Assembly: GCF_018613415.1 (NCBI RefSeq)
Contig: NZ_JAGGQG010000009.1
Span: forward strand, 62,001 to 126,000
Source of the DNA: Bacillus sp. ISL-18
GTDB lineage: Bacteria > Bacillota > Bacilli > Bacillales > Cytobacillaceae
Length of the DNA: 64,000 bases
Reading direction: 5' to 3'
Below the pieces are notes generated by a model that saw only the letters and a list, made by a program, of their open reading frames with translations, was not told where the DNA came from and ran no database searches. The translations under genes were made by a program, and so were the position numbers. Below, in pieces: positions 1 through 64,000 of this stretch (the stretch's first letter is position 1; each line of letters starts with the position of its first letter).

Positions 1-39
1 AATTGTTCATAATCTTTTAGAAAGTTTGGTGACTACATA

Positions 40-585
40 ATGTCTAAGGTGGATAGGAGAATACTTAAATCTCAAGAAGCGATAAAAAAAGCTGTTATTG
101 AACTGATGTCTGAAAAAAATTTTGATCAGATTACCATACAAGAAATTTCCGACAGAGCAAATGTCAGTCGAAGAACCATCTACCTTCATTACCTGGATAA
201 ATTTGATTTGCTGGATAAACTTATTGAAGAACATATCAACGAACTAAAGGATTTGGCCGAATCCGCATCTGATATGGATTTTATCGATGGGAATCTGATC
301 TGGTTTGAATACTTTGAAAATCATTATTTATTTTTTTCAACAATGTTAGCCAGTAAAGGGGCCCCTTCTTTTCGTAGGCAGTTCCTTGAGTTTGTTATCG
401 AAGGGCTAAAAGGAGAAGTAAATGTAATAGAAGGAAAAAATCACGGTATAAATGAAGAGATCGTTCTTCGATTTATTGCAGGTGCTTATGTGGAATTAGT
501 GGAATGGTGGTTTATGAATGGAATGCCTTATACGCATCAAATGATGGCGGAACAAGTGGGTATTTTGATTGAGAGGATTGTATAG
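40..585 (+). CDS. TetR/AcrR family transcriptional regulator
   Basis: A 181-residue DNA-binding repressor-type protein. The N-terminal helix-turn-helix is clear at about residues 30-58 (ITIQEISDRANVSRRTIYLHY), which is the TetR signature. The remaining helical part is the ligand/dimer domain with a late Trp-rich segment (VELVEWWFMNG). The start is the ATG at 40, preceded by a weak GGTGA-type site. A rho-independent terminator follows at once. It points towards the decayed MFS and aldo-keto reductase genes on the other strand, so it may once have controlled them; that is inference. Ligand unknown. Confidence 0.9.
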   Translation: MSKVDRRILKSQEAIKKAVIELMSEKNFDQITIQEISDRANVSRRTIYLHYLDKFDLLDKLIEEHINELKDLAESASDMDFIDGNLIWFEYFENHYLFFSTMLASKGAPSFRRQFLEFVIEGLKGEVNVIEGKNHGINEEIVLRFIAGAYVELVEWWFMNGMPYTHQMMAEQVGILIERIV

Positions 586-607
586 TTAAAAAACCCAAAC
601 ATAATAA

Positions 608-642
608 ACCCTGATTTCCTGCTTTATTTAGGGAATCAGGGT
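608..642. terminator. Rho-independent terminator after the TetR gene
   Basis: The sequence forms an ACCCTGATT...AATCAGGGT stem with a loop containing CTGCTTTATTTA, followed by a T-rich tail. The same loop and a similar stem occur at 1579-1616 beyond the aldo-keto reductase, so this is a duplicated copy. Confidence 0.7.
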
Positions 643-672
643 CTTGCTTTTTACAAAGCTATTACTAAAATA

Positions 673-750
673 TTATTACTTAGAACTTAAACCACCAACC
701 ACAGGATGTTAAACATAAGACTCTTCCAAATACCCAACTTCTTCAGTCAT
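673..750 (-). pseudogene. Relic of an aldo-keto reductase 3' end
   Basis: Read on the minus strand this gives MTEEVGYLEESYV-stop-HPVVGGLSSK-stop, which matches the last residues of the intact reductase at 1644-2651 (TTEEVAYLEEPYV then HPVVGALGSKQ). An in-frame stop and several substitutions show decay. The homology continues through the downstream terminator region. Only about 26 codons survive. It is a duplicated, dead copy. Confidence 0.7.
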
Positions 751-793
751 GTTTGTTCATCTGGATTCATACCTTCCCGTTAAAAATTACTGA

Positions 794-1454
794 CTACACG
801 GACCGAGCGTGTCCTGCCTGTTCTTGAATTTCCTCTTGGGGTTTGGTTCTCCATAAAATAAAGAATGAAAATATCACGATGGCCAGACACACCCAAAAAA
901 CATGGCGGAACCCTATAAACTGAGAAATAATACCGCCACCCATATTTCCCACTAACCTTCCGATGGTGGAGCCGTTAGAATAGATCGTTGTGGTCAAGCC
1001 TGGTGAATGTGGCAACAGATCCGTAAAATAGCTTAATCCATTTCCCATAACAATCGCCACAAATGTTGCCTGCAAAAGCTGAGCAACGGTCAGTTCCCAG
1101 GGATGGCCTGAAACGCTCAAGATGATGTAATAGATAACGGCAATCAAGCAGCTGCTCATCATAAGGACATGGTTTGATAATTTTTTGCCCAGGGCACCCA
1201 GCACATTTTCGGTCCAGCCCGCTATCCGAACGTTTTGCAATCAGGGAGTTTACAACCACACCACTTAATGAACTCACCGCCATGAAAACACCAAAAGCTC
1301 CCGTACTCATTCCTAAATCTTCAGTAGCATACAAGGATAAATACGGCTGGGTAATCGAAATTCCGATACCGACTAGCAACAAACTAATGACAAATAACCT
1401 ATATCCTTTAATTGCAAACAGGTTTTTTAAACGTGTAAACAATATTGCATCCAT
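794..1454 (-). pseudogene. MFS sugar-efflux-type transporter, internally deleted and frameshifted
   Basis: The 5' part (from ATG at 1454) encodes two transmembrane segments of a major facilitator, ending in SLIAKRSDSGLDRK, the loop after TM2. The reading frame then changes near 1230 and continues as LGKKLSNHVLMMSS followed by four more membrane segments typical of the last third of the family, up to 794. Together they give about 225 residues and six segments against about 390-400 residues and twelve segments in complete SET/MFS proteins. The middle, roughly TM3-TM8, is missing. It is very unlikely to be functional. Confidence 0.8.
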
Positions 1455-1578
1455 CCTTACTTCCTATATATAAGGCAGTTATATCCTTACTAATAATTGA
1501 ATCTATTTGTTTTATTGCTGCAACCCGAGGTGAATGTATAGCTAAAAAAACAGAAATCAGAAACCAGAAACCATAAAA

Positions 1579-1616
1579 AACCCTAATCTCCTGCTTTATT
1601 TAGGAAAATAGGGTTT
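1579..1616 (-). terminator. Terminator of the aldo-keto reductase gene
   Basis: An ACCCTA...TAGGGT stem with the loop CTCCTGCTTTATTTAGG lies between the reductase stop and the MFS pseudogene. It is the sister copy of the element at 608-642. Confidence 0.55.
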
Positions 1617-1643
1617 TGTTTTAAAAAAGCTATTGCTGAAACA

Positions 1644-2651
1644 TTATTGCTTAGAACCTAAAGCACCAACCACAGGATGTGGAACATAAGGCTCTTCCAA
1701 GTACGCAACTTCTTCAGTGGTTAACTTAACCGATAGAGCACCCACGGAATCTTCAAGGTGAGAAATTTTTGTAGCACCAATAATAGGAGCTGTGACTGGT
1801 TCTTTCTGCAGTAACCAGGCAAGTGCAATTTGTGCTCTAAGTACACCATGTTTTTCCGCCAATTCCCCAACTCTCTCTACAACAAGACGGTCGTTATTTT
1901 CAGTGGCACCGTATTTAGATTTTTGAGTTGCATCCGTTTCAGAACGGAGAGTGTCTTCTGACCAATCACGGGTAAGCCTACCTGACGCAAGTGGACTATA
2001 TGGGATCACGCCGATTTTTTCTTCCTTACATAACGGCAGCATCTCCCGTTCCTCCTCACGGTAAATGAGGTTAAGGTGATTTTGCATTGAAACAAATCTG
2101 GTCCAACCATTTTTCTCAGCCACATGGTTCGCCTTCAAAAACTGCCATGCGTACATAGCAGAAGCACCGATGTATCTTACTTTGCCAGCCTTCACTAGGT
2201 CATGGAGAGCTTCCATCGTTTCTTCGATTGGTGTGTTGTAATCCCAGCGATGAATTTGGTATAGATCCACATAATCAGTACCAAGACGTTTCAGACTCTT
2301 ATCAATTTCTCTCATAATATGTTTTCGGGATAATCCTATACTGTTCGGGCCTTTGCTATTTAAGTCTTTGCCCAATGGAAAATAAACCTTAGTTGCAATG
2401 ACAATTTCATCTCGATTGGCAAAATCTTTAAGGGCACGTCCGAGAAATTCTTCACTCGTTCCATCCGAGTAAGTGTTCGCAGTATCAAAAAAATTGATAC
2501 CTAACTCAAGAGCTTTTTTAATAACTGTACGACAGCTTTCTTCATCAATTACCCACGGATGCATCCAACGTTCCTTTTCTCCAAAACCCATACAGCCAAG
2601 GCAAAGACTAGATACATCTAATCCTGTATTTCCAAGTTTCGTATATTTCAT
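1644..2651 (-). CDS. Aldo/keto reductase
   Basis: A 335-residue NADPH-dependent aldo-keto reductase with the (beta/alpha)8 barrel fold. The catalytic tetrad is visible: Asp56 and Tyr61 in FFDTANTYSDG, Lys88 in IATKVYF and His134 in YQIHRWD. The cofactor-binding C-terminal half includes GVIPYSPLASGRLTRDW. Length and motifs fit the YhdN/GSP69-like group of soluble cytosolic reductases acting on aldehydes and ketones; the physiological substrate cannot be read from sequence. It is transcribed alone, divergent from the GMC oxidoreductase, and a dead copy of its 3' end lies about 900 bp downstream. Confidence 0.93.
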   Translation of the reverse strand: MKYTKLGNTGLDVSSLCLGCMGFGEKERWMHPWVIDEESCRTVIKKALELGINFFDTANTYSDGTSEEFLGRALKDFANRDEIVIATKVYFPLGKDLNSKGPNSIGLSRKHIMREIDKSLKRLGTDYVDLYQIHRWDYNTPIEETMEALHDLVKAGKVRYIGASAMYAWQFLKANHVAEKNGWTRFVSMQNHLNLIYREEEREMLPLCKEEKIGVIPYSPLASGRLTRDWSEDTLRSETDATQKSKYGATENNDRLVVERVGELAEKHGVLRAQIALAWLLQKEPVTAPIIGATKISHLEDSVGALSVKLTTEEVAYLEEPYVPHPVVGALGSKQ

Positions 2652-2962
2652 TTACATTCCCCACTTTGCAAATATTTTTAATCTTCATTTATAAGTATAA
2701 AAATATTTGCGAGACTTACAATTGTTAAATAGTTATTATTTGTTAATTAATGAACAGATGCAATAAAATTGTTTAATAACTTTAATCATATCCTCCTCCT
2801 TTATCTCCCCTCTTTATAAATAAAGATGTACATACTAGGCAACTTGTCCATTCCATAACACATATTTAGAATAAACTACTAAAAAGATATTGGATTAAAT
2901 CTTTCTGCGCTTGGCTGCATTACTTTTTAAAAAAGACCTAAATGTTAAAAGGGGTTTTCGAA
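2652..2962. other. Divergent intergenic region, no gene
   Basis: This is a very AT-rich spacer between the aldo-keto reductase (minus) and the GMC oxidoreductase (plus) and must hold both promoters. No reading frame with a ribosome binding site and no consensus promoter pair was convincing by eye. The only clear element is AAAGGGG at 2947-2953, the ribosome binding site of the next gene. Confidence 0.5.
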
Positions 2963-4537
2963 ATGAAAAAAAGTTCATCAAATACCTTTGATTATATAGT
3001 GGTTGGAACTGGTCCTGCGGGTGCCGTTTTAGCAAAAACACTCACAGATGATAAAAAAACTTCAGTCCTTGTTCTAGAGGCAGGAGAAAATAATGATAAG
3101 GATAAGCCAATTAGTGATTCTAGATATGCTCCTGAACTTGAGGAACAATTTTTCGCAAAATATTTCTGGCAAGGAGAAGGTGTAACTCAACCAGGAGTAG
3201 ATAACAGAAGCTTTGAATGGACAACAGGTCGGCTTTCTGGTGGTGGATCTTCGATAAACGGAGAACAATATGTTAGACCCACACCCTCTGTATTAAGAGA
3301 TTGGGAAATGCTTTTAGGTCCACTTTGGTCACCTGAACAAGCAATACAAACCTTTAAACAGTTAGAAAATTTTCACGGAAAAACAAAGAGCCCAGAAATT
3401 CACGGTTATAACGGGCGTTTGAATATCAGGCAAGCCCCACAAAATCCTCCTAAGATGACAAAAAAACTAGTTTCCGCCATGGAACAGGCAACAGGATTTA
3501 ATAAGATACTTGATTATAATGACCCTCTAACCCCTATTGGCCCTTTTACTAGATGGCAGCTATTTCAAAAAAACAATGGAAAACGTGAGAGCTCATCGAC
3601 TGCCTTTTTGTCATCAGACATTATGACGCCTGACGGTTTTGGTGTGAATGGGCGTAAATTACAAGTTTTATATAAGACAACTGCACTTCGTATATTATTT
3701 GATCGAAGAACTGCCATTGGTATGGAATTTCTAATGGAAGGAAAAAAAATACGAGCATTTGCTCGAAAAAAAGTGATAATCTCAGCGGGGATAAACAGTG
3801 CCCAACTTTTAATGTTATCTGGGATTGGGCCTGCGAATGACCTTACGAATGTGGGTATTCCAGTTATTTTTGATAATCCGAACGTAGGAGAATTTTTAAC
3901 TAATCACACGTTAAATACTGCAACCTTTACGGTTAACAAAAGAGACATTACTGAGCTGCAAAACGATCCCTTCTCCCTTTATACGGGTGGTGCCTTTTTA
4001 CCTAATCCACTCAGTGGAAATACTAATCGCCGTGGTGTGCAATTAGTAGGAATATTTTCAGAAGAAAATTTAACTATTGCTATTCTATTCTTACAACCTA
4101 GAAGTCGTGGAAGAATTGAGATTCAGAGTAATGATCCTTTAAAAATTGTACTAGCAGATGAAGGTTTTCTCGATAACGAGTATGACTTGGAGGCAATAAA
4201 AACAATATATAAAACCTATATTAAAGCTATTGCGGAGAGACTTTCCAGTATAGATCCGAATTACAAGCTGATTAATCCAACCCCAGAAATAATTGAAAAA
4301 GAGGATGAACTTGAAGAGTTTATTAAAGAGAATTTCGGTCATAACCACCATCAACAGAGTTCATTACGAATGGCTCCCCTTCATCAAGGCGGGGTAGTAG
4401 ATCGTTTTGGAAATGTACACGGAGTGGACAATTTAATAGTTGCCGATGCCTCTATAATTCCATTTACAGTGGATGGAAACACGTCAGCAGCGGCGTACCT
4501 AATTGGATATACCATAGCCCAGCAGCTTATTCAATAA
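2963..4537 (+). CDS. GMC-family FAD-dependent oxidoreductase
   Basis: A 524-residue flavoprotein of the glucose-methanol-choline oxidoreductase family. The FAD-binding Rossmann motif GTGPAGA sits at residues 15-21. The family segment GRLSGGGSSINGEQYVRP (flavin/substrate pocket) and the C-terminal motif FGHNHHQQSSLRM with the catalytic His, then DGNTSAAAYLIGY with the partner Asn, are all present. The first possible ATG is at 2942, but AAAGGGG at 2947-2953 lies inside that reading and is well spaced for the ATG at 2963, so the latter is preferred. No signal peptide. It would oxidise an alcohol; which one is unknown. It is monocistronic, followed by a terminator. Confidence 0.9.
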   Translation: MKKSSSNTFDYIVVGTGPAGAVLAKTLTDDKKTSVLVLEAGENNDKDKPISDSRYAPELEEQFFAKYFWQGEGVTQPGVDNRSFEWTTGRLSGGGSSINGEQYVRPTPSVLRDWEMLLGPLWSPEQAIQTFKQLENFHGKTKSPEIHGYNGRLNIRQAPQNPPKMTKKLVSAMEQATGFNKILDYNDPLTPIGPFTRWQLFQKNNGKRESSSTAFLSSDIMTPDGFGVNGRKLQVLYKTTALRILFDRRTAIGMEFLMEGKKIRAFARKKVIISAGINSAQLLMLSGIGPANDLTNVGIPVIFDNPNVGEFLTNHTLNTATFTVNKRDITELQNDPFSLYTGGAFLPNPLSGNTNRRGVQLVGIFSEENLTIAILFLQPRSRGRIEIQSNDPLKIVLADEGFLDNEYDLEAIKTIYKTYIKAIAERLSSIDPNYKLINPTPEIIEKEDELEEFIKENFGHNHHQQSSLRMAPLHQGGVVDRFGNVHGVDNLIVADASIIPFTVDGNTSAAAYLIGYTIAQQLIQ

Positions 4538-4588
4538 AAAATGATTCAAGGATAATTTAAGCGAAAGAAGTTGGTTTGTTATAATTAA

Positions 4589-4628
4589 TAAAGCCATTTA
4601 TGATATATTCCTATCATAAATGGCTTTA
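4589..4628 (+). terminator. Terminator of the GMC oxidoreductase gene
   Basis: AAGCCATTTATGATA pairs with TATCATAAATGGCTT around a short loop, followed by TATTAATT. The stem is perfect. Confidence 0.8.
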
Positions 4629-4704
4629 TTAATTAGAGAAAGGAAATTGAAGATACGTTATCTGATTCTTATTTTTTATTCTCTTTATTGTTCTAAAAAA
4701 AGAA

Positions 4705-4741
4705 GCCAGTTGTGATTACTTTAAGAAGTATCACAACTGGC
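4705..4741 (-). terminator. Terminator of the first DUF1259 gene
   Basis: A perfect 12-bp stem (GCCAGTTGTGAT with ATCACAACTGGC) lies directly after the stop of the minus-strand gene and is followed on that strand by a run of T. Confidence 0.85.
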
Positions 4742-4748
4742 ATTCTCT

Positions 4749-5366
4749 TTAGAATAGTCCTGCTTCTCTTGCGGCAGAAATACTATTTCTAGCAAACTCT
4801 TCCGCAGACATGCCGACATTCTCCCAATGGATATACATTAAACGTGGATTTTCAAACAGCCAATGGTTATGAAAGGCCGTTACAATAAGGCCTCTTTTCC
4901 GTAATGCTGCAATAAAACGATTTAATTCTTTTTGGAGAACGACCGATTCACCAAGATTTAGACCATTATTTTCAAAGGATAACATAAACGGAAGTGCTAG
5001 CGGTGAACGTGTGCGGCGACCTAAAATAGTAGCATTAATATCGCGAAGGCGCATTACAGTACACACTGGTGCTGCTGCAATAACTTCGCCGCCGATAATA
5101 TCTGCCAGTCGTTGGCATTTTGAAGCAGTAATCTCCCTTACCTCACCACGGTCAGTACTTCTCATTCGTTCGCTTGACTCATGCCCTGTAAAGTTTGAAC
5201 TAGATTCAATTTCGAAATTCATCTCATTACTACCGTTTCTGTAAGAATGATGCCCTCTGGAGCTGGATTCAAATTCTACTTCCCTTTGATCTCTCCCGAA
5301 AGAGCCTGTATCGGTATCACGATTAACATATCTAAACCAATTTTCAAAAACGTCTCGTCTTGCCAT
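4749..5366 (-). CDS. DUF1259 (LppY/LpqO-like) protein, copy 1
   Basis: A 205-residue protein. Residues from about 85 onward match the DUF1259 family, named after the LppY/LpqO proteins of actinobacteria: LADIIGGEVIAAAPVCTV, INATILGRRTRSPLALPFML and the most conserved block VTAFHNHWLFENPRLMYIHWENVG. The first 80 residues are polar, Ser/Arg/Glu-rich and have no signal peptide or membrane segment, unlike the lipoprotein members. The start is the ATG at 5366, eight bases after AAGGAGG; an upstream GTG would lie within that site. It is 40 bp downstream of a paralogue. Function unknown. Confidence 0.75.
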   Translation of the reverse strand: MARRDVFENWFRYVNRDTDTGSFGRDQREVEFESSSRGHHSYRNGSNEMNFEIESSSNFTGHESSERMRSTDRGEVREITASKCQRLADIIGGEVIAAAPVCTVMRLRDINATILGRRTRSPLALPFMLSFENNGLNLGESVVLQKELNRFIAALRKRGLIVTAFHNHWLFENPRLMYIHWENVGMSAEEFARNSISAAREAGLF

Positions 5367-5406
5367 TAAAATCACCTCCTTCTCTTAGAACTAAATAACC
5401 ATAATT

Positions 5407-5889
5407 TTAGAAAAGACCTGCTTCTTTTGCAGCTTCAAAACTATTTCTTGCAAACTCAAACGGGTCCCCAACGTTCTCCCAGTGCATATACATTAACCGT
5501 GGTTTTTCAAAAAGCCAGTGGTTATGGAAAGCAGTTACGATAAGGCCTCTTCTTTGTAATGCAGACATCAGAGCATTAGCTTCTTTTTGAAGGAGTACAG
5601 TTTCCCCAAGGTTAAGAGTTCTTCCTCTTACATTGTCTTCAAAGGAAAGAGCAAATGGAAGGGCTAATGGAGATTCTGTGCGGCGGCCTAAAATCGTAGC
5701 ATTAATATTTCGCAGGCGCTGAACGACGCATGCTGGGGTTGATGCGATGACCACACCGCCGATAATATCGGCTAATTGTTGGCATGTTGAAGTGTTGACT
5801 CCTCCAACAGAATTACGGCTACTATTTCTACTTGCAGGATGCCATACACGACTTGATCCCATTTCATGATGAAAATCATTTGTTCCCAA
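5407..5889 (-). CDS. DUF1259 (LppY/LpqO-like) protein, copy 2
   Basis: A 160-residue paralogue of the neighbouring gene, sharing LADIIGGVVIASTPACVV, NINATILGRRTESPLALPF and LIVTAFHNHWLFEKPRLMY. Its N-terminal polar tail is shorter (about 40 residues). The start is probably the TTG at 5889, seven bases after AAGGGGGTGA; the farther GTG at 5910 lacks a site. The two genes look like an operon created by tandem duplication, with this copy upstream. No catalytic role is established for the family, though the conserved His and Trp residues suggest ligand or metal binding (inference). Confidence 0.75.
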   Translation of the reverse strand: MGTNDFHHEMGSSRVWHPASRNSSRNSVGGVNTSTCQQLADIIGGVVIASTPACVVQRLRNINATILGRRTESPLALPFALSFEDNVRGRTLNLGETVLLQKEANALMSALQRRGLIVTAFHNHWLFEKPRLMYMHWENVGDPFEFARNSFEAAKEAGLF

Positions 5890-6066
5890 TTTAATCACCC
5901 CCTTGTCCACTGATTACTAAACATTTTATTCAGGGATATTGGACAAGCATAGACAATTGACTCAGGGCAAATAACTTTTTTTTATTAATTTTTTGTTATG
6001 TACTTAGATTGATTTTGTCAATATGGCGGCTATTTTTATGATGCTAATGAGGCAGGTCGGTTGAAG

Positions 6067-6105
6067 AAGAAAAGCCTAATTTCGGCTGAAATAAGGCTTT
6101 TTCTT
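6067..6105. terminator. Bidirectional terminator-like hairpin
   Basis: AAGAAAAGCCTAATTTC and GAAATAAGGCTTTTTCTT form a long stem just beyond the stop of the DUF2935 gene, with A-runs and T-runs on the two sides. Confidence 0.75.
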
Positions 6106-6125
6106 AAATTATGCAGTTATCTAGG

Positions 6126-6965
6126 TTATCTGGTACCACCCGTAAGATGTGCGTCAAACATATCAATAATTTCTAGGAACCTATCAGCTTCTCGAAAAAC
6201 ATGGTCTGCTAATAGAGGATGAATAATGCTCTTTATTTTACATTGCTCAATTAAATCGCGTGCTGTTCGCTTGAAGTCCCTAAGAGATACTACCGACACG
6301 CGATTTTGATCAAGGAATTGATCTAAAAGAGGAACTGTTTGAGATTGTGGCTTCATAGATTCTAAGTCTCTTGCTTGATAAAGTAATTGATCAAAGTCAT
6401 TACTGAAATTCCGTGCTAAATCAACTAATTTTCTTTCTGATGGATCAAGGAGATGACCAATAAATTTGGCATGGTCTGCCATAATCCTTAAGAAGAAGAC
6501 ATTTTCTTTAATAATGGCATCTGGAAGCGGTTGTAACTTCCCTTCATTTAATTCAATTAATCGTTTTCTAAAATAATTAGCTTCCCTGCTTATATGGTCA
6601 ACTAATAGTGGGAAATTATTGGCCCCAGGCAATTTGCATGTGAGAATTAGTCCTAAGACTTTCCGTTTATATAGGAAAATATTAGTTGCAGCTTGTTGTA
6701 CTTCTGAATTAAATCTTCTTATTTGTTCGGGGTCTGTTTGATTATTAAAGGAATGCGCAGTTTGCTCGATTTGTTCAAATAAGCGATAAAATTGATTAGC
6801 CTCTTGTATGAGTTGAGTATCTTCTGCTCTAAAACCCAATCGAAGGAATAAAGAATGTTCTTTCATGATCCTAGCCCAAAAACGAATTTCATTTATAGAG
6901 CGCTCAACAAACAATCCAGATGTAACACCGGTATCAGCATGCAAAGGTGTATGATCCCCGTTCAT
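6126..6965 (-). CDS. DUF2935 family helical protein
   Basis: A 279-residue all-helical protein with two repeats of the DUF2935 type. The first repeat contains EIRFWARIMKEHSLFLRLG, and the second contains KENVFFLRIMADHAKFIGHLLDP; each pairs Glu and His in a ferritin-like four-helix arrangement, further supported by LLVDHISREANYF and LLADHVFREADRF. These residues would bind metal, which is inference from the pattern. The start is the ATG at 6965, preceded by AGGAGGTTATATA. The family is common in Bacillaceae and Clostridia, and no reaction is known to me. Confidence 0.8.
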   Translation of the reverse strand: MNGDHTPLHADTGVTSGLFVERSINEIRFWARIMKEHSLFLRLGFRAEDTQLIQEANQFYRLFEQIEQTAHSFNNQTDPEQIRRFNSEVQQAATNIFLYKRKVLGLILTCKLPGANNFPLLVDHISREANYFRKRLIELNEGKLQPLPDAIIKENVFFLRIMADHAKFIGHLLDPSERKLVDLARNFSNDFDQLLYQARDLESMKPQSQTVPLLDQFLDQNRVSVVSLRDFKRTARDLIEQCKIKSIIHPLLADHVFREADRFLEIIDMFDAHLTGGTR

Positions 6966-7407
6966 TATATAACCTCCTAAAAATACTCCCTCTGTTCTAT
7001 TCATATTTACATAGTGTATTGAATATGCCTAAAGCAAAAGTTCCTTTTTCCTTTTGAAAATTATGAAATAAAGAGGTATATCTTTGTTCTACCAATGATT
7101 ATTGTTAAAAATCTTTATTTCCTATTTCAACGGGGAGCGGATCCAGGGTTATAAAAACAAATAGAACTCTCAAAATCTTAGTGAGAGAATGCTATTTGCA
7201 CCCTTTTATTTTAATTTCCCGCCAAATACCTGGAAGAAGCTATGCTCACCATAATTCTGAATGTGCTCAACATTCTTTAAAGTCTCCCTATCGTTTTTAT
7301 TGCATGAATAACCCTCCGAACAAAACTTCTAGCTTTTTTGTCTTTGGGGTATTTTATTTATTAATAAAACAAAAATAAGGTTAATTCAAACTATGGAGGA
7401 GTAAACA
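6966..7407. other. Divergent intergenic region, no convincing gene
   Basis: About 440 bp between the DUF2935 gene (minus) and the DUF421 gene (plus). One open frame crosses it on the plus strand but lacks a ribosome binding site and any family look. An imperfect inverted repeat CTCTCA...TGAGAG lies at about 7168-7186. GGAGGAG at 7393-7399 serves the next gene. Confidence 0.5.
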
Positions 7408-7995
7408 ATGTGGACATATTTCTGGGAAGCTATACTATTTGCATCAGCAGGAACCCTCATCCTTAGATTAGGAGGAAGAAAATCTATTTCACAAATGACG
7501 GTCCCACAATTGGCTATAATTATTTCATTAGGAACTATACTTGGTGGAGAAGTAGCTGGAAAGGGAGTTGCTAACTCCATTCTGGCTGCTGCTACTTTTG
7601 TTGGATTTCTGGTAGTTACTGAATGGATTTCTCTGCGCTGGAACAGAGTAGAAAAGGTTTTGAAAGGAGAAGCCGTTCCTGTCATTTCTGAAGGGAAACT
7701 CTTATTAGACAACTTAAGAACTTTAAGAATTTCTGTGGATGACTTGGAAAAACGTTTAAGAATGGCAGGTATTAATCGGATAGAGGATGTTCAAGCTGGT
7801 ACAATCGAAAATAATGGAGAATTAGGTTATAGTTTGATGCCGAATGCAAGACCAGTCACCATGGGAGATTTGGAACGGATTTTGAAAGCTAATTTCTCCC
7901 AAAATAATATAGCTAATTCGAATAACAAGGATGACATATTCAACGAAGTAATTATAGGTGAAAATTCTAAAGAAGTTTCAAATCAACTGCATTAA
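7408..7995 (+). CDS. DUF421 (YetF-type) membrane protein
   Basis: A 195-residue membrane protein with three N-terminal transmembrane segments (residues about 3-20, 32-50 and 57-75) followed by a soluble domain. The blocks LILRLGGRKSISQMTVPQLAIIISLGTI and the C-terminal part with LEKRLRMAGINRIEDVQAGTIENNGELGYSLMP are diagnostic of DUF421/YetF. GGAGGAG is eight bases upstream of the ATG. These proteins are frequent in spore formers, and their role is not settled. A second member is found at 16451-17230. Confidence 0.85.
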   Translation: MWTYFWEAILFASAGTLILRLGGRKSISQMTVPQLAIIISLGTILGGEVAGKGVANSILAAATFVGFLVVTEWISLRWNRVEKVLKGEAVPVISEGKLLLDNLRTLRISVDDLEKRLRMAGINRIEDVQAGTIENNGELGYSLMPNARPVTMGDLERILKANFSQNNIANSNNKDDIFNEVIIGENSKEVSNQLH

Positions 7996-8018
7996 ATTAC
8001 ATTCAAGTTTTTAAGTAT

Positions 8019-8038
8019 AGGTCTGCTTTCGCAGACCT
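8019..8038 (+). terminator. Terminator after the DUF421 gene
   Basis: AGGTCTGC and GCAGACCT pair around TTTC. The T-rich tract that would complete it is weak. Confidence 0.55.
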
Positions 8039-8143
8039 GTACTATATTTATTTTGATACTAAATTAATATGCCATATAAAATCGTGCTGCTAAATTAGGT
8101 TATTGCACTCTTCCCCATTTCCTAAAATCATTCAAGACATTTA

Positions 8144-8800
8144 TTACTTCATATTTACAAAATCATTTATTTTATCTCGATGCCCAATAACGGCTAACTT
8201 GTCTCCGTCATTTAAAATTTGATCGGGAGAAGGAGAAATAAACAGTTCCTGTTTTTTAACGATTGCAATGGCATTTAAATCATATTTTGCTCTTAAATCA
8301 AAATCCCGTAAACTTCTCCCCGACATACTTGAAGGAATGACAATTTCCTCTATATTGTATTCATTTGACAGTTCAATATAATTCAACACATTAGGTAAAA
8401 GAAGCTGATGGGCTACACGGGCCCCCATATCTCTTTCAGGATGAACAACCCAATCCGCGCCCACTTTTTCTAATACTTGTCCATGACGTTTATTGAGGGC
8501 TTTCGCAATGACTTTTTTAATGCCTAATTCTTTTAAAAGTAAGACGGTTAAAACACTTGCATGCATGTCATTCCCTATTGCAACAATCACATAATCAAAA
8601 TTACGTATACCTACCGATTTAATAGATTCCTCTTCAGTGGAATCAAGTACAACTGCATGCGTCACAAATTCTTTCCCATTCTCTACTCGATCTTCATTTA
8701 TATCAATCCCAAGCACTTCTTGCTTTGCTTCAAATAATTTGGAAGCTATACTCGTTCCAAATCGTCCTAATCCAATAATTGCGTAACTTTGCTTTGCCAT
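8144..8800 (-). CDS. Ktr potassium uptake, RCK regulatory subunit (KtrA/KtrC-like)
   Basis: A 218-residue cytosolic gating subunit of a Ktr K+ transporter. The N-terminal RCK_N Rossmann domain carries GLGRFG at residues 10-15 and binds nucleotide; the acidic DIN after the second strand fits NAD/ATP binding. HPERDMGARVAHQL joins to the RCK_C domain (about residues 135-218), the part that binds c-di-AMP in characterised homologues. The gene follows the membrane subunit by 33 bp in the same direction. B. subtilis ktrAB has the reverse order, so this arrangement differs. Paralogue type (A or C) cannot be decided. Confidence 0.9.
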   Translation of the reverse strand: MAKQSYAIIGLGRFGTSIASKLFEAKQEVLGIDINEDRVENGKEFVTHAVVLDSTEEESIKSVGIRNFDYVIVAIGNDMHASVLTVLLLKELGIKKVIAKALNKRHGQVLEKVGADWVVHPERDMGARVAHQLLLPNVLNYIELSNEYNIEEIVIPSSMSGRSLRDFDLRAKYDLNAIAIVKKQELFISPSPDQILNDGDKLAVIGHRDKINDFVNMK

Positions 8801-8833
8801 CTTTCTACATTCACCCCATAAGAGAACATTTTA

Positions 8834-10180
8834 CTAGCCAATTAATATTTTTTCCTCTGCAAATCGTACTTTTGATTCTTTCTGAGTTCTTAAAAGTGCA
8901 AAAGCCATTGTTAAAGGTCCAAGTCTTCCTATAAACATCAAAATGGTTATTAAAATTCTTCCAGCGGGCGTTAAATCTGGGGTTAAACCTGCTGTTAAAC
9001 CAACCGTGCCAAAGGCAGAAATCGTTTCAAACAGGATTTTGCTCATTTCTGCTTTTTCTGTATAGGTCAGTAAGAAAAAAATGATAAAGTTAAAAATAAT
9101 AGCTGCAACCACGATCGATAAAGCCCTATTCACATATTGCCATGAGATTCTTCTTTTGAAGATATTCACATCGTTTCGATTCGTCAGGACGGCCCAAAAA
9201 GCGAACATGATAATGGCGTAAGTCGTTACTTTTATCCCTCCGCCAGTGGATCCAGAGGATGCTCCTATAAACATTAAGGCCATCATAAATACTTGAGATG
9301 AGAGGGTCATTTGAGAAATATCGATCGTATTAAATCCTGCTGTACGCGGCACAACACCTTGGAAATAGGATGCCCAAAGTTTATCTCCCAACCCAAAGTG
9401 ACCAATCGTCGAAGGATTACCAAATTCTGAAATGAATATAATTAGTGTTCCTAAAATGTTTAGAATCAGTGTCATCAATAAAGCTACTTTTGAATGCAGA
9501 GATAATTTACGAAAAGATTTTTTTCTATAAATATCTAAGATGACAGTAAAACCAATACCTCCAATAATAAAAAGGAGGGTGATAACAATATTGACAGTCG
9601 GATCTCCTACCCATTTACTAAGGCTGTCAGATTCTAACCCAAAACCAGCGTTATTAAAGGCTGAGATCGAATGGAAAACGCCATAATAAATTGCTTTTTT
9701 CAATGGCATCTCATACGCCCATCTTATCGCTAAAATAATGGCACCGATTAACTCAACGATAAGGGTAATAAGAATAATTCGCTTTACTAAGTGGACGACT
9801 CCGGAGAGTGTAAATACATTTAATGAATCTTGAAGTAATAATCGTTCCTTTAATCCAATCCTTTTTCCTAAAATAATAAACATAAATATTCCTGTCGTCA
9901 TAAATCCCCAACCGCCCATTTGAATTAAACAAAGAAGAACGATCTGACCAAATAAAGTAAAGGTAGTTCCCGTATCAGCAACGGCTAGACCTGTAACACA
10001 GACTGCAGATGTGGCTTCAAATAAAGCATCAATAAAGTTAAGGCCATATCCATGTTCATGTGTAGCAACCGGCAACATAAAAAGACAAGTTCCTATTAAA
10101 ATTAAGCTTCCGAAACCAATAACAAGAATTTGGGCAGGATTTAATTTAATCAAATTCCCTTTCTTTTTAAGCAATTTCAT
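8834..10180 (-). CDS. Ktr potassium uptake, membrane subunit (KtrB/KtrD-like)
   Basis: A 448-residue TrkH/KtrB-family channel-like transporter. All four pore-loop repeats can be seen with their selectivity-filter glycines: TSAVCVTGLAV, SISAFNNAGFGL, GVVPRTAGFNTID and ETISAFGTVGLTAGL. The ATG at 10180 has AAGGGAG upstream. It forms an operon with the RCK subunit downstream. No c-di-AMP (ydaO-type) riboswitch was recognisable in the 160 bp upstream. The pair imports K+ and, with the Na+/H+ antiporter just upstream, suggests an osmotic and ionic homeostasis block. Confidence 0.93.
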   Translation of the reverse strand: MKLLKKKGNLIKLNPAQILVIGFGSLILIGTCLFMLPVATHEHGYGLNFIDALFEATSAVCVTGLAVADTGTTFTLFGQIVLLCLIQMGGWGFMTTGIFMFIILGKRIGLKERLLLQDSLNVFTLSGVVHLVKRIILITLIVELIGAIILAIRWAYEMPLKKAIYYGVFHSISAFNNAGFGLESDSLSKWVGDPTVNIVITLLFIIGGIGFTVILDIYRKKSFRKLSLHSKVALLMTLILNILGTLIIFISEFGNPSTIGHFGLGDKLWASYFQGVVPRTAGFNTIDISQMTLSSQVFMMALMFIGASSGSTGGGIKVTTYAIIMFAFWAVLTNRNDVNIFKRRISWQYVNRALSIVVAAIIFNFIIFFLLTYTEKAEMSKILFETISAFGTVGLTAGLTPDLTPAGRILITILMFIGRLGPLTMAFALLRTQKESKVRFAEEKILIG

Positions 10181-10339
10181 ATTAATCTCCCTTAAAAATC
10201 ATTTTAATCAATCTTTATTTATCAAAAAGAGCCACAGAAGAAATAGTTCAAATGGCTTTAAAAGCAAAATTCATCAACAAACAAAACTAATCATCTATTA
10301 GCATTCTCTAGATTAAAATTGTTTGTAGGAATTTGGAAG

Positions 10340-11911
10340 TTATTCTTCTAATTTCACAAGTTTCTCGATAATTTGGTTTTGTTCTTGTTCAGCCACTTCA
10401 TTCGAAATAATATCTTCTTTTATCAGTTTTTCAACGGCGTCATGTTGTGCATATAAGGCATGTCTTTGTAAGATCGTTTGCTGTTTAACTTTTAATTCAG
10501 GATTCTTTCTAAATAGTTTCTCCATATGGGTCTGCAATCCAGATAGCTCTTGTTCATATTGTGTTACTAGCTCTTGTGCTGCCGTTTTTGAAATAAACAA
10601 CTTTTTACTAATTGATTTTATTTCCGTTATGGCCGTTTCGTATCGGTGTCCACGTGTGATTATTTCTTCATATTCTTTATATCCTTCTTCTTTTTTATTA
10701 ACCGCTAGGAAGGATATAAGAGGTTTTATAGAAAGTCCTTGAACGATTAACGAGAATAGAACCACACTAAAGGCAATAATTAAGATATCCTCCCGTCCTT
10801 CAAAATGACGAGGAAGACTTAAAACTAAAGCAATAGAGAGTGATCCCTTTAGGCCTCCCCAATTGATAACATGCCTCCAGGCAGAAGGGAAATTCTTAGT
10901 TAAAATCAGACTAGCATATACCGCAAGGCTTCTTGCTATCAGTACAATTAAAATGGAAATTAAAATCAAACTCCATTTGTCGCTGAAATTAATCTTAGTT
11001 ATTTCTAATCCCACCATTAAAAAGACAACAGAGTTCGCTAGCAACGCAGTAACATCCCAGAAGTTATTGATGTTGAGTTTCGTTGTTGGACTCATCCCAA
11101 TTTTCGCCCCATAATTTCCAAATATCAAGCCAGCCACAACCACAGCAATAACACCGGAAGCGTGGACAGATTCACCTAATAAGAATGAACCATAAAACAG
11201 AATAATACTAAAGATGATTTCCATAGGATAATCATCAAATTGTTTGGTTAATTGTGAAAAACCAAAGCCAAGTGCTCCCCCAATGATGATCCCCAGTGAG
11301 ATTACTTTGATAAATTCCCATAATCCATAACCCACCCCTCCTGCTCCAAGGTCAAGGTATGTAAGTAAATAAAAGGCGGATATTTTAAAAAGAACAACCG
11401 AGAGTCCATCATTAAATAAACTTTCACCTTCAATGACAGTTGCAAGTCTTTTGTGTACTCCGACGCTTTTAAAAATAGACAAAACACTGACTGGATCCGT
11501 AGCACTCATTAAGGCAGCAAATACAAAAGCCTTTGGGATCGAAAAATCCAACAGCCCTATCATTAATAAACCAATTATAAAAAATGATAAAAGTGTACCT
11601 CCAAAAGCTAGAGCCAGAATGGGCCCTTTATTCTCTTTTAAATGGGAGAAGGGCAGTTTTAATGATGCTTCACCTAATAAAGCAGGCAAAAACAGTGTAA
11701 TAATAACAAAGTTAAAAACTTCCCCTTCTGTAATGAAATCCTTTAATTGTTCTAAAACAGGAATGTTTACTAGTCCAATCACAGTTCCAACAATCACTAA
11801 TGCAATGGGATAAGGTCGATTGAATTTTTTTGCAACAGCAGTTACACCTGCTGCAATCATTACTAAAATAAGACTAAGTTCAAAAATGTGATGTAAATCT
11901 AATTCAGTCAC
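10340..11911 (-). CDS. CPA1-family Na+(K+)/H+ antiporter
   Basis: A 523-residue monovalent cation/proton antiporter. It has about twelve membrane segments in the first 400 residues with the CPA1 signature ATDPVSVLSIFK, whose Asp binds the ion, and the matching EGESLFNDG. A cytosolic C-terminal helical tail of about 110 residues follows. The start is probably the GTG at 11911, about 12 bases after AGGAGG; a TTG at 11932 would sit on top of that site. It resembles the NhaG/NhaK/NhaP group. It lies 160 bp upstream of the Ktr genes in the same direction. Confidence 0.88.
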   Translation of the reverse strand: MTELDLHHIFELSLILVMIAAGVTAVAKKFNRPYPIALVIVGTVIGLVNIPVLEQLKDFITEGEVFNFVIITLFLPALLGEASLKLPFSHLKENKGPILALAFGGTLLSFFIIGLLMIGLLDFSIPKAFVFAALMSATDPVSVLSIFKSVGVHKRLATVIEGESLFNDGLSVVLFKISAFYLLTYLDLGAGGVGYGLWEFIKVISLGIIIGGALGFGFSQLTKQFDDYPMEIIFSIILFYGSFLLGESVHASGVIAVVVAGLIFGNYGAKIGMSPTTKLNINNFWDVTALLANSVVFLMVGLEITKINFSDKWSLILISILIVLIARSLAVYASLILTKNFPSAWRHVINWGGLKGSLSIALVLSLPRHFEGREDILIIAFSVVLFSLIVQGLSIKPLISFLAVNKKEEGYKEYEEIITRGHRYETAITEIKSISKKLFISKTAAQELVTQYEQELSGLQTHMEKLFRKNPELKVKQQTILQRHALYAQHDAVEKLIKEDIISNEVAEQEQNQIIEKLVKLEE

Positions 11912-11960
11912 TTTAATACAGTACCTCCTCAACTTATCAGGTGATTACTTTACTTATTCT

Positions 11961-12150
11961 CTACGTTTTTTCAGGCAGGTATTTCATGCATTTTTTTAGT
12001 TTATGTTTATAAATAAGATACCCTATCACAGAAGAAGTAGTTACACCTATAGAAAAAATATAAAATAAGGTTTTTCTAGTGAACCCCCTTTTTTTTCAGT
12101 ATATCTAATTTCGCTTCACTTGATGGAGGAACCCTATCTTCGTCCAACAT
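11961..12150 (-). pseudogene. Small membrane protein gene with a frameshift in an A8-G5 tract
   Basis: On the minus strand, MLDEDRVPPSSEAKLDILKKKG reads from the ATG at 12150 to a homopolymer (positions 12084-12096 on the plus strand), then hits a stop. Removing one base there continues the frame as FTRKTLFYIFSIGVTTSS and VIGYLIYKHKLKKCMKYLPEKT with a stop at 11961. The result is a 62-residue protein with one membrane segment and basic C-terminus. I do not recognise the family. It could be a real gene with a sequence error, a phase-variable tract or a pseudogene. Confidence 0.4.
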
Positions 12151-12190
12151 CTTTTCTTTACCTTGCTCATTGATTGAATTATGACTAAAA

Positions 12191-12231
12191 GGAAAATAAA
12201 GAGAGTAGGTTACCAACTCTCTTTATTTTCC
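12191..12231. terminator. Bidirectional terminator downstream of ytaF
   Basis: A perfect 16-bp stem (GGAAAATAAAGAGAGT with ACTCTCTTTATTTTCC) has a nine-base loop. Confidence 0.85.
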
Positions 12232-12256
12232 TTAGATTTATTACCTATTCTATTAA

Positions 12257-12862
12257 TTATACAAACATTTCATAAACACCTATGATTAATAACATTAGCC
12301 CCGCAACTATATTTGAGTATTTCCCAATATTCTTCCCACAAATCTTATTCCCAAGTTTTAATCCAAACCAAATGGAGAGGACCGAAAACAATCCAATCGA
12401 AATTGTTGCTAAAACTGGAGAAACTCCTGTTATTCCTGCCCCTAGTCCCATTGCAAGGCAATTTATCGCTAATGCAAATCCTAAAAAAATTGACTCTTTT
12501 AATGATATAACCTTATCATCATTTACATCTGCTAAATTTGGATGAGTTATTACTTGTGTATAATTTGAATCAATTTTTACTTCACCCATCGCTTTTTTTT
12601 CAAAAAAGGAATCCAATATACATTTAATTCCAATGCAAATGATGATGAATCCTCCTAGTAGATTGGCAATTTGTATGGTGATAAAAGCTGAAATGAGTCT
12701 TCCCGCAATGATGGAAAGATAAGCACACAACATGGAAACGATGCCGATAATCAAATTAGAGATAAATGGAATCCGTGTTGATTTTAAACCATATGAAACA
12801 CTTATTCCTAAATTATCAAGATTGGAGGCAATACCAATTAATAAGATAGATGCCAGATGCAT
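12257..12862 (-). CDS. ytaF: Sporulation membrane protein YtaF (MntP/YtaF family)
   Basis: A 201-residue polytopic membrane protein with two related halves of three segments each: ILLIGIASNLDNLGISVSYG in the first and FLGFALAINCLAMGLGAGITG in the second, each carrying Asp/Asn/Ser residues within the membrane. This is the YtaF branch of the MntP-like (DUF204) family, known as a sporulation membrane protein in B. subtilis. The linker between halves (about residues 88-125) is polar and variable. Transport of a cation is plausible from the family but unproven. It is monocistronic with a strong terminator. Confidence 0.85.
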   Translation of the reverse strand: MHLASILLIGIASNLDNLGISVSYGLKSTRIPFISNLIIGIVSMLCAYLSIIAGRLISAFITIQIANLLGGFIIICIGIKCILDSFFEKKAMGEVKIDSNYTQVITHPNLADVNDDKVISLKESIFLGFALAINCLAMGLGAGITGVSPVLATISIGLFSVLSIWFGLKLGNKICGKNIGKYSNIVAGLMLLIIGVYEMFV

Positions 12863-12985
12863 ATTTTCCTCCTATGATTTACATTGGTCTAAGTTGATCT
12901 TTATGTGTATTTATATATTCAAATGGTTTTAATTATGTTAAAAGAAATTATGGGTCCCAGTTATACATAATTCCATTAAGACGTC

Positions 12986-13010
12986 AAAAAAGGAACTCAG
13001 TTTGAGTCCC
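12986..13010 (-). terminator. Terminator of tatC
   Basis: On the minus strand GGGACTC and GAGTTCC pair around AAACT, followed by six T residues. Confidence 0.8.
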
Positions 13011-13042
13011 TTAATGAATACTGTTTTCATTTTTATTAAATG

Positions 13043-13786
13043 CTAAATAATCATATTTTCATCAGTTTCTAGAACAGTAATTTGTTTTTGTTTTCGTCTA
13101 TAAACGATTTTAGAAAACAAAACGCTTATTTCATACAATAATATTAGTGGGATCGACACTGAAATATGAGAAATAAATTCTGGTGGAGAAATCATGGAAG
13201 CAATTAAAACCAGAAGTAAATAAGCATACTTTCTTAATTTAACGATCTTGTATGGATTAACCAAACCTAATGTAGTTAAGAACATTGAGACAAGCGGCAT
13301 TTCAAAGGCGACCCCAAAAGGTAAAGTCATATTAATTAAAAAACTAAAATATTTATCTGCTGTAAACGAGGCAGTCATTAAATCTTTCCCCAAATTAATG
13401 AGAAACCTCATAATATTCGGAAATATAAAGTAATAACCAAATGCCAACCCTCCTATAAAGAGAAAAAACATAGCAGGTATATACGCTAATGTAACCCTTC
13501 TTTCCAATGGGTTTAAGGCTGGTTTGACAAATAGCCAGATTTGCCATGCAGCCACTGGGATAGTCCCAGCTACTGCCACAACAGTGGCTATGTGAAAATA
13601 AATCCACATGATATCACTTGGTCCCAAAATCATTAACTTGTATCCTAGATCCCCCATGAAAAAAAGATAGATATTTTTCACATAAACAAGTCCTAAAACA
13701 AGGAATAAAATGAAAGCAACCACAGAAATAATTAATCTTTTTCGTAATTCTTCAAGATGATCAACAAAATAAAGTTCTTTATCCAT
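13043..13786 (-). CDS. tatC: Twin-arginine translocase subunit TatC
   Basis: A 247-residue six-segment membrane protein, the signal-peptide receptor of the Tat protein export system. The N-terminal HLEELRKRL motif that contacts the twin-arginine signal lies at about residues 9-17. The conserved FEMPL with its glutamate in the third cytosolic/membrane boundary is present. The start is the ATG at 13786, giving the standard MDKELYF beginning; GGCGAGG lies upstream. In Bacillus tatC normally follows a tatA gene, but none lies in this window, so the partner must be elsewhere. Confidence 0.93.
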   Translation of the reverse strand: MDKELYFVDHLEELRKRLIISVVAFILFLVLGLVYVKNIYLFFMGDLGYKLMILGPSDIMWIYFHIATVVAVAGTIPVAAWQIWLFVKPALNPLERRVTLAYIPAMFFLFIGGLAFGYYFIFPNIMRFLINLGKDLMTASFTADKYFSFLINMTLPFGVAFEMPLVSMFLTTLGLVNPYKIVKLRKYAYLLLVLIASMISPPEFISHISVSIPLILLYEISVLFSKIVYRRKQKQITVLETDENMII

Positions 13787-13921
13787 CACAGTACCTCGCC
13801 TGCCTGTCACAAATTTATTACCTTCTCCATCTTATTACGCTATAACCCTTTTCCATCTTACTCTTCTTCTCCAACTCACTCATTCCATAAAACACCTTTT
13901 AGTTATTATTGTAAAATTAAA

Positions 13922-14566
13922 TCATTTACTTACAGTTAATGATTTAGTTACAATTTGGACTGCAATAGCATCATCAATATATCCAATTGGAAATATGTAA
14001 TCAGGAATGACGTCCACTGATACAATAAAATAGATTAGTGCACTTCCTATTATGGCAAGTTCTCGTGATGTTCCTCGATTCAAACGGAATTTCTCATACA
14101 AGTCTTTAAGCTGACTTATAAATGGACCAATACTGCCAATTTTCTTCAGTTTTTCACCAAAATTATTCAGAATAGTTCCTTTTCCCTCTTCAGTTTGTGC
14201 ATATTGTTCATAATTAGCTAATTGACAGTCCACACTTACAATACTAAATTGATTATCTATTATATTGGAGGATTCAAGGAAATTTTGAATACTCTCAACA
14301 GACTTAAGAAGATCTGATTGTTGTAATCCCTCTTGTTCCATTGAATAACCCGCAACCACAAATAACTCTGAGATAGGGACATTTAAATGTTCGGCAAATT
14401 TTTGTAAATGTACAGGATTCGCCTTGCGTTTCCCGTTAATAATCCGTGAGATAGTGGCTGTGTCAATATTAGTCAGTTCACTAAGCTTCCTCATGGATAA
14501 AGAGTGTTCTTTTAACAACTTTTTCATATACAAACCTAGTTTTTTATCTGATTTATCTTCCGTCAT
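13922..14566 (-). CDS. XRE helix-turn-helix regulator fused to a DUF1232 domain
   Basis: A 214-residue protein. Residues about 10-70 form a classic XRE/Cro HTH (MRKLSELTNIDTATISRIINGKRK). Residues about 160-205 match DUF1232, the YkvA-like domain with SALIYFIVSVDVIPDYIFPIGYIDDAIAV. The middle is a helical linker. DUF1232 regions are hydrophobic, so the protein may associate with the membrane (inference). It is monocistronic, with its own sigma-A type promoter and a palindrome over the -35 element (14678-14708), which suggests autorepression. Confidence 0.85.
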   Translation of the reverse strand: MTEDKSDKKLGLYMKKLLKEHSLSMRKLSELTNIDTATISRIINGKRKANPVHLQKFAEHLNVPISELFVVAGYSMEQEGLQQSDLLKSVESIQNFLESSNIIDNQFSIVSVDCQLANYEQYAQTEEGKGTILNNFGEKLKKIGSIGPFISQLKDLYEKFRLNRGTSRELAIIGSALIYFIVSVDVIPDYIFPIGYIDDAIAVQIVTKSLTVSK

Positions 14567-14677
14567 ATCAAGTTTCCTTTCGATAGTTTAATTAAGTGAA
14601 TTTCATATAAAAATTAAACCTCTATTAAACCATTAAAAAACTGTGAATTTATCCTTTAAAATGTAAAATCATTTAAA

Positions 14678-14708
14678 AATATACATAAATGTTGACAAAT
14701 TGTCAACA
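14678..14708 (-). promoter_or_regulatory. Sigma-A promoter with overlapping palindromic operator
   Basis: On the minus strand TTGACA (14706-14701), a 17-bp spacer and TATATT (14683-14678) form a near-consensus promoter 112 bp upstream of the XRE-DUF1232 start. A perfect palindrome with 9-bp arms TGTTGACAA and TTGTCAACA covers the -35 box (14690-14708). This is a good candidate binding site for the downstream HTH protein. Confidence 0.75.
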
Positions 14709-14907
14709 CCCATTCCTGTTTTCTTCATTTATTGATTTTCTGTGAATTAAAATCCTTCCTAAAATTGATGGTAAAAAGTAAATACTTCAAATGTGTTAGA
14801 ACTTCTTGAATACCGTTTTCTGTAGTAATGTTCCTTTCTCCTCCTATTAGTCTACTAATCGTAGGGCCGGCTCCTAGAATATGATATAATCATATTGGAG
14901 GTGAATT

Positions 14908-15822
14908 ATGGAAGGATTTCAGGAGGATACTGAAAAATGGTTTAAGAATCCCCGAAACCTAGTCATTTTAAAAATTTTTATCCCTATTATTCTTGGCATT
15001 ATTCTACTAATCGTAAAGAAAATTTGGGGCGACTCCCTCCTCTCCTATACCCAAGAACACAAGTGGTTTATATTGACTGGTTTTACGGCAGTCATTCTCT
15101 ACATAAGTTGGGCCTTTAAAGATTTCTTTACCAACCATAAACAAAATTTGCGGAGAACATGGTATTTCTTGTTTATGGTGGGGATCGTATTGCTGCTCAC
15201 TCAAACAGGTTTTAATGTGAAAGATTGGCAGCAATATTCTTTGTTAGCAGCGATGTTTATCTTTGTCGATTTGGCCTTATTTCTTACTCCCTCTATAAAG
15301 AAAATCGGCGGAGCGGAAATGGAACAAATCAATGAAGTGGAAAGCGTCAATAACGAAATGAAGAAGGTTATTGTCCAAACGCAAAATAGAAGTTTGCAAT
15401 TCACCAATATATTGGACATGATGCAAATCTCATCTTTTAAAACCCAAGAATGGGATGAAATCGAAGTTTATCAGGAGAGTTTAGAGGATTTTTTATTTAC
15501 ATACGGGGAAACCTGCAGACAAGAGATTACCGTCTTTAAGAAAGACAATGATCATTTTTTTAAACAAGAAGTTGGCACCGTACTCGGAGTGAATCTTACC
15601 GAAGAACAAATGCATTTGATCAATGACAATATCGTCGTTCATGTTGATAAACAAACCGTTCTAATTCCCTATCTCGAAAAAGTGTTCCCAGTGGTGATTT
15701 CGATTGAATCGGAAAAAGAACATGTCTTGGATATAGACATAGACCATATCATTAACCTATGTTTGATCCATACTTGGTTAAAAAAACCAGAAGATGAACA
15801 ACCAAATTGGCAAACGTTGTAG
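14908..15822 (+). CDS. spoIISA: SpoIISA-family membrane toxin
   Basis: A 304-residue protein matching the B. subtilis toxin SpoIISA (248 residues), which kills by damaging the cytoplasmic membrane. Shared landmarks are RRTWYFLFMVG, FVDLALFLTPSIKKIGGAE, the ESLEDFLFTYGETCRQE region of the cytosolic GAF-like domain and TVLIPY. Four membrane segments are visible (about residues 17-38, 52-70, 85-102 and 110-128), one more at the N-terminus than the three in B. subtilis. GGAGGTGA precedes the ATG. Two small antitoxin-like genes follow on the same strand. Confidence 0.85.
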   Translation: MEGFQEDTEKWFKNPRNLVILKIFIPIILGIILLIVKKIWGDSLLSYTQEHKWFILTGFTAVILYISWAFKDFFTNHKQNLRRTWYFLFMVGIVLLLTQTGFNVKDWQQYSLLAAMFIFVDLALFLTPSIKKIGGAEMEQINEVESVNNEMKKVIVQTQNRSLQFTNILDMMQISSFKTQEWDEIEVYQESLEDFLFTYGETCRQEITVFKKDNDHFFKQEVGTVLGVNLTEEQMHLINDNIVVHVDKQTVLIPYLEKVFPVVISIESEKEHVLDIDIDHIINLCLIHTWLKKPEDEQPNWQTL

Positions 15823-15880
15823 ATAAACAAGTGTTAGTTTGGTAGAATAAGGGTAATATGTAGGAAAGGAGTGGATATAA

Positions 15881-16090
15881 ATGCCAGAGCGTACGAACAA
15901 AACAGAGGGAAATGTAGTCACGATGGTTGGAAGACGCAAAGGTAGAGTAAAGTCTCCTTTTTTACAAGAGAAGGCTACGCGAACAGTTCCACAAACTTCT
16001 CCATCATTGTATACGAGGGAATTATTTAAAAGAAGCGATGAAGCTGTAGATCGCTTAAAGGATAGCCATTACGGTGAAGTGAGACGATAA
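15881..16090 (+). CDS. spoIISB: SpoIISB-like antitoxin
   Basis: A 69-residue, basic, probably disordered protein starting 58 bp after the toxin. It resembles the 56-residue SpoIISB antitoxin: a Lys/Arg-rich stretch then KSPFLQEKATRTVPQTSP, LYTRELFKRSDEAVDRLKD, matching the B. subtilis order KPF, TTSV, SPHTARIFKENERLIDEYK. SpoIISB wraps around the cytosolic domain of SpoIISA. AAAGGAG lies at the correct distance from the ATG. A terminator directly follows its stop, separating it from the second antitoxin-like gene. Confidence 0.75.
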   Translation: MPERTNKTEGNVVTMVGRRKGRVKSPFLQEKATRTVPQTSPSLYTRELFKRSDEAVDRLKDSHYGEVRR

Positions 16091-16117
16091 GACAGGATTT
16101 TAATCCTGTCTATTTTT
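16091..16117 (+). terminator. Terminator after spoIISB
   Basis: GACAGGATT and AATCCTGTC form a perfect stem followed by TATTTTTATT. It would end toxin-antitoxin transcription before the second small gene. Confidence 0.85.
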
Positions 16118-16228
16118 ATTGTGTCTCATAAGGAACAATGTTTCTTTAAAGGCTTTTTGATTAAAACCCTCATAATCGGACCATACAGACAATATATATG
16201 TACAAGCATTTGTATGGGAGATGATGTG

Positions 16229-16372
16229 GTGAGTGTTAGAAAAAAGAAAAGTCCTTTTTTATTGGATCAGCCCTCAGGGTCCATTCCAAAGCGTGACCAG
16301 GATCATAATTTACTTCTAAATTTGCATAAGAAATTGAAAGACAATATTGATAAATTAAAAAAAGGCAGATAG
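16229..16372 (+). CDS. Second small SpoIIS antitoxin-like protein (SpoIISC-like)
   Basis: A 47-residue basic protein from the GTG at 16229, eight bases after GGGAG. Its VRKKKSPFLLDQPSGSIPKR segment repeats the KSPFL motif of the SpoIISB-like protein next to it, and the C-terminus is a Lys-rich helix (LLLNLHKKLKDNIDKLKK) like the antitoxin end. B. subtilis is known to carry an extra antitoxin, SpoIISC, in this position, so assignment as its counterpart is reasonable. It is separated from spoIISB by a terminator and probably has its own promoter. Confidence 0.6.
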   Translation: MSVRKKKSPFLLDQPSGSIPKRDQDHNLLLNLHKKLKDNIDKLKKGR

Positions 16373-16450
16373 GTGTAAGTTAATTCCAACAAATCTGCCA
16401 CCTTCCCAATAAAAACCGCCTCCCTAGGGAGTACAAAATGAAAGATAAAC

Positions 16451-17230
16451 TTAATTGTCTCTTCCAGGTTTGTAATGATAAGGATCACTTTGATGTCCCG
16501 TAATTTCATTATTATCGATAGACAGCTGTCCATCGTCGTGGTACGTTGCTAAGGTAATATTCTCTATTTTTTCTCCTCTCTTTTCAAGTTCTCCGATTAG
16601 CCAACTATAGTCTAATTGTAAATATTTTAAATTATGATAAACAACTTGACCGTCCATAATCAGCGGGATAGGAATGTACTCTTTTTTTACCTGTAAGTTC
16701 AAATCTTTTGGTTGAACGGGACGATAGTCCGACTTAGGGATCACACTAATACTTCCTGTGGCCTCCATCACGGCAATCGAGATACTTTGAATATCTGTGT
16801 ACCCTTTTACTCTTAAATGTGATAATAATTCATTCATGGGCATCCGTACCTTCTTCAACGCTTTTCGGTCTATGTCACCATTATGAATTAAAACGGTAGG
16901 ACTCGCATATAACATCCATCTTAGTTTATTATGTAAGGATAAACGGATAAAAATCTTATATAAAATGACTGTGATTCCAGCATAGGTAATCGCTTTTCCC
17001 ATATTCATTACTTCCACAGGGGAACTAATAATATTGGTAAGAATTAGGATATACAATAAATCAAAGGTGTGCATCTGAGCGACTGCCTTTTTTCCTGTAA
17101 ACCTTAAAAGCAAATAACCTACCACAAATACTAAGGCTGTCCGGTAAAATGGTTCCAAAATTGGCATCTCCCTAAAACAAAGGCTTAACAGTGTCTGAAG
17201 TACCTTTAGTATTAGAAGTTTTATTCCCAC
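16451..17230 (-). CDS. DUF421 (YetF-type) membrane protein
   Basis: A DUF421 member of up to 259 residues: three membrane segments at the N-terminus with LLRFTGKKAVAQMHTFDLLYILILTN, then a soluble domain with LLSHLRVKGYTDIQSISIAVMEATGSISVIPK typical of YetF/YdfR-like proteins, and a C-terminal extension of about 60 residues that the shorter homologue at 7408 lacks. The start is uncertain: a GTG at 17230 has only a weak site, while an ATG at 17167 has GGGAG directly abutting it. Role unsettled. Confidence 0.85.
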   Translation of the reverse strand: MGIKLLILKVLQTLLSLCFREMPILEPFYRTALVFVVGYLLLRFTGKKAVAQMHTFDLLYILILTNIISSPVEVMNMGKAITYAGITVILYKIFIRLSLHNKLRWMLYASPTVLIHNGDIDRKALKKVRMPMNELLSHLRVKGYTDIQSISIAVMEATGSISVIPKSDYRPVQPKDLNLQVKKEYIPIPLIMDGQVVYHNLKYLQLDYSWLIGELEKRGEKIENITLATYHDDGQLSIDNNEITGHQSDPYHYKPGRDN

Positions 17231-17424
17231 CTAAACAACCTAATCGAATTATTTAATGAACGTTGGCTCGTGTAATCACTCCATACTTTTCAGATCAAAT
17301 GTTTCCCCAACGAAACTTTTTTTCTCCTCTGTTACTTAGTTAGCACAGCGACAAAAGGTTTCTCTAGACCCACTTGATTCTTTTGTTTCATAATGGAAAA
17401 GGATAGAAACGTGGGGGAAGTAAA

Positions 17425-18294
17425 ATGGAAGAACAAGCCTATTTGGACTTGAAACGCGGAGAACGTGGAGCAATAATAAGTATTATTGCTTATATTTGTT
17501 TGTCTTCAATAAAATTAATGGTTGGATATTTGGCAAATTCTGAAGCTCTAAAAGCTGATGGATTAAATAATGCGACTGATATCATTGCCTCAATTGCTGT
17601 ACTTATCGGGTTAAAACTATCACAGCGACCTGCTGATGATGATCATCCATACGGGCACTGGAAAGCGGAAACGATTGCCTCCATGGTTGCATCGTTTATT
17701 ATGGTGGTGGTCGGGATCCAAGTGACATATGAAGCAATTTCTAGTATTTTTCATGGCCGGAATGAATCTCCTGATTTAATCTCTGCATGGACAGGCATCT
17801 TTTGTGCGGTAGTTATGTATTTTGTTTTTCGATATAACAAAAAATTGGCCAATGAAATTAATAGCCCGTCTGTCATGGCAGCCGCAAAGGACAATCTGTC
17901 AGATGCCTGGGTAAGTGTAGGAATATTCATTGGTATCTTGGGTACCCAGTTCGGTCTTCCTTGGCTCGATCCGTTAACCGCCATTATAGTAGGGTTGCTT
18001 ATCTGTAAAACTGGCTGGGAAATTTTTAGAGAAGCATCCCATAATTTGACGGATGGATTCGATGAAAAAGTCATCGAATTATACAAAGAAACGATCGATA
18101 ATTGTTATGGTGTCAAAGGTGTAAAGGATATTAAAGCGAGAAATTATGGTAATAACGTAGTGGTTGACATTGTCATCCTAGTCAATTCTAATCTGGATGT
18201 TCGTGAAGCTCACGATATTGCAACGGACGTGGAGATGAAATTAATCGAAGTCCATCATGTTTATGATGTTCATGTCCATGTAGAACCTAATTAG
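17425..18294 (+). CDS. Cation diffusion facilitator (CDF) metal efflux protein
   Basis: A 289-residue metal(II)/proton antiporter with six membrane segments and a cytosolic C-terminal dimer domain. Metal-site residues are seen in ADGLNNATD and KDNLSDAWVS (paired Asp/Asn sites in segments 2 and 5). DDDHPYGHWKAE is the usual loop after segment 2, and the tail ends with His-rich YDVHVHVEP. The NNATD/DNLSD type resembles B. subtilis MneP/MneS manganese exporters rather than zinc exporters with HxxxD sites, so Mn2+ efflux is the best guess. GGGGGAAG precedes the ATG. Confidence 0.88.
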   Translation: MEEQAYLDLKRGERGAIISIIAYICLSSIKLMVGYLANSEALKADGLNNATDIIASIAVLIGLKLSQRPADDDHPYGHWKAETIASMVASFIMVVVGIQVTYEAISSIFHGRNESPDLISAWTGIFCAVVMYFVFRYNKKLANEINSPSVMAAAKDNLSDAWVSVGIFIGILGTQFGLPWLDPLTAIIVGLLICKTGWEIFREASHNLTDGFDEKVIELYKETIDNCYGVKGVKDIKARNYGNNVVVDIVILVNSNLDVREAHDIATDVEMKLIEVHHVYDVHVHVEPN

Positions 18295-18343
18295 GTTTAT
18301 ATCATATAAAAGGTTCAAATATATGATTAGCGATTGAAATCAC

Positions 18344-18382
18344 AGCAAAAAAAGAGACTTTTTGAAAAGTCTCTTTTTTGCT
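18344..18382. terminator. Bidirectional terminator between the CDF and lipoprotein genes
   Basis: AGCAAAAAAAGAGACTTTT and AAAGTCTCTTTTTTGCT form a long stem between two convergent genes. Confidence 0.85.
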
Positions 18383-18392
18383 GTTCATGTAT

Positions 18393-18770
18393 TTACTTCG
18401 TTTTTTCATCCAATTCTTTCAACGCATCAGTAAGTTGGCTGTTTAAGTTTCCTAAAGCCTCTTTATCCAACGTCGCTGCTTCTGAACCTGCAATGGTTGG
18501 GTCTAGATATGTTTCAATTTTCTCGTATAAATCTTTGTTATCCTTCTTAACGTCATCTTCAAAAGAAGACCATTGATCCTCTAATTGCGGTCCAACTTCC
18601 TTTACTTTTGCCTGATCACCGCTATCAATTGCTTTTGACAATTCTTTCGTTGTGTCCAACATTTTATTTACACCATCTGAAACTTTTTGATCGGTTGAAC
18701 TACTACACCCTGCTAAAACTAATGCACTTCCAAGACCCAGGGCTAAAACTAGAGATGTTATTTTCATCAT
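18393..18770 (-). CDS. Lipoprotein related to the FTR1 ectodomain
   Basis: A 125-residue lipoprotein with a signal peptide and lipobox LAGC at residues 18-21 followed by CSSSTDQ. The mature part is helical and repeats a pattern also found twice in the ectodomain of the upstream permease: AKVKEVGPQLEDQWSSFEDD with KKDNKDLYEKIET aligns with AKKAYDQFNKTWRQIEEG with KADSATAYRDIES. Its ATG overlaps the stop of the permease gene by four bases, so the two are translationally coupled. It probably captures iron for FTR1 at the outer membrane face, taking the place of EfeO; this is inference. Confidence 0.8.
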   Translation of the reverse strand: MMKITSLVLALGLGSALVLAGCSSSTDQKVSDGVNKMLDTTKELSKAIDSGDQAKVKEVGPQLEDQWSSFEDDVKKDNKDLYEKIETYLDPTIAGSEAATLDKEALGNLNSQLTDALKELDEKTK

Positions 18771-20269
18771 GACAGCTTCCTACTTTCAAAGTTTGTATTT
18801 TTTTCCGTACTCAGTTTTTTGTTTTTCAATCTTTTAAATAAAATGATCATAACGGCAGCTGCAACAAGGATTGCCTGTGGAATAGTACTTTCCCATGAAG
18901 GATAAAGTGCAAAAAATTCAATACTTGGAATACTTGATGAATTCGTTGTTTGAATAAAACCGGCTAGCTGAAGACTGTGTATTCCCATCCCGGTAAACTT
19001 AATACAAAGGTAAAATACGATGATACTAGAGACCATAAAGAATGGGCGTAACGGTAGTTTCAAACCGATAAATACCATTAAGTAGGCTAAAACCCCAAGT
19101 ATCGCAGCTCCAATTAGAAAACCAATTAATAAAGACTGGAGACTTATTTGACTAGCCATTCCAATGTAAAATAGGACTGTTTCCGTTCCTTCACGAAATA
19201 CCGCCAGAAAGGCAAGTACGCCCAAAGAAACAAGCTTACCCGTGGTTAAAGCAGTTTGGCTTTTTTCACGAATATATCGATTCCAATCAGCAATATTGGA
19301 TTGACTATGAAGCCAATAACTCATGTAGAGTAACATGACTGCTGCAAAAACCCCAGTCCATCCACCGATCAGCGCATTATTATTACCAAAAGCTCCGGAT
19401 GAAATAACAAATTTCACAATGATGGCAAGGATTATGCTAACTCCAAGTCCAGATAATACCCCTGACCAAATCCAGCCTTTTCCTTTACCGGTTCCTGACT
19501 TTTTCACAAAGGACATTAGAGCAATAACAACCAATAATGCTTCCAGACCTTCACGAATTAAAATCATCGCTGCATCCCAGTATGTGTATTGAGATTTGTT
19601 CGCTAGAGGAGTTAAATAATTCACCATGTTATCTATAACTCTATTTGCTTGTTCGTAATTTGGTGGATTAGCAGATAGTATGGCCTGAATGGTAACCAGA
19701 TCTCTTTCAGAATCACTGTATACAGAGGCTGATTGAGCAACCACTACCCCTTCAACATCTAACCAACTATCACTAGCTTTTTTTATCCCTTTTAGTGCTT
19801 CAGCTTGATTTTGTTCTTTTACCTCTTTCTTTACTTCTTGTAAAAGTAAGATAAAATCATCTAAAGATAGATCTTTGTTCGTAACAGCTGCTTCCTTTGG
19901 ATAACCACCAGCTGAAAATTTGTCGTTAGTTGCTTTTAAATCTTTTAGTGCCACTAAAACTTGATCTGGTTTTTTAATAGTTAAGGCGTAAACGACCTTT
20001 CCCATATTTGATTCAATATCTCGGTAGGCAGTGGCCGAATCTGCTTTTATCCCTTCTTCAATTTGTCTCCAGGTTTTGTTAAATTGATCATATGCCTTTT
20101 TTGCTCCCGAAAGTTCCCCTTTCGATGCTAAATCTATAGCTTGATCAACTGATACGTTCGCCTTCTTCATCTCTTCTTTTGAATTTCCAACTGCTAACGC
20201 AGGAGTATGTACCCCCATACCAAAAATTAATAGAAGGATAGATATCAAAAGTAATAATTTCTTGCCCAT
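18767..20269 (-). CDS. efeU: FTR1-family iron permease with N-terminal ectodomain (EfeU-like)
   Basis: A 500-residue high-affinity iron permease. It begins with a signal peptide and an extracellular helical domain of about 210 residues containing two related repeats. Seven membrane segments follow, with both iron-binding REXXE motifs: REGLE in ILIREGLEALLVVIALMSF and REGTE in LAVFREGTETVLFYIGM. Such N-extended FTR1 proteins occur in Bacillus (YwbL). Two Fur boxes lie just upstream (20300-20360), so it is expected to be induced by iron limitation. No DyP peroxidase (EfeB) or M75 EfeO gene is present. Confidence 0.92.
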   Translation of the reverse strand: MGKKLLLLISILLLIFGMGVHTPALAVGNSKEEMKKANVSVDQAIDLASKGELSGAKKAYDQFNKTWRQIEEGIKADSATAYRDIESNMGKVVYALTIKKPDQVLVALKDLKATNDKFSAGGYPKEAAVTNKDLSLDDFILLLQEVKKEVKEQNQAEALKGIKKASDSWLDVEGVVVAQSASVYSDSERDLVTIQAILSANPPNYEQANRVIDNMVNYLTPLANKSQYTYWDAAMILIREGLEALLVVIALMSFVKKSGTGKGKGWIWSGVLSGLGVSIILAIIVKFVISSGAFGNNNALIGGWTGVFAAVMLLYMSYWLHSQSNIADWNRYIREKSQTALTTGKLVSLGVLAFLAVFREGTETVLFYIGMASQISLQSLLIGFLIGAAILGVLAYLMVFIGLKLPLRPFFMVSSIIVFYLCIKFTGMGIHSLQLAGFIQTTNSSSIPSIEFFALYPSWESTIPQAILVAAAVMIILFKRLKNKKLSTEKNTNFESRKLS

Positions 20270-20299
20270 AGGGTCCCCCTAGTTGTCTATGATTTTTAA

Positions 20300-20360
20300 T
20301 TGATAATGAATATCGTTTTCATCTATAAACATCATATTCCATATGAGAATGATTGTCAAT
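20300..20360 (-). promoter_or_regulatory. Two Fur boxes upstream of the FTR1 operon
   Basis: TTGATAATGAATATCGTTTTCA (about 20300-20320, shown here as the core TGATAATGAATATCGTTTTC) and TGAGAATGATTGTCAAT (20344-20360) both follow the GATAATGATAATCATTATC consensus used by Fur in Bacillus. They lie 30 to 90 bp upstream of the permease start. Confidence 0.8.
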
Positions 20361-20478
20361 TAGTGTTTTATTATTTTGACAATAATAATAGCTCTACCTT
20401 TACAGGGTTAGCTATATAAAAAAAATCGCCGCAGCGATCTCTAGAGAGTTTAAGCACTCATTAAAGAAAAAATATATC

Positions 20479-20820
20479 TCATCTATTTTTTAAATGCCTG
20501 AATAAAGACAAATGAATTAAATGTATGCTTAAAAGAACTGGATAGATTAACGCCGAGTAGGAGTCTTTTGATTCCTTTAAACCAAGTCCGGTTACCATCG
20601 ATATCTTTTAATGGCTTTAATTTTTTTACCCTCTCCAATTAGGCTGATTAATTCATCATGTAAATCTGCTGTAACCTCATCAGGAAGGCCAATATGTTTG
20701 GCGATTTTATTTAATGTTGCGTTGGTACGAGCAAGGTCACTTCTTAATTGGCTAATGGCACTTATGATAATAGTTAATAAGAGGCCTACTGAAAATTCCC
20801 AGAATGACTAATTCATCCAC
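20479..20820 (-). pseudogene. Decayed gene for a small membrane-anchored L7/L12-C-domain-like protein
   Basis: On the minus strand, three successive frames line up as one protein: MDELVILGIFS from the GTG at 20820, then (frame change near 20785) VGLLLTIIISAISQLRSDLA with RTNATLNKIAKHIGLPDE and GEGKKIKAIKRYR, then (frame change near 20597) MVTGLGLKESKDSY. The last part is the hallmark of small Bacillus proteins ending in a ribosomal L7/L12 C-terminal-like module (KxIKxYRxxTGLGLKEAKD). Two single-base lesions and a diverged tail indicate a pseudogene. The exact 3' limit is uncertain. Confidence 0.5.
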
Positions 20821-21029
20821 ATGATCACCGCAGGATATTCTTTTATTCTCAAATATTATTAAAACAGGATGATTTTAATCGAAACTTTGCTACATCCTTT
20901 CCATTTTAAACCATTTGATTTTCTCCAAACAGCCATATAGGAAAAAAACTATAAAATTAGGCCTTTATCCAATCATGATGAGGTAATCACTCATAGTCTA
21001 CTGTAACTTTAAAGGAAAGGATGATATTT

Positions 21030-21182
21030 ATGTATCCATACATATATATCCATCACTACCATCCGTGGTATAGCCATTTCGCCGCTCCCATTATTATTCC
21101 TCCACCGCCGGTACCGCCTGCTGCCGTTACCTATCGGTATTTATTAGTGCCCTACTCAGCGAGAAATAACTATACTCCCTGA
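21030..21182 (+). CDS. Tyr/Pro/His-rich 50-residue protein
   Basis: A short protein beginning MYPYIYIHHYHPWYSHFAAP, followed by a Pro run (IIIPPPPVPPAA) and a Tyr-containing end. AAAGGAAAGGATGAT precedes the ATG at good spacing. Composition is like small spore-coat or spore-surface proteins of Bacillus, but I do not recognise a family. It lies in an intergenic area with other tiny genes and stands alone. Confidence 0.55.
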   Translation: MYPYIYIHHYHPWYSHFAAPIIIPPPPVPPAAVTYRYLLVPYSARNNYTP

Positions 21183-21242
21183 ATTTAAAATGCCTTATTG
21201 AACATACTAATAGGTAGTTTATGACGGTAGGGAGAATGTAGA

Positions 21243-21347
21243 TTGCCTAATAAAAAGAATGATGAACCTCCCCATTTCACTTTAGGTGGTATCATGCTCA
21301 TTATTTTTATCGTTATTTATTATACAATTGCTATAATCATAAAATAA
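21243..21347 (+). CDS. 34-residue single-span membrane protein
   Basis: Starting at the TTG at 21243, eight bases after GGGAG, the product is MPNKKNDEPPHFTLGG followed by a hydrophobic helix (IMLIIFIVIYYTIAIIIK) that runs to the end. The coding length is 105 bp and a terminator follows at 21393. Such N-polar, one-helix miniproteins are common in sporulating Bacillus. Function unknown. Confidence 0.5.
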   Translation: MPNKKNDEPPHFTLGGIMLIIFIVIYYTIAIIIK

Positions 21348-21392
21348 ATACCTTACACGAGAATTTTACTCTTCAATAGGATGATAAAAGCA

Positions 21393-21418
21393 AAAACAGG
21401 ACCTCCATCCTGTTTTTT
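21393..21418 (+). terminator. Terminator after the tiny membrane protein gene
   Basis: AAACAGGA and TCCTGTTT pair around CCTCCA, followed by TTTTTATTTT. Confidence 0.8.
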
Positions 21419-21695
21419 ATTTTGCGTTCTTTCTTTCTTCCCTTCCACCCATCTGATTTTTAAGTAAGATATCCTCGCCTTATCTCGTCTATAAATCCAT
21501 CATTATTTAGACGTAAGTTGATTTTGGGGGAAAAAGGGTACAAACCTAAAGCCTGTCTCCTTCGTGATACATATAAATACAGTACAAACCTACAAGATGG
21601 ATAGATGGCAGGGAGGGATAATAGCACAGCAACAATGGAGGTAATGTCGTCTCAGGGTAGATCCTGAATGATCAGCTAGATGAAAGGAGATTATT
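21419..21695 (+). other. Leader region of the ArsB-like permease gene
   Basis: This 280-bp stretch has no convincing gene. An 11-bp direct repeat GTACAAACCTA occurs at 21538-21548 and 21582-21592. No known riboswitch consensus was recognised. AAAGGAG at about 21681-21687 is the ribosome binding site for the ATG at 21696. Confidence 0.4.
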
Positions 21696-23057
21696 ATGAT
21701 TGATTTAACCGTTTGGATAACCATCATTACCTTTTTGGTTACCCTCGGCTTTATTCTTTGGAGACCTAAAGGTATGAACGAAGCAATACCTGCTGCAATT
21801 GGGGCCATTATTGTCGTACTATGTGGAGGTGTCTCGTTATCAGACCTGGGGATTATTGCAGAAACGATTAGTGGTGCCGCTATTACAATTATGGCAACCA
21901 TTGTTATGGCGATTGTTTTAGAAAGTTTTGGTTTCTTTAATTGGGTTGCGGAAAAATTGGCTGCCAAGGCTAAAGGTTCAGGGATCCGTTTATTCTGGTA
22001 TGTCAACCTTTTATGTTTTCTCATGACTCTGTTTTTTAATAATGATGGAAGTATCTTAATCACCACCCCCATTCTTGTCATGTTATTAAACAACATGGGC
22101 TTGAAAAATCATCAAAAAATCCCTTATTTGCTTTCAGGGGGGTTAATTGCCACGGCTTCGAGTGCTCCAATCGGCGTGAGTAATATTGTTAACTTAATTG
22201 CTCTCAAAATTGTCCACATGAGTTTGTATTTGCATACAGCGATGATGTTTGTACCCGCAACATTAGGTCTGCTCTTACTAGTGGGGCTTCTGTTCTTACG
22301 GTTTTACAAAGTCCTGCCGAAAACCATACCAACGAAAATTTCAGGATTGTCGTCAAAATCTTACCATCCACTCAAACCAGTCCTTCAGCATGGCTCAGAC
22401 AAAGACCGTTCCAGATTTATGCGAAATGTACTATTATTCGTGTTCGCTGTCCGAATCAGTCTCTTTGTCGCCTCGTTTGTGAACATTCCCGTTTCTCTTA
22501 TGGCCGTTTTCGGATCACTTGTTCTGTTAGCATGGAGATGGGCGTATTTAAAAATCCCGCCTGGGGATATGCTGAAAAAAACACCTTGGTATATCATCGT
22601 TTTTGCTTTTTGTATGTATGTGATCATTTACGGTCTGAATAACATTGGGTTAACAGATTGGCTGATCACATTTATGCAGCCAATTGTTTCCGGAAGCCTG
22701 TTACATGCGAGTGTGATGATGGGTGTTCTTCTAACCGTACTCTCTAATATTTTTAATAATCACCCTGCGCTCATGGTGGGGACACTTACGTTAACGCATA
22801 TGCATCTAGATTTGCTCTCCTTGAAAATTGCCTATCTAGCAAACGTGATTGGCAGTGATATGGGAGCCTTATTGCTGCCGATGGGGACACTCGCTACGTT
22901 GATGTGGATGCACATTGTGAGAAAAGGAAAAGTGAAAATTACTTGGTGGGAGTATGTCAAAATTACCGGAGTGGTGATTCCTCCTACAGTATTATTCACA
23001 TTAGTCGTATTATATTATTGGGTTTCATGGCTTTTTGGCGGTGTACTTCAGCAATAG
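21696..23057 (+). CDS. ArsB/NhaD-superfamily permease
   Basis: A 453-residue membrane protein of the ion transporter superfamily with about eleven segments. Family features are the N-terminal WRPKGMNEAIPAAIGAIIVV, the LFFNNDGSILITTPI block (ArsB has TxxFANDGAALILTP here) and the second-half counterpart LSNIFNNHPALMVG. This suggests an arsenite or other anion exporter, as in B. subtilis YdfA-type proteins. No arsR, arsC or arsD lies nearby, so arsenic specificity is unproven. A protein with Sm-like repeats follows 27 bp downstream. Confidence 0.85.
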   Translation: MIDLTVWITIITFLVTLGFILWRPKGMNEAIPAAIGAIIVVLCGGVSLSDLGIIAETISGAAITIMATIVMAIVLESFGFFNWVAEKLAAKAKGSGIRLFWYVNLLCFLMTLFFNNDGSILITTPILVMLLNNMGLKNHQKIPYLLSGGLIATASSAPIGVSNIVNLIALKIVHMSLYLHTAMMFVPATLGLLLLVGLLFLRFYKVLPKTIPTKISGLSSKSYHPLKPVLQHGSDKDRSRFMRNVLLFVFAVRISLFVASFVNIPVSLMAVFGSLVLLAWRWAYLKIPPGDMLKKTPWYIIVFAFCMYVIIYGLNNIGLTDWLITFMQPIVSGSLLHASVMMGVLLTVLSNIFNNHPALMVGTLTLTHMHLDLLSLKIAYLANVIGSDMGALLLPMGTLATLMWMHIVRKGKVKITWWEYVKITGVVIPPTVLFTLVVLYYWVSWLFGGVLQQ

Positions 23058-23084
23058 GATGACATTAATAAAAGGAGAATGAGT

Positions 23085-23762
23085 ATGCTTATAGATTTTG
23101 AAGATTTAGAGGGAAAGAATATAGAGGTGGAAATTTCAGGAGGCATTATTCACAAAGGGACCTTACTGGACAGTGGATTGGACGTTATCGTCCTTTATGA
23201 TTATAAAAATCATTCTTACCTCTATATCCCCTTTATTCATGTTCAAAGTATTAAAGAAACGGTTCTAGACAAAGGAGAGGATGATTCCTATCAACCTCTT
23301 ACAGAAAAACCAATTGAGACGGATGGAATCTCGTTTCGGAAAGTATTAACCAGTGCTAAAGGATTATTTGTCCAGGTATATGTGACGGGGAATAAATCCA
23401 TTCATGGCTATTTAACAAGCATCATGAATGACTATTTTGTCTTTTACTCCCCAGTGTTCAAAACGATGTATATATCAATGAATCATGTCAAGTGGTTAAT
23501 TCCGTTTCCACCTGATGCAAAACCTTATTCTCTAAACAAAGAAATTTCATCACGAAAGCCTTTAGCCATTCCTTTAGCCCGATCCTTTGATGAGCAATTG
23601 AAAAAATTAGAAAGTCAACTGGTCATTATTGATGGTGGAGACCAGTCTGAAAAAATCGGCTTACTCCAAAAGATCCGCAATAACAAAATCACGCTTATTA
23701 CAGGTGACGGAGTCCCGGTATTACGGAATGTAGAGCATATTAAAACCATTCAATTACCGTAA
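23085..23762 (+). CDS. Protein with Sm-like repeats (DUF2642-like)
   Basis: A 225-residue soluble protein. Two clear repeats of about 60 residues resemble the DUF2642 fold: GKNIEVEISGGIIHKGTLLD, VIVLYDYKNHSYLYIPFIHV and GLFVQVYVTGNKSIHGYLTS, YFVFYSPVFKTMYISMNHVK. A third, weaker copy ends the protein (VIIDGGDQSEKIGLLQKI, NVEHIKTIQL). AGGAG is correctly spaced for the ATG at 23085, not for the one at 23079. It is cotranscribed with the permease. A spore or surface role is possible for the family; function is unknown. Confidence 0.65.
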   Translation: MLIDFEDLEGKNIEVEISGGIIHKGTLLDSGLDVIVLYDYKNHSYLYIPFIHVQSIKETVLDKGEDDSYQPLTEKPIETDGISFRKVLTSAKGLFVQVYVTGNKSIHGYLTSIMNDYFVFYSPVFKTMYISMNHVKWLIPFPPDAKPYSLNKEISSRKPLAIPLARSFDEQLKKLESQLVIIDGGDQSEKIGLLQKIRNNKITLITGDGVPVLRNVEHIKTIQLP

Positions 23763-23894
23763 CTAGGAACATACGCAAAAGGTTATTATTTGAAAAGGAA
23801 AGAATGATGCTAACATGCTTATTCAAAAAAAATAATCCACCCTATGTTTGCAGACAAGGATGGATTTCTGACTCACCTATTAAGTTGGTTTGTG

Positions 23895-23924
23895 ACCGTG
23901 TCGTTCCGAGACACGGTTTTTTTT
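23895..23924 (+). terminator. Terminator of the permease operon
   Basis: CCGTGTC and GACACGG pair around GTTCCGA, followed by eight T residues. Confidence 0.85.
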
Positions 23925-24000
23925 AGTGTACCACCTATTATTATGATATGTTTTATATTTTATTTTGTTCAAGTTATAGGAAATAATCCTCATTTTATGA

Positions 24001-24606
24001 TCAGTTTTTTACAATTTTATTTCTTTGATTGTACCATTTAAACAACAGAAAAATAAGAGTAATAATAAGTGCGATAATAATAACAGGAGTAACAAATGGT
24101 TTTGCAGCCTGATTAATTTGCTCCCATTTCGCTCCTAAATTCATGCCCAAGCAAATAAATAAAACGGACCATGGAATAATGGCAATAAGTGTATAAAAGC
24201 TAAATTTGGAAAATGGCATTTTCGCTATACCTGCTGGAATAGAGATCGCATGACGAACAACTGGAATAAAACGCGCCATAAAAATAACACCAGATCCATA
24301 TTTACTAAACCAATGTTGTGCAAGATCGATGTGAGATGAACGAATCAATATATATTTTCCAAATTTATCAAGAAAAGGTCTTCCACCATATCTGCCTATC
24401 CAATATAAAAACCACTGAGCAATAATACCGCCAATCGAGCCTGCGACAACTGCTCCCAAGAAAGAGATTTTTCCAATCGAAACTAAATAGCCCCCATAAG
24501 CTAATACAATTTCACTTGGGATGACTTCGACCATTAAACCCAAGGCAATACCTAAGTATCTCAGACTAGAAAGCAAATCAAATAACGTTTGAATCAAATG
24601 TGACAT
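24001..24606 (-). CDS. DedA family membrane protein
   Basis: A 201-residue integral membrane protein of the DedA/SNARE-associated family. It shows the family-defining GLMVEVIPSEIVLAYGGYL with its membrane-embedded glutamate, GGIIAQWFLYWIGRYGG and the basic RFIPVVRHAISIPAGIAKM motif. Members such as UptA return undecaprenyl phosphate across the membrane, and others flip phosphatidylethanolamine, so a lipid-flipping role is likely. It is the last gene of a minus-strand set with bcrC, 160 bp after it, so it may also have its own promoter. Confidence 0.9.
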   Translation of the reverse strand: MSHLIQTLFDLLSSLRYLGIALGLMVEVIPSEIVLAYGGYLVSIGKISFLGAVVAGSIGGIIAQWFLYWIGRYGGRPFLDKFGKYILIRSSHIDLAQHWFSKYGSGVIFMARFIPVVRHAISIPAGIAKMPFSKFSFYTLIAIIPWSVLFICLGMNLGAKWEQINQAAKPFVTPVIIIALIITLIFLLFKWYNQRNKIVKN

Positions 24607-24765
24607 AAGAATGTAAAACCTGCCTTTGATGTTAGTATAAAAAACTTTTCCTTTAAATCTGTACCCTGCACTCTAAACTGTTTCAATGTACTAAGGATTA
24701 GAGGGGCTGTTCAATCCGTTGTTACCAGTTATTAATTTAAGCTGAGAGCCACGACAATCCCATTT

Positions 24766-25356
24766 TTAATAATTTTTCGTTTTCTTCTCACTTGGTACAC
24801 TCTTGTTTACTAATGGCATTCTATTATAAAGATTAATCATTCTCTTTGATATCGGATGTATAATCGGGCTGATTTTATAAATAAAGATGCTCACAATGGC
24901 TGCAACAACCAGACTTCCTATGATGTCAAATGGATAATGATGGCCAACATATACCCGAGAGATACCTGTTAAAACCGCGAATAAGACCATACCGATTCCC
25001 AATTTTCGGTGACGGTATAGTACGGCAAGTGCTAAAGAAAAGGCTCCTGTTCCATGATCACTTGGAAAGGACGCATCAGATGAATGACTAATTAACAGAT
25101 TAACCTTGTGGGACACAAATGGACGGGGTTCAAAATAAATATGACCGATGACGACATTAATGAACAATGCGATGATACCAGTAATGGCTGCCAAAACAAC
25201 CGTATTTTTATATTTATCTTTTCCGAAGAACCACATTAGAAGTAAAACAACTGCATAAATGATTAAGGCATTTTGTGTGACAAAAACCATTAACCCATCT
25301 AGGATTGGATGATGACCGGCAGCTTGATTAATATCTTTAAATAATTGATAGTTCAT
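24766..25356 (-). CDS. bcrC: Undecaprenyl-diphosphatase BcrC (PAP2 family)
   Basis: A 196-residue membrane phosphatase that removes a phosphate from undecaprenyl pyrophosphate during recycling of the cell-wall lipid carrier. All three PAP2 motifs are present: EPRPFV, SFPSDHG and SRVYVGHHYPFD. Length and the N-terminal NYQLFKDINQAAGHH match BcrC. Homologues confer bacitracin resistance. It belongs to the envelope gene set transcribed from 28760. The window also contains the unrelated enzyme UppP at 48724 with the same activity. Confidence 0.88.
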   Translation of the reverse strand: MNYQLFKDINQAAGHHPILDGLMVFVTQNALIIYAVVLLLMWFFGKDKYKNTVVLAAITGIIALFINVVIGHIYFEPRPFVSHKVNLLISHSSDASFPSDHGTGAFSLALAVLYRHRKLGIGMVLFAVLTGISRVYVGHHYPFDIIGSLVVAAIVSIFIYKISPIIHPISKRMINLYNRMPLVNKSVPSEKKTKNY

Positions 25357-25412
25357 ATTTATTCCCCTTGTTCTATTCTTTTTAAGAGTAGTGGTATATT
25401 CCCTCTTCTCCT

Positions 25413-26102
25413 CTACAATTCATTAATTCTTACACAAGGCACATCACGACTTGATAATTCTTTAAATACTTTTTTTAATGCCGTAATGGTATTCATCGGA
25501 GCATCAACATCCGCTCCAGCTGTTTCTCCACAATCATGCAGTAGGACAACATCCCCGTTTTTGATATTCTGTAACAATCTCTTTTCTACTTTTTCACTGC
25601 CGCCTTTACTGCGCCAATCTTCCGCCATGACCGACCAATGGATGATCTTGTACTGTTTCATCAGTAGAAAATCAAGTAGAGTTAATAATCCCCATGGTGG
25701 ACGATAGTAGATCGGACGTTCGCCCGTAATTCTTTTAATGATCGAAGCGGTCTTATTTAGATGACGTCGAATCGTCCAAGGAGCCATCACCCAGTTGGAT
25801 TTGTGGACGTAATTATGAATGCCAATTAAGTGTCCCTCATCATGCATTCTTGCGATTAACTCTGGGTACTTCTCCGCTTTAGAACCAACCACAAAAAATG
25901 TTGCTTTAATATTATGTTTCTTTAACAGGTCTAAAAGCTGCGGCGTATAGACCGGATTGGGACCATCATCAAAAGTAAAGGCAACTTTATCAGAAGTGTC
26001 TTTACTTTTTAAGACCCCGATACCGGCACCCGCAGTTAGAATAAATGGGATTACCCAGTAAACTCCTACAAGAAACAATACAAGTAACCCGAACTTAATC
26101 AT
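25413..26102 (-). CDS. Polysaccharide deacetylase (NodB domain)
   Basis: A 229-residue membrane-anchored carbohydrate esterase 4 protein. An N-terminal hydrophobic helix (about residues 3-25) is followed by the NodB domain with the motifs FTFDDGPNP (catalytic Asp), IGIHNYVHKSN (metal His pair) and RPPWGLL, and later VVLLHDCGE. It would remove acetyl groups from an outward-facing sugar polymer or glycolipid. The ATG at 26102 has GGGGAG eight bases upstream and overlaps the end of the preceding gene by eight bases. The operon partners point to a lipid-linked sugar as substrate (inference). Confidence 0.9.
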   Translation of the reverse strand: MIKFGLLVLFLVGVYWVIPFILTAGAGIGVLKSKDTSDKVAFTFDDGPNPVYTPQLLDLLKKHNIKATFFVVGSKAEKYPELIARMHDEGHLIGIHNYVHKSNWVMAPWTIRRHLNKTASIIKRITGERPIYYRPPWGLLTLLDFLLMKQYKIIHWSVMAEDWRSKGGSEKVEKRLLQNIKNGDVVLLHDCGETAGADVDAPMNTITALKKVFKELSSRDVPCVRINEL

Positions 26103-26817
26103 TTCCTGTACTCCCCTTTTTTCGATCATTTTCTACCTTTTTAGTGCCTTTATCCATCGTTTTTCGTAAGACTATGCTTATGACAGAGGACGAAATAAAA
26201 AGTCCAGCGCCAATTATGAAAGGAATCATTCTTCCATGTTGCACCCCTGCAAATAAAGTACTTACTGATATTGTATAAGGCAGTATTCCTAAGGCTGTCG
26301 TCCATATAAAAGCCTTTTTGTTCACTTTTAATATACCTGCACCATAATTGATGAAATGATAAGGAACCAAAGGTACAAAACGGATAATTAAAAGTCCTAT
26401 ATCCCCTTGTATTCTCAACCATCGATCAATTTTTTCTAGATAAGGTTTTGCCAATGGTTTAATAATGGGACGAGCAATCCAATTGGATAATTGATACGCA
26501 AGGAAAGCCCCTAATATACCGCCAATCCAAGAATAGAATCCACCTGCAACTGGACCGTATATTTCAATTAGAAATAAAGAGACAAATTCGCCAGGCGCAG
26601 GGATGACATTTACGATCGTTTGAATCAAAATTCCTACTACTATCCCGAAAACGCCTAAGTGGCGAATTGAACCAAGCCATGTTTTTGCCGTTCCTGTATG
26701 AAGGAAATATAAATAAAGTCCCGTAAAAAGTAAGAAGATAACTAAACTGCCAATCGATAGAGAACGTGTGATCGTTAACCTTTTTTCCTTGTGTGAAACT
26801 ACTATTATATTTTCCAT
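26095..26817 (-). CDS. TVP38/TMEM64 (DedA-like) membrane protein
   Basis: A 240-residue VTT-domain protein. Conserved features are VNVIPAPGEFVSLFLIEIYG, GGILGAFLAYQLSNWIARP, RFVPLVPYHFINYGAGILKV and a final pair of membrane segments. The ATG at 26817 follows AAAGGGG. Relatives are thought to be lipid scramblases or flippases; in B. subtilis the closest named ones are YtxB/YdjZ types. It sits between a glycosyltransferase gene (22 bp upstream) and the deacetylase (8 bp overlap), so it may move their lipid intermediate. Confidence 0.87.
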   Translation of the reverse strand: MENIIVVSHKEKRLTITRSLSIGSLVIFLLFTGLYLYFLHTGTAKTWLGSIRHLGVFGIVVGILIQTIVNVIPAPGEFVSLFLIEIYGPVAGGFYSWIGGILGAFLAYQLSNWIARPIIKPLAKPYLEKIDRWLRIQGDIGLLIIRFVPLVPYHFINYGAGILKVNKKAFIWTTALGILPYTISVSTLFAGVQHGRMIPFIIGAGLFISSSVISIVLRKTMDKGTKKVENDRKKGSTGND

Positions 26818-26839
26818 CGTTCCCCTTCTTTCTAACTGA

Positions 26840-28012
26840 TTAACCAAATGTATACAATAGTTCGTCCAAACGGTTAGTGGTTTCTTTGGCATTCATAATA
26901 ACCTCTACTGACGCAAACGCAGATTCTTTCGGATGAAACTGTTTTGAATTCTCCCTCATCTGTTGAAGTAGTTCGCCATTATTCAATAATCCTGATAAAT
27001 GATGAACTAAATCTCGATCGGTTTCCGCTTGAACGGCAACCCCAGAATGAACGAGAAATTTTGCGTTATCCTGTTCCTGACCAGGAATGGGTTTATAAAG
27101 AAGCATGGGCAATTCCATCGCAATCGCTTCAAAAGTAGTCACTCCTCCTGGTTTTGTAATCATAAGATCGGAAATGGCCATTAACTCATGCACATAATCA
27201 ATATAACCAGTGAGAAGAATATGATGTTTGGAATCCTTTAGCTTCTCCTGTATTTGCAAACGAAGTTTTTCATTATGTCCACAAATAATAATTAATTGAA
27301 TCGGCTTTGATAATGCATCAATCTCCTGTATGGTAGAATTTCCATCCCCAATCATGCCACAACCGCCACCCATCACTAATAAAGTAGGTATGTGGGGATC
27401 TAAACCGAATTTCTCATAAATTTCCTCTCGTCGATAGGATTGAGAAAATGGCTGTCGAATCGGTATCCCTGTTTGAGCGATTTGATTCTCTTCCACGCCT
27501 AATGTGATGAGTGAATCGCGGACAATTCTTGAACCGACAATATATTGATCCGTAAAAGGATAAATCCAGCAGCTATGATCTGTATGATCCGTTATGGTGG
27601 TAACGCTAGGAATATCGGTTAATCCTAAGGATTTTACCTTTGACATGACAGCTGCAGCCAAAGGAAATGTACTTACAACGACCGTTGGCTGTACTTCTTC
27701 AATCAATTTAAGCATCCGGCCGACTCCTGTAGATAATATAGTCTTCATTACATTGGACAATTTGTTTACTTTTCTTGTTTTTTGATAAATATAGCCATAA
27801 AAACTAGGAAATTTTTTCACTCCCTGAAGGTATATAAAGCGGCTTAACTGATTGGAATAAGGATGAACCCATTCCATAAAATCGAAAATCACAGGTTCTA
27901 ATGATGGGTATCTTATTTGGATCGCATCATTTAGGGCTTGGGCTACTTGAATATGACCATCTCCGTAATTTCCCGTAAGGATTAAAACTTTCTCCTTATT
28001 CACTACTTTCAT
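26840..28012 (-). CDS. MGDG synthase/UgtP-type glycosyltransferase
   Basis: A 390-residue GT28-like enzyme. The N-terminal domain carries TGNYGDGHIQVAQAL, as in MGDG synthases and the diacylglycerol glucosyltransferase UgtP. The C-terminal half has the nucleotide-sugar site KPGGVTTFEAIAMELPMLLY and PGQEQDNAKFL. It should transfer a sugar from a UDP-donor to a lipid at the inner membrane face. Sequence features are close to the B. subtilis YkoN group rather than UgtP itself. It follows the PAP2 gene by 85 bp in the same direction. Confidence 0.88.
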   Translation of the reverse strand: MKVVNKEKVLILTGNYGDGHIQVAQALNDAIQIRYPSLEPVIFDFMEWVHPYSNQLSRFIYLQGVKKFPSFYGYIYQKTRKVNKLSNVMKTILSTGVGRMLKLIEEVQPTVVVSTFPLAAAVMSKVKSLGLTDIPSVTTITDHTDHSCWIYPFTDQYIVGSRIVRDSLITLGVEENQIAQTGIPIRQPFSQSYRREEIYEKFGLDPHIPTLLVMGGGCGMIGDGNSTIQEIDALSKPIQLIIICGHNEKLRLQIQEKLKDSKHHILLTGYIDYVHELMAISDLMITKPGGVTTFEAIAMELPMLLYKPIPGQEQDNAKFLVHSGVAVQAETDRDLVHHLSGLLNNGELLQQMRENSKQFHPKESAFASVEVIMNAKETTNRLDELLYTFG

Positions 28013-28097
28013 TTTTCTCCACTCCTTTAAATGGTGTTATTTCTATCTAAGGGTTTCGAATGCCCTCATTAACACGTGCTTCCCCACGTAAAAATGG

Positions 28098-28760
28098 CTA
28101 AATAGTGAAAGTATTCTCGGTAACAGACACTATGGATTGTTTTGGTAATAACAACCATCCATTCACGACGTCTACCATTTTATATAAACCATTCACTAAT
28201 AAAATTGCGGCAACCACATCCAAAATCACATGTTGTTTTATAAATAATGTGGCAAGGATAATAGATGTTGAGAAACATACAATAATCCATCTGATCCACT
28301 TGTTTAAGTGCGGATGGTTTCGAACAGTTCGTATCATTAGATAACTACTCAAGACATGAATACTTGGAAAGCAATTGTAAGGTTGATCAATTTGATAAAC
28401 ATACTGCAACAGTTGTGAAAGAACATCATGCCCAATAATCTCAGGGCGTAAAGGTCCCACTGTTTGATAAAAATAATAAATGAGAAGACAAATCAGTAAT
28501 CCCAAGTCAAAAACGAGAATCGTTTTAAAGGCAAGTGCAGGATCTTTAAAACAGAAATAAATCAATGTTATCGTTACGTAACCAACCCAGGCTACGTATG
28601 GAATCACAAACCATTTCACAACAGGAATGGCTTTATCTAAACTTGTAACAAGTGTATGAACACCGCGACTGGGTGTATTTAAATATGGATAAATCAACAT
28701 AATCGCTGGTATACTTAGCAAAAAACAAAGCATGCCAACAATTTTCCATTTTTTATTCAT
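28098..28760 (-). CDS. PAP2/AUR1-type lipid phosphatase or phosphotransferase
   Basis: A 220-residue six-segment membrane protein. PAP2 motifs are present in the AUR1-like form: VGPLRPE, NCFPSIHVLSS and IKQHVILDVVAA. Such proteins remove or transfer phosphate headgroups at lipid substrates, like inositol phosphorylceramide synthase. GGAGGAAATCGGAG precedes the ATG. It is the first gene of the minus-strand envelope set and shares an intergenic region with the response regulator gene. Confidence 0.85.
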   Translation of the reverse strand: MNKKWKIVGMLCFLLSIPAIMLIYPYLNTPSRGVHTLVTSLDKAIPVVKWFVIPYVAWVGYVTITLIYFCFKDPALAFKTILVFDLGLLICLLIYYFYQTVGPLRPEIIGHDVLSQLLQYVYQIDQPYNCFPSIHVLSSYLMIRTVRNHPHLNKWIRWIIVCFSTSIILATLFIKQHVILDVVAAILLVNGLYKMVDVVNGWLLLPKQSIVSVTENTFTI

Positions 28761-28828
28761 CTCCGATTTCCTCCTCGTTCTCTCTGTATGTATGTTACAA
28801 AAAACTTCTTAAGGAAAAATACCGTTCC

Positions 28829-28880
28829 TTCTGAAGATTTTCTTAATTGTTAAAGGAAATCTTCAGAAAATCTTCAGAAA
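28829..28880. promoter_or_regulatory. Repeated response-regulator-type binding sites in a divergent promoter
   Basis: Two perfect, directly adjacent 11-bp repeats ATCTTCAGAAA lie at 28859-28869 and 28870-28880, and an inverted copy (TTCTGAAGATTTT) begins at 28829. OmpR-type regulators usually bind such tandem half-sites one helical turn apart. The elements sit upstream of a TATTAT box for the plus-strand regulator and upstream of the minus-strand PAP2 gene. Confidence 0.7.
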
Positions 28881-28943
28881 TTCTATTATCTTTTCTTAAG
28901 AGGAATAGAGTAAACTTTTAGGCATTAGAAAGGAGAGGTTTAG

Positions 28944-29648
28944 ATGTCGCAAGAAACCATTCTAATCATTGATGATGAAAAAGAAATACGAGATTTAATC
29001 GGGATCTATCTTACGAATGAGGGATATAACGTTCTAAAAGCAGCAGATGGATTGGAGGGGTTAAATTACCTGGAAGAAAACACGGTTCATTTGGTCGTTT
29101 TAGACATCATGATGCCGCGGTTAGATGGGATTCAAGCATGCATGAAAATTAGAGAAAACCGGAATGTTCCTATTATTATGCTATCTGCTAAATCACAGGA
29201 TATGGATAAGATCATGGGATTAACAACGGGAGCGGATGATTATGTCACAAAACCGTTTCAACCTTTGGAATTAGTGGCAAGAATAAAATCGCAGCTCCGC
29301 CGTTACCTTCGTTTTAATCAGATGGATGGGAATTCTAACCAACAGATGGAAGTAATTTCGATAGATGACCTATTAATCAATATCTCTACACATGAGGTCA
29401 CAGTGGATGGAAAAGACATAAAGTTAACACCAAGGGAATTTGCCATCTTAGAACTTTTGGCCCGGAATCCTGGCGTCGTGTTTAGTACGGAAAAAATCTA
29501 CGAACGAGTCTGGAATGAACCATTTTATGAATCTGAAAACACCGTAATGGTTCACATCCGGAATCTTCGTGAGAAGCTTGAAACAAACCCGCGAACACCA
29601 AGGTATATAAAGACCGTTTGGGGGGTTGGTTATAAAATTGAACAATAA
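28944..29648 (+). CDS. OmpR/PhoB-family response regulator
   Basis: A 234-residue two-component regulator. The receiver domain has the acidic pair in IIDDEKEIRD, the phosphorylated Asp in LVVLDIMMPRLDG (about residue 54), Thr/Ser in MLSAKS and Lys in VTKPFQP. The winged-helix domain follows with LTPREFAILELLARNPGVV and NTVMVHIRNLREKLE, ending GVGYKIEQ. GGAGAGG precedes the ATG. It overlaps the kinase gene and is divergent from the envelope operon, which it most likely controls. Confidence 0.93.
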   Translation: MSQETILIIDDEKEIRDLIGIYLTNEGYNVLKAADGLEGLNYLEENTVHLVVLDIMMPRLDGIQACMKIRENRNVPIIMLSAKSQDMDKIMGLTTGADDYVTKPFQPLELVARIKSQLRRYLRFNQMDGNSNQQMEVISIDDLLINISTHEVTVDGKDIKLTPREFAILELLARNPGVVFSTEKIYERVWNEPFYESENTVMVHIRNLREKLETNPRTPRYIKTVWGVGYKIEQ

Positions 29649-31251
29649 GAAAAGGACGCCCCTCTTCATTCCGAGTGGAAACTACTTAGATAAACTTTTC
29701 CATTTAATAAAGACAAGTCTAAGAATTAAGGTAATCATCGGGTTTACTGTTTGTATTTTTGTTTCTACGCTTGTCGGATTGGCCGCAAGCCCCTTTTTTG
29801 TTAGTGAGGATCGCAGACTTGATTTTACCGAAGGGGTTCTAACTATTGATGAAAGTGCACAAGATTTAGTCAGACAATTCAACCAAATGAATCAAGATAT
29901 AAAGGGACTCGTTATCGAATTAGGGGATGAGGAACCTGCCTTTAAAAATCAGTTCCTTAACCGTTCCATATCATCCTTAAAAGGAAATGAGGAATGGATC
30001 AATGTTCCAAACGGACATGGTTCGATTTATCATTTAACAAAAAATGAATTAATCCACTATTTAATCAATACGTCTACAAAACGAAACAATATCAAGGCAC
30101 TCATAACAAATTCATATGGAAAGGTCCTATTTAAGTCCAAAGGAGTAAGTGAAACAGAGGTCGATATTCAAAGTGTAAGGACAAATGCAAAAAAGACACT
30201 TGTCGGAAAAGATCATAATGAACATCCCACTGTTACAAGGCTATACCCGATAACCCTTGATAGAGGTAAGAACTATTTAATTGTCTCGGGAGTCCCTAAA
30301 TCCACAGCTGTTTATATAAAAGAAACCGGTGTTACGCCTTATTTACTTGGACTTGTTACGTTTATTCTCTGTTTTTATTTGATCACCAAACGGAAAATGA
30401 AAGAAATTGAGGAAATCGCTTTAGGATTAATGGAAATAGCAAAGGGAAATTTACATTATCGGATTCGGGAGAAAAGCAGCGATGAAGTGGGGTCGCTTGC
30501 AACCAATATCAATTACATGGCATCTGAATTAAACGAAATGATTGAAAGACAGAGACAGACAGAAAAGTTAAAGGATGAGTTGATCACCAATGTTTCCCAT
30601 GATTTACGGACGCCGCTAACTTCTATTATGGGGTATTTGAGACTAGTAAAAGACCATCAATTCAACACCCAAGCTCAATTAGATGAATACATTGATATTG
30701 CCTACGGAAAATCCGAACAATTAAAAAAGTTAGTTGAGGATCTTTTTGACTTTACACGGTTAACGTATCAAGGTGTACAGCTTAAGAAAGAAAAAGTGAG
30801 TCTAAATCAAATGATTAGACAGTTAATCGACGAACTTGACCCTATTGCAAATGATCACCATGTTATGTTTAGCGTCGATCTCCCAAAAGAACAAATCTTG
30901 ATGGATGTCGACCCGAATCAAATCGTGCGAGCATTGGAAAATGTGTTAACCAACGCAATTAAATATAGTACGCCCCCTGGCGACATTCATGTGCAAATGT
31001 ACAAAAACAAACATTCTGTCCAGATTTCTGTCTCAAACCCATGCGAATCTCTGTCTGAAGAAGAGGTTACCAGATTATTTGATCGCTTCTATCGAGTAGA
31101 TACCTCTCGTTCTTCCAACAAGTCTGGAGCCGGATTAGGATTGGCCATCACCAAAAGTATCATCGAGCTTCATCACGGTACCATCCATGTCGATTATAAA
31201 AATCAAGTGATTAAACTAACTATAAATTTGCCTTTTCACGTAGCGAATTAG
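29638..31251 (+). CDS. Sensor histidine kinase
   Basis: A kinase of about 537 residues from the TTG at 29638 (12 bases after a G-run; a TTG at 29626 would abut it). It has two membrane segments flanking an extracellular sensor domain of about 190 residues, then a HAMP linker, the HisKA box NVSHDLRTPLTSIMGYL, the N-box NVLTNAIKYS and the ATP-lid GAGLGLAITKSI. The gene overlaps the regulator stop by about 11 bases, so the pair is coupled. VanS-like architecture and neighbours suggest envelope stress sensing (inference). Confidence 0.92.
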   Translation: MNNKKRTPLFIPSGNYLDKLFHLIKTSLRIKVIIGFTVCIFVSTLVGLAASPFFVSEDRRLDFTEGVLTIDESAQDLVRQFNQMNQDIKGLVIELGDEEPAFKNQFLNRSISSLKGNEEWINVPNGHGSIYHLTKNELIHYLINTSTKRNNIKALITNSYGKVLFKSKGVSETEVDIQSVRTNAKKTLVGKDHNEHPTVTRLYPITLDRGKNYLIVSGVPKSTAVYIKETGVTPYLLGLVTFILCFYLITKRKMKEIEEIALGLMEIAKGNLHYRIREKSSDEVGSLATNINYMASELNEMIERQRQTEKLKDELITNVSHDLRTPLTSIMGYLRLVKDHQFNTQAQLDEYIDIAYGKSEQLKKLVEDLFDFTRLTYQGVQLKKEKVSLNQMIRQLIDELDPIANDHHVMFSVDLPKEQILMDVDPNQIVRALENVLTNAIKYSTPPGDIHVQMYKNKHSVQISVSNPCESLSEEEVTRLFDRFYRVDTSRSSNKSGAGLGLAITKSIIELHHGTIHVDYKNQVIKLTINLPFHVAN

Positions 31252-31255
31252 TTAA

Positions 31256-31284
31256 AGAGGGCCGTCTAGTATGACGGCCCTTTC
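31256..31284. terminator. Bidirectional terminator after the kinase gene
   Basis: GGGCCGTC and GACGGCCC form a GC-rich stem followed by TTTCTTTT, between convergent genes. Confidence 0.9.
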
Positions 31285-31297
31285 TTTTGCATGAAAT

Positions 31298-32191
31298 TCA
31301 CTTCCAACTACTCATGATTGGCTGGCTGTTTTTTGCCTGGCCTGCATGGGATAACCCGTAAATATCTTCTATCGTTCTTAATAAATTATAGTGATTAACA
31401 TTTTCATTGTATACTTCTGGTTTTACCATCGGCCCCACAAAGAAGGTTGGAATTATATTTTTGTTCGAACCCTCATCTTCATCCCAGGTAACGATCAAAA
31501 GGCTATTATGTGTGTTTGCCCATTGAACATACGGATCAATGTTATCTTTTAACCATTGATCGGCATCTTGGATCGTACCATCGTGCATGTCATAATCAAG
31601 ATTTGGTATGACAAATGAGACGGTTGGTAAGGTAGAAAAATCCTTTGGGAAATTTTTAAATGGTTGATTAGACTCCTTAGGTACATTCGTAAAGTTTGCC
31701 CAAGGATTGTGCTTCCGGGCATACCCATTTCCAGCAGACTCCTTATCATAACCGACAGAAGGTTGTCCCTCTGAATACCCCTTAAAGGAGTAATTCTTCT
31801 CAATTAATTCACTCGCTAAGTTAGCTGCGGAAAATTTCGATTTTGGCATCTTATCATCCGTTACCCCTTGATTGGACCCTGAAAATAAAGCCAAATAATT
31901 GGGCTGACTAGGATGTTGGATCGCATGATAATTGGTAAAATTAGCGCCCTGCTTCATTAATGAATTCATATAGGGTGCGGATGAGTTATTTTCAATCTGA
32001 CTTTTAGAATGGTTTTCCTCAACGACGATTAAAATATGATCAATTTTCGGAAGGTTCGCTTTTTCTTCCTCTTTATGTACAGTCTTTTTTTGAGTAGTTT
32101 GATTCTTTGGCTCATTTTGATTACAAGCAGTCAATAACAGCATGATTCCAACAAACAAAAACTTCCAGTTCTTCCTCAATGATATCTGCAT
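31298..32191 (-). CDS. Phosphoesterase-family lipoprotein (acid phosphatase/phospholipase C-like)
   Basis: A 297-residue lipoprotein with signal peptide and lipobox LTAC (Cys at about 23), then a Thr/Lys/Glu-rich spacer. The catalytic domain is of the alkaline-phosphatase-like phosphoesterase family (PF04185): HILIVVEENHSKSQI, HPSQPNYLALFSGS and LLIVTWDEDEGS. Members include phospholipase C and acid phosphatases cleaving phosphate esters outside the cell. It ends convergent with the kinase gene. Phosphate scavenging or lipid headgroup cleavage are both possible. Confidence 0.85.
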   Translation of the reverse strand: MQISLRKNWKFLFVGIMLLLTACNQNEPKNQTTQKKTVHKEEEKANLPKIDHILIVVEENHSKSQIENNSSAPYMNSLMKQGANFTNYHAIQHPSQPNYLALFSGSNQGVTDDKMPKSKFSAANLASELIEKNYSFKGYSEGQPSVGYDKESAGNGYARKHNPWANFTNVPKESNQPFKNFPKDFSTLPTVSFVIPNLDYDMHDGTIQDADQWLKDNIDPYVQWANTHNSLLIVTWDEDEGSNKNIIPTFFVGPMVKPEVYNENVNHYNLLRTIEDIYGLSHAGQAKNSQPIMSSWK

Positions 32192-32325
32192 CTCCTTTCA
32201 GCTTAAAAAAGAATCGTACCCGTGGATCCTCTTATCTATATTCTAATATACCCAAGCCGGCAATCCAAAACTTGCCTGCCAGAATGAGATGATAATAAGT
32301 ACCTAACGAGACTATATTTTTAAAA

Positions 32326-32370
32326 CAAAAAAGCTGTACCAATGACTATCGAGAGCATTAGTACAGCTTC
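32326..32370 (-). terminator. Terminator of the SDR/DUF4317 operon
   Basis: AAGCTGTAC...GTACAGCTT forms a perfect outer stem, extended by CAATG/CATTA, with a T-run on the minus strand. Confidence 0.8.
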
Positions 32371-32394
32371 CTTATTTCTTTGATACGTATTGTG

Positions 32395-33159
32395 CTAACC
32401 TCGGATAAATCCACCTTCTGAATTTATAATTTGACCCGTTATCCATTTTGCTTCATCACTAGCAAGAAAAGCGATTGTTTGTGCGACATCATCCGGTAAC
32501 CCAATCCGCCCCATTGGAAATTTAGGCAGTAGCTGCTCTCTTATTTCGTCCGTCATCCAAGTGGAATCTGTTGGTCCGGGGTTTACTGCATTCACCGTAA
32601 TTCCTAACGGGGCAAGTTCTTGAGAAAGAGACCTGGTAAAGGCTGATATAGCACCTTTAGTTGCTGCATAAGCTAGCTCCCCAGGCATTGGTCCTAAATC
32701 TTGTCCCGATGTTAAATTAATGATCCTACCTGTATCTAAATCCGATTTTTCAAAACGGCGCGCAAATTCCACACAAAGTAGAAAAGTAGATCGTATATTT
32801 ACAGCATAATGGTTATCAAGTGTTTGAGGATTAAGATGTAAATACCCATCACTCTTTGAATGGGCCGCATTATTTATCAAGATGGAAGGAAAACCTAATT
32901 TCGTTTCCACTGAATCAAGGATCTCATAGGCAGCATTCGCGTTTGATAAATCAATATTTAAGCCTTCACAACGGACGCCCATATTAGTTATCGTTTGTTG
33001 GAATTCTTCAATCCAAGCAGAATCAGCATTCCAATAAGTAAAAAAAATAGTTAAACCCTGTGAAGCGAATTTTCTACAAATGGCTGTCCCTATATCTTGT
33101 GGACTACTTGCTCCTGTGACGAGTGCAATGTTATTAGAAATTTGTCTCTTATTCTCCAT
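32395..33159 (-). CDS. Short-chain dehydrogenase/reductase
   Basis: A 254-residue classical SDR. The cofactor motif TGASSPQDIG near residue 15, LINNAA, catalytic Ser in NLTSGQD and YAATKG with Tyr and Lys are visible, and NPGPTDSTWM and INSEGGF follow as in 3-oxoacyl-ACP reductase-like enzymes. The TGASSPQDIG form has an insertion compared with TGxxxGIG. Its start codon shares one base with the stop of the DUF4317 gene (TAATG), so they are coupled. Substrate unknown. Confidence 0.9.
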   Translation of the reverse strand: MENKRQISNNIALVTGASSPQDIGTAICRKFASQGLTIFFTYWNADSAWIEEFQQTITNMGVRCEGLNIDLSNANAAYEILDSVETKLGFPSILINNAAHSKSDGYLHLNPQTLDNHYAVNIRSTFLLCVEFARRFEKSDLDTGRIINLTSGQDLGPMPGELAYAATKGAISAFTRSLSQELAPLGITVNAVNPGPTDSTWMTDEIREQLLPKFPMGRIGLPDDVAQTIAFLASDEAKWITGQIINSEGGFIRG

Positions 33160-34328
33160 TAGAGCTGTCGAGTCTCCAATTTAAATCCTTCGACGATCAC
33201 ATCTTCATCGATTTCGATTAACAGGCACCGTTTGCCATTGTAAGTAATATATTGCATATTTTTCAATTCCTTCGGGCTAATCGAAAGATCTGCCACCTTG
33301 GTATTAATCTTAATGGCTTTTGGAAGGATATTGGTGGCTTTTATTTCATGTTTTTCATCGTCTACCACACTTTTAAAGGCATGTTCTACTTTGGCAGTAT
33401 CGACATCCTCCACCCCACTGATTTCTAAAATGTGTTCAATATCCCGTGAATCCAGCATAGGCGATTCACTTTCATCGCGGTCTTCACTTTCTTCGTACTC
33501 TTGGACAATCTTATCGATTTCTTCATAGACATTCGAGATGACCCTGGAATCCACTTCGTCACCCATCACGATTTTTAAGATTTGTTCGAAGCTGTCCTTA
33601 TCCTCCACCGCGGTAATAATTTCTTCGCAGTTGAGAACTTGTTCGATAAAGGAATCATCTGGTTGATTCACTTTTCCGCCGTAATAGAGAATGTGGTTCA
33701 CATCTGCAGCATTTTCATTAAAGACAGGAAACAGAAACCCAGATAACGGAGCAGTTAAATTAATAATCGGATCAACGGCGTTATTCGACTTGAATTCTTT
33801 CTCGATATAATCAAACAGCAAAGCTTTTTTAGGCTGATCGGTTTTATTAAGACTGCAAAGGATAAACTCACTGGAATAAACTTCATCATCCCCGCCTTGT
33901 TCCGATTCTAAATCTCGTTTCTTTGTTGCCATCCGGTATTCACCACGGATAAATGTGACCACGGTATCAAATTCATAGACAGCATGAGCAAACATTTTTT
34001 CGACGATTTGCAGCATGTTCTCTTGCCACTCATCCGGAGAATCTGTTCGTAAGCCTTCGAACAGGATGGTTTGTGTGCTGCCTTCTACATCCCGCCGGAA
34101 TTTCAGTTCAAATAGTTTGGCATCAAGATGGCCGGAAAGAACTTTTTTAAAGTTTGTTAAAAACAATTCCTGAGCTTCGTGTTCTAGCATTTGAAATGGC
34201 TGGCTAATTTGGTGGTAGATTTCACCTGTTTCTTTTTTTACATAAACAGTAAAGATTTCTTTAATTTGCAAAAGATAATTGTCTAGTTTAAATTGTTTTC
34301 GGATATTAGCAATGTCTTTTTTATTCAT
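33159..34328 (-). CDS. DUF4317 family protein
   Basis: A 389-residue soluble protein beginning MNKKDIANIRKQFKLDNYLL, the hallmark of DUF4317 in Bacillota. It is acidic, with a run of Glu/Asp near residues 285-300. No membrane segment, signal peptide or recognisable catalytic motif was seen. The ATG at 34328 is preceded by GGGAG at good spacing; a TTG three codons earlier is less likely. It is cotranscribed with the SDR gene. Function unknown. Confidence 0.8.
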   Translation of the reverse strand: MNKKDIANIRKQFKLDNYLLQIKEIFTVYVKKETGEIYHQISQPFQMLEHEAQELFLTNFKKVLSGHLDAKLFELKFRRDVEGSTQTILFEGLRTDSPDEWQENMLQIVEKMFAHAVYEFDTVVTFIRGEYRMATKKRDLESEQGGDDEVYSSEFILCSLNKTDQPKKALLFDYIEKEFKSNNAVDPIINLTAPLSGFLFPVFNENAADVNHILYYGGKVNQPDDSFIEQVLNCEEIITAVEDKDSFEQILKIVMGDEVDSRVISNVYEEIDKIVQEYEESEDRDESESPMLDSRDIEHILEISGVEDVDTAKVEHAFKSVVDDEKHEIKATNILPKAIKINTKVADLSISPKELKNMQYITYNGKRCLLIEIDEDVIVEGFKLETRQL

Positions 34329-34418
34329 TCGTTTCAACTCCCATTTCTGATTATACTGTTCGCTCGAGAAAATAGTAATACTTGATATTTATTAATTTTA
34401 CTAATATAAGCACAAAAA

Positions 34419-34462
34419 AGGCTATTCAAAAAGTCTTTGAGTAACTGACTTTTGAATAGCCT
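34419..34462. terminator. Strong inverted repeat/terminator upstream of the DUF4317 gene
   Basis: AGGCTATTCAAAAAGTC and GACTTTTGAATAGCCT form a 16-bp stem. It lies between the GspM-like gene and DUF4317, both minus, so it would not end either gene's own transcript directly; on the plus strand nothing is read into it. Confidence 0.6.
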
Positions 34463-34571
34463 AATTGAAACTAATTTTATTTTATTCTTCTTACGTTAGA
34501 CCTACTAATGGATTTAGACTCTATCTTGGCCCCTTTCTTTTGAGCTAAGGATCAAAATAATCTTTATAGGA

Positions 34572-35156
34572 TTAAAAACTTCTGTTGTTGTCCATCCTTG
34601 TTGTTACTGGTTGGTTATAATTGATCCCTGAATTAGTTGGATCATCTGATGTCACGTTTCCATCTGGAAGGTGTACGTTGACACCACCATCAAAATGGTT
34701 ATCACCTACATGGTTTTCACGTCGTTTTACAACAACAAGGATTTTCCCTTCTTTAACAAAGCCTTCATAACGGTCTGCCTCTTCTTCAGGAATGCCCATT
34801 CCAATTAAAGCGCCTGCTAATCCGCCTGCTCCTGCTCCAACAGCTGCCCCAGTAAGGGTTGCTGCGATTGGTCCAGCAGCTAGAATTGGCCCGACACCTG
34901 GTATCGCAAGGGCACCTACACCTGCCAGCAGGCCGACAAGTCCGCCAAGGACACCGCCTGTGGCCGCACCGGCAGCGAGACCTTCTTCCGTCTTCGTACC
35001 AGTAGCATCATTAATTCCGTTTACTTCGTCTTTGTTTTTCCCGATTACCGAAATATCCTCAGGTGCATAACCTTGACGTTTTAGATCTTCGACCGCCTGG
35101 ATGGCCTCATTTTCAGTATCATACACTCCCACCAGGTGCTTTTCATGTTCATACAT
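34572..35156 (-). CDS. General stress protein 17M-like (YflT/GspM family)
   Basis: A 194-residue protein with the N-terminal YflT-type domain (HLVGVYDTENEAIQAVEDLK, APEDISVIGKNKDEV), a long Gly/Ala-rich hydrophobic middle that can span the membrane (about residues 60-125), and a polar C-terminal tail. Homologues in B. subtilis are induced by general stress through sigma-B. A matching sigma-B promoter is found upstream at 35194-35219. It is monocistronic. The role in stress survival is not defined. Confidence 0.85.
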   Translation of the reverse strand: MYEHEKHLVGVYDTENEAIQAVEDLKRQGYAPEDISVIGKNKDEVNGINDATGTKTEEGLAAGAATGGVLGGLVGLLAGVGALAIPGVGPILAAGPIAATLTGAAVGAGAGGLAGALIGMGIPEEEADRYEGFVKEGKILVVVKRRENHVGDNHFDGGVNVHLPDGNVTSDDPTNSGINYNQPVTTRMDNNRSF

Positions 35157-35193
35157 TGAAATTCCTCCTTTGGACGAGTAGTCTATAGTAAAA

Positions 35194-35219
35194 ATACCCG
35201 CAAGGAGGAGGTTTGAAAC
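35194..35219 (-). promoter_or_regulatory. Sigma-B type promoter of the GspM-like gene
   Basis: On the minus strand GTTTCA, a 14-base spacer and GGGTAT match the sigma-B consensus GTTTaa-N14-GGGTAT. It ends 38 bp upstream of the start codon. Confidence 0.8.
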
Positions 35220-35249
35220 ATTTGTTTATCAAGAAATAAACAAATAAAA

Positions 35250-35285
35250 AATAAGAAAAAGCCCAAGAAGGCTTTTTCTTATTTT
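35250..35285. terminator. Terminator after the YjcZ-like gene
   Basis: ATAAGAAAAAGCC and GGCTTTTTCTTAT pair around CAAGAA; it ends the minus-strand YjcZ-like gene before the sigma-B promoter. Confidence 0.85.
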
Positions 35286-35311
35286 AAGCGATAGTTGCAG
35301 CTTACTTTTAA

Positions 35312-35467
35312 TTAATAAAAGCAAGTTGCTCCAATGATGATTAACAAAATGAACAATACAACGATTAATGCAAAGCCGCCGCCGTAACCAAAGCCGCCGC
35401 CGCCGTATCCGTAACCTCCGCAGCCGCAGCCGCCACCAAATCCACCAAATCCTCCGTAACCGAACAT
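35312..35467 (-). CDS. YjcZ family sporulation protein, copy 1
   Basis: A 51-residue protein with a glycine/tyrosine-rich N-terminus ([18 protein letters not shown]) followed by the conserved hydrophobic helix [20 protein letters not shown] that defines the YjcZ family of small sporulation proteins. AAAGGGG precedes the ATG. The GC-rich glycine codons set it apart from its surroundings. A second member is encoded immediately upstream, and both are on the minus strand. Confidence 0.85.
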
Positions 35468-35498
35468 ACATAAAACCCCTTTCAATCCGTATTTTTAA

Positions 35499-35612
35499 TT
35501 AATAAAATCCTCCGCCATAACCTCCGCCCATAAAGGACGCACCGATAATAATTAGAAGGATAAATAATACAACCACTAAGGCGAATCCTCCGCCATAACC
35601 TGCTCCATCCAT
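35499..35612 (-). CDS. YjcZ family sporulation protein, copy 2
   Basis: A 37-residue protein, MDGAGYGGG followed by [18 protein letters not shown] and a second glycine/tyrosine patch ([10 protein letters not shown]) at the C-terminus. AAAGGAGG lies eight bases before the ATG. It is 31 bp upstream of the other YjcZ gene and likely in the same transcript, made late in sporulation as for other members. Confidence 0.85.
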
Positions 35613-36009
35613 ATCAAAAACCTCCTTTGCATCTACTCCCTACAAAGTATGATGAAATTCAAAAGGTGTAAGGGCTCTTCCAAATGAAGTTTATCGGCCT
35701 TTTTGTATGAAAATACAGTAAATTCAAGGATTGTTGCTCCACAATCTTCTTAAATGAAAGAAGGCCCATTTTAAAAATGAGTAAATGGGCACGGAATTTT
35801 ATAGTTTGAAAAAAATAGTATGAAGAAACAACAATAAAGGACTAGGCAAATATGATAATCAAAAGTAAGTTGGAATCCGAACACCGGTTGTACCAGCTGC
35901 CATCCATGAAATAATTAGGTCTGGATTTTTTAGCCTAAAAAATAAAAAAATGGCATACGGATAACCGTATACCATTAAGGTGTAAAAGATGAGTTCCTGC
36001 CACGCCCTT
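35613..36009. other. Intergenic region with a terminator (35943-35975)
   Basis: On the minus strand ATGGTATACGG and CCGTATGCCAT pair around TTAT and are followed by seven T residues, so 35943-35975 is a terminator for the 59-residue gene upstream. Another inverted repeat GCCCATTT...AAATGGGC lies at about 35763-35794. An open frame through here on the minus strand overlaps the hairpin and is not accepted. Confidence 0.6.
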
Positions 36010-36189
36010 CTACCCAGCATAGTTTTCATTTTCTTCAATAAGTGATACACCATGAATGGCTGCGTTTGTTTGTTGTGCTTGAATCTGGTTCTTTGCGTCT
36101 TCCTCACTTGCAGCATTTACGTTCTTATAAAAAATGACTCCGCCTAACTCATATTCAACAGAGAAGGTCTTTTGTTTGGTTTGCTCCAT
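36010..36189 (-). CDS. Small hypothetical protein (59 residues)
   Basis: From the ATG at 36189, nine bases after AAGGAGG, the product is MEQTKQKTFSVEYELGG, VIFYKNVNAASEEDAKNQI and QAQQTNAAIHGVSLIEENEN. It is acidic and soluble with no membrane segment. The pattern of a beta-hairpin, a helix and a final strand may be a small domain. I do not recognise the family. It ends before a clear terminator and is monocistronic. Confidence 0.65.
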   Translation of the reverse strand: MEQTKQKTFSVEYELGGVIFYKNVNAASEEDAKNQIQAQQTNAAIHGVSLIEENENYAG

Positions 36190-36519
36190 CGTAATCCTTC
36201 CTCCTTAAGAGATAATTTGACGAATAGTAGCCTAATTCCGGTAAACCATTATCTAAGTTACTATAATAGCCGTCTTAATTTTCCCCACTTCTCCCCTTAT
36301 TTATGTTGCCACTTGAAACGAACGACAAGTAAATAACACTTTTATTTTCTAAGGGAGTACTAATAGGAAAGGAAGAATCAATCCATTTTTTCATTTGAGG
36401 AAACTGGCAGGAAAAATGAATTTAGATGGAGAAACTTTAAACATTAGTGATTTTTAGGGGAGGTTTTAAAAAATAGCCAAAAATATTGTTATTAGCTAAA
36501 TCACATTCACAGGAGAAAA
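36190..36519. other. Divergent intergenic region, nothing recognised
   Basis: About 330 bp between a minus-strand and a plus-strand gene. It is AT-rich and must contain promoters for both, but no consensus pair or repeat stands out. AGGAG at 36511-36515 serves the HPr-like gene. Confidence 0.4.
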
Positions 36520-36765
36520 ATGGACATGAGAGTTAAAGACATAACAGTTAAAAAAAACCTATCTGTAGATGAATTAATCAAGTTTATTGAAACGGCCAAT
36601 AAATTTGAAAGCGATATAAAAATTAAAAGAGCGAATTTCACAGTCGATGCCAAAAGTATTATTGGTGTCCTCACCATCGTAAGGGCCGGAATTGATGTTA
36701 CCATCACGACTAAAGGTGATGACGATGAGGAAGCATTGAAGGCAATTATCAATTTATTGCTATAA
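36520..36765 (+). CDS. HPr-like protein lacking the active-site histidine
   Basis: An 81-residue protein with the fold signature of the phosphocarrier HPr: IETANKFESDIKI, VDAKSIIGVLTI and a C-terminal EEALKAIINLL helix. The catalytic His15 region, normally GIHARPA, reads NLSVDEL, so residue 15 is Ser. The regulatory serine at position 46 (AKSIIG) is kept. It therefore cannot carry PTS phosphate on His but could be phosphorylated by HPr kinase, as in the Crh protein of B. subtilis, which also lost His15. Its sequence is distinct from Crh. No PTS gene is adjacent. Confidence 0.8.
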   Translation: MDMRVKDITVKKNLSVDELIKFIETANKFESDIKIKRANFTVDAKSIIGVLTIVRAGIDVTITTKGDDDEEALKAIINLLL

Positions 36766-36909
36766 AAAAGGAACAACCCTTTCTAGGTGATATCTATGTA
36801 GGGAGTCAGAGCAATAAAATAGCAGAGGATTCATAGATGAATCAACTCTGCTATTTTTTAATAGGAGGAAAAACTCCCTGTCGAGATCACGACTTGACTT
36901 TAATGGCCA

Positions 36910-37740
36910 TTAAGATACTTTCGGATGCAGATCATTCGATTTCCGTCTTTTCCTTAAAATTCGCTTTTCTAGATAGTAAGTAGGAATAATAATCGCAGCC
37001 CAAATCGCAAAGTAGTTGAGAACGACAAGGAATGGACTGTTGCTGCCACCATGTCCTTCTTTGCCTCCTCTTCCATCATGATCGAACTTTTCCCCTTGAA
37101 AATCTCCGTTCGGTGGATTTTGGTTGGTTGTCCCAGTGCCCCCATTAGTGGATGACTGGCTGCTTTGCTGCATTGGGGCCTTTTCGAATTCCCCCACGTT
37201 TGTAGTAGCCGTTGAAGCAAACCACTGAATCCCACCAGCTAAAATGGCAAGGGACAGGACAACTGACGCAAGAACACCCTTCCTAAGTTTGCCTTCCTTC
37301 GACTTGAACGCTCTTTTACAAATACTCATGATCCACTGCCAATGAACCCCAATATGAAGTCCTACTAGTGCAAGTGTAGCGTCAGCTGACAGGCCATGGA
37401 TACCGCGTATCGAATGTCCCCCTTGAATGGCCAGGCTTGGAAAAACAACTCTTGAAATGAGAATGCCAGTTATAATCACTGTTGCCATCGAAATTAATAG
37501 AAGGATATTTAAAAGAAAACTAAATCGAGTTTTTTTAGGGAGTTTTGGGTCAAAAATCTTTTTGGTAGTAGTTATCACCCAGCAATAGTTTAATCCGATG
37601 TGGAAGAGAATGGCTACTCCTATGATCACACCTGCAATTTCATGAAAGGGTAACCCGTCTAATACTCTTGGATTCATTAGTAACACAAACGTGATCGCCA
37701 TCATTAAATCGAGTACAATCTTTGTATAATTTTTTTTCAA
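36910..37740 (-). CDS. DUF4405 heme-type membrane protein
   Basis: A 276-residue membrane protein from the TTG at 37740, seven bases after GGAGG. It has four N-terminal membrane segments with histidines typical of b-type heme ligation (LPFHEIAGV, LFHIGLNYCW, RGIHGLSADATLAL, GLHIGVHWQW), a Gly/Gln/Asn-rich external stretch (about residues 185-235) and one or two final segments. This is the DUF4405/ferric-reductase-like transmembrane type. Electron transfer is inferred from the His pattern only. Confidence 0.78.
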   Translation of the reverse strand: MKKNYTKIVLDLMMAITFVLLMNPRVLDGLPFHEIAGVIIGVAILFHIGLNYCWVITTTKKIFDPKLPKKTRFSFLLNILLLISMATVIITGILISRVVFPSLAIQGGHSIRGIHGLSADATLALVGLHIGVHWQWIMSICKRAFKSKEGKLRKGVLASVVLSLAILAGGIQWFASTATTNVGEFEKAPMQQSSQSSTNGGTGTTNQNPPNGDFQGEKFDHDGRGGKEGHGGSNSPFLVVLNYFAIWAAIIIPTYYLEKRILRKRRKSNDLHPKVS

Positions 37741-37936
37741 ATTAATTCCTCCATATGAATAAATCATCTAACTGTTTCAGATTTTAGGGGGGAAAGCTTA
37801 AGAAACCCTTAACTTATTGTTATAAACTGATCGTTATTTTTGTAACTACTATTGTTCCTATTCCCGTTACTTTATAAATAGTAGATCCAGGCTTTTTTTA
37901 AGAGACAAAAAAAGAAGCCTTTTGGCTCCCTCTAGA

Positions 37937-38257
37937 TTAATTAGCTGGTTGTTTGACGGCTTTTACTTCGTATTTCCCAACTTCTGTATTTAAAATATAG
38001 TCTGGCTTTGGCTTACCGAGGTTTGCTTTATGGTTGGCGATATGAACATCACTCTTTTCCCATTGTTTCCAGTATTCCTCCGATTCCCAGCGAATCATGA
38101 CGACGACCTCTTCTTCCCCTTTTCGAACCTTTTTCTCCATGACCGTTAAATCAATAAAGCCTTCCTGTTCTTCAATAATCCCTTTTCCAGCAAACTGTTT
38201 GATTACTTGCTCGGCATTTCCTTCTGTCACGGTTACTTTTCTTAATTGTACAAACAT
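37937..38257 (-). CDS. hmoA: HmoA-type heme-degrading monooxygenase
   Basis: A 106-residue antibiotic-biosynthesis-monooxygenase-fold protein. MFVQLRKVTVTEGNAEQVIK, VVVMIRWESEEYWKQWEKS and HIANHKANLGKPKPDYIL match the HmoA (YetG) protein of B. subtilis, a heme monooxygenase that releases iron from heme. The ATG at 38257 has GGGGATG upstream. A His-rich protein gene lies 43 bp upstream on the same strand, and both may share the large inverted-repeat operator at 38691-38742. Confidence 0.88.
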   Translation of the reverse strand: MFVQLRKVTVTEGNAEQVIKQFAGKGIIEEQEGFIDLTVMEKKVRKGEEEVVVMIRWESEEYWKQWEKSDVHIANHKANLGKPKPDYILNTEVGKYEVKAVKQPAN

Positions 38258-38300
38258 ACATACATCCCCATTCTTTTTTTTTATCGAAAATGGACAAGAA

Positions 38301-38672
38301 TCAGTCCACTTTTTCCTCACTGCCATCTAGAGAATCTGTCTCAGGTACTGAAGCCTTTTCTTCTTCCGGATGATGAGGCTCTGTTTCCGCTGCTTCTACT
38401 TCGTGAAGTTCAAATAATTGCACAAATTCGTTAATGACCATTTCAAGAGCTTTTAATTCGCCGATTAAGATCGGCTTAATCGAATGAAATTCTGGAGCAT
38501 CGAGTTGACGCTTTAGAGTAGATCGTTTCAAATTCATCATCTCTAAAAAGGCAATCGCTCTACCGCGTCGGAACGTTTTTGCACCACGATGGTGATGATC
38601 ATGGTCTTTTCGATGATGTTTCCCTCTAGGATGGAAGTCTTTAGTAGAATCCTTATATTCCTCGTTTTTCAT
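38301..38672 (-). CDS. His-rich helical protein of unknown function
   Basis: A 123-residue protein from the ATG at 38672 (AAGGGAG upstream). Residues about 13-35 are packed with His, Lys and Arg (HPRGKHHRKDHDHHH), then RGRAIAFLEMMNLKRSTLKR, a helix-rich segment ending LALEMVINEFVQLFELHE-like, and an acidic tail. I do not recognise a family. The His cluster suggests metal or heme interaction. It is preceded by a strong inverted repeat and followed by hmoA, so a role in heme or iron handling is possible (inference). Confidence 0.65.
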   Translation of the reverse strand: MKNEEYKDSTKDFHPRGKHHRKDHDHHHRGAKTFRRGRAIAFLEMMNLKRSTLKRQLDAPEFHSIKPILIGELKALEMVINEFVQLFELHEVEAAETEPHHPEEEKASVPETDSLDGSEEKVD

Positions 38673-38690
38673 AAAAGAAACTCCCTTCGT

Positions 38691-38742
38691 TGTATACAAT
38701 CGTATACAAAAGTTATATTTATAACGTATACGATTGTATACA
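38691..38742 (-). promoter_or_regulatory. Large inverted-repeat operator upstream of the His-rich gene
   Basis: Perfect 17-bp arms TGTATACAATCGTATAC (38691-38707) and GTATACGATTGTATACA (38726-38742) are separated by 18 bp containing GTTATATTTATAAC. Each arm is itself a near-palindrome, so this looks like two operators for one dimeric repressor. A TTGACT box lies at 38746-38751 on the minus strand. Confidence 0.65.
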
Positions 38743-38811
38743 CTAAGTCAAATGAATTTTCAAAAATTTTTGGATAATTTTCTTATTTCGATCATTCAAC
38801 TAAATGAGAAT

Positions 38812-38838
38812 AAAAAAAGCTGCCAAATATGGCAGCTC
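38812..38838 (-). terminator. Terminator of sstT
   Basis: AGCTGCCA and TGGCAGCT pair around AATA, followed on the minus strand by seven T residues. Confidence 0.85.
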
Positions 38839-38856
38839 AACCTCAATCTTATTCGA

Positions 38857-40095
38857 TTAGGATACTTTTTTAATTTGGATCGCTTTTCCTTCTTTACGCC
38901 ACTTTTTAAATTCAGCGGTTGCTGTAAACAGGACATCCGTTGAAGAGTTTAGGGCCGTTTCAAAAGAATCCTGTAACACCCCGATGATAAAACCGACTCC
39001 TACTACTTGCATGGCAACATCGGCTGGAATTCCAAATAAGCTGCACGCCAGTGGTATTAATAATAGGGAACCGCCAGCAACCCCTGAAGCACCACAAGCA
39101 CATACAGCAGATAAGACACTAAGAATGATTGCTGTAGGAATGTCTACATGGATGTCTAATGTATGAACCGCGGCAAGTGTTAGAACAGAAATCGTAACCG
39201 CTGCCCCAGCCATATTAATCGTTGCTCCTAATGGAATCGATACCGAATAAGAATCTTTATCCAATCGCAGGTCTTCACATAATCGCATATTGACGGGAAT
39301 GTTGGCAGCCGAACTGCGGGTAAAGAATGCAGTAATTGCACTTTCCTTTAAACATTTAAATACAAGTGGATAGGGATTCTGACGGATGTTCACATACACG
39401 ATGATGGGATTAACTACAAGAGCAACAAAGAGCATACAGCCAATCAATACAGCTAGTAATTTACCATAACTTAATAAAGATCCGATTCCATTTGTGGTAA
39501 TCGACTCGATTACCAACCCCATAATTCCAAATGGCGCGAATTTGATGACCCAGGTCACCATTTTGGATACTGCATCTGAAAAGTTAACAATCAACGTTTT
39601 TGTCGTATCAGAGGCATTTTTTAATGCCATTCCAAGAAGAACTGCCCAAGCTAAAATACCGATATAGTTGGCATTATAGATCGCTTTAACAGGGTTATCC
39701 ACTACGTTAAACAATAATGTTTTAAGAACTTCGACAACACCGCCTGGAGCCGTTACATCCTCCGCCCCTTTTGCAAGGGAGATACTGACAGGAAAGATAA
39801 AACTGACGATCACGGCAATGAATCCAGCTAAAAAGGTTCCTAAAAGATAGAGGATAATAATGGATTTCATGTTCGTTTGGTGACCTTTTTTGTGCTGCGC
39901 GATGGCTGACATAACCAAGAAGAGTACCAGTACGGGTGCAATTGCTTTAAGGGCACCTACAAATAAAGAACCAAGGATTGTAATGGGTTTTGCTGTTTCT
40001 GGAATGGTGACGGCTAGAATGATACCGATAATCAAACCAATAATAATTTGCTTGACCAGACTAATTTGATTCCATTTTTTGACGACATTTTTCAT
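38857..40095 (-). CDS. sstT: Sodium-dependent serine/threonine symporter SstT
   Basis: A 412-residue DAACS-family (glutamate-transporter fold) symporter. The reentrant/substrate region [14 protein letters not shown], the Na+ motif [13 protein letters not shown] and the late reentrant loop [21 protein letters not shown] match SstT closely. The ATG at 40095 has GGGGG upstream. It imports serine and threonine with Na+. It is monocistronic with its own terminator. The 40096-40412 upstream stretch carries the promoter. Confidence 0.92.
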
Positions 40096-40412
40096 TGATG
40101 GTTCCCCCAATTAGTAGTGTAATTTTCATCAATCCGTTAAGCCGATTTCTCTCTATATATCGGCCTAATCCACTAGCACATCCTTACCTTACGAAGTAAA
40201 AGCTGAACGATTTATTATCATTAAGACATAAATGTTCGGGTTTTATAAATGAATTATACTTCTCTTTTTTTACTATTATAATGAACCTATAGATATATTA
40301 CAATATTATTGTTGATTTAATTATTATGAATTTTATAATTTTAATAAAATAATAAGTAAAACACGAACGTTGGGTCACCGGTGTTTCTCTTCTCTATTAA
40401 ACGGTATATAGT
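40096..40412. other. Upstream region of sstT, no gene
   Basis: An AT-rich stretch of over 300 bp without a plausible gene. ATGTTCGG near 40232 and CGAACGTT near 40363 are the only repeated words seen. No riboswitch motif was recognised. Confidence 0.4.
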
Positions 40413-40465
40413 GAAAAAAAAAGCAAGAGGATGAACAGGAAATCCTGTTGCATTCTCTTGCTTTG
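40413..40465 (-). terminator. Terminator of melA
   Basis: AAGCAAGAG...CTCTTGCTT with an inner AACAGGA/TCCTGTT stem follows the melA stop, with a long T-run on the minus strand. Confidence 0.85.
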
Positions 40466-40475
40466 TTTTTTCATT

Positions 40476-41981
40476 TTACTTTACAGCTGTAGGACGTTCC
40501 TTGGCTTTGTCTGATCCACCTGCAACTCGGTTGGCTGCTTCTCTGTCTTGGGCCATTTCCTCGACAGTTTTCACTCGAAGTCTTGCAGCACCTTGGTTCT
40601 GCCTTGTCGGAATAAGATCTCCTGAGGCAAGCCTTGCTTTTGCTTTTTCAATAGACTCTTTATATTGAGGCAGCCATTTTTCCTGTGCCACTAGCATTTC
40701 ATCGGTTAGCTGCCAAATTTCCTTCGGATTACATACCGCACCGACAAGTGGATCCATTATCATCGATTGCCGCAGCAGCATGTCATCGCCGTTAACGGCT
40801 GCTTCCACAGCAAGTCGCTGAACCGATATACTTACATTACATACCGCTGCACAACCGATTGGAAGGTCACCCACTCTTGGGATGCTAATTCCGTTGCCAT
40901 CAACATAGCCTGGGGCCTCGATAATCGCATCATCAGGCAGATTGGAAATGACTCCGTTATTCACGACATTGAAATGTCCTCGATAGACTCTGCCCGTTTC
41001 TAATCCTTCGACAATATAAGAGCCATGTTCTTCACTACGATTCTCTTGTTTATATTCCAGGGCCGGATCTTTCATCCAGTTCGGAAAGTCGGTTTCAAAC
41101 CAGTTTCTGCTCTCCGTACAAACTCGTAAATATCCTCCGGTTTCCCCATTAATCCAAACGCCAAGGTCGATCCATTCGGCGATTTCTTCTGGACGTTTCC
41201 GGTACCACGGTAAGTATTCGCTTAAATGCCCATTCGACTCTGTGCTGTAATACCCAAATCGTCGAAGCATATCGATTCGAACTTTTTCGGTTTGACTGTA
41301 ATCGGGATGGTTTTCAAAACCTTCGAGCAGCTTACCGGTCATATCCTCCCCGTTGTGTTTGACTTGAACATACCAGGTTTGATGGTTGATTCCGGCACAA
41401 ACGATATCCACTTCTTCTTTGGTTAACCCAAGCACATCTGCTATTTGTTTATGGCCATGCTGGACACCATGGCAAAGTCCAATCGTCCGCACTCCGCCAT
41501 ATTTATTGCAAGCCCAAGTCATCATGGCCATTGGATTAGCATAGTTCAAGAGAAGGCAATCCTGTTCTGCTACCTCACGAATATCTTTACAGATGGTAAG
41601 CATTTCGGCGATTCCACGCTGACCATACATGATCCCACCTGCACAAAGCGTATCGCCAACACACTGATCAATGCCATATTTTAAGGGAATATCCACATCG
41701 GTTTGAAAGGCTTCCAGCCCGCCAATCCTTACCACGGAAAAAATGTACCTTGCATCTCTTAATGCTTCTCGGCGATTAAGGGTGGCTTGAATTTGGATTT
41801 CCAACCCGTTTTCATTAATATCACGCTGGCATAGCTCCGTAACCATCTGCAAATTACGCTCATTGATATCCGTGAAAGCCACTTCGATCTGGTTAAATTC
41901 TGGTACAGCTAGCAGATCCCGTAATAGCCCTCTTGTAAAACCAATACTCCCAGCTCCAATAAATGCTACTTTAAATGACAT
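40476..41981 (-). CDS. melA: Alpha-galactosidase, GH4 family (MelA)
   Basis: A 501-residue NAD+- and Mn2+-dependent glycosidase of family GH4. The NAD site GAGSIGFTRGLL begins at residue 9, followed by the metal-site CHGVQHG and the substrate-site GINHQTWYV. The body matches MelA (about 430 residues), and this protein has a longer C-terminal tail of about 60 residues, rich in charged residues. It hydrolyses melibiose and raffinose inside the cell. It is the last gene of the msm-type operon, and a perfect cre site lies in its upstream gap. Confidence 0.92.
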   Translation of the reverse strand: MSFKVAFIGAGSIGFTRGLLRDLLAVPEFNQIEVAFTDINERNLQMVTELCQRDINENGLEIQIQATLNRREALRDARYIFSVVRIGGLEAFQTDVDIPLKYGIDQCVGDTLCAGGIMYGQRGIAEMLTICKDIREVAEQDCLLLNYANPMAMMTWACNKYGGVRTIGLCHGVQHGHKQIADVLGLTKEEVDIVCAGINHQTWYVQVKHNGEDMTGKLLEGFENHPDYSQTEKVRIDMLRRFGYYSTESNGHLSEYLPWYRKRPEEIAEWIDLGVWINGETGGYLRVCTESRNWFETDFPNWMKDPALEYKQENRSEEHGSYIVEGLETGRVYRGHFNVVNNGVISNLPDDAIIEAPGYVDGNGISIPRVGDLPIGCAAVCNVSISVQRLAVEAAVNGDDMLLRQSMIMDPLVGAVCNPKEIWQLTDEMLVAQEKWLPQYKESIEKAKARLASGDLIPTRQNQGAARLRVKTVEEMAQDREAANRVAGGSDKAKERPTAVK

Positions 41982-42033
41982 CGGCCAACTCTCCTTTAAT
42001 AATAGATTTATAGAGATTTTACAGTTCCATCGG

Positions 42034-42047
42034 TGTAAACGTTACCA
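42034..42047 (-). promoter_or_regulatory. CcpA cre site upstream of melA
   Basis: TGTAAACGTTACCA matches the cre consensus TGWAARCGYTWNCW at every position. It lies 53 bp upstream of the melA start, so catabolite repression by CcpA is expected. Confidence 0.8.
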
Positions 42048-42107
42048 AAATAGTAACTTCCTTTGACAGCAAAATTATAAAATCCTTACTTGTCAAAATA
42101 GACGGAC

Positions 42108-43007
42108 TTATACTCTTTCCCAAGAAGCAAATTCCTTTTTCTGCATCGCTGTTTTTCGATATTCAACGGGCGTCTGGTGTGCATATTTTTTAAAAAGAGA
42201 ACTGAAATACTGCCTGCTATTAATCCCGATATAATCGGATATTTCAATTAAAGGGATATCCGTTTCGGATAACAACATTTTAGCTTTTTCCATTCTTACA
42301 GAGGTAAGGTATTCCATCACTGTTAACCCGGTATGATTTTTAAAAATTCTATGTAGATACCCTGGATGAAGATTCACATCTGCCGCTATATCCTTCATCT
42401 GGATCTCACAATCATAATTCTCGTGAATATAAGTAAGCACTTGTTTGACATACACATTTGCTTGCTGCAAAGGTTCATTCACCCTAGTTTCCACCGCTAA
42501 TCTTGCAATCCGAATTAGTAGCTGGGAGAGCAGAAGATGCACCATTAATAGATTCTCTTTGCCCCTTTCGTCCATCTCCAAAACTAGGTGTTTTAAAACA
42601 AAATAAACTTCATTTGGTTCCTTTAAGAGAAGATAAGGCGCATTCATTTTCAATAGACGAGCAAAGGCCTGATCCTCTTCGGCAAAGTCTTTGATGGACG
42701 GAAAGAATCCTTTGCGTTCATGAAAACGAAATTCAATATTAAGCATTCGGCAAGGGCTTCCCTTCTCTACGAACAGGCGATGGGTAACTTCAGCATCGAT
42801 AATGATGAATTCCCCTTTTTTCATATTAAGTGACTCTTCCTCCGTTTCGACACAACAATGGCCTTCGATGACATACATAATTTCGACCTGATTATGAGCA
42901 TGAAACGGCATGTTATAGTTCTCCCATTGTTTATAATAATAGGCAACAACCTCTGGAAGAAACTCCCCTCGCGTCAACGCGCTCTCGTATAGACTGCTTC
43001 TCTTCAT
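42108..43007 (-). CDS. AraC-family transcriptional regulator of the galactoside operon
   Basis: A 299-residue regulator. An N-terminal cupin-like sugar-sensing domain (FHAHNQVEIMYVIEGHCCVE) is followed by the double HTH domain from about residue 195: IHENYDCEIQMKDIAADVNL, LHRIFKNHTGLTVMEYLTSV and ISDYIGINSRQYFSSLFKKY. The ATG at 43007 has GAGGAGG five bases upstream. It lies between the permeases and melA and probably activates the operon in response to an alpha-galactoside, as MsmR does from another position in B. subtilis. Confidence 0.9.
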   Translation of the reverse strand: MKRSSLYESALTRGEFLPEVVAYYYKQWENYNMPFHAHNQVEIMYVIEGHCCVETEEESLNMKKGEFIIIDAEVTHRLFVEKGSPCRMLNIEFRFHERKGFFPSIKDFAEEDQAFARLLKMNAPYLLLKEPNEVYFVLKHLVLEMDERGKENLLMVHLLLSQLLIRIARLAVETRVNEPLQQANVYVKQVLTYIHENYDCEIQMKDIAADVNLHPGYLHRIFKNHTGLTVMEYLTSVRMEKAKMLLSETDIPLIEISDYIGINSRQYFSSLFKKYAHQTPVEYRKTAMQKKEFASWERV

Positions 43008-43042
43008 TTCGGCCTCCTCTTGGTCAAACATCGTATAGTCAA

Positions 43043-43873
43043 TTATTTGCCAGCACCCATCGTGATTCCTTTAACAAAATGCTTCTGCATAAAAATAAAC
43101 AATAATAAGATCGGTAAGGAAGACAAGATAATTCCAGCAAAACCAGTGTTAAAATCCGTACTGAAGGCAGAAAATAATTGCGACTGCATTACGGTTAAGG
43201 TCTTCATGTTGTTTTCCGATAAAAATAACAGCGGCATAAGGTAATCGTTCCAGATTTGTAAGGATAGAATGATCGTTAAGGCGGCCGCTACTGGTTTTAA
43301 CATCGGCAGAACAATCAGCCAGAAGGTTCGCAGCACAGAACAACCATCAATTGCCGCCGCTTCCTCCACCTCTTTAGGGATCGTCTTCATAAATCCAGTC
43401 GTAACAAAGACAGCAAATGGAAGATTCGTAGCAACATAAAGGAAAATAACTCCAGCAAAATTATTCATAAAGCCTAAATTACTGCCTAACGTAAACATCG
43501 GCACAAAGATGACTTGGTATGGGATCAAAATCCCTGCTAAGAAAAAGACATAGGCAGAATTAAAGAATCTCGTTGCTCCCCTAGCAATCGCATAGGCCGC
43601 CATACTGCTCAAGAGGATAATCAAGACAACTGAACAAATCGTCAAAAGGGCCGTGTTCCCAAGACTTTGCCAGAAGTTTAACGCTTCTAAAGCTTTGGAA
43701 AAATTGCCCCACTCAATATGGTTAGGCAATGAAAGTGGAAAAGATTTAGACGTTTCTTGTTGGGATTTTAAGGCGTACAGGAATACAATCAAGGATGGAA
43801 TTAAATAGACGATCGCCACAATCGAAATAAATACTTGCACAAGAGTGGAACCAAACCGGTTTTTACCTGCCAT
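43043..43873 (-). CDS. ABC sugar permease, MsmG/AmyC-like
   Basis: A 276-residue inner membrane component of a binding-protein-dependent sugar importer with six membrane segments. The EAA loop is EEAAAIDGCSVLRTFWLIVL with MLKPVAAAL. It matches MsmG/AmyC, the partner of MsmF/AmyD. Its first base coincides with the last base of the upstream permease gene, so they are coupled. The ATPase (MsmX-type) is not in the operon and is presumably shared, as in Bacillus. Confidence 0.9.
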   Translation of the reverse strand: MAGKNRFGSTLVQVFISIVAIVYLIPSLIVFLYALKSQQETSKSFPLSLPNHIEWGNFSKALEALNFWQSLGNTALLTICSVVLIILLSSMAAYAIARGATRFFNSAYVFFLAGILIPYQVIFVPMFTLGSNLGFMNNFAGVIFLYVATNLPFAVFVTTGFMKTIPKEVEEAAAIDGCSVLRTFWLIVLPMLKPVAAALTIILSLQIWNDYLMPLLFLSENNMKTLTVMQSQLFSAFSTDFNTGFAGIILSSLPILLLFIFMQKHFVKGITMGAGK

Positions 43874-44814
43874 TATAATTCCACCTCTCTTTTTCTCAGT
43901 ACTTTCAATTGAATAAAGGCAAAGACTAATAAGACGATCAAAAAGATCACCGACATCGCGGAAGCATAGCTTGCCCTTTGGGAGGTAAAGGCACTGTTAA
44001 AAATATACATGACCAGTGATTGTGAAGAGTCCCCTGGCCCGCCATTTGTCGATGCCACAATTAACTCAAATACTTTCAAACTGCCCGTTGCAATGCCAAT
44101 TGTACAGATGGTGATTGATGGTCCTAGCATGGGAATGGTAATGTGATAAAATTTTTGCCACCAGTTCCCTCCATCAACGGTGGAAGCTTCATATAATTCT
44201 TTCGGAATCGCTTGCAGTCCAGCTAAATAAATTAACATCCAATAACCAATCCATTGCCAATTATTCGCGATCAATAATCCACTTAGCACGGTATCAGGAC
44301 TTGAAAATAATGAGAAGGTAAGGTTGGTTCCAAGTAAATCGTTCAAACTTGGTAAGATATCACCATACATTTTGGTCCAAATTTGGCCGACTAAAATCGG
44401 ACTCAATAAGACCGGAGAAAAGATAATCACTCGATAGAGGTTTTTGGCTTTAATGCTGCTATCCAAAATCACGGCAAAGAGCAGTGCAGCAACATTTTGA
44501 ATGATCGTGTTAAAAATCATAAACAGGAAGGTAAATTTAAAAGCTTTCAGAAAGATCTCGTCTTTAAAAATTTCTACATAGTTAGCTAACCCTACCCAGC
44601 TTTTAGTCAGGCTGATTCCATCCCAATCGGTAAAAGAATTATAGATTCCCATCCCTAATGGAATCATCATCCCAATAAAAAAGACGACTAACGGGGGCAT
44701 CAATAACAAGAAATATCCTTTATTTTTAAAACGTGGTTTTCTAGTAGACCGCTTTGTCTGAATATTTTCGTTTGCTAATAGTTGCGGCTGTGGATCTCCT
44801 TGACTGATATTCAC
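43873..44814 (-). CDS. ABC sugar permease, MsmF/AmyD-like
   Basis: A 313-residue permease from the GTG at 44814, five bases after GGAGGTG. It has a cytosolic N-terminus of about 40 residues, six membrane segments and the EAA loop ELYEASTVDGGNWWQKFYHI followed by TIPMLGP. It pairs with the MsmG-like protein to import raffinose-family sugars. A longer in-frame reading upstream runs through an intercistronic hairpin and is rejected as a start. Confidence 0.9.
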   Translation of the reverse strand: MNISQGDPQPQLLANENIQTKRSTRKPRFKNKGYFLLLMPPLVVFFIGMMIPLGMGIYNSFTDWDGISLTKSWVGLANYVEIFKDEIFLKAFKFTFLFMIFNTIIQNVAALLFAVILDSSIKAKNLYRVIIFSPVLLSPILVGQIWTKMYGDILPSLNDLLGTNLTFSLFSSPDTVLSGLLIANNWQWIGYWMLIYLAGLQAIPKELYEASTVDGGNWWQKFYHITIPMLGPSITICTIGIATGSLKVFELIVASTNGGPGDSSQSLVMYIFNSAFTSQRASYASAMSVIFLIVLLVFAFIQLKVLRKREVEL

Positions 44815-44843
44815 GAGAACACCTCCGAAGGCTTCATTTAATG

Positions 44844-44876
44844 AATGGAAAAGGGAGATAAACCCCTTTTCCATTT
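44844..44876 (-). other. Intercistronic hairpin between msmE and msmF
   Basis: AATGGAAAAGGG and CCCTTTTCCATT form a strong stem without a T-run on the minus strand. Such stems after binding-protein genes usually stabilise the upstream mRNA and lower permease expression; that role is inferred from position. Confidence 0.6.
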
Positions 44877-44884
44877 TACAATCA

Positions 44885-46145
44885 CTAGTTGGTTTGGAAT
44901 TTAACCTTAGATTTGAAATCATCGGTTGCTTTTAACGCTTCATCCAATGTCTTCTTCCCTAAAAGCCATTCGGCGATATACGTAGTATATTGTTGTTGGT
45001 ACGGCCATGGAATTTGGACATTACCGATATTCGCATCGATAACACCAGCGTTTTTATATTGATTAATATCATTTACATAGTCACTTTTTACATCTGGGAC
45101 AACATCCGTAAGCAAGCTCTGAGTTTGTACCTGGTTAATGTATTCCTTTGCTAGATTCTTATCTGTTGCGAGGATTTCCAATACTTTTTTCACTTCTTTT
45201 GGATGTTCCGTTGTTTTGCTGGCTGACCAGGTATAATCAGATTGCATGATTAGTTTCGTATTCTCGGCATCAACAGCAGGTGTTGGGAAGAAACCGAGTT
45301 TAAAGTCAGGGTTATTCTTGAAGATTTGGGCAGGAGCCCATGTCCCAATAATCCACATCGCTGTTTTTCCATTGGCAAACATATCAGCTGCTCCAGTAAA
45401 ATCTACACCGAAAGGATCTTTTTCTGTATTTTCATAGAGATTCTTGAAATGTTGGAAGGTTACTTTATATTCTGGTGATTTGGCAAAGGAAACTTTTCCT
45501 TTTTGTAAATCAGAGCCCCACTCTGGATACTTAGAGAATACTTCTAATGTAGCAAACTGGTTCGCTGAATTGCCCATTTGATAGTCTTTAAAGTAAGAGG
45601 TAAATGGAGTGATTCCCTTAGCGTTTTGGCAACTTCCATTAATTCTGCCCATGTTTTAGGAATCTGGATTTGGTTGTCGTCAAAGATTTGTTTATTATAA
45701 AAAACTCCTTGGAAATTGGCTGTGTATGGTACAGCATAGTCTTTGCCATCTACTTGGAGAGTTTTACGGACATCATCTGGAAATTCTTTCATAAACGATT
45801 CATTGGATAAGTCCATTAAAAACTGAGCATACTTGGGATGATCTCCGCCCTTGATCATGACAATATCCGGAAGCTGTTTTCCAGCAATTCTTGTTTGCAT
45901 GACAGAGTTGAAATCCTTGTCCCAATTAATTTTTTAAATTGAAGTGTTACGTTCGGAAGTTTCTTTTTGACTGCTTCAACAAGGGCCTTTTGAGTTTCTT
46001 TCTTGTTGGTTGTATTCCAATCTAGGACCTTTAAGGTAATCTTTCCTCCTGCACTGGAACTTGACTTTGAACTGCAAGCGACTAAAGATAACATAAGTAC
46101 AAGAACAACTAGTACACCAGCTGCTTTCATAAAACTTTGCTTCAT
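44885..46145 (-). pseudogene. msmE: Sugar-binding lipoprotein MsmE, broken by two frameshifts
   Basis: An ABC solute-binding lipoprotein gene. The product begins with a signal peptide and lipobox LVAC, CSSKSSSSAGG. The frame breaks near 45935 (VTLQFKK then NWDKDFNSVMQTRIAG in another frame) and again near 45620 (ELMEVAK then AKGITPFTSYFKDY in a third). Adding one A to each of the two A-runs restores a protein of about 420 residues ending in LDEALKATDDFKSKVKFQTN. The rest matches MsmE-type raffinose-binding proteins. If real, the importer would be dead; if error, it is intact. Confidence 0.8.
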
Positions 46146-46224
46146 TCGATTCTCTCCCCTTTATTGGTATCATCCTTAAAACAATAAATTAATGAGATCT
46201 AGAAACATTTGTTTTTTGTAAAAT

Positions 46225-46238
46225 TGTAAGCGATTACA
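46225..46238 (-). promoter_or_regulatory. cre-like site upstream of msmE
   Basis: TGTAAGCGATTACA is a palindrome that differs from the cre consensus at one position. It lies 80 bp upstream of the msmE start. The region 46146-46426 otherwise holds no gene. Confidence 0.6.
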
Positions 46239-46426
46239 TTGATTTCTGGTATTACTAGTTCATTTATGTATGATAAGTATTTCACCACCTATCAAATATT
46301 AGAATATTTTTAATGTTAAATCCATTTCATATTATACTTTTTGATAAAAGTAATCTCCAATAGACAATCCTAACTTCATGAATCCAACCATGTATAAAAT
46401 CCTAACTTTTTAAAAATTGGCAAACA

Positions 46427-46453
46427 AAAAACAGCACAAATGATGTGCTGTTC
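46427..46453 (-). terminator. Terminator of the DUF1904 gene
   Basis: AACAGCACA and TGTGCTGTT pair around AATGA, followed by T residues on the minus strand. Confidence 0.75.
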
Positions 46454-46479
46454 GAATGACTTCTTCAAAAACTTTGACC

Positions 46480-46809
46480 TTAAGCGAAATTTTTTCCATT
46501 AAAGTAATAGGCAGACTCCAAGAAAATAGTAAAGGCAACTTCTAATTCAGAAATGCCTATGGATTGGAGATGTTTCGTGATGATTCCAGCAAATTGGTCT
46601 TGAATTTCCTGACCTCGGTCAAACCATTTTACCTCGATAAAAGGAAATCCTTCGACCTCATTTTGATTAAATACGAAGGTAGAATGGTTGATTTCTAAGG
46701 TGAAATTGTCCGTTTCACACTGACAAAGGTGGGCTAATTCCAAAACTAGCGAGGTACTTATTTTTTTAACATGATCTACTGAAATCCCTTTAAAAATTAT
46801 TTGTGGCAT
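46480..46809 (-). CDS. DUF1904 family protein
   Basis: A 109-residue protein beginning MPQIIFKGISVDHVKKIS with the second block FPFIEVKWFDRGQEIQDQFA and LEVAFTIFLESAYYFNGK. This is the DUF1904 family, which has a fold related to tautomerase/MIF proteins. The N-terminal methionine is followed by Pro2, as in tautomerases where Pro is catalytic; activity is not established. GGAGG lies upstream of the ATG. A zinc-ribbon gene is 38 bp upstream in the same direction. Confidence 0.8.
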   Translation of the reverse strand: MPQIIFKGISVDHVKKISTSLVLELAHLCQCETDNFTLEINHSTFVFNQNEVEGFPFIEVKWFDRGQEIQDQFAGIITKHLQSIGISELEVAFTIFLESAYYFNGKNFA

Positions 46810-46847
46810 ACCCTTTCCTCCAGAAGCTTGTATAGGTGTAAGCAGCT

Positions 46848-47066
46848 TTAATCAATCACCCTTGCTACTGCATGTCCGCATTTTTTGCATTGTCCACGCA
46901 ATACGATGCCGTGAGTCGAGTCTTCAACCGTATATTTTTCGATTGTAACTGCTTCCGAACAAGATCCACACCAAACATTTTTTTCCAGCATTCTACGAGT
47001 TTCTTCAGGGATTGATAGCCATTTTTTATTGGCACTAAAGGAAATGACATCTTGATCATTTTTCAT
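46848..47066 (-). CDS. Small zinc-ribbon protein
   Basis: A 72-residue protein. Two knuckles, CGSC in VWCGSCSEAVTIEKY and CKKC in LRGQCKKCGHAVARV, form a four-cysteine zinc ribbon in the C-terminal half. The N-terminal half is polar with LSIPEETRRMLEKN. GAGGAGTTG lies before the ATG. It may be cotranscribed with the DUF1904 gene. I recognise the fold but not a named family; a nucleic-acid or regulatory role is possible. Confidence 0.75.
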   Translation of the reverse strand: MKNDQDVISFSANKKWLSIPEETRRMLEKNVWCGSCSEAVTIEKYTVEDSTHGIVLRGQCKKCGHAVARVID

Positions 47067-47153
47067 TGTAACAACTCCTCTTCTATTTTAACACTTGGTT
47101 GTATTCTGTTTACGACTTTCTCTATTTAATCATTTTCCATCCTGAAAGAAAAG

Positions 47154-47188
47154 AAAAACGCTAAACTCAATGCGAGTCTAGCGTTTTT
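47154..47188. terminator. Terminator of the RNA gene cluster
   Basis: AAAAACGCTA...TAGCGTTTTT with an inner GACTC/GAGTT pairing closes the minus-strand RNA cluster eight bases after the SRP-like RNA. Confidence 0.85.
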
Positions 47189-47195
47189 CTGCTTC

Positions 47196-47278
47196 GTCCT
47201 ATGTAATAGCCCACACAACTTCACTAGTTATGGCTGCTGCGTTCCCGCCCTGACCTGTTCCTAGTGTCCTTGTTGGAC
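47196..47278 (-). ncRNA. Small SRP-type RNA (domain IV hairpin)
   Basis: On the minus strand the core CAGGTCAGGGCGGGAACGCA and the following GCAGCC match SRP RNA domain IV: symmetric loop TCAGG opposite AGCAG, and a GGAA tetraloop closed by GCG/CGC. CACTAG and CTAGTG extend the helix, CAAC pairs with GTTG, and GTCC (5' end) pairs with GGAC (3' end), giving an 83-nt single hairpin. SRP RNA binds Ffh and targets membrane proteins. Bacillus normally has a long SRP RNA with an Alu domain, which is absent here. Confidence 0.65.
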
Positions 47279-47283
47279 TATGA

Positions 47284-47355
47284 CTCCGCAGGTAGGACTC
47301 GAACCTACGACCGATCGGTTAACAGCCGATAGCTCTACCACTGAGCTACTGCGGA
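47284..47355 (-). tRNA. tRNA-Asn (GTT)
   Basis: A 72-nt cloverleaf on the minus strand from TCCGCAG to CTGCGGA plus discriminator G. The anticodon loop is CTGTTAA, the D-arm AGCTCAGTGGTAGAGC and the T-arm GTAGGTTCGAGTCCTAC. CCA is not encoded. It lies between the SRP-like RNA and tRNA-Thr. Confidence 0.95.
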
Positions 47356-47389
47356 ATAATCTAAGTAATTTTGCTTATGCAAAAAACTC

Positions 47390-47465
<76 letters not shown>

Positions 47466-47573
47466 AAAAATTTCAAAAATAGCTCGCTTGTCAGTTACTG
47501 ACAACCTTTTGTGTCATGAATATATTATACAAATTACCCAAAATCTAATCAAGATATTTTTAAAAAAATTTAG

Positions 47574-47932
47574 TGGAAATGACGGGAGTTGAACCCGTGT
47601 GCAAAGATATTGCCACTTATACTTCTACGAGTGTAGTCAGCAGTTTTAACTTCACTCACTTCATTAGTCTACTGACAGGCATAGAAGCAGCTAGTCTGAT
47701 TAGTCTCTTCCTTCATCCTCAGACAGCGGATTCTGGCGTAGTCCACTTAAAATGAGTCCCTTACCATACCACATGGACGATGGATGGAGGAACCACTATC
47801 GGCTGGTATTAAGCAGCGAAAGCGAAGTTGTTGTTTTGTTTGCCAGTTATCGGCTTTATCGTTTTTACGAGGCCGAAACCCTCGACCCGCCATATAAGCT
47901 CAAACTATCCCTGTCGATACCATGACATTCCC
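47574..47932 (-). ncRNA. ssrA: tmRNA (ssrA)
   Basis: The RNA rescues stalled ribosomes. On the minus strand the tRNA-like acceptor GGGAATG (5') pairs with CATTTCC (3') with the G3-U70 wobble of alanine identity, and the T-arm CGGGTTCAACTCCCG is present. The 5' part contains TCATGGTATCGACAGGGATA. The tag reading frame (47809-47844, after ATAACT) encodes GKQNNNFAFAA then stop. The encoded 3' end is A73 then CTA, so CCA must be added. It lies between tRNA-Thr and tRNA-Ser. SmpB is not in the window. Confidence 0.95.
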
Positions 47933-47940
47933 ATATTAAA

Positions 47941-48031
47941 TGGCAGAGAAGAAGGGATTTGAACCCTCGCGCCGGTTACCCGACCTACACCCTTAGCAGG
48001 GGCGCCTCTTCAGCCTCTTGAGTACTTCTCT
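47941..48031 (-). tRNA. tRNA-Ser (GCT)
   Basis: A 91-nt type II tRNA on the minus strand from AGAGAAG to CTTCTCT, G73 and encoded CCA. The anticodon loop is CTGCTAA and a long variable arm follows, as in serine tRNAs. It is the first gene of the RNA cluster. Confidence 0.95.
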
Positions 48032-48165
48032 GTGAAAAAAATGATTACTGTTAACAACTTACATGAAAAACTATAACATCTCTCCCATTTGGAAGCCAGC
48101 TGTAAATTTTGGTATACCAAAAGTCCTGCTGTGATGATTTTTTTGTCGAAACTGCATGAAAAATC

Positions 48166-48425
48166 CACCATCTCGCTCTTTTGGCTCTTCCTTGTCTGAA
48201 GTTGGTTTGACTTCGGACACCACCCCGCTCTTTTGGCTTTGCCTTGTCCAAAGTTGGTTTGACTTCGGACACCATCTCGCTTTTTTGGCTTCGCCTTGTC
48301 CGAAGTTGGCTCGACTTCGGACACCATCTCGCTTTTTTGGCTTTGCCTTGTCCGAAGTTGGCTCGACTTCGGACACCATATCGCTCTTTTGGCTCTTCCT
48401 TGTCTGAAGTTGGCTCGACTTCGGA
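48166..48425. repeat. Five tandem 52-bp repeats with internal hairpins
   Basis: Five head-to-tail copies of a 52-bp unit beginning CACCATCTCGCTTTTTTGGC and ending GACTTCGGA. Each contains TCCGAAGT and ACTTCGGA arms of an 8-bp hairpin. Copies differ by a few bases. Fifty-two is not a multiple of three, so no single protein frame is repeated, though frames stay open. The rest of 48032-48723, flanking the array between tRNA-Ser and uppP, shows no gene. Confidence 0.85.
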
Positions 48426-48723
48426 CACCACCGTTCTTATTTTATCGAAGGAATTAGTGGTTTTGTTCTGATCGCAGAGCCGTATACCATCCATTTTCAC
48501 TATATCGATTTCCGTTATGATTAATTGTTGTTTTGCTGTTGCTAGATTTCCTATCATATTGTAATCTTAAGTTTGTGTGAATTTATTACTTCTGCTTGAA
48601 TTATAGATCTCCGGATACTATACTTCCTTATGCAGAAGATTGCATTTTTTGTATAATTTTAGAGAAAATTGTATCTTTTTGATGCGAAATAACTAACAAC
48701 ATTTCAAGGGAAGAAGGAAAAAC

Positions 48724-49521
48724 ATGAGCGAACATATCATAGCGTTTATTTTAGGAATTGTAGAAGGTTTAACAGAGTTTTTGCCTGTATCCTCTACAGG
48801 GCATTTAATTTTAGTGGGGCATTTGTTAGGATTTACGGGGGAAAAGGCAAATACTTTTGAGGTCATTATCCAACTTGGTTCAATGTTAGCTATTTTGGTC
48901 TTGTATTGGAAAAGATTTTTGTCTTTATTAAATTTCAGTACGATTGGAAAACCAAAAAAGAAACTAGACGTCATACATATAATATTAGGGGTCTTCCCTG
49001 CTGCATTAGTGGGTTTAGTGTTACATGACTTTATCAAAACTCAACTATTTTCACCCAATGTCGTAGTAGTCAGCCTCATTGCTGGTGCACTATTAATGAT
49101 CTTTGCAGAAAAAAAACATGGCAACTTTACTTCTAACACAGTAGATGAATTAAGTTATAAGCAAGCGTTCATCATTGGATTATTTCAATGCTTAGCGGTC
49201 ATCCCTGGTTTTTCTCGTGCTGGTTCTACTATTTCAGGAGGATTACTCGCACGTGCTAATCATAAAACGTCGGCAGAATTTTCCTTTTTAGTTGCCCTTC
49301 CTATTATGGTGGGTGCAACAGGTTTGGATTTTGTCAAAAGTTTACCGTTCTTACATTCAAGCGACATTCCGATGTTCGCGATTGGTTTTATCACTGCCTT
49401 TGTGGTGGCGTTGTTAGTAGCCATCGTATTTATTAAATTGATCGAAAAAATTGGTTTAACTATTTTCGCTTATTATCGCATTGTGCTGTCAGCCCTATTC
49501 ATTATCTTTGTTATCCTCTAG
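48724..49521 (+). CDS. uppP: Undecaprenyl-diphosphatase UppP
   Basis: A 265-residue membrane enzyme of the BacA/UppP family that dephosphorylates undecaprenyl pyrophosphate and confers bacitracin resistance. The two signature repeats are EGLTEFLPVSSTGH (residues 14-27) and PGFSRAGSTISGGL (about 156-169). The start has GGGAAGAAGG upstream. The protein is functionally redundant with the PAP2-type BcrC at 24766-25356. It is monocistronic with a terminator. Confidence 0.94.
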   Translation: MSEHIIAFILGIVEGLTEFLPVSSTGHLILVGHLLGFTGEKANTFEVIIQLGSMLAILVLYWKRFLSLLNFSTIGKPKKKLDVIHIILGVFPAALVGLVLHDFIKTQLFSPNVVVVSLIAGALLMIFAEKKHGNFTSNTVDELSYKQAFIIGLFQCLAVIPGFSRAGSTISGGLLARANHKTSAEFSFLVALPIMVGATGLDFVKSLPFLHSSDIPMFAIGFITAFVVALLVAIVFIKLIEKIGLTIFAYYRIVLSALFIIFVIL

Positions 49522-49545
49522 GAATCAATAATAAATAAGAAAAGT

Positions 49546-49594
49546 AAGCCTGTAATTGTTAATGAGTCAGAATTAACGATTACAGGCTTCTTTT
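49546..49594 (+). terminator. Terminator of uppP
   Basis: AAGCCTGTAAT and ATTACAGGCTT, extended by GTTAAT/ATTAAC, form a long stem followed by CTTTT. Confidence 0.8.
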
Positions 49595-49691
49595 GTACCA
49601 AGCCCATGATAAATAAGTCCTATTTCAAGAATCGAATATGTTTAATTGGTTAGAATGACTTATACAGAGAAATTTGTAAAAGGATGTTATT

Positions 49692-50177
49692 ATGGTAGGT
49701 CTCATCATCGCACTCATTATTTTTAATGGAGTTGCACTTAAAATCAAAAAACGGCTGTCTTTAGTCCAAATGTACCATATTTGGACATTTACGATTGCAT
49801 TTCAAACAGTCTTTGATGTTTATATTGATTTTAAATATCACGGGTATTGGTATTTCTCAAAAAGTGTCGATTGGAATTCATTTATCGCACTCATCTTTTT
49901 AGTTCCGCCCGTAAATGTTGTTTTCTTAAATTTCTTTCCTTATAAGAAGACACTGATGAAGAAAATTATCTATCTGGCCACCTGGGAGATTGCTTTACTA
50001 CTTTACGAGGTAATTACGTTACTTCCGGAGCCGTGGGGGTATTTTCATTATGGGTGGTGGACATTATGGCATTCGCTAATCGTAAACCCCGTTTTACTGA
50101 TGATTTTGTTAGGATATTATAAATGGATGGTGAAATTAGAAAAAAGGTCAACTCTTGCCAGTGAATTTAAGTATTAA
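49692..50177 (+). CDS. CBO0543 family membrane protein
   Basis: A 161-residue protein with four to five membrane segments. The order VQMYHIWTFTIAFQTVFDVY, FKYHGYWYFSKSVDW, FLNFFPY and PWGYFHYGWWTLWHSLIVNP identifies the CBO0543 family, common in Bacillus and Clostridium and of unknown function. AAAAGGATG precedes the ATG. Its stop overlaps the end of the convergent DUF4386 gene by four bases, and no terminator separates them. Confidence 0.8.
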   Translation: MVGLIIALIIFNGVALKIKKRLSLVQMYHIWTFTIAFQTVFDVYIDFKYHGYWYFSKSVDWNSFIALIFLVPPVNVVFLNFFPYKKTLMKKIIYLATWEIALLLYEVITLLPEPWGYFHYGWWTLWHSLIVNPVLLMILLGYYKWMVKLEKRSTLASEFKY

Positions 50178-50881
50178 TTGAAACGGTTTGCAGACAAAGA
50201 CAAAAGTGCGGTTTCATTGAATCCTTTAACGATGAGCCAGACGGCTAGGATCATTTCATTTGCTGCTACTGGCAGCGCCAAAATCCCACCCCAAACAGAA
50301 ATTTGTTCAATGACACCAAACATTACTAACAAGGCACATACAAATACACAAGTTGCTCCTGTCAGGCCCAAGATGGATATAAACCTTGGAACCAGCTTGG
50401 TTTTATAGAAAATATAACTGTACATCATGGTATTGATACCTAGCATGAAAAGTGGGCCCAGCATAAACGTCCAGTCATGGATCGCTTTTAAGACGATACC
50501 TGAAGCTTGAAAGGATGCCGGATCCGGGGCTCCTGCTGCAACAAATTCCCGGCTTAAGGTCAATAGAGACAGGACACTGATGACCCCCACCGTAATGATA
50601 ATCGCTTCTAGAAATCGGAAGCAAACATGCCATAGAGCGATCGTTTCATTATATTTTCTTAAAATGGGAAACATTGTAGTGGAAGTACCAATTGCTGAGA
50701 CGACAAGAACTAACTCCATAACCGCTCCAAGTACCACCTGATTGGCGTGTTTGGAGCCATTCAACAGGTAATCAGATCCTTTTAGGATAGGATTGTATAA
50801 ATCGAGTCCTACTACCGCCGTAACGGCTGCAAGGATAAACAGGATCCCGACCATTTTCGCTGCTTTTTTGTTTGAATTCAT
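50174..50881 (-). CDS. DUF4386 family membrane protein
   Basis: A 235-residue protein with six membrane segments. AAKMVGILFILAAVTAVVG at the N-terminus, HVCFRFLEAIIITVGVISVL and GILALPVAANEMILAVWLIVKGF near the end match DUF4386. AAGGGAAG lies before the ATG. Function unknown. It is 30 bp downstream of the XRE regulator gene on the same strand, so the three minus-strand genes 50174-51584 may be one operon. Confidence 0.82.
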   Translation of the reverse strand: MNSNKKAAKMVGILFILAAVTAVVGLDLYNPILKGSDYLLNGSKHANQVVLGAVMELVLVVSAIGTSTTMFPILRKYNETIALWHVCFRFLEAIIITVGVISVLSLLTLSREFVAAGAPDPASFQASGIVLKAIHDWTFMLGPLFMLGINTMMYSYIFYKTKLVPRFISILGLTGATCVFVCALLVMFGVIEQISVWGGILALPVAANEMILAVWLIVKGFNETALLSLSANRFN

Positions 50882-50911
50882 ACCCTATCTTCCCTTCTTT
50901 TAGTAATGGTC

Positions 50912-51136
50912 CTACTGTTTAGGGTTCTCTCCGTAGAAAAATACCTGTTCTAACGGTAAGTCAAAGGCGTGCGCAATTCGAAAGGCGAGTTCTAGAGATG
51001 GGGAGTAGTTCCCTTTTTCGAGCGCCACGATGGTTTGTCTTGTTACCCCTACCTTGTCAGCTAACTGCTGCTGGGTCATTTCATCTTGGTTGAATCGTAA
51101 TTTTCGAATATGATTGCCGACAAGTTTTTTGCCCAT
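50912..51136 (-). CDS. Small XRE-family regulator
   Basis: A 74-residue HTH protein: GNHIRKLRFNQDEMTQQQLA, KVGVTRQTIVALEKGNYSPS and LAFRIAHAFDLPLEQVFFY. This compact type typically pairs with a small membrane protein. The ATG at 51136 has AAAGGAG upstream and begins one base after the stop of the membrane-protein gene, so expression is coupled. It probably represses its own operon. Confidence 0.9.
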   Translation of the reverse strand: MGKKLVGNHIRKLRFNQDEMTQQQLADKVGVTRQTIVALEKGNYSPSLELAFRIAHAFDLPLEQVFFYGENPKQ

Positions 51137-51137
51137 C

Positions 51138-51584
51138 TTAAACTCCTTTCCGATAATGATAAAGTTTGGTAACAGATCCAATCACATCAGAAATGAATCC
51201 AAAAATAATCAGAATCATGAACATCACTTGTGACGGCTGAACGATGATCAGCGATCCCATTGCTAGAAGAAAGCCGACAATAAACACAAAAAAAGAGTTT
51301 CTGTGAGCCTTCAATTCTATTAACTTATCCAGTTCATCTGCAAAGGTCGGGAGCTTTTCTTGAGTCGTCATTCTAAAGATAATGTTAAAAATAATGCTGA
51401 TAATGATATGCGCGATGATTGAAAACAACGTTAGACTGAGGACAAAAGAACCCCAGAAGCGAAAGGTTTCTGTCGACTCTAACCCCCCTTTGGGCAGCCG
51501 CGGGTACATGTATGAGCAATAAGCAACGAAAATGAGGATAGCGCTGATCAACGTTACGATGCTCTTCTTTTCTTGATAGGTCAT
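51138..51584 (-). CDS. Small membrane protein paired with an XRE regulator
   Basis: A 148-residue protein with four membrane segments: two at the N-terminus (about residues 10-26 and 43-70), a short soluble loop with EKLPTFADELDKLIELKAHR, and two at the C-terminus. The architecture is the one seen in Bacillus membrane-protein/XRE gene pairs. The ATG at 51584 has AGGGAG upstream. Function unknown; a signal-sensing or anti-regulator role is possible. Confidence 0.75.
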   Translation of the reverse strand: MTYQEKKSIVTLISAILIFVAYCSYMYPRLPKGGLESTETFRFWGSFVLSLTLFSIIAHIIISIIFNIIFRMTTQEKLPTFADELDKLIELKAHRNSFFVFIVGFLLAMGSLIIVQPSQVMFMILIIFGFISDVIGSVTKLYHYRKGV

Positions 51585-51793
51585 AGTTTACACTCCCTGT
51601 ATGGTCACTTTTACATCGAGTAAAGTATGATATGCATGATGTAAAGTAAAGTATACATAAAGGTATGAACACCTAACCTTTTTATTCGGAAAAATTACAA
51701 TAACGATTGTCACGAAAATAGTAAACTATTGAAACAGAACTGAAACATTACTTTGGTATTATTTTATTATCGTAAAACAAAGGAGTTTTAATA

Positions 51794-52351
51794 GTGAAAA
51801 AATCCCTGGTAACGATTTCAACCTCTCTTATGTTGCTTTTTGGAATTAGTAGTGGTGCTTCTGCTTCATCTAATACATATACTGTAAAAAAAGGCGATTC
51901 TCTTTCGAAAATTGCCAAGACTTATCATATTACCGTCAGTAATCTAAAGCAATGGAACCATTTGTCGTCCGATCTCATTAAAGTAAATCAAAGTTTAAAA
52001 ATAGTCAATCCAGGTACGCCTGTGAAAAGGGCGCCTGTGAAGACTACTTCTGTAAAGGCGGTAAAAGAAATCACAGTCAGTGCCTCTGCTTATACGCTAA
52101 ACTTTGCCCGCTGCACAGGTATAACAGCTACGGGTATTAACTTGAAGAAAAATCCCAATCAAAAGGTGATCTCCGTTGATCCAAAAGTCATTAAGCTAGG
52201 TTCAAAGGTGTATGTCCCTGGTTATGGGTATGCCATCGCAGCAGATACTGGCGGTGCCATTAAAGGAAATAAAATTGATGTGTTTATTCCTTCTCAAAAA
52301 GCAGCCATCCAGTGGGGCCGAAAAACAGTAAAAATACAAATTTTGAACTAA
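51794..52351 (+). CDS. LysM and 3D domain cell-wall protein (YocH-like)
   Basis: A 185-residue exported protein. The signal peptide (residues 1-25, cleavage after ASA) is followed by one LysM peptidoglycan-binding domain, [20 protein letters not shown] (about residues 29-70), a Thr/Lys/Val linker, and the 3D domain with three aspartates in [19 protein letters not shown]. YocH-type proteins are lytic wall hydrolases. The start is the GTG at 51794 after AGGAG. It is monocistronic. Confidence 0.9.
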
Positions 52352-52401
52352 GAAGCCTCCCTCCGTTAAAAAATTGTATTGTTTTACCATATAAAAAAGC
52401 G

Positions 52402-52431
52402 AAACTCGCCAAACTATTTGGCGAGTTTTTT
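52402..52431 (+). terminator. Terminator after the LysM-3D gene
   Basis: AACTCGCCAAA and TTTGGCGAGTT pair around CTA and are followed by TTTT. Confidence 0.85.
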
Positions 52432-52606
52432 AATCTACCCGTGTTTCGGCATAAGTTTAATAAAACACACCCTGCCGGAAACTTCCTGCATTCCCCTATC
52501 TTTTCCTTACCTCCCATGTAATCCATAATGATTTGGCAATATATGTCTAATGGCTCCTAGTTATTAGATTGGGCATAATACGTTTATATACAGTAGAAAG
52601 AGGGAT

Positions 52607-52792
52607 ATGATGAGGCTAAGAAATGGAGATTTTTATACAAATGTTTTTACTAATAAGGTATACAGATTAAATGAAGATAACGATAGCAGCTGGTACTTGA
52701 GTCTGCGAGATGAAGAAGGTAATCATGAAACAGAAAAAATAGCTGGGCGTGATATGATTCGATTGGTCGAAGGTAGTTATCGAAAAAGCTAA
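52607..52792 (+). CDS. Small hypothetical protein (61 residues)
   Basis: The product MMRLRNGDFYTNVFTNKVYR, LNEDNDSSWYLSLRDEEGNH and ETEKIAGRDMIRLVEGSY is a small soluble, probably beta-rich domain. GAGGG lies before two adjacent ATG codons, so the start may be either 52607 or 52610. I do not recognise the family. It is flanked by non-coding DNA and stands alone. Confidence 0.6.
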   Translation: MMRLRNGDFYTNVFTNKVYRLNEDNDSSWYLSLRDEEGNHETEKIAGRDMIRLVEGSYRKS

Positions 52793-52915
52793 GTAACAAA
52801 ACACCTCTTTCTTGCCCAAGTACCTATAGTTGGAGTAATATTTGAAACAAATTTAAGATCTTCCAAGGAAAACATCGCCTTTATGTCGAATATGTTGAGA
52901 TAAAGGAGTTATCCA

Positions 52916-53125
52916 ATGAATAAAGTTGAGTTATTAAAAAAAATACTAAATAGTAGTCAAGGTAATATGTTTTCAGTAGAGATCTCTACTACAAAAGAAA
53001 ATGAAAAAGAGATTCAAGTATTGATTAGAGAATTGGAAACTGAAAAAAGAATTAAATTAAGAGAATATTTAGAGAAAGAGACCTCCGTTTATATACATGG
53101 TATCATTAAGTATGCATCCGATTAA
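52916..53125 (+). CDS. Small hypothetical protein (69 residues)
   Basis: A charged protein, MNKVELLKKILNSSQGNMFS, with a long basic/acidic helix (ENEKEIQVLIRELETEKRIK) and a final LREYLEKETSVYIHGIIKYAS. AAAGGAG is at good spacing. The stop codon sits inside the terminator hairpin at 53114-53139. I do not recognise the family. Confidence 0.65.
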   Translation: MNKVELLKKILNSSQGNMFSVEISTTKENEKEIQVLIRELETEKRIKLREYLEKETSVYIHGIIKYASD

Positions 53126-53139
53126 TCGGATGCTTTTTT
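53114..53139 (+). terminator. Terminator overlapping a stop codon
   Basis: GCATCCGAT and ATCGGATGC pair around TA and are followed by seven T residues. The TAA stop of the upstream gene lies in the loop region. Confidence 0.85.
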
Positions 53140-53269
53140 TATGCGGGAGAATCAGCACCCCCAATCTTTAAGGGATACAGTAAGCCGCCATCTAACAGAC
53201 AAAAATTCATGCTAATAGCAAAAAGAGCTCTTACTGCTAAATGCAGAAGAACTTTCTTGTGGTTTATGA

Positions 53270-54286
53270 TTAGTTCTTTTTTCTGATTAATTCATCACGA
53301 TCGGATGCGATGGGTGGCTGTTCCAACCATCGATTTTTTATCATGATATTAGCTCCATCTTCAGAATACATCTGAACTTCTAAGGATAGCCTGTTATACA
53401 GTGAACTAAGATCGCCTCTAGGGCTTTGACTAACAGCTGTACCGTAATAGCCGATGCTCAAAGAAATCAAACCACTTGTAAAGAACATCATCAGCTTATC
53501 CGAAAAAGTATAGGCCGTACTATTGGTTATTTCTGAATCCCACCCCATCGGTGCAGGAAGTTTACTTTCCTCAAGCTTCCCTCTAAATAATTTAATATGT
53601 TTATTCCCAACTTCTAAACCCTTTATAAAGAATTGTTTTACATCCTTATCCTTGGCCACCTGACTAAAGCCAGTAAGTGCAGCTACTCCGAGGGAATTTC
53701 TTTGCAGATTCGCAAATAAATTGTCTACTTCTGCAGCCACTAATGGTCTCTTTTCCCCGATCACATCTAACATAAACCATTGCTTTTTGACAAATTCAAC
53801 CTTCTCTAAATTTGGCAGGCTCGGGGATCGGATAAACAATCCTTTGTTCAATAGTAATTCAGTTGTTTTATCATATAATTGCATGGTTTCTGTAAGGCAA
53901 TCCATGTAATAGGATTTAATATCACTTCTGACAGATGTTCCAACACTACCAGCATAGGTGGTAAGTCCAACTTTAGACATGTGCTGTAAAAAATTGAGAA
54001 CAAAACTGTCGGAATAAAGTCGAGGAGCAGTTAAATCAACATCCTCTTTTATAGTAAAACCATTTGGAACTACATTTTTTTCCTCTGTTAGTATCGATGT
54101 AATCTTTTGAATATGTGACTTTGATAATTCTAGAGCAAATTCAATTAGAGGCTTAATTTCATCGTCCTCAGCTTTTTCTAAAAAATAGGAAAGAACACAA
54201 AAACTTGAACTATCATTTAAGTATTGAAGCCAGAGTTGACCAATCTCACCCGCTGTGAGCCTAATCTGCTTTCCATTTTCCTCCAT
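53270..54286 (-). CDS. DUF3231 family protein
   Basis: A 338-residue soluble protein with two related helical halves. The first starts LTAGEIGQLWLQYLNDSS and includes LELSKSHIQKITSIL, and the second starts LVAAEVDNLFANLQRNSLGV and has LEVGNKHIKLFRGKLEES. Such ferritin-like DUF3231 proteins are common in Bacillaceae and include spore-related members. The ATG at 54286 has GGAGG upstream; a longer reading frame begins in the leader. Metal binding is possible from His/Glu positions. Function unknown. Confidence 0.8.
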   Translation of the reverse strand: MEENGKQIRLTAGEIGQLWLQYLNDSSSFCVLSYFLEKAEDDEIKPLIEFALELSKSHIQKITSILTEEKNVVPNGFTIKEDVDLTAPRLYSDSFVLNFLQHMSKVGLTTYAGSVGTSVRSDIKSYYMDCLTETMQLYDKTTELLLNKGLFIRSPSLPNLEKVEFVKKQWFMLDVIGEKRPLVAAEVDNLFANLQRNSLGVAALTGFSQVAKDKDVKQFFIKGLEVGNKHIKLFRGKLEESKLPAPMGWDSEITNSTAYTFSDKLMMFFTSGLISLSIGYYGTAVSQSPRGDLSSLYNRLSLEVQMYSEDGANIMIKNRWLEQPPIASDRDELIRKKN

Positions 54287-54431
54287 AAGTAACCTCCACA
54301 AAAAATCTACTAAAAATACCTTCCCCATAAATTACCTTTAGTATGTATTAGTTGTCTTAAACCAGTCAAAATTTTAAAAATGGACTTCCATTTGCAGAGA
54401 ATTCAAGACTGATCGTAGTTTAGAAATATAA

Positions 54432-54487
54432 TTGACATGACACCATTTGGTGTTATAATAAAAGACGAAACCAAAAGGTGTTATAAT
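54432..54487 (+). promoter_or_regulatory. Sigma-A promoter with two operator-like repeats
   Basis: TTGACA (54432-54437), a 16-bp spacer and TATAAT (54454-54459) form a consensus promoter upstream of the 79-residue gene. The spacer holds the palindrome ACACCATTTGGTGT. A second similar element, AAACCAAAAGGTGT, lies at 54468-54481 and is followed by another TATAAT at 54482-54487. Confidence 0.7.
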
Positions 54488-54513
54488 CTTAAGTTCTTTA
54501 GGAGGCAATCGAA

Positions 54514-54753
54514 ATGGACAAGCAAGGACAAGAAAAATTTTTAACTTTTATTTTACAAAGGGTTCAAGAAGGCAAAGAGGATGAAGCAAGAGAAATACTT
54601 ACAGAAAATTTCAGAAAACAATCGGAAGGTACTTTTTCACAAGAAGATATTCAAGTGTTTATCCCTAAGATGATTAGTCTATTAAAACCTGAAAAACTAG
54701 AGGAAGTCCAAGCAGTTGTAAAGCAATTTTCTGGAGATTTCGGAAATAAATAA
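54514..54753 (+). CDS. Small hypothetical protein (79 residues)
   Basis: The product begins MDKQGQEKFLTFILQRVQEG and contains KEDEAREILTENFRKQSEGT, QEDIQVFIPKMISLLKPEKL and a Glu/Lys-rich C-terminus. It is a small all-helical soluble protein seen in Bacillus genomes. TTAGGAGG lies nine bases before the ATG. It has a consensus promoter with repeated operator-like boxes and its own terminator at 54840. Function unknown. Confidence 0.7.
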   Translation: MDKQGQEKFLTFILQRVQEGKEDEAREILTENFRKQSEGTFSQEDIQVFIPKMISLLKPEKLEEVQAVVKQFSGDFGNK

Positions 54754-54839
54754 TATAAAAAATTGGCTGTCCTTTTTTGAACATTTTTGGGAGGCTTTCA
54801 ACTCTTAAAAGACTTAAGAGGAAGACAATGATTAGTTAT

Positions 54840-54887
54840 AAGAGAACCGAGATTTTGTTATTAAACAAATTCGGTTCTCTTACTTTG
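54840..54887. terminator. Bidirectional terminator
   Basis: AAGAGAACCGA and TCGGTTCTCTT form a strong stem between the 79-residue gene and the convergent amidohydrolase operon, with a T-rich tail. Confidence 0.8.
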
Positions 54888-54915
54888 TTGTCATAATTGG
54901 AGTTTAAAAATTAGT

Positions 54916-56091
54916 TTATTGATTTAGATAGGTCCAAGCGTATTGAGCGTACAGTTCAGCCCCTATCGCTAATGCATCTTCATCAATATTGAATTTGCCA
55001 TGATGGTGGGCCCATTCTGTATCTTTGTCAGGATTACCGCTACCCACCAAAGCGAAGCTGCCGGGAACACTAACTAGATATTCACTGAAATCCTCTCCGC
55101 CCATCGTTGGCTTTTCAAAATAGACAGCATTCTCACCAAATGCCTCTTTTACCACGCTTTGAACCAAATTTGCACTGTATTCATCGTTATTTACTGCTTG
55201 GGTTCCTCTTGTATATTCCACATGAGCTGTCGCACCATAGATCGCTGCAACCTGTTCAGCATAATGCTGGATTTGCTTTTCGATGTGGTCCCTTGTTTTG
55301 GGATCGAAACAACGAACGGTTCCTTCAATGACTGCATTTTCGGCGATGACATTAAAACGAGTCCCGACCACCATTTTTCCAACTGTCACCACAGCCGGCT
55401 TTTGTGTATCAACTGTTCTGGAAACGACGGTTTGTAAATTCATAACGAAGGAAGAAGCTACAATCGCTGCATCAATACAATCATGCGGCATGGCACCATG
55501 ACCGCCTCTACCCTTGAACGTTACTGTAAAAAGATCAGCGGATGCGAAAGAAGGACCTGCTGGACAAGATACTTTGCCAGTTGGCATTTGTGACCAGATA
55601 TGTATGCCAAAAACGTTATCCACTCCCTCAACAGCTCCTTGCTTCACCAGTGCTTTAGCACCTTCTGCTACTTCTTCAGCAGGCTGAAACAATAAACGGA
55701 CAGTTCCAGGCAATTCCTGTTTTTGTTTCACTAATGCTTTGGCAGCGATGAGAAGCATTGCCGTATGAGCATCGTGGCCACAAGCATGCATTTTCCCTTC
55801 TTCTGTTGATGCATAAGGCAAATCTTTATTTAATTCCTCTACCGATAAAGCATCCATGTCCCCTCTTAAAGCGACTGTTTTCCCTGGTTTTCCTCCTTCA
55901 ATGGTGGCAATTACACCGGTCGGCTCTGTTCTTCGATAAGGAATTCCAAGTTCTTCAAGATACGCACACACAAATGCAGTTGTTTTTTCTTCCTCCCAGG
56001 AAAGCTCTGGCTCACTATGGAGCTTTCTGCGTAAAGCGGTCAATTCTTCACTATCGTTTTTTATCAATTCTTTAATTTTTTCATTCATCAT
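54916..56091 (-). CDS. M20D amidohydrolase (hippurate/N-acyl-amino acid hydrolase)
   Basis: A 391-residue zinc amidohydrolase of peptidase family M20D. Metal residues appear in MHACGHDAHTAMLLI, LLFQPAEEVAEGAKAL and FGIHIWSQMP, and the dimerisation part in KGRGGHGAMPHDCIDA. The end has MGGEDFSEYL and AHHHGKF. It would hydrolyse N-acyl or N-carbamoyl amino acids. It overlaps the preceding amidohydrolase gene by four bases (ATGA), so both are coupled. It is the last gene of the operon starting with the transporter. Confidence 0.9.
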   Translation of the reverse strand: MMNEKIKELIKNDSEELTALRRKLHSEPELSWEEEKTTAFVCAYLEELGIPYRRTEPTGVIATIEGGKPGKTVALRGDMDALSVEELNKDLPYASTEEGKMHACGHDAHTAMLLIAAKALVKQKQELPGTVRLLFQPAEEVAEGAKALVKQGAVEGVDNVFGIHIWSQMPTGKVSCPAGPSFASADLFTVTFKGRGGHGAMPHDCIDAAIVASSFVMNLQTVVSRTVDTQKPAVVTVGKMVVGTRFNVIAENAVIEGTVRCFDPKTRDHIEKQIQHYAEQVAAIYGATAHVEYTRGTQAVNNDEYSANLVQSVVKEAFGENAVYFEKPTMGGEDFSEYLVSVPGSFALVGSGNPDKDTEWAHHHGKFNIDEDALAIGAELYAQYAWTYLNQ

Positions 56092-57324
56092 TGCTCTTCT
56101 GCCTCCGTTAACTTCTTAGCTGTCTCGTAGAGAATTTCCACAGCTTTTACGATATCCCGTGAATCTGACCATTCTTCAGGGCAATGGCTTAATCCCTTTT
56201 TACTCGGAATAAAAATCATCCCTACATCTGTACAATCTGAAAACACCATGGCATCGTGTCCAGCCCCGCTGTTGATGGAACAATACGGAGTGTGTAAACG
56301 AAGGCTTGATTGTTTCAAATGTTCAATAATTTCCGGATTCATTACCTTTGTTTTCATATATAAACGCTGCTCGGCCGTAATTTGAATTCCATCTTTACGA
56401 TGAGAGTCGATCAACTTATTCATTTTCTGAATGACATTTTCGATATGCTCTTCCTTGCTGGAACGTAAATCTACCGTGAATACCACTTTATTTGGGATGA
56501 CATTCGCACCGTTTGGATACACCTGTAATTGTCCCGTTGTCATCACCGTGCCCTCCCCTTCATCAATAGCAAGATTCGGAAAATCAGCAATCATCTTTGC
56601 TGCGGCAACTAACGCATCAGACCGGCGATTCATTGGCGTAGTCCCAGCATGCCCGGCCTGTCCCTCTACAATGACTTCAAATTGAGTCAATCCAACAATA
56701 GCTTCGACGACACCAATCGGAATTTTCTTTTCCTCTAAAATAGGGCCTTGTTCGATATGCAATTCTAAAAATGCCTTCATGGTCTTAGGATCTCTCTTTT
56801 TAGGAAGCGAAGGATCTAAGCCGATTTTTCGCATCGCTTCTACGGTAGAAATACCGTCTTTATCTTTTAAATTTTTGAAATCCTCGTCACTGAGTAAGCC
56901 GGTGATCCCTCTGGATCCCATTAATCCCCCAACCAAACCTCGCACCCTCTTCTTCAATAAGCGCGATCACTTCCAAAGGGTATTTGGGAATGAGTTTGTT
57001 TTTAGCAAAAAGACCTGCTACTTCCAACCCTGCGACTACACCTGCAGGTCCGTCATACGAACCCCCATTTGGTACCGAATCAAAATGGGAACCAATGAGG
57101 ACGCTAGGCGCATCCTCGAGAGTCCCTTCAAGCTTGCCAAAGATGTTGCCGAAACCATCTTCGCGAACCTCTAAGCCGTATTCTCTCATTTTATCTTTTA
57201 TATAGTCCCGTGCCTGCCTGTCCTCTTTGCTATAGGTAAGTCTGGTTGTCCCCTTTCCAGGCGTTGCCGTAAATTCACCTAATGTGTCAATATGCTGTTC
57301 AATCCGTCTTTGAAGTTCTTCCAT
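56088..57324 (-). pseudogene. Allantoate amidohydrolase/N-carbamoyl amino acid hydrolase, frameshifted
   Basis: An M20-family enzyme gene in two frames. From the ATG at 57324 it reads IGSHFDSVPNGGSYDGPAGV (Zn His and Asp) and LIEEEGARFGWG. Near 56935 the frame changes and continues as GGLMGSRGITGLLSDEDFKN to the end, with HIEQGPILEEKKIPIGVVEA. Removing one T restores the normal EEEGARFGGGLMGSRG. The complete protein is about 410 residues, as for AllC/HyuC-type enzymes. It may be a true lesion or a base error. Confidence 0.8.
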
Positions 57325-57343
57325 TCCAATCCCCTCCGATATT

Positions 57344-58549
57344 TTACAAGAATTTCACAAAGATACCTGCCAATATAACTGAAACAATCGTAACCGTGAT
57401 AAACCCGCCAACGAGCATTGGAGGCAGCATGTGGCTTGTTAGTACTTCTCTTTCTTTCTCATCATTGGTTAAGGACTTGATTACTTCATTTGTAATGATG
57501 TAGTCAGCTGGAAATCCGTATAACGCCGTTAATGACACGGCAAAAGCCATTTCTTTGCTTACTTTTAAGGCTTTTCCTATAACGAAAGAGAAGATATACA
57601 TCCCAATCACACCTAAAACAATCGTCCCAATAAGCGGATAAAGAATTTCAAGCATCATGCTTGGTGTTGCTTGTTTTAAACCATCGAAGATGAATAGCAT
57701 AAGTGCCATGATGGCTAGTCCGAAACCATTCGCTTTTTGTAAAACCTGTTTTTCTAAGAAACCGATACTTTTTGCGATTACCCCAAATAATAAACAAAGA
57801 ACAAAGGGACTGATTGAAACAAGGGGTGCTAATAGAGTTGAAACTTCATAGGCAAGAAATCCAACAAATGCTAGTCTAAAGAATTTGAAGAAATCCGTGT
57901 TATACTTCTCTGGCATGCGTTTAAAAAGCTTTAACTCGACCGTTCCTGCCTCTGTCGTTGCTGCCACTTCTTCGGCTGCTTTTTGTGATTGCTTTTCCGC
58001 TAATTGTCCATTACGGTATTGGGCAAGCAGTCTTTTTCCTTCTTTTTTCAACATGATCGATGTAAGTGGATATCCTGCAAATCCCTGCATAACATAGATG
58101 ACAATCGCGAAAACAGACAAGGAGGCGAGGCCTGCTTCCTTTGCCCCCTCTGACATGATTAAGGCAGATACCACACCGCCAACTAAAGGAGGGATTGCGA
58201 CAACCATTGTTTTAAAACCAAAAATAAAAGTTCCAATTCCAAGCAAAATGGCAATGATCCCGAGTATTCCTGCTAGAGCGATAACAATGGCCTTCCATTG
58301 TTTTTTTAACTCTTGAAGCGATAACAATGTTCCCATATTCGTAATTAAAAGGTACATAAACATGGTTGCTACAACTGGTGGAATACCTGCGATTGAAACG
58401 ATGTCTTTAGGGAAAAATGTCCAATAGCCCGCAAGAAACAGGACTGCACAGATAAAAATGGATGGTACCCATGCTTTGGTTCGTACTGCTACAAAATCCC
58501 CAATAAATAAAATTAAGATGACAATGACTAATGCTAACATTTGAGACAT
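57344..58549 (-). CDS. Membrane transporter associated with amidohydrolases
   Basis: A 401-residue membrane protein with about ten segments in two halves joined by a cytosolic loop of about 60 residues (LAEKQSQKAAEEVAATTEAG). The first half has VVATMFMYLLITNMGTLLS and the second AVSLTALYGFPADYIITNEV, recalling GltS-like sodium/glutamate symporters. It is first in an operon with two M20 amidohydrolases, so it probably imports their N-acylated substrate; this is inference. AAGGTG precedes the ATG, and a palindrome lies upstream. Confidence 0.75.
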   Translation of the reverse strand: MSQMLALVIVILILFIGDFVAVRTKAWVPSIFICAVLFLAGYWTFFPKDIVSIAGIPPVVATMFMYLLITNMGTLLSLQELKKQWKAIVIALAGILGIIAILLGIGTFIFGFKTMVVAIPPLVGGVVSALIMSEGAKEAGLASLSVFAIVIYVMQGFAGYPLTSIMLKKEGKRLLAQYRNGQLAEKQSQKAAEEVAATTEAGTVELKLFKRMPEKYNTDFFKFFRLAFVGFLAYEVSTLLAPLVSISPFVLCLLFGVIAKSIGFLEKQVLQKANGFGLAIMALMLFIFDGLKQATPSMMLEILYPLIGTIVLGVIGMYIFSFVIGKALKVSKEMAFAVSLTALYGFPADYIITNEVIKSLTNDEKEREVLTSHMLPPMLVGGFITVTIVSVILAGIFVKFL

Positions 58550-58583
58550 AACTACACCTTCCCCCTCTATGATGATAAATAGA

Positions 58584-58600
58584 ATTTCGTAGTACGAAAT
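58584..58600. promoter_or_regulatory. Palindromic operator upstream of the amidohydrolase operon
   Basis: ATTTCGTA-G-TACGAAAT is a perfect palindrome with 8-bp arms, 35 bp upstream of the transporter start. IclR-type regulators bind sites of this form; no such gene lies in the window. Confidence 0.6.
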
Positions 58601-58779
58601 AGATTTATTTATTAGAATAATAATATAATTTTATTTTTCAGTCAATTTTAAATTTTAAAAACATTATGTAACCGTTTGCATAGAGGGTTTGGAAATACTC
58701 TTTAGATTATTTTCTTATAATGGTCAAACAATAATATTATTCTATTCAGAATAAAGCTGTGAGTGGTAATCCACGAAAA

Positions 58780-58817
58780 AAAAACAATGCCAAAGGTATT
58801 CCTTTGGCATTGTTTTT
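58780..58817. terminator. Terminator downstream of fdhD
   Basis: AAAAACAATGCCAAAGG and CCTTTGGCATTGTTTTT pair around TATT, followed on the minus strand by T residues. It separates fdhD from the amidohydrolase operon. Confidence 0.9.
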
Positions 58818-58847
58818 AAACCGTATTTAACCCAGGTCTAATATAGT

Positions 58848-59636
58848 CTATCCCTGAATTCGCTCCTGGTGGGTATAGACATTGAAGCCTCTTCCCCGAA
58901 TAAACCCTACGGCTGTAATGCCAAGATCCTCTGCTAGGTTTAAGGCAAGATTCGTCGGAGCAGATTTAGATAAAATGATGCCAACGCCTATCTTGGCTGC
59001 TTTGAGCAGGACTTCTGAAGATATTCTGCCGCTAAAAGCAAGGATTTTATCCTTTAAAGAAATTTTATGAATCAGGCAGTAGCCAAAAAGTTTATCTAAG
59101 GCATTATGCCGGCCAATATCCGTCCTAGATATCACGATTCCGTCCTTGGTACATAATGCGGCATTATGTACACCACCTGTTTGCTGAAATTCCACTGAAC
59201 TATCCTGCAGTTGCTTCATTAATTGTTGGCATTGTTTTGGTGTAATTGTTAACTTCGTCAAAATGGTCTTAGCGGTCATCACATCATTATGAAAATAGAA
59301 TTGCCGTCCCTTTCCACAGCAGGAACCAATGAATCTCTTGGAATGGAAATATTTTTGGCTTGATTGTTTATGGACCAAGTCCACATAGGCGAAGCCCTTC
59401 CCTTCATCGATTTGAATGGAAAGAATGTCTTGAAAAACGCGAATTACACCCTCCGAAGCTAGGAAGCCAACTACTAACTCTTTTAATTTAGATGGTGTAC
59501 ATACCATAGTAGCAAACTCTTCTCCATCAAGAATTATCGTTAATGCCGATTCCACGGCAATGTTATCCTCTTCTTCGATAAAGGTAAGTCCATTATATTT
59601 AACAATTTGTTGAGAAGTTGTGATTTCATTTAACAC
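58848..59636 (-). CDS. fdhD: Formate dehydrogenase accessory sulfurtransferase FdhD
   Basis: A 262-residue protein that transfers sulfur from the cysteine desulfurase to the molybdenum cofactor, needed for formate dehydrogenase. The GSCCGKGRQFY loop carries the catalytic cysteine region. The rest shows TGGVHNAALCTKDGI, DIGRHNALDKLFG and SGRISSEVLLKAAKIGV. The start is probably the GTG at 59636, eight bases after AGGGG. It lies 86 bp downstream of the DUF1641 gene on the same strand and probably belongs to the formate dehydrogenase operon. Confidence 0.92.
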   Translation of the reverse strand: MLNEITTSQQIVKYNGLTFIEEEDNIAVESALTIILDGEEFATMVCTPSKLKELVVGFLASEGVIRVFQDILSIQIDEGKGFAYVDLVHKQSSQKYFHSKRFIGSCCGKGRQFYFHNDVMTAKTILTKLTITPKQCQQLMKQLQDSSVEFQQTGGVHNAALCTKDGIVISRTDIGRHNALDKLFGYCLIHKISLKDKILAFSGRISSEVLLKAAKIGVGIILSKSAPTNLALNLAEDLGITAVGFIRGRGFNVYTHQERIQG

Positions 59637-59721
59637 AGTCTTCACCCCTCTCATCGTTTTAAAATCCTGAAAGCTCTATGTTCCGGTTTTTTCTCTACGG
59701 ACAGTTTCCGTTTGAACCGAT

Positions 59722-60264
59722 TTAGAAACGGTGGTCGGGATTGGCATGGTGGGCCTGATGTTCCGGCAGCTGGGTTGTCCGCTCTAAATGTTCCGTAGCG
59801 CTTCCCATCCCTTTTAAAAATTCAAAAAACAAGGCAATCGAACGGTTAATTTCAGGATCCTTCAACGACCTGACGATATCGAAGTAACCAATCGTGTCAT
59901 CATCATCCTTGCTTTCTGACACTCTTGCGATTCCGGCGTTCAACTTGAGAAGAATCGGCTCAAGCTGTTTTACATTGATTGTACCTAGTACCCCCACCAT
60001 TAACAAAAGATTTTTTAATGTATTGGCGGTTTCCTTCGTATCCGCCTTTTTAATGAGGATTTGCAGGACTTTGTCTCCCTCGGCAAATAATCCGCTCAAT
60101 AAAGGAATCACACCCCGAGCATGCATATGTTTCAGCAAATCAAGTGTATCAAGCAGCGCATCCTTATTTTTTAACAAGGAGTTTTCTATTTCTTGTAGAT
60201 CTTGTTTACGCCGCTCCTCTTCGGTGATCTCGATTCGCTCGATTTGCTTGATTGCTTTAGCCAT
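59722..60264 (-). CDS. DUF1641 family protein (formate dehydrogenase-associated)
   Basis: A 180-residue soluble, helical protein with the DUF1641 pattern [40 protein letters not shown] and a C-terminal [15 protein letters not shown]. The ATG at 60264 overlaps the formate dehydrogenase stop by eight bases, so expression is coupled. YjgD, its homologue in B. subtilis, sits next to the formate dehydrogenase YjgC in the same way. It may be a small subunit or partner of the enzyme. Confidence 0.88.
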
Positions 60265-63214
60265 TTGACCGCTCCCTTTCCTTGACAAGATCACCCGGGA
60301 AGACATAGTCCTTTCGGGCCCATTTCTTTTGCACCTGAACACCTATTTGCGGCTGAGGATTTCCATACCGGAAATTTATGGGTGGCAATGGATTGATCCC
60401 GTCTTGCAGTAAAATCTCCATTCTAACCCGAGTGTCCTTGTAGGCTGGTGTATCGGTATCCTTATCCGCTGCACTGCTTGTCAAGTAATTGACCGCTCCA
60501 TCCCCTGTATCATTCATTGGCAGATACACTTCATTGCCCTTAACTCGAGCAGTAATCGTACATTTAACTTTTACATTACCAAACGGTGAAGTCAGGCGGA
60601 CCAGTGTTCCGTCATTTAGGCCGCGTTGTGCGGCAAGTTCAGGGGATACTTCAAGGAAAACCTCCGGTGTCTTTTCTGATATCCCTTTTGATTTGTACGT
60701 AAGATTTCCTTCATGGAAGTGCTCCAATAAGCGGCCGTTGTTAAGATGGAGATCATATTGGTCTTCAAAAACAAGCGGCTTGGTCCATTGGACTGGATAG
60801 AGTCGAGCCTTTCGGTCTGGGAAAGGAAATCCATCTGTATAAAGAAGCGGCGTATCGGTCCCATCCGATTTTACGGGCCATTGCAAACTCTTGTAACCTG
60901 CTAATCTTTCATACGTGACACCTGCATAAATCGGCATCAGTATCGCTGCTTCCTCCATGATGTCACTTGGATGTTTGTAATTCCAGTTGGCACCAAGCCG
61001 GTTTGCCACTAACTGAATAATTTTCCAGTCCGGCTTAGAATCACCCAGTGGTTCAAATACTTGATACAATCTTTGAATACGGCGTTCCGTGTTGGTAAAG
61101 GTTCCTTCTTTTTCAAGGCTTGGACTTGCCGGCAGGACGACATCCGCATATTGGGCAGTCCGAGAAAAGAAGATATCTTGAACCACAAAGAAGTCAAGCT
61201 TTTCGTAAGCTGCATGGACATGGTTAATGTTGGAATCAACTAATCCCATCTCCTCACCTTTTACATACATGGCTTTCATTGTACCTTTGTGAATTCCCTC
61301 AATCATATCGTGATTATTAATGCCAACTTCCGATGAAAGCTTCACGCCCCATGCTTGCTCAAATTTTGCCAGCACTTCAGGGTCGTCGACACGCTGATAT
61401 CCCGGAAAATTTTCCGGCGCGCTGCCCATGTCGCCTGCTCCTTGCACGTTATTATGGCCACGGAGCGGGTACGATCCTGCACCTGGCCGTGCATAGTTAC
61501 CGGTAATTAGCAACAAGTTCGAAATGGCTGTACTTGTGTCACTTCCGCCCAGATGCTGCGTCACACCCATTGCCCAAAGAATCGCTGTTCCATCTGCCTC
61601 ATGAATCATTTCCGCGATTTGGATGAGGGTCTCTTTCGGAAGACCTGTTACCTCTTCGGCATAACCCAATGTATAGGGAGCCAGGCTTTTCCGGTATTCC
61701 TCGAAGCCATTTACATGCTTTACGATAAACTCTTCATCTGCCCAGCCCATATCGATGATGTATTTGGTTACAGCAGAAAGCCACACCAAATCGGAACCGG
61801 CATTTGGGTGAATGAACAAATCAGCACGGGCGGCCATCTCGTGCTCCCGCAGGTCTGCCACAATCAATTTTTGACCGTCTAGTTTATGGGCGCGCTTCAC
61901 CCTTGTGGCTAATACAGGATGGGCTTCCGCTGTATTCGATCCGACAATGATGACAAGGCCGGCTTTCGCTATGTCCTTAATCGAACCAGCATCACCGCCA
62001 TAACCAACCGTTCTGTGCAGACCAACCGTTGCCGGTGTCTGGCAATAACGGGAACAGTTATCGACGTTGTTTGTGCCAATCACCTGACGGGCTAATTTTT
62101 GCATTAAGTAGGATTCTTCATTTGTACATTTAGAGGAAGTGATAAAGCCAAGCGATTGCGGTCCATATTGACTGCGAATCTGGCGGAAACGGCTGGCGAT
62201 TAAATCCAGCGCCTCCTCCCACTCTGCTTCACGGAAGCTGTCACCTTCCCGAATCAGCGGCTTTGTCAGCCGTTCTTGACTGTTAACAAAATCCCAGCCG
62301 AATTTCCCTTTCACACAAGTGGAAATCCCATTTGCCGGTGCTTCTGCATTTGGTTCCACTTTTAAAATTTCGCGTCCTTTAGTCCAAACATCAAAACTGC
62401 AGCCGACACCGCAAAACGTACAGACGGTTTTGGTGCGTTTCACACGTGCATCACGCATGGCGGATTCCATATCAGAAACGGTCAGGATCGAACCATAACC
62501 GGTCTCCACTCCTTTGGTCAATTCAATCATCGAACGGAGTGTTCCTTTTTCAATGCCTGTCAAGTAGCCGGCTTCCCCAAGCATTCCTTTTTCCATCATC
62601 GCATTACAAGGACAAACGGTCGAACAATGCCCGCAAGATACACAGGAAGATTCGTTAATGGGAACGTCATTATCCCAGATAACCCGTGGATGTGCCCTAT
62701 CCCAATCAATTCTCAGGGTTTCGGTGACCTGTACATCCTGGCAGGCCTCGACACAGCGTCCACACAAGATACACTGATCGGGATCATAACGATAAAACGG
62801 GTTCGACATATCCTCTTGATACGGTTTCTCCTTCCAAGGAATGCTCTGATGGTTAATGCGCATCTCCTTTACGGTGTTATGTATTTCGCAGCCACCGTTG
62901 TTGTAATCACAAACCGTACAATATAATTCATGATTACGGAGTATGTTGTCCATTGCCGCTGTTTGCGACTTTTTCACAAGGGGGCTCGTCGTACTGATCT
63001 CATCTCCGTCCTTTAACGGAGTCGAACAGGACCTGACAAGTTGACCATTTACCTCGACGATACAAGTGTCGCAAGTTTCGATTGGCCCGAGACTGGGATG
63101 GTAGCACACCTGCGGAACTTCAATTGCGTTGTCGTTGAGGTATTGGAGGACAGTCTGGCCTTCCGCTGCAGGAACAATCTCATCGTTAATCGTAACCACT
63201 ATGTTTTTTGCCAA
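60257..63214 (-). CDS. fdhF: Formate dehydrogenase, large molybdopterin subunit (YjgC-like)
   Basis: A 985-residue multi-cofactor protein. The N-terminal [2Fe-2S] ferredoxin domain has Cys37, Cys48, Cys51 and Cys63. Then come [14 protein letters not shown] and two [4Fe-4S] motifs, [11 protein letters not shown] and [13 protein letters not shown], then CTFCGVGC of the molybdopterin domain. The active-site residue is a cysteine in [11 protein letters not shown], where E. coli FdhF has selenocysteine. The C-terminal molybdopterin dinucleotide domain ends with [10 protein letters not shown]. The start is the TTG at 63214, preceded by GGGTG. It oxidises formate to CO2. Confidence 0.94.
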
Positions 63215-63382
63215 TATGGCTTCACCCTTTCTACTAATATGATAGATAAAAGATTCCCCCTTTTTAATACCCCATCGTTTAAAAAATACTCACCAAATCA
63301 GAGGAGTATATAAAAATAATGATGAAATTAGGTTTGTAAACTGTGAAATTGTGGTAAATAACTAAGAAAAGGACGAATCTTG

Positions 63383-63646
63383 ATGAAATATATTATTTTA
63401 AAAACGAAAAATGGGAATGGAAAATATAGATATCGTATAGTGGATTCAATGGAGGCTTCTTCTTTGGAGGTCGCGCGTGATCTCTTATACAAGAAATTTA
63501 GACGAGAAGTAAACAAAGAGGACGGAGAAACCTACATAATTATTCCTTACAACAAAAATATCAATCTGAAAGAAAAGGAAATTCCGTTGGAAGGTGTTCA
63601 CTATGGAGTCCTGCAGTATCGGGAACCGGGGGATGGTCTGTATTAA
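63383..63646 (+). CDS. Small hypothetical protein (87 residues)
   Basis: The product begins MKYIILKTKNGNGKYRYRIV and contains ASSLEVARDLLYKKFRREVN and GETYIIIPYNKNINLKEKEI, probably a small alpha/beta domain. AAAGGACG lies 10 bases before the ATG at 63383. I do not recognise the family. It is divergent from the formate dehydrogenase gene and ends before a bidirectional terminator. Confidence 0.6.
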   Translation: MKYIILKTKNGNGKYRYRIVDSMEASSLEVARDLLYKKFRREVNKEDGETYIIIPYNKNINLKEKEIPLEGVHYGVLQYREPGDGLY

Positions 63647-63678
63647 AAGAATTCATCAAAGAAGTTAAGTCATTTGCT

Positions 63679-63721
63679 AAAAAAAGCAATGCCAGTTGAA
63701 CTCATTGGCACTGCTTTTTTT
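63679..63721. terminator. Bidirectional terminator
   Basis: AAAAAAGCAATGCCA and TTGGCACTGCTTTTTT pair between two convergent genes, with A- and T-runs on either side. Confidence 0.85.
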
Positions 63722-63738
63722 AGGGTAAAACAAAGAAA

Positions 63739-64000
63739 CTAGTTTTCCACTAAAACTTGAGACACCGCTGCTTTAACCTGATTACTAAATACTTCCTTTA
63801 AATAATCAGCGGTCGTGAGAAATAGCAGCCCATTTCCTTCTAACTTAGGTGAATCACCGAGAGGAACCGTTCTTTTGATTAATTGCGCATAAAGTTCAGT
63901 CACGGTTAACTCTCTCTCAAAGGATTCGGTCGCAATCGCTTTGATAAGAGCAAGTGCACCAGAGACATGCGGAGTGGCCATAGACGTTCCACTGAGCTTC
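63739..64000 (-). CDS. Subtilisin-like serine protease, C-terminal part (cut by the window)
   Basis: The gene continues beyond position 64000. The visible 87 residues contain the catalytic-serine signature LSGTSMATPHVSGALALIKA of S8 family peptidases, followed by a C-terminal stretch LYAQLIKRTVPLGDSPKLEG, NGLLFLTTADYLKEVFSNQV. The Asp and His of the triad would lie upstream. The short C-terminal tail after the Ser suggests a small subtilase without extra domains. Its location (exported or internal) cannot be told from this part. Confidence 0.88.
   Translation of the reverse strand, partial: KLSGTSMATPHVSGALALIKAIATESFERELTVTELYAQLIKRTVPLGDSPKLEGNGLLFLTTADYLKEVFSNQVKAAVSQVLVEN

Follow-up and report, generated by a model that had tools for sequence, protein, structure and literature searches.

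The window, that is, the whole 64,000-nucleotide stretch of DNA analysed here, carries six open reading frames (ORFs) that run on the minus strand from 28760 to 24001, as evidenced by ORF coordinates and Pfam profiles. The six co-directional genes of the initial annotation were thereby all confirmed in position, order and strand, but its gene list had omitted a divergent two-component system (TCS) at 28944-31251.

A putative lipid gene cluster with a divergent two-component system

The first cluster gene (28098-28760) encodes a membrane phosphatase or transferase of the PAP2_3 (AUR1/IPC-synthase) type (PF14378, 38.7 bits), for which an NCBIfam search returned no family. It is followed by an MGDG-type glycosyltransferase (GT, 26840-28012; PF06925, 94.9 bits), a VTT (TVP38/DedA-type) membrane protein (26095-26817; PF09335, 75.5 bits) and a membrane-tethered CE4 deacetylase (DAC, 25413-26102; PF01522, 112.2 bits), with putative roles like those of HexS, HexF (as a candidate glycolipid flippase) and HexD of Clostridioides difficile, respectively. 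The VTT ORF, listed as 26892-26095, probably starts at the ATG at 26817, behind the ribosome-binding site AAGGGG, and the DAC ORF, listed as 26129-25413, at the ATG at 26102, which overlaps the VTT stop. The last two genes form a variable tail. One encodes a BcrC-type PAP2 undecaprenyl-pyrophosphate phosphatase (24766-25356; PF01569, 64 bits), which scored 109.9 bits, under the cut-off of 229, against the undecaprenyl-diphosphate phosphatase equivalog NF008813 (BcrC/YbjG type); the other encodes UptA, a DedA-family undecaprenyl-phosphate transporter (24001-24606; PF09335), which passed its equivalog model NF052604 with 311.6 bits (cut-off 250).

On the plus strand lie genes for a response regulator of the OmpR/VanR type (28944-29648; PF00072, PF00486) and a sensor histidine kinase (29626-31251; PF00512, PF02518, PF00672), matching HexR at 45% and HexK at 31.5% over 298 amino acids, and a response regulator adjoins the cluster in all eight nearest relatives. 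The region shared by the TCS and cluster promoters (28761-28943) contains a tandem 11-bp repeat, with 0 expected in shuffles. This candidate operator (28829-28880, minus strand) consists of TTTCTGAAGAT twice, 11 bp apart (28880-28859), and then an inverted AATCTTCAGAA (28839-28829); the pattern was read by eye in 8/8 intergenic regions. A DNA-pattern search with the gapped repeat gave one exact copy and four sites with two mismatches in the genome, so that this regulon search found no second exact site there.

Families of the glycosyltransferase and the deacetylase

The window genome encodes four MGDG-type GTs, among which HexS finds its best match in the window GT (170 bits, compared to 76.6, 93.6 and 99 for the others). 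The GT tree, in which branches are long, did not join the two; there HexS shares a long branch with another C. difficile GT, which was identified by its placement as UgtB. This tree kept 113 of 125 rows after removal of L043, L054, L060, L070, L139 and short GTs and then of identical rows; L084 is absent from both this and the deacetylase tree. PDB profile matches of the window GT comprised 9wde, 4wyi and MurG, of which the best, 9wde, is a processive diacylglycerol glucosyltransferase. Since no UgtP scored over the cut-off in any of the 60 Neobacillus genomes searched, the GT might be thought to stand in for UgtP and make plain glucolipids or a lipoteichoic-acid anchor, while its neighbours only tune membrane charge and carrier supply. 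However, the GT occurs in just 23/60 of these genomes, unlike a housekeeping enzyme, and although it shares the family PF06925 with the diglucosyl-diacylglycerol synthase UgtP/YpfP, it reached 306.6 bits against the UgtP equivalog model NF010135 (cut-off 500) and falls outside the separate starred UgtP clade, in which none of the four locus rows among the 6 has a DAC close by. The assignment of the GT as UgtP itself was thus rejected, and the stand-in role is very unlikely.

The DAC has one N-terminal hydrophobic segment (residues 1-32). Its CE4 motifs TFDDGP, HxxxH, RPPWG, EDW and LHD are intact and align with those of HexD. Using HexD as query against the eight CE4 matches of the window genome, the DAC was the best (37%, 147.9 bits), ahead of the second own deacetylase (146.4 bits) by only 1.5 bits, and in the other direction HexD was the best of ten CE4 matches of C. 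difficile (149.8 bits). The two are therefore reciprocal best matches with a narrow margin, and the order is reversed in N. drentensis (whose strain JC05 has a 95% identical GT), where the DAC (145.1 bits) lies 0.9 bits behind its paralogue (146.0 bits). None of the 63 GT-linked rows (58 loci and 5 references) of the deacetylase tree fell inside a starred clade of 22 unlinked CE4 proteins drawn from three genomes, and the GT-linked deacetylases did not form one clade (0% of 200 bootstrap trees). Here 13 duplicates were removed, L235 is a fragment, and L210, although labelled unlinked, represents the deacetylase from the second N. drentensis cluster.

Conservation of the neighbourhood across related loci

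Dropping 13 duplicates, as well as 22 loci (L071-L074, L080-L084, L151-L163) considered not to belong to the window-type GT group, left 90 non-duplicate GT loci, the window included, of which L043 and L060 lie on short contigs that may have lost neighbouring genes. In 59/90, a same-strand DAC of this kind is found no more than 4.5 kb from the GT. None is nearby in the other 31, suggesting that the GT may serve a different function at those loci. As the window genome has eight CE4 matches in 6.24 Mb, a 9-kb stretch would contain one approximately 1% of the time; the proximity of GT and DAC thus exceeds chance, with the 90 loci being related, some within one genome, rather than independent draws.

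This linkage bears on whether the DAC could simply deacetylate peptidoglycan, its gene lying in a general envelope-stress operon under the same control as a UgtP-like glucolipid synthase, with no product common to the two enzymes. Such a role would fit the CE4 domain and motifs, which the DAC has in common with PgdA, PdaA and PdaB, the solved structures it matched (including PgdA, PdaC and PdaA), the service of BcrC and UptA in peptidoglycan synthesis and the 306.6 bits of the GT to the UgtP model. Yet the DAC reached no equivalog cut-off among the nine NCBIfam families listed, scoring at best 137 of the 400 bits for PgdA (NF045821), and lies outside the clade of unlinked CE4 proteins; moreover, its relatives adjoin two other MGDG-type GTs, namely HexS and the second own GT with its plasmid relatives. 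A wall-acting DAC therefore appears quite unlikely.

The GT, VTT and DAC genes occur together in seven of the eight nearest relatives (GT 77-95% identical), L088 lacking the VTT. Three further loci belong to the same GT clade (69-70%), of which L043 and L044 have a DAC without VTT and L042 has neither. This VTT type is found in the window and the same 7/8 relatives and at none of the other 81 loci (n=90). Among the 59 GT-DAC loci, 31 lack any VTT, UptA, MFS or GtrA gene in the vicinity. PAP2_3 precedes the GT in 6/8 nearest relatives and is near it in 15/90 loci. The sequence of events put forward in the initial annotation, in which a sugar-lipid is made inside, exported and deacetylated, remains the best reading of the GT-VTT-DAC trio.

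Treating all six genes as one fixed set could not be upheld, given that the scattering in close relatives which the initial annotation had named as its refutation is seen for BcrC, near the GT in 0/8 nearest relatives, and for the most part for UptA (3/8). Both were rejected as core members because they are missing from most near relatives, and they are better viewed as a recycling tail added here; a BcrC-type PAP2 is near the GT in 11/90 loci and also in a second cluster of the same genome. Nor are the two proposed lipid flippases of one kind: UptA is a carrier-lipid recycler, leaving the VTT protein as the sole glycolipid candidate. The adjoining UptA and BcrC-type genes resemble the recycling system of Bacillus, which in B. 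subtilis is reported to be under SigM, whereas here they stand behind a putative TCS-linked lipid operon.

A different acceptor would be undecaprenyl phosphate (UndP), on which GlcNAc would be placed, flipped and deacetylated before the amino sugar is passed to a polymer of the wall or of lipid, while BcrC and UptA return the carrier for reuse. ArnD/NaxD-type pathways deacetylate an UndP-linked sugar, and the adjoining UptA and BcrC genes would suit such a route, as would GtrA (8/90), GtrB-like GT2 (8/90) and DUF6044 (10/90) near some window-type GTs (Pfam taken from one member each) and the DUF6044 and GT2 of the second own cluster (TCS-DAC-DedA-GT-BcrC-DUF6044-GT2). We take B. subtilis YkoT and YkoS to be proteins of these GtrA, GtrB-like GT2 and DUF6044 kinds. 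Both are said to act on UndP-linked sugars. However, the window GT belongs to the MGDG/UgtP family and not to the GT2 polyprenyl-phosphate transferases, a final transferase is missing from the window cluster, and neither UptA nor BcrC is a conserved neighbour of the GT. Furthermore, BcrC-type enzymes act on the pyrophosphate, which an UndP-sugar does not yield. The UndP route is thus considered unlikely.

Comparison with hexSDF and a proposed pathway

The C. difficile genome used for comparison was assigned by its GT, which is 100% identical to that of a named C. difficile record, and the gene flanking its hex locus was recognised by eye as what we take to be glyA. The genes hexS-hexD-hexF-hexR-hexK were read from this genome and placed by the gene order of the published Fig. 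1; HexS, HexD and HexF belong to PF06925, PF01522 and PF03706, respectively. The hexSDF-hexRK system makes an aminosugar glycolipid (PMC10128005). In published work, both this lipid and resistance to daptomycin and bacitracin require hexSDF, B. subtilis makes the lipid when given hexSDF and ugtA, and HexF is not needed for it in C. difficile. Both clusters place an MGDG-type GT, an N-terminally anchored CE4 enzyme and a TCS side by side (PMC10128005, PMC11898633). They differ in that the flippase is PF03706 in C. difficile and VTT here, with no PF03706 protein in the window cluster, the TCS is downstream in C. difficile and divergent here, PAP2_3, BcrC and UptA are added here, and the window GT is not grouped with HexS. 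A similar logic of GT, deacetylase and flippase underlies gpgSDF of Pseudomonas aeruginosa, whose aminosugar lipid product is GlcN-phosphatidylglycerol. As described in PMC12713373, its GT is of family 4 (cd03814), its deacetylase COG3233, thought to act inside, and its flippase UPF0104, compared to PF06925, PF01522 and PF09335 here. The initial annotation knew of no described system with this set; with hexSDF and gpgSDF in print (PMC10128005 and PMC12713373), a wholly undescribed pathway was rejected. The gene cluster follows the known hexSDF logic, and what differs is the VTT protein in the flippase slot.

We propose, with a probability of about 0.6, that the cluster is a TCS-controlled, presumably co-transcribed operon whose product is a membrane lipid carrying an aminosugar, made along the lines of the hexSDF scheme. 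In the cytosol, the GT would attach an N-acetylhexosamine, with GlcNAc as the probable sugar, to a glycerolipid, for which diacylglycerol, a glycosyl-diacylglycerol and phosphatidylglycerol are candidates; the monohexosyl lipid that serves as the HexS acceptor may be absent, given that the genus lacks canonical UgtP. The VTT protein may carry the glycolipid to the outer leaflet, the job ascribed to the PF03706 flippase in C. difficile, and the tethered DAC would strip the N-acetyl group outside to leave a positively charged headgroup. PAP2_3 may contribute to this pathway by acting on a lipid phosphate, and the BcrC and UptA genes attached in this strain suggest that carrier-lipid recycling would be raised alongside. 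It is likely that the divergent TCS turns the set on via the tandem repeats, with envelope stress, such as bacitracin-, daptomycin- or cationic-peptide-like agents, as the probable inducer. Speaking against the hexSDF scheme are the GT tree, the narrow HexD margin, the linked deacetylases not forming one clade, the lack of PF03706, the occurrence of the VTT type in only 8/90 loci, the 31 GT-DAC loci with no such transporter close by, the 31 GT loci with no such DAC, the missing canonical UgtP of the genus, the proposed inner-side action of the Pseudomonas deacetylase and the dispensable HexF in C. difficile.

A broader and more tentative possibility is that an MGDG-type GT beside a HexD-related CE4 enzyme is a general module of Bacilli for cationic aminosugar lipids, in which unrelated transporters fill the flippase slot; its odds are lowered by the restricted VTT type and the scattered linked deacetylases. 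If so, VTT proteins would be glycolipid flippases, giving testable substrates for VTT/DedA proteins other than UptA, and a lipid-acting CE4 group could be separated from wall-acting CE4 enzymes. An aminosugar-glycolipid defence of the C. difficile type, recruiting unrelated transporter families, would then be widespread in Bacilli behind several regulators and also on plasmids. It would also offer candidate genes for the glucosaminyl lipids of Bacillus megaterium, reported since the 1960s. The literature found, in its accessible parts, names no genes for the aminosugar lipids of bacilli, and our literature search found no aminoglycolipid report for Neobacillus. The Priestia sample consisted of two genomes of the P. 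koreensis group (GT 42%), P. megaterium itself, a producer of GlcN-PG, being outside it. As for the flippase slot, it would be filled by VTT/DedA proteins in Neobacillus and in the DAC-DedA-GT arrangement on two plasmids, of Anoxybacillus and Pseudalkalibacillus, by PF03706 in C. difficile, and by an MFS protein in Alicyclobacillaceae and some Bacillota MAGs, where the order is GT-MFS-DAC.

Organisation of the cluster and its promoter region

In the window genome (6.24 Mb), six minus-strand ORFs span positions 28760 to 24001 of the window, in the order PAP2_3, MGDG-type glycosyltransferase (GT), TVP38/DedA-type membrane protein (VTT), membrane-tethered CE4 deacetylase (DAC), BcrC-type PAP2 phosphatase and DedA protein. 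The DedA protein scored 311.6 bits against the equivalog model of the undecaprenyl-phosphate transporter UptA (cut-off 250). With the DAC start taken as 26102, the VTT and DAC genes overlap by 8 bases, an arrangement that suggests translational coupling. A single hydrophobic segment occupies residues 1-32 at the DAC N-terminus, and CE4 motifs are present in its alignment with HexD of Clostridioides difficile and two plasmid relatives.

A two-component system (TCS; response regulator and histidine kinase) is encoded divergently at 28944-31251. In the 183-bp region between it and the cluster, TTTCTGAAGAT occurs twice, spaced by 11 bp, with an inverted copy beyond the pair. Allowing up to three mismatches, the 22-base double repeat occurs once in the window and in 0 of 100 shuffles; across the genome the gapped pattern gave one exact copy and four sites with two mismatches, and a control pattern gave none. 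Tandem TTCTGAAG at 11-bp spacing plus an inverted copy was recognised by eye in all eight intergenic regions compared (window and loci L035-L041), which indicates conservation rather than independent proof because these loci are closely related.

Comparison with the hexSDF system

Excerpts of PMC10128005 state that the aminosugar glycolipid HNHDRG and the resistance to daptomycin and bacitracin depend on hexSDF, that HexF is dispensable for HNHDRG, and that B. subtilis has no operon homologous to hexSDF. According to excerpts of PMC11898633, the acceptor is made by UgtA, and B. subtilis produces HNHDRG when given hexSDF and ugtA. GlcN-PG is described in parts of PMC12713373 as the product of the Pseudomonas counterpart, gpgSDF, and as a lipid of Bacillus megaterium known since the 1960s that increases in acid. 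BcrC, UptA, YkoS, YkoT and UndP-sugars of B. subtilis are treated in passages of PMC11898649 and PMC11081497. Judged by titles and abstract beginnings, no Bacillus version of hexSDF was recognised among the open-licence literature matches listed.

The hexS, hexD, hexF, hexR and hexK genes were read from a C. difficile genome matching a named record at 100%, in the published order. DAC used as query against C. difficile (10 CE4 matches) retrieved HexD first (149.8 bits; runner-up, 123.4). HexD in turn retrieved DAC first among eight CE4 matches in the window genome (147.9 bits; own paralogue, 146.4), and the paralogue first in Neobacillus drentensis JC05 (146.0 bits; DAC, 145.1). The best match of HexS among the four GTs of the window genome is the window GT; in the GT tree HexS forms a long branch next to a second C. 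difficile GT, apart from the window GT. HexR and HexK are 45% and 31.5% identical to the window TCS proteins. Unlike hexSDF, the window cluster lacks a PF03706 flippase, which rules out a hexSDF operon in the strict sense. We consider it probable (roughly 60%) that the cluster represents a hexSDF-like scheme, predicted to work like the hexSDF operon.

Canonical UgtP was found above the cut-off in 0 of 60 Neobacillus genomes, with B. subtilis as positive control; the acceptor would therefore be either a monohexosyl lipid from another GT, or diacylglycerol or phosphatidylglycerol used directly by the window GT.

Variation among GT loci

At E <= 1e-60, the genus survey detected the GT in 23 of 60 genomes and the family survey in 36 of 193. 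Among the matches listed, the nearest named genome by GT is N. drentensis JC05 (95% identical); another record of that species, NBRC 102427, has a relative of just 52%, so the species name is loosely applied. The family survey provided 40 stretches covering 41 of 44 rows (all except the window itself, G084 and G086), and the scan of named genomes provided the best 79 of 480 confirmed loci. After 13 duplicates were dropped, along with 22 loci that did not belong to the GT group, 90 loci were left, window included, some of them from one genome.

Within 4.5 kb of the GT in these 90 loci, drawn in part from the best 79 of 480 in the scan, DAC was present in 59, both TCS genes in 28, UptA and PAP2_3 in 15 each, MFS in 12 (11 with DAC), BcrC in 11, DUF6044 in 10, and GtrA and GtrB in eight each; VTT was restricted to eight (window and L035-L041). 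At least one of VTT, UptA, MFS and GtrA was nearby in 28 of the 59 DAC-bearing loci, and none of the four lay within 4.5 kb in the other 31. The eight nearest relatives by GT (77-95%; L035-L041 and L088) all have TCS and DAC, with VTT in seven, PAP2_3 in six, UptA in three and BcrC in none. In the same GT clade (69-70%), L043 and L044 have DAC without VTT, and L042 has neither, its BcrC- and UptA-type genes lying 3-4 kb off on the opposite strand.

DAC-DedA-GT sets occur on plasmids of Anoxybacillus amylolyticus and Pseudalkalibacillus hwajinpoensis, whose deacetylases are 49% and 42% identical to the window DAC. Next to the former set (L164:3058-8440) lie a gene set for a circular bacteriocin and a D-Ala-D-Ala-ligase-like gene. 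A plasmid of Paenibacillus cellulositrophicus has genes for a TCS, an undecaprenyl-diphosphatase, an alkaline-phosphatase-family protein, GT and two VTT proteins, with no DAC in the stretch covered around the GT. In Alicyclobacillaceae and some Bacillota MAGs (L127, L128, L133, L135, L137 and L141), a protein that clusters with an MFS transporter lies between GT and DAC, and L145 has a different MFS protein there; with Pfam assignments made on L135 and L145 only, the MFS-type protein is a possible third transporter for the flippase slot. GT-DAC-BcrC sets of Heyndrickxia coagulans (L093:5668-10563) and Weizmannia acidilactici (L094:5799-10588) are preceded, by eye, by ECF-sigma-like and zinc-finger anti-sigma-like genes, with no TCS found near them.

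Of 24 CE4 rows labelled as unlinked to a GT, 22 fell in one starred clade of the deacetylase tree, which holds 0 of 63 linked rows; the two outside are L210 (linked, mislabelled) and L235 (a fragment). At a weak fork (82/65), ten of the linked rows (from Alicyclobacillaceae, from MAGs and from a Clostridiales bin) branch to the side of the unlinked ones. Linked deacetylases do not form one clade, the label falling on one side of a branch in 0% of 200 bootstrap trees. The GT-linked deacetylases are thus set apart from the other CE4 proteins of the three genomes, but the tree does not support a single origin for them.

A second cluster and the wider neighbourhood

On contig C4 of the window genome (L264:3848-11926), a second, co-directional cluster encodes a response regulator (by eye), histidine kinase, DAC, DedA, MGDG-type GT, BcrC-type PAP2, DUF6044 and GT2. 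Its deacetylase is the second-best match to DAC in the genome (47%). All eight genes are present in N. drentensis JC05 at 95-99% identity, and of 60 genomes in the genus, 16 have a deacetylase close to that of the second cluster (at least 64%). The contamination value of the window assembly is 8.27, with similar values in several other genomes of the genus.

Beside the histidine kinase gene of the window lies a PF04185 phosphoesterase gene (31298-32191), and members of its BLAST cluster occur near the GT in Aneurinibacillus tyrosinisolvens (L143) and on a plasmid of Paenibacillus (L084). On the far side of the cluster (21696-23762) are genes for an ArsB-like transporter and a 227-aa protein without Pfam or NCBIfam match; L143 likewise has members of both BLAST clusters beside its GT and a DedA-type gene, and the conserved neighbourhood may therefore extend beyond the six genes. 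Elsewhere in the window, an ORF at 44885-45652 ahead of two ABC permease genes resembles, by eye, the final part of a sugar-binding protein and may be cut short. At 18393-20269, an FTR1 iron permease gene is followed by a small lipoprotein-like gene (by eye), and two neighbouring DUF1259 (PF07485) paralogues lie at 4749-5910.
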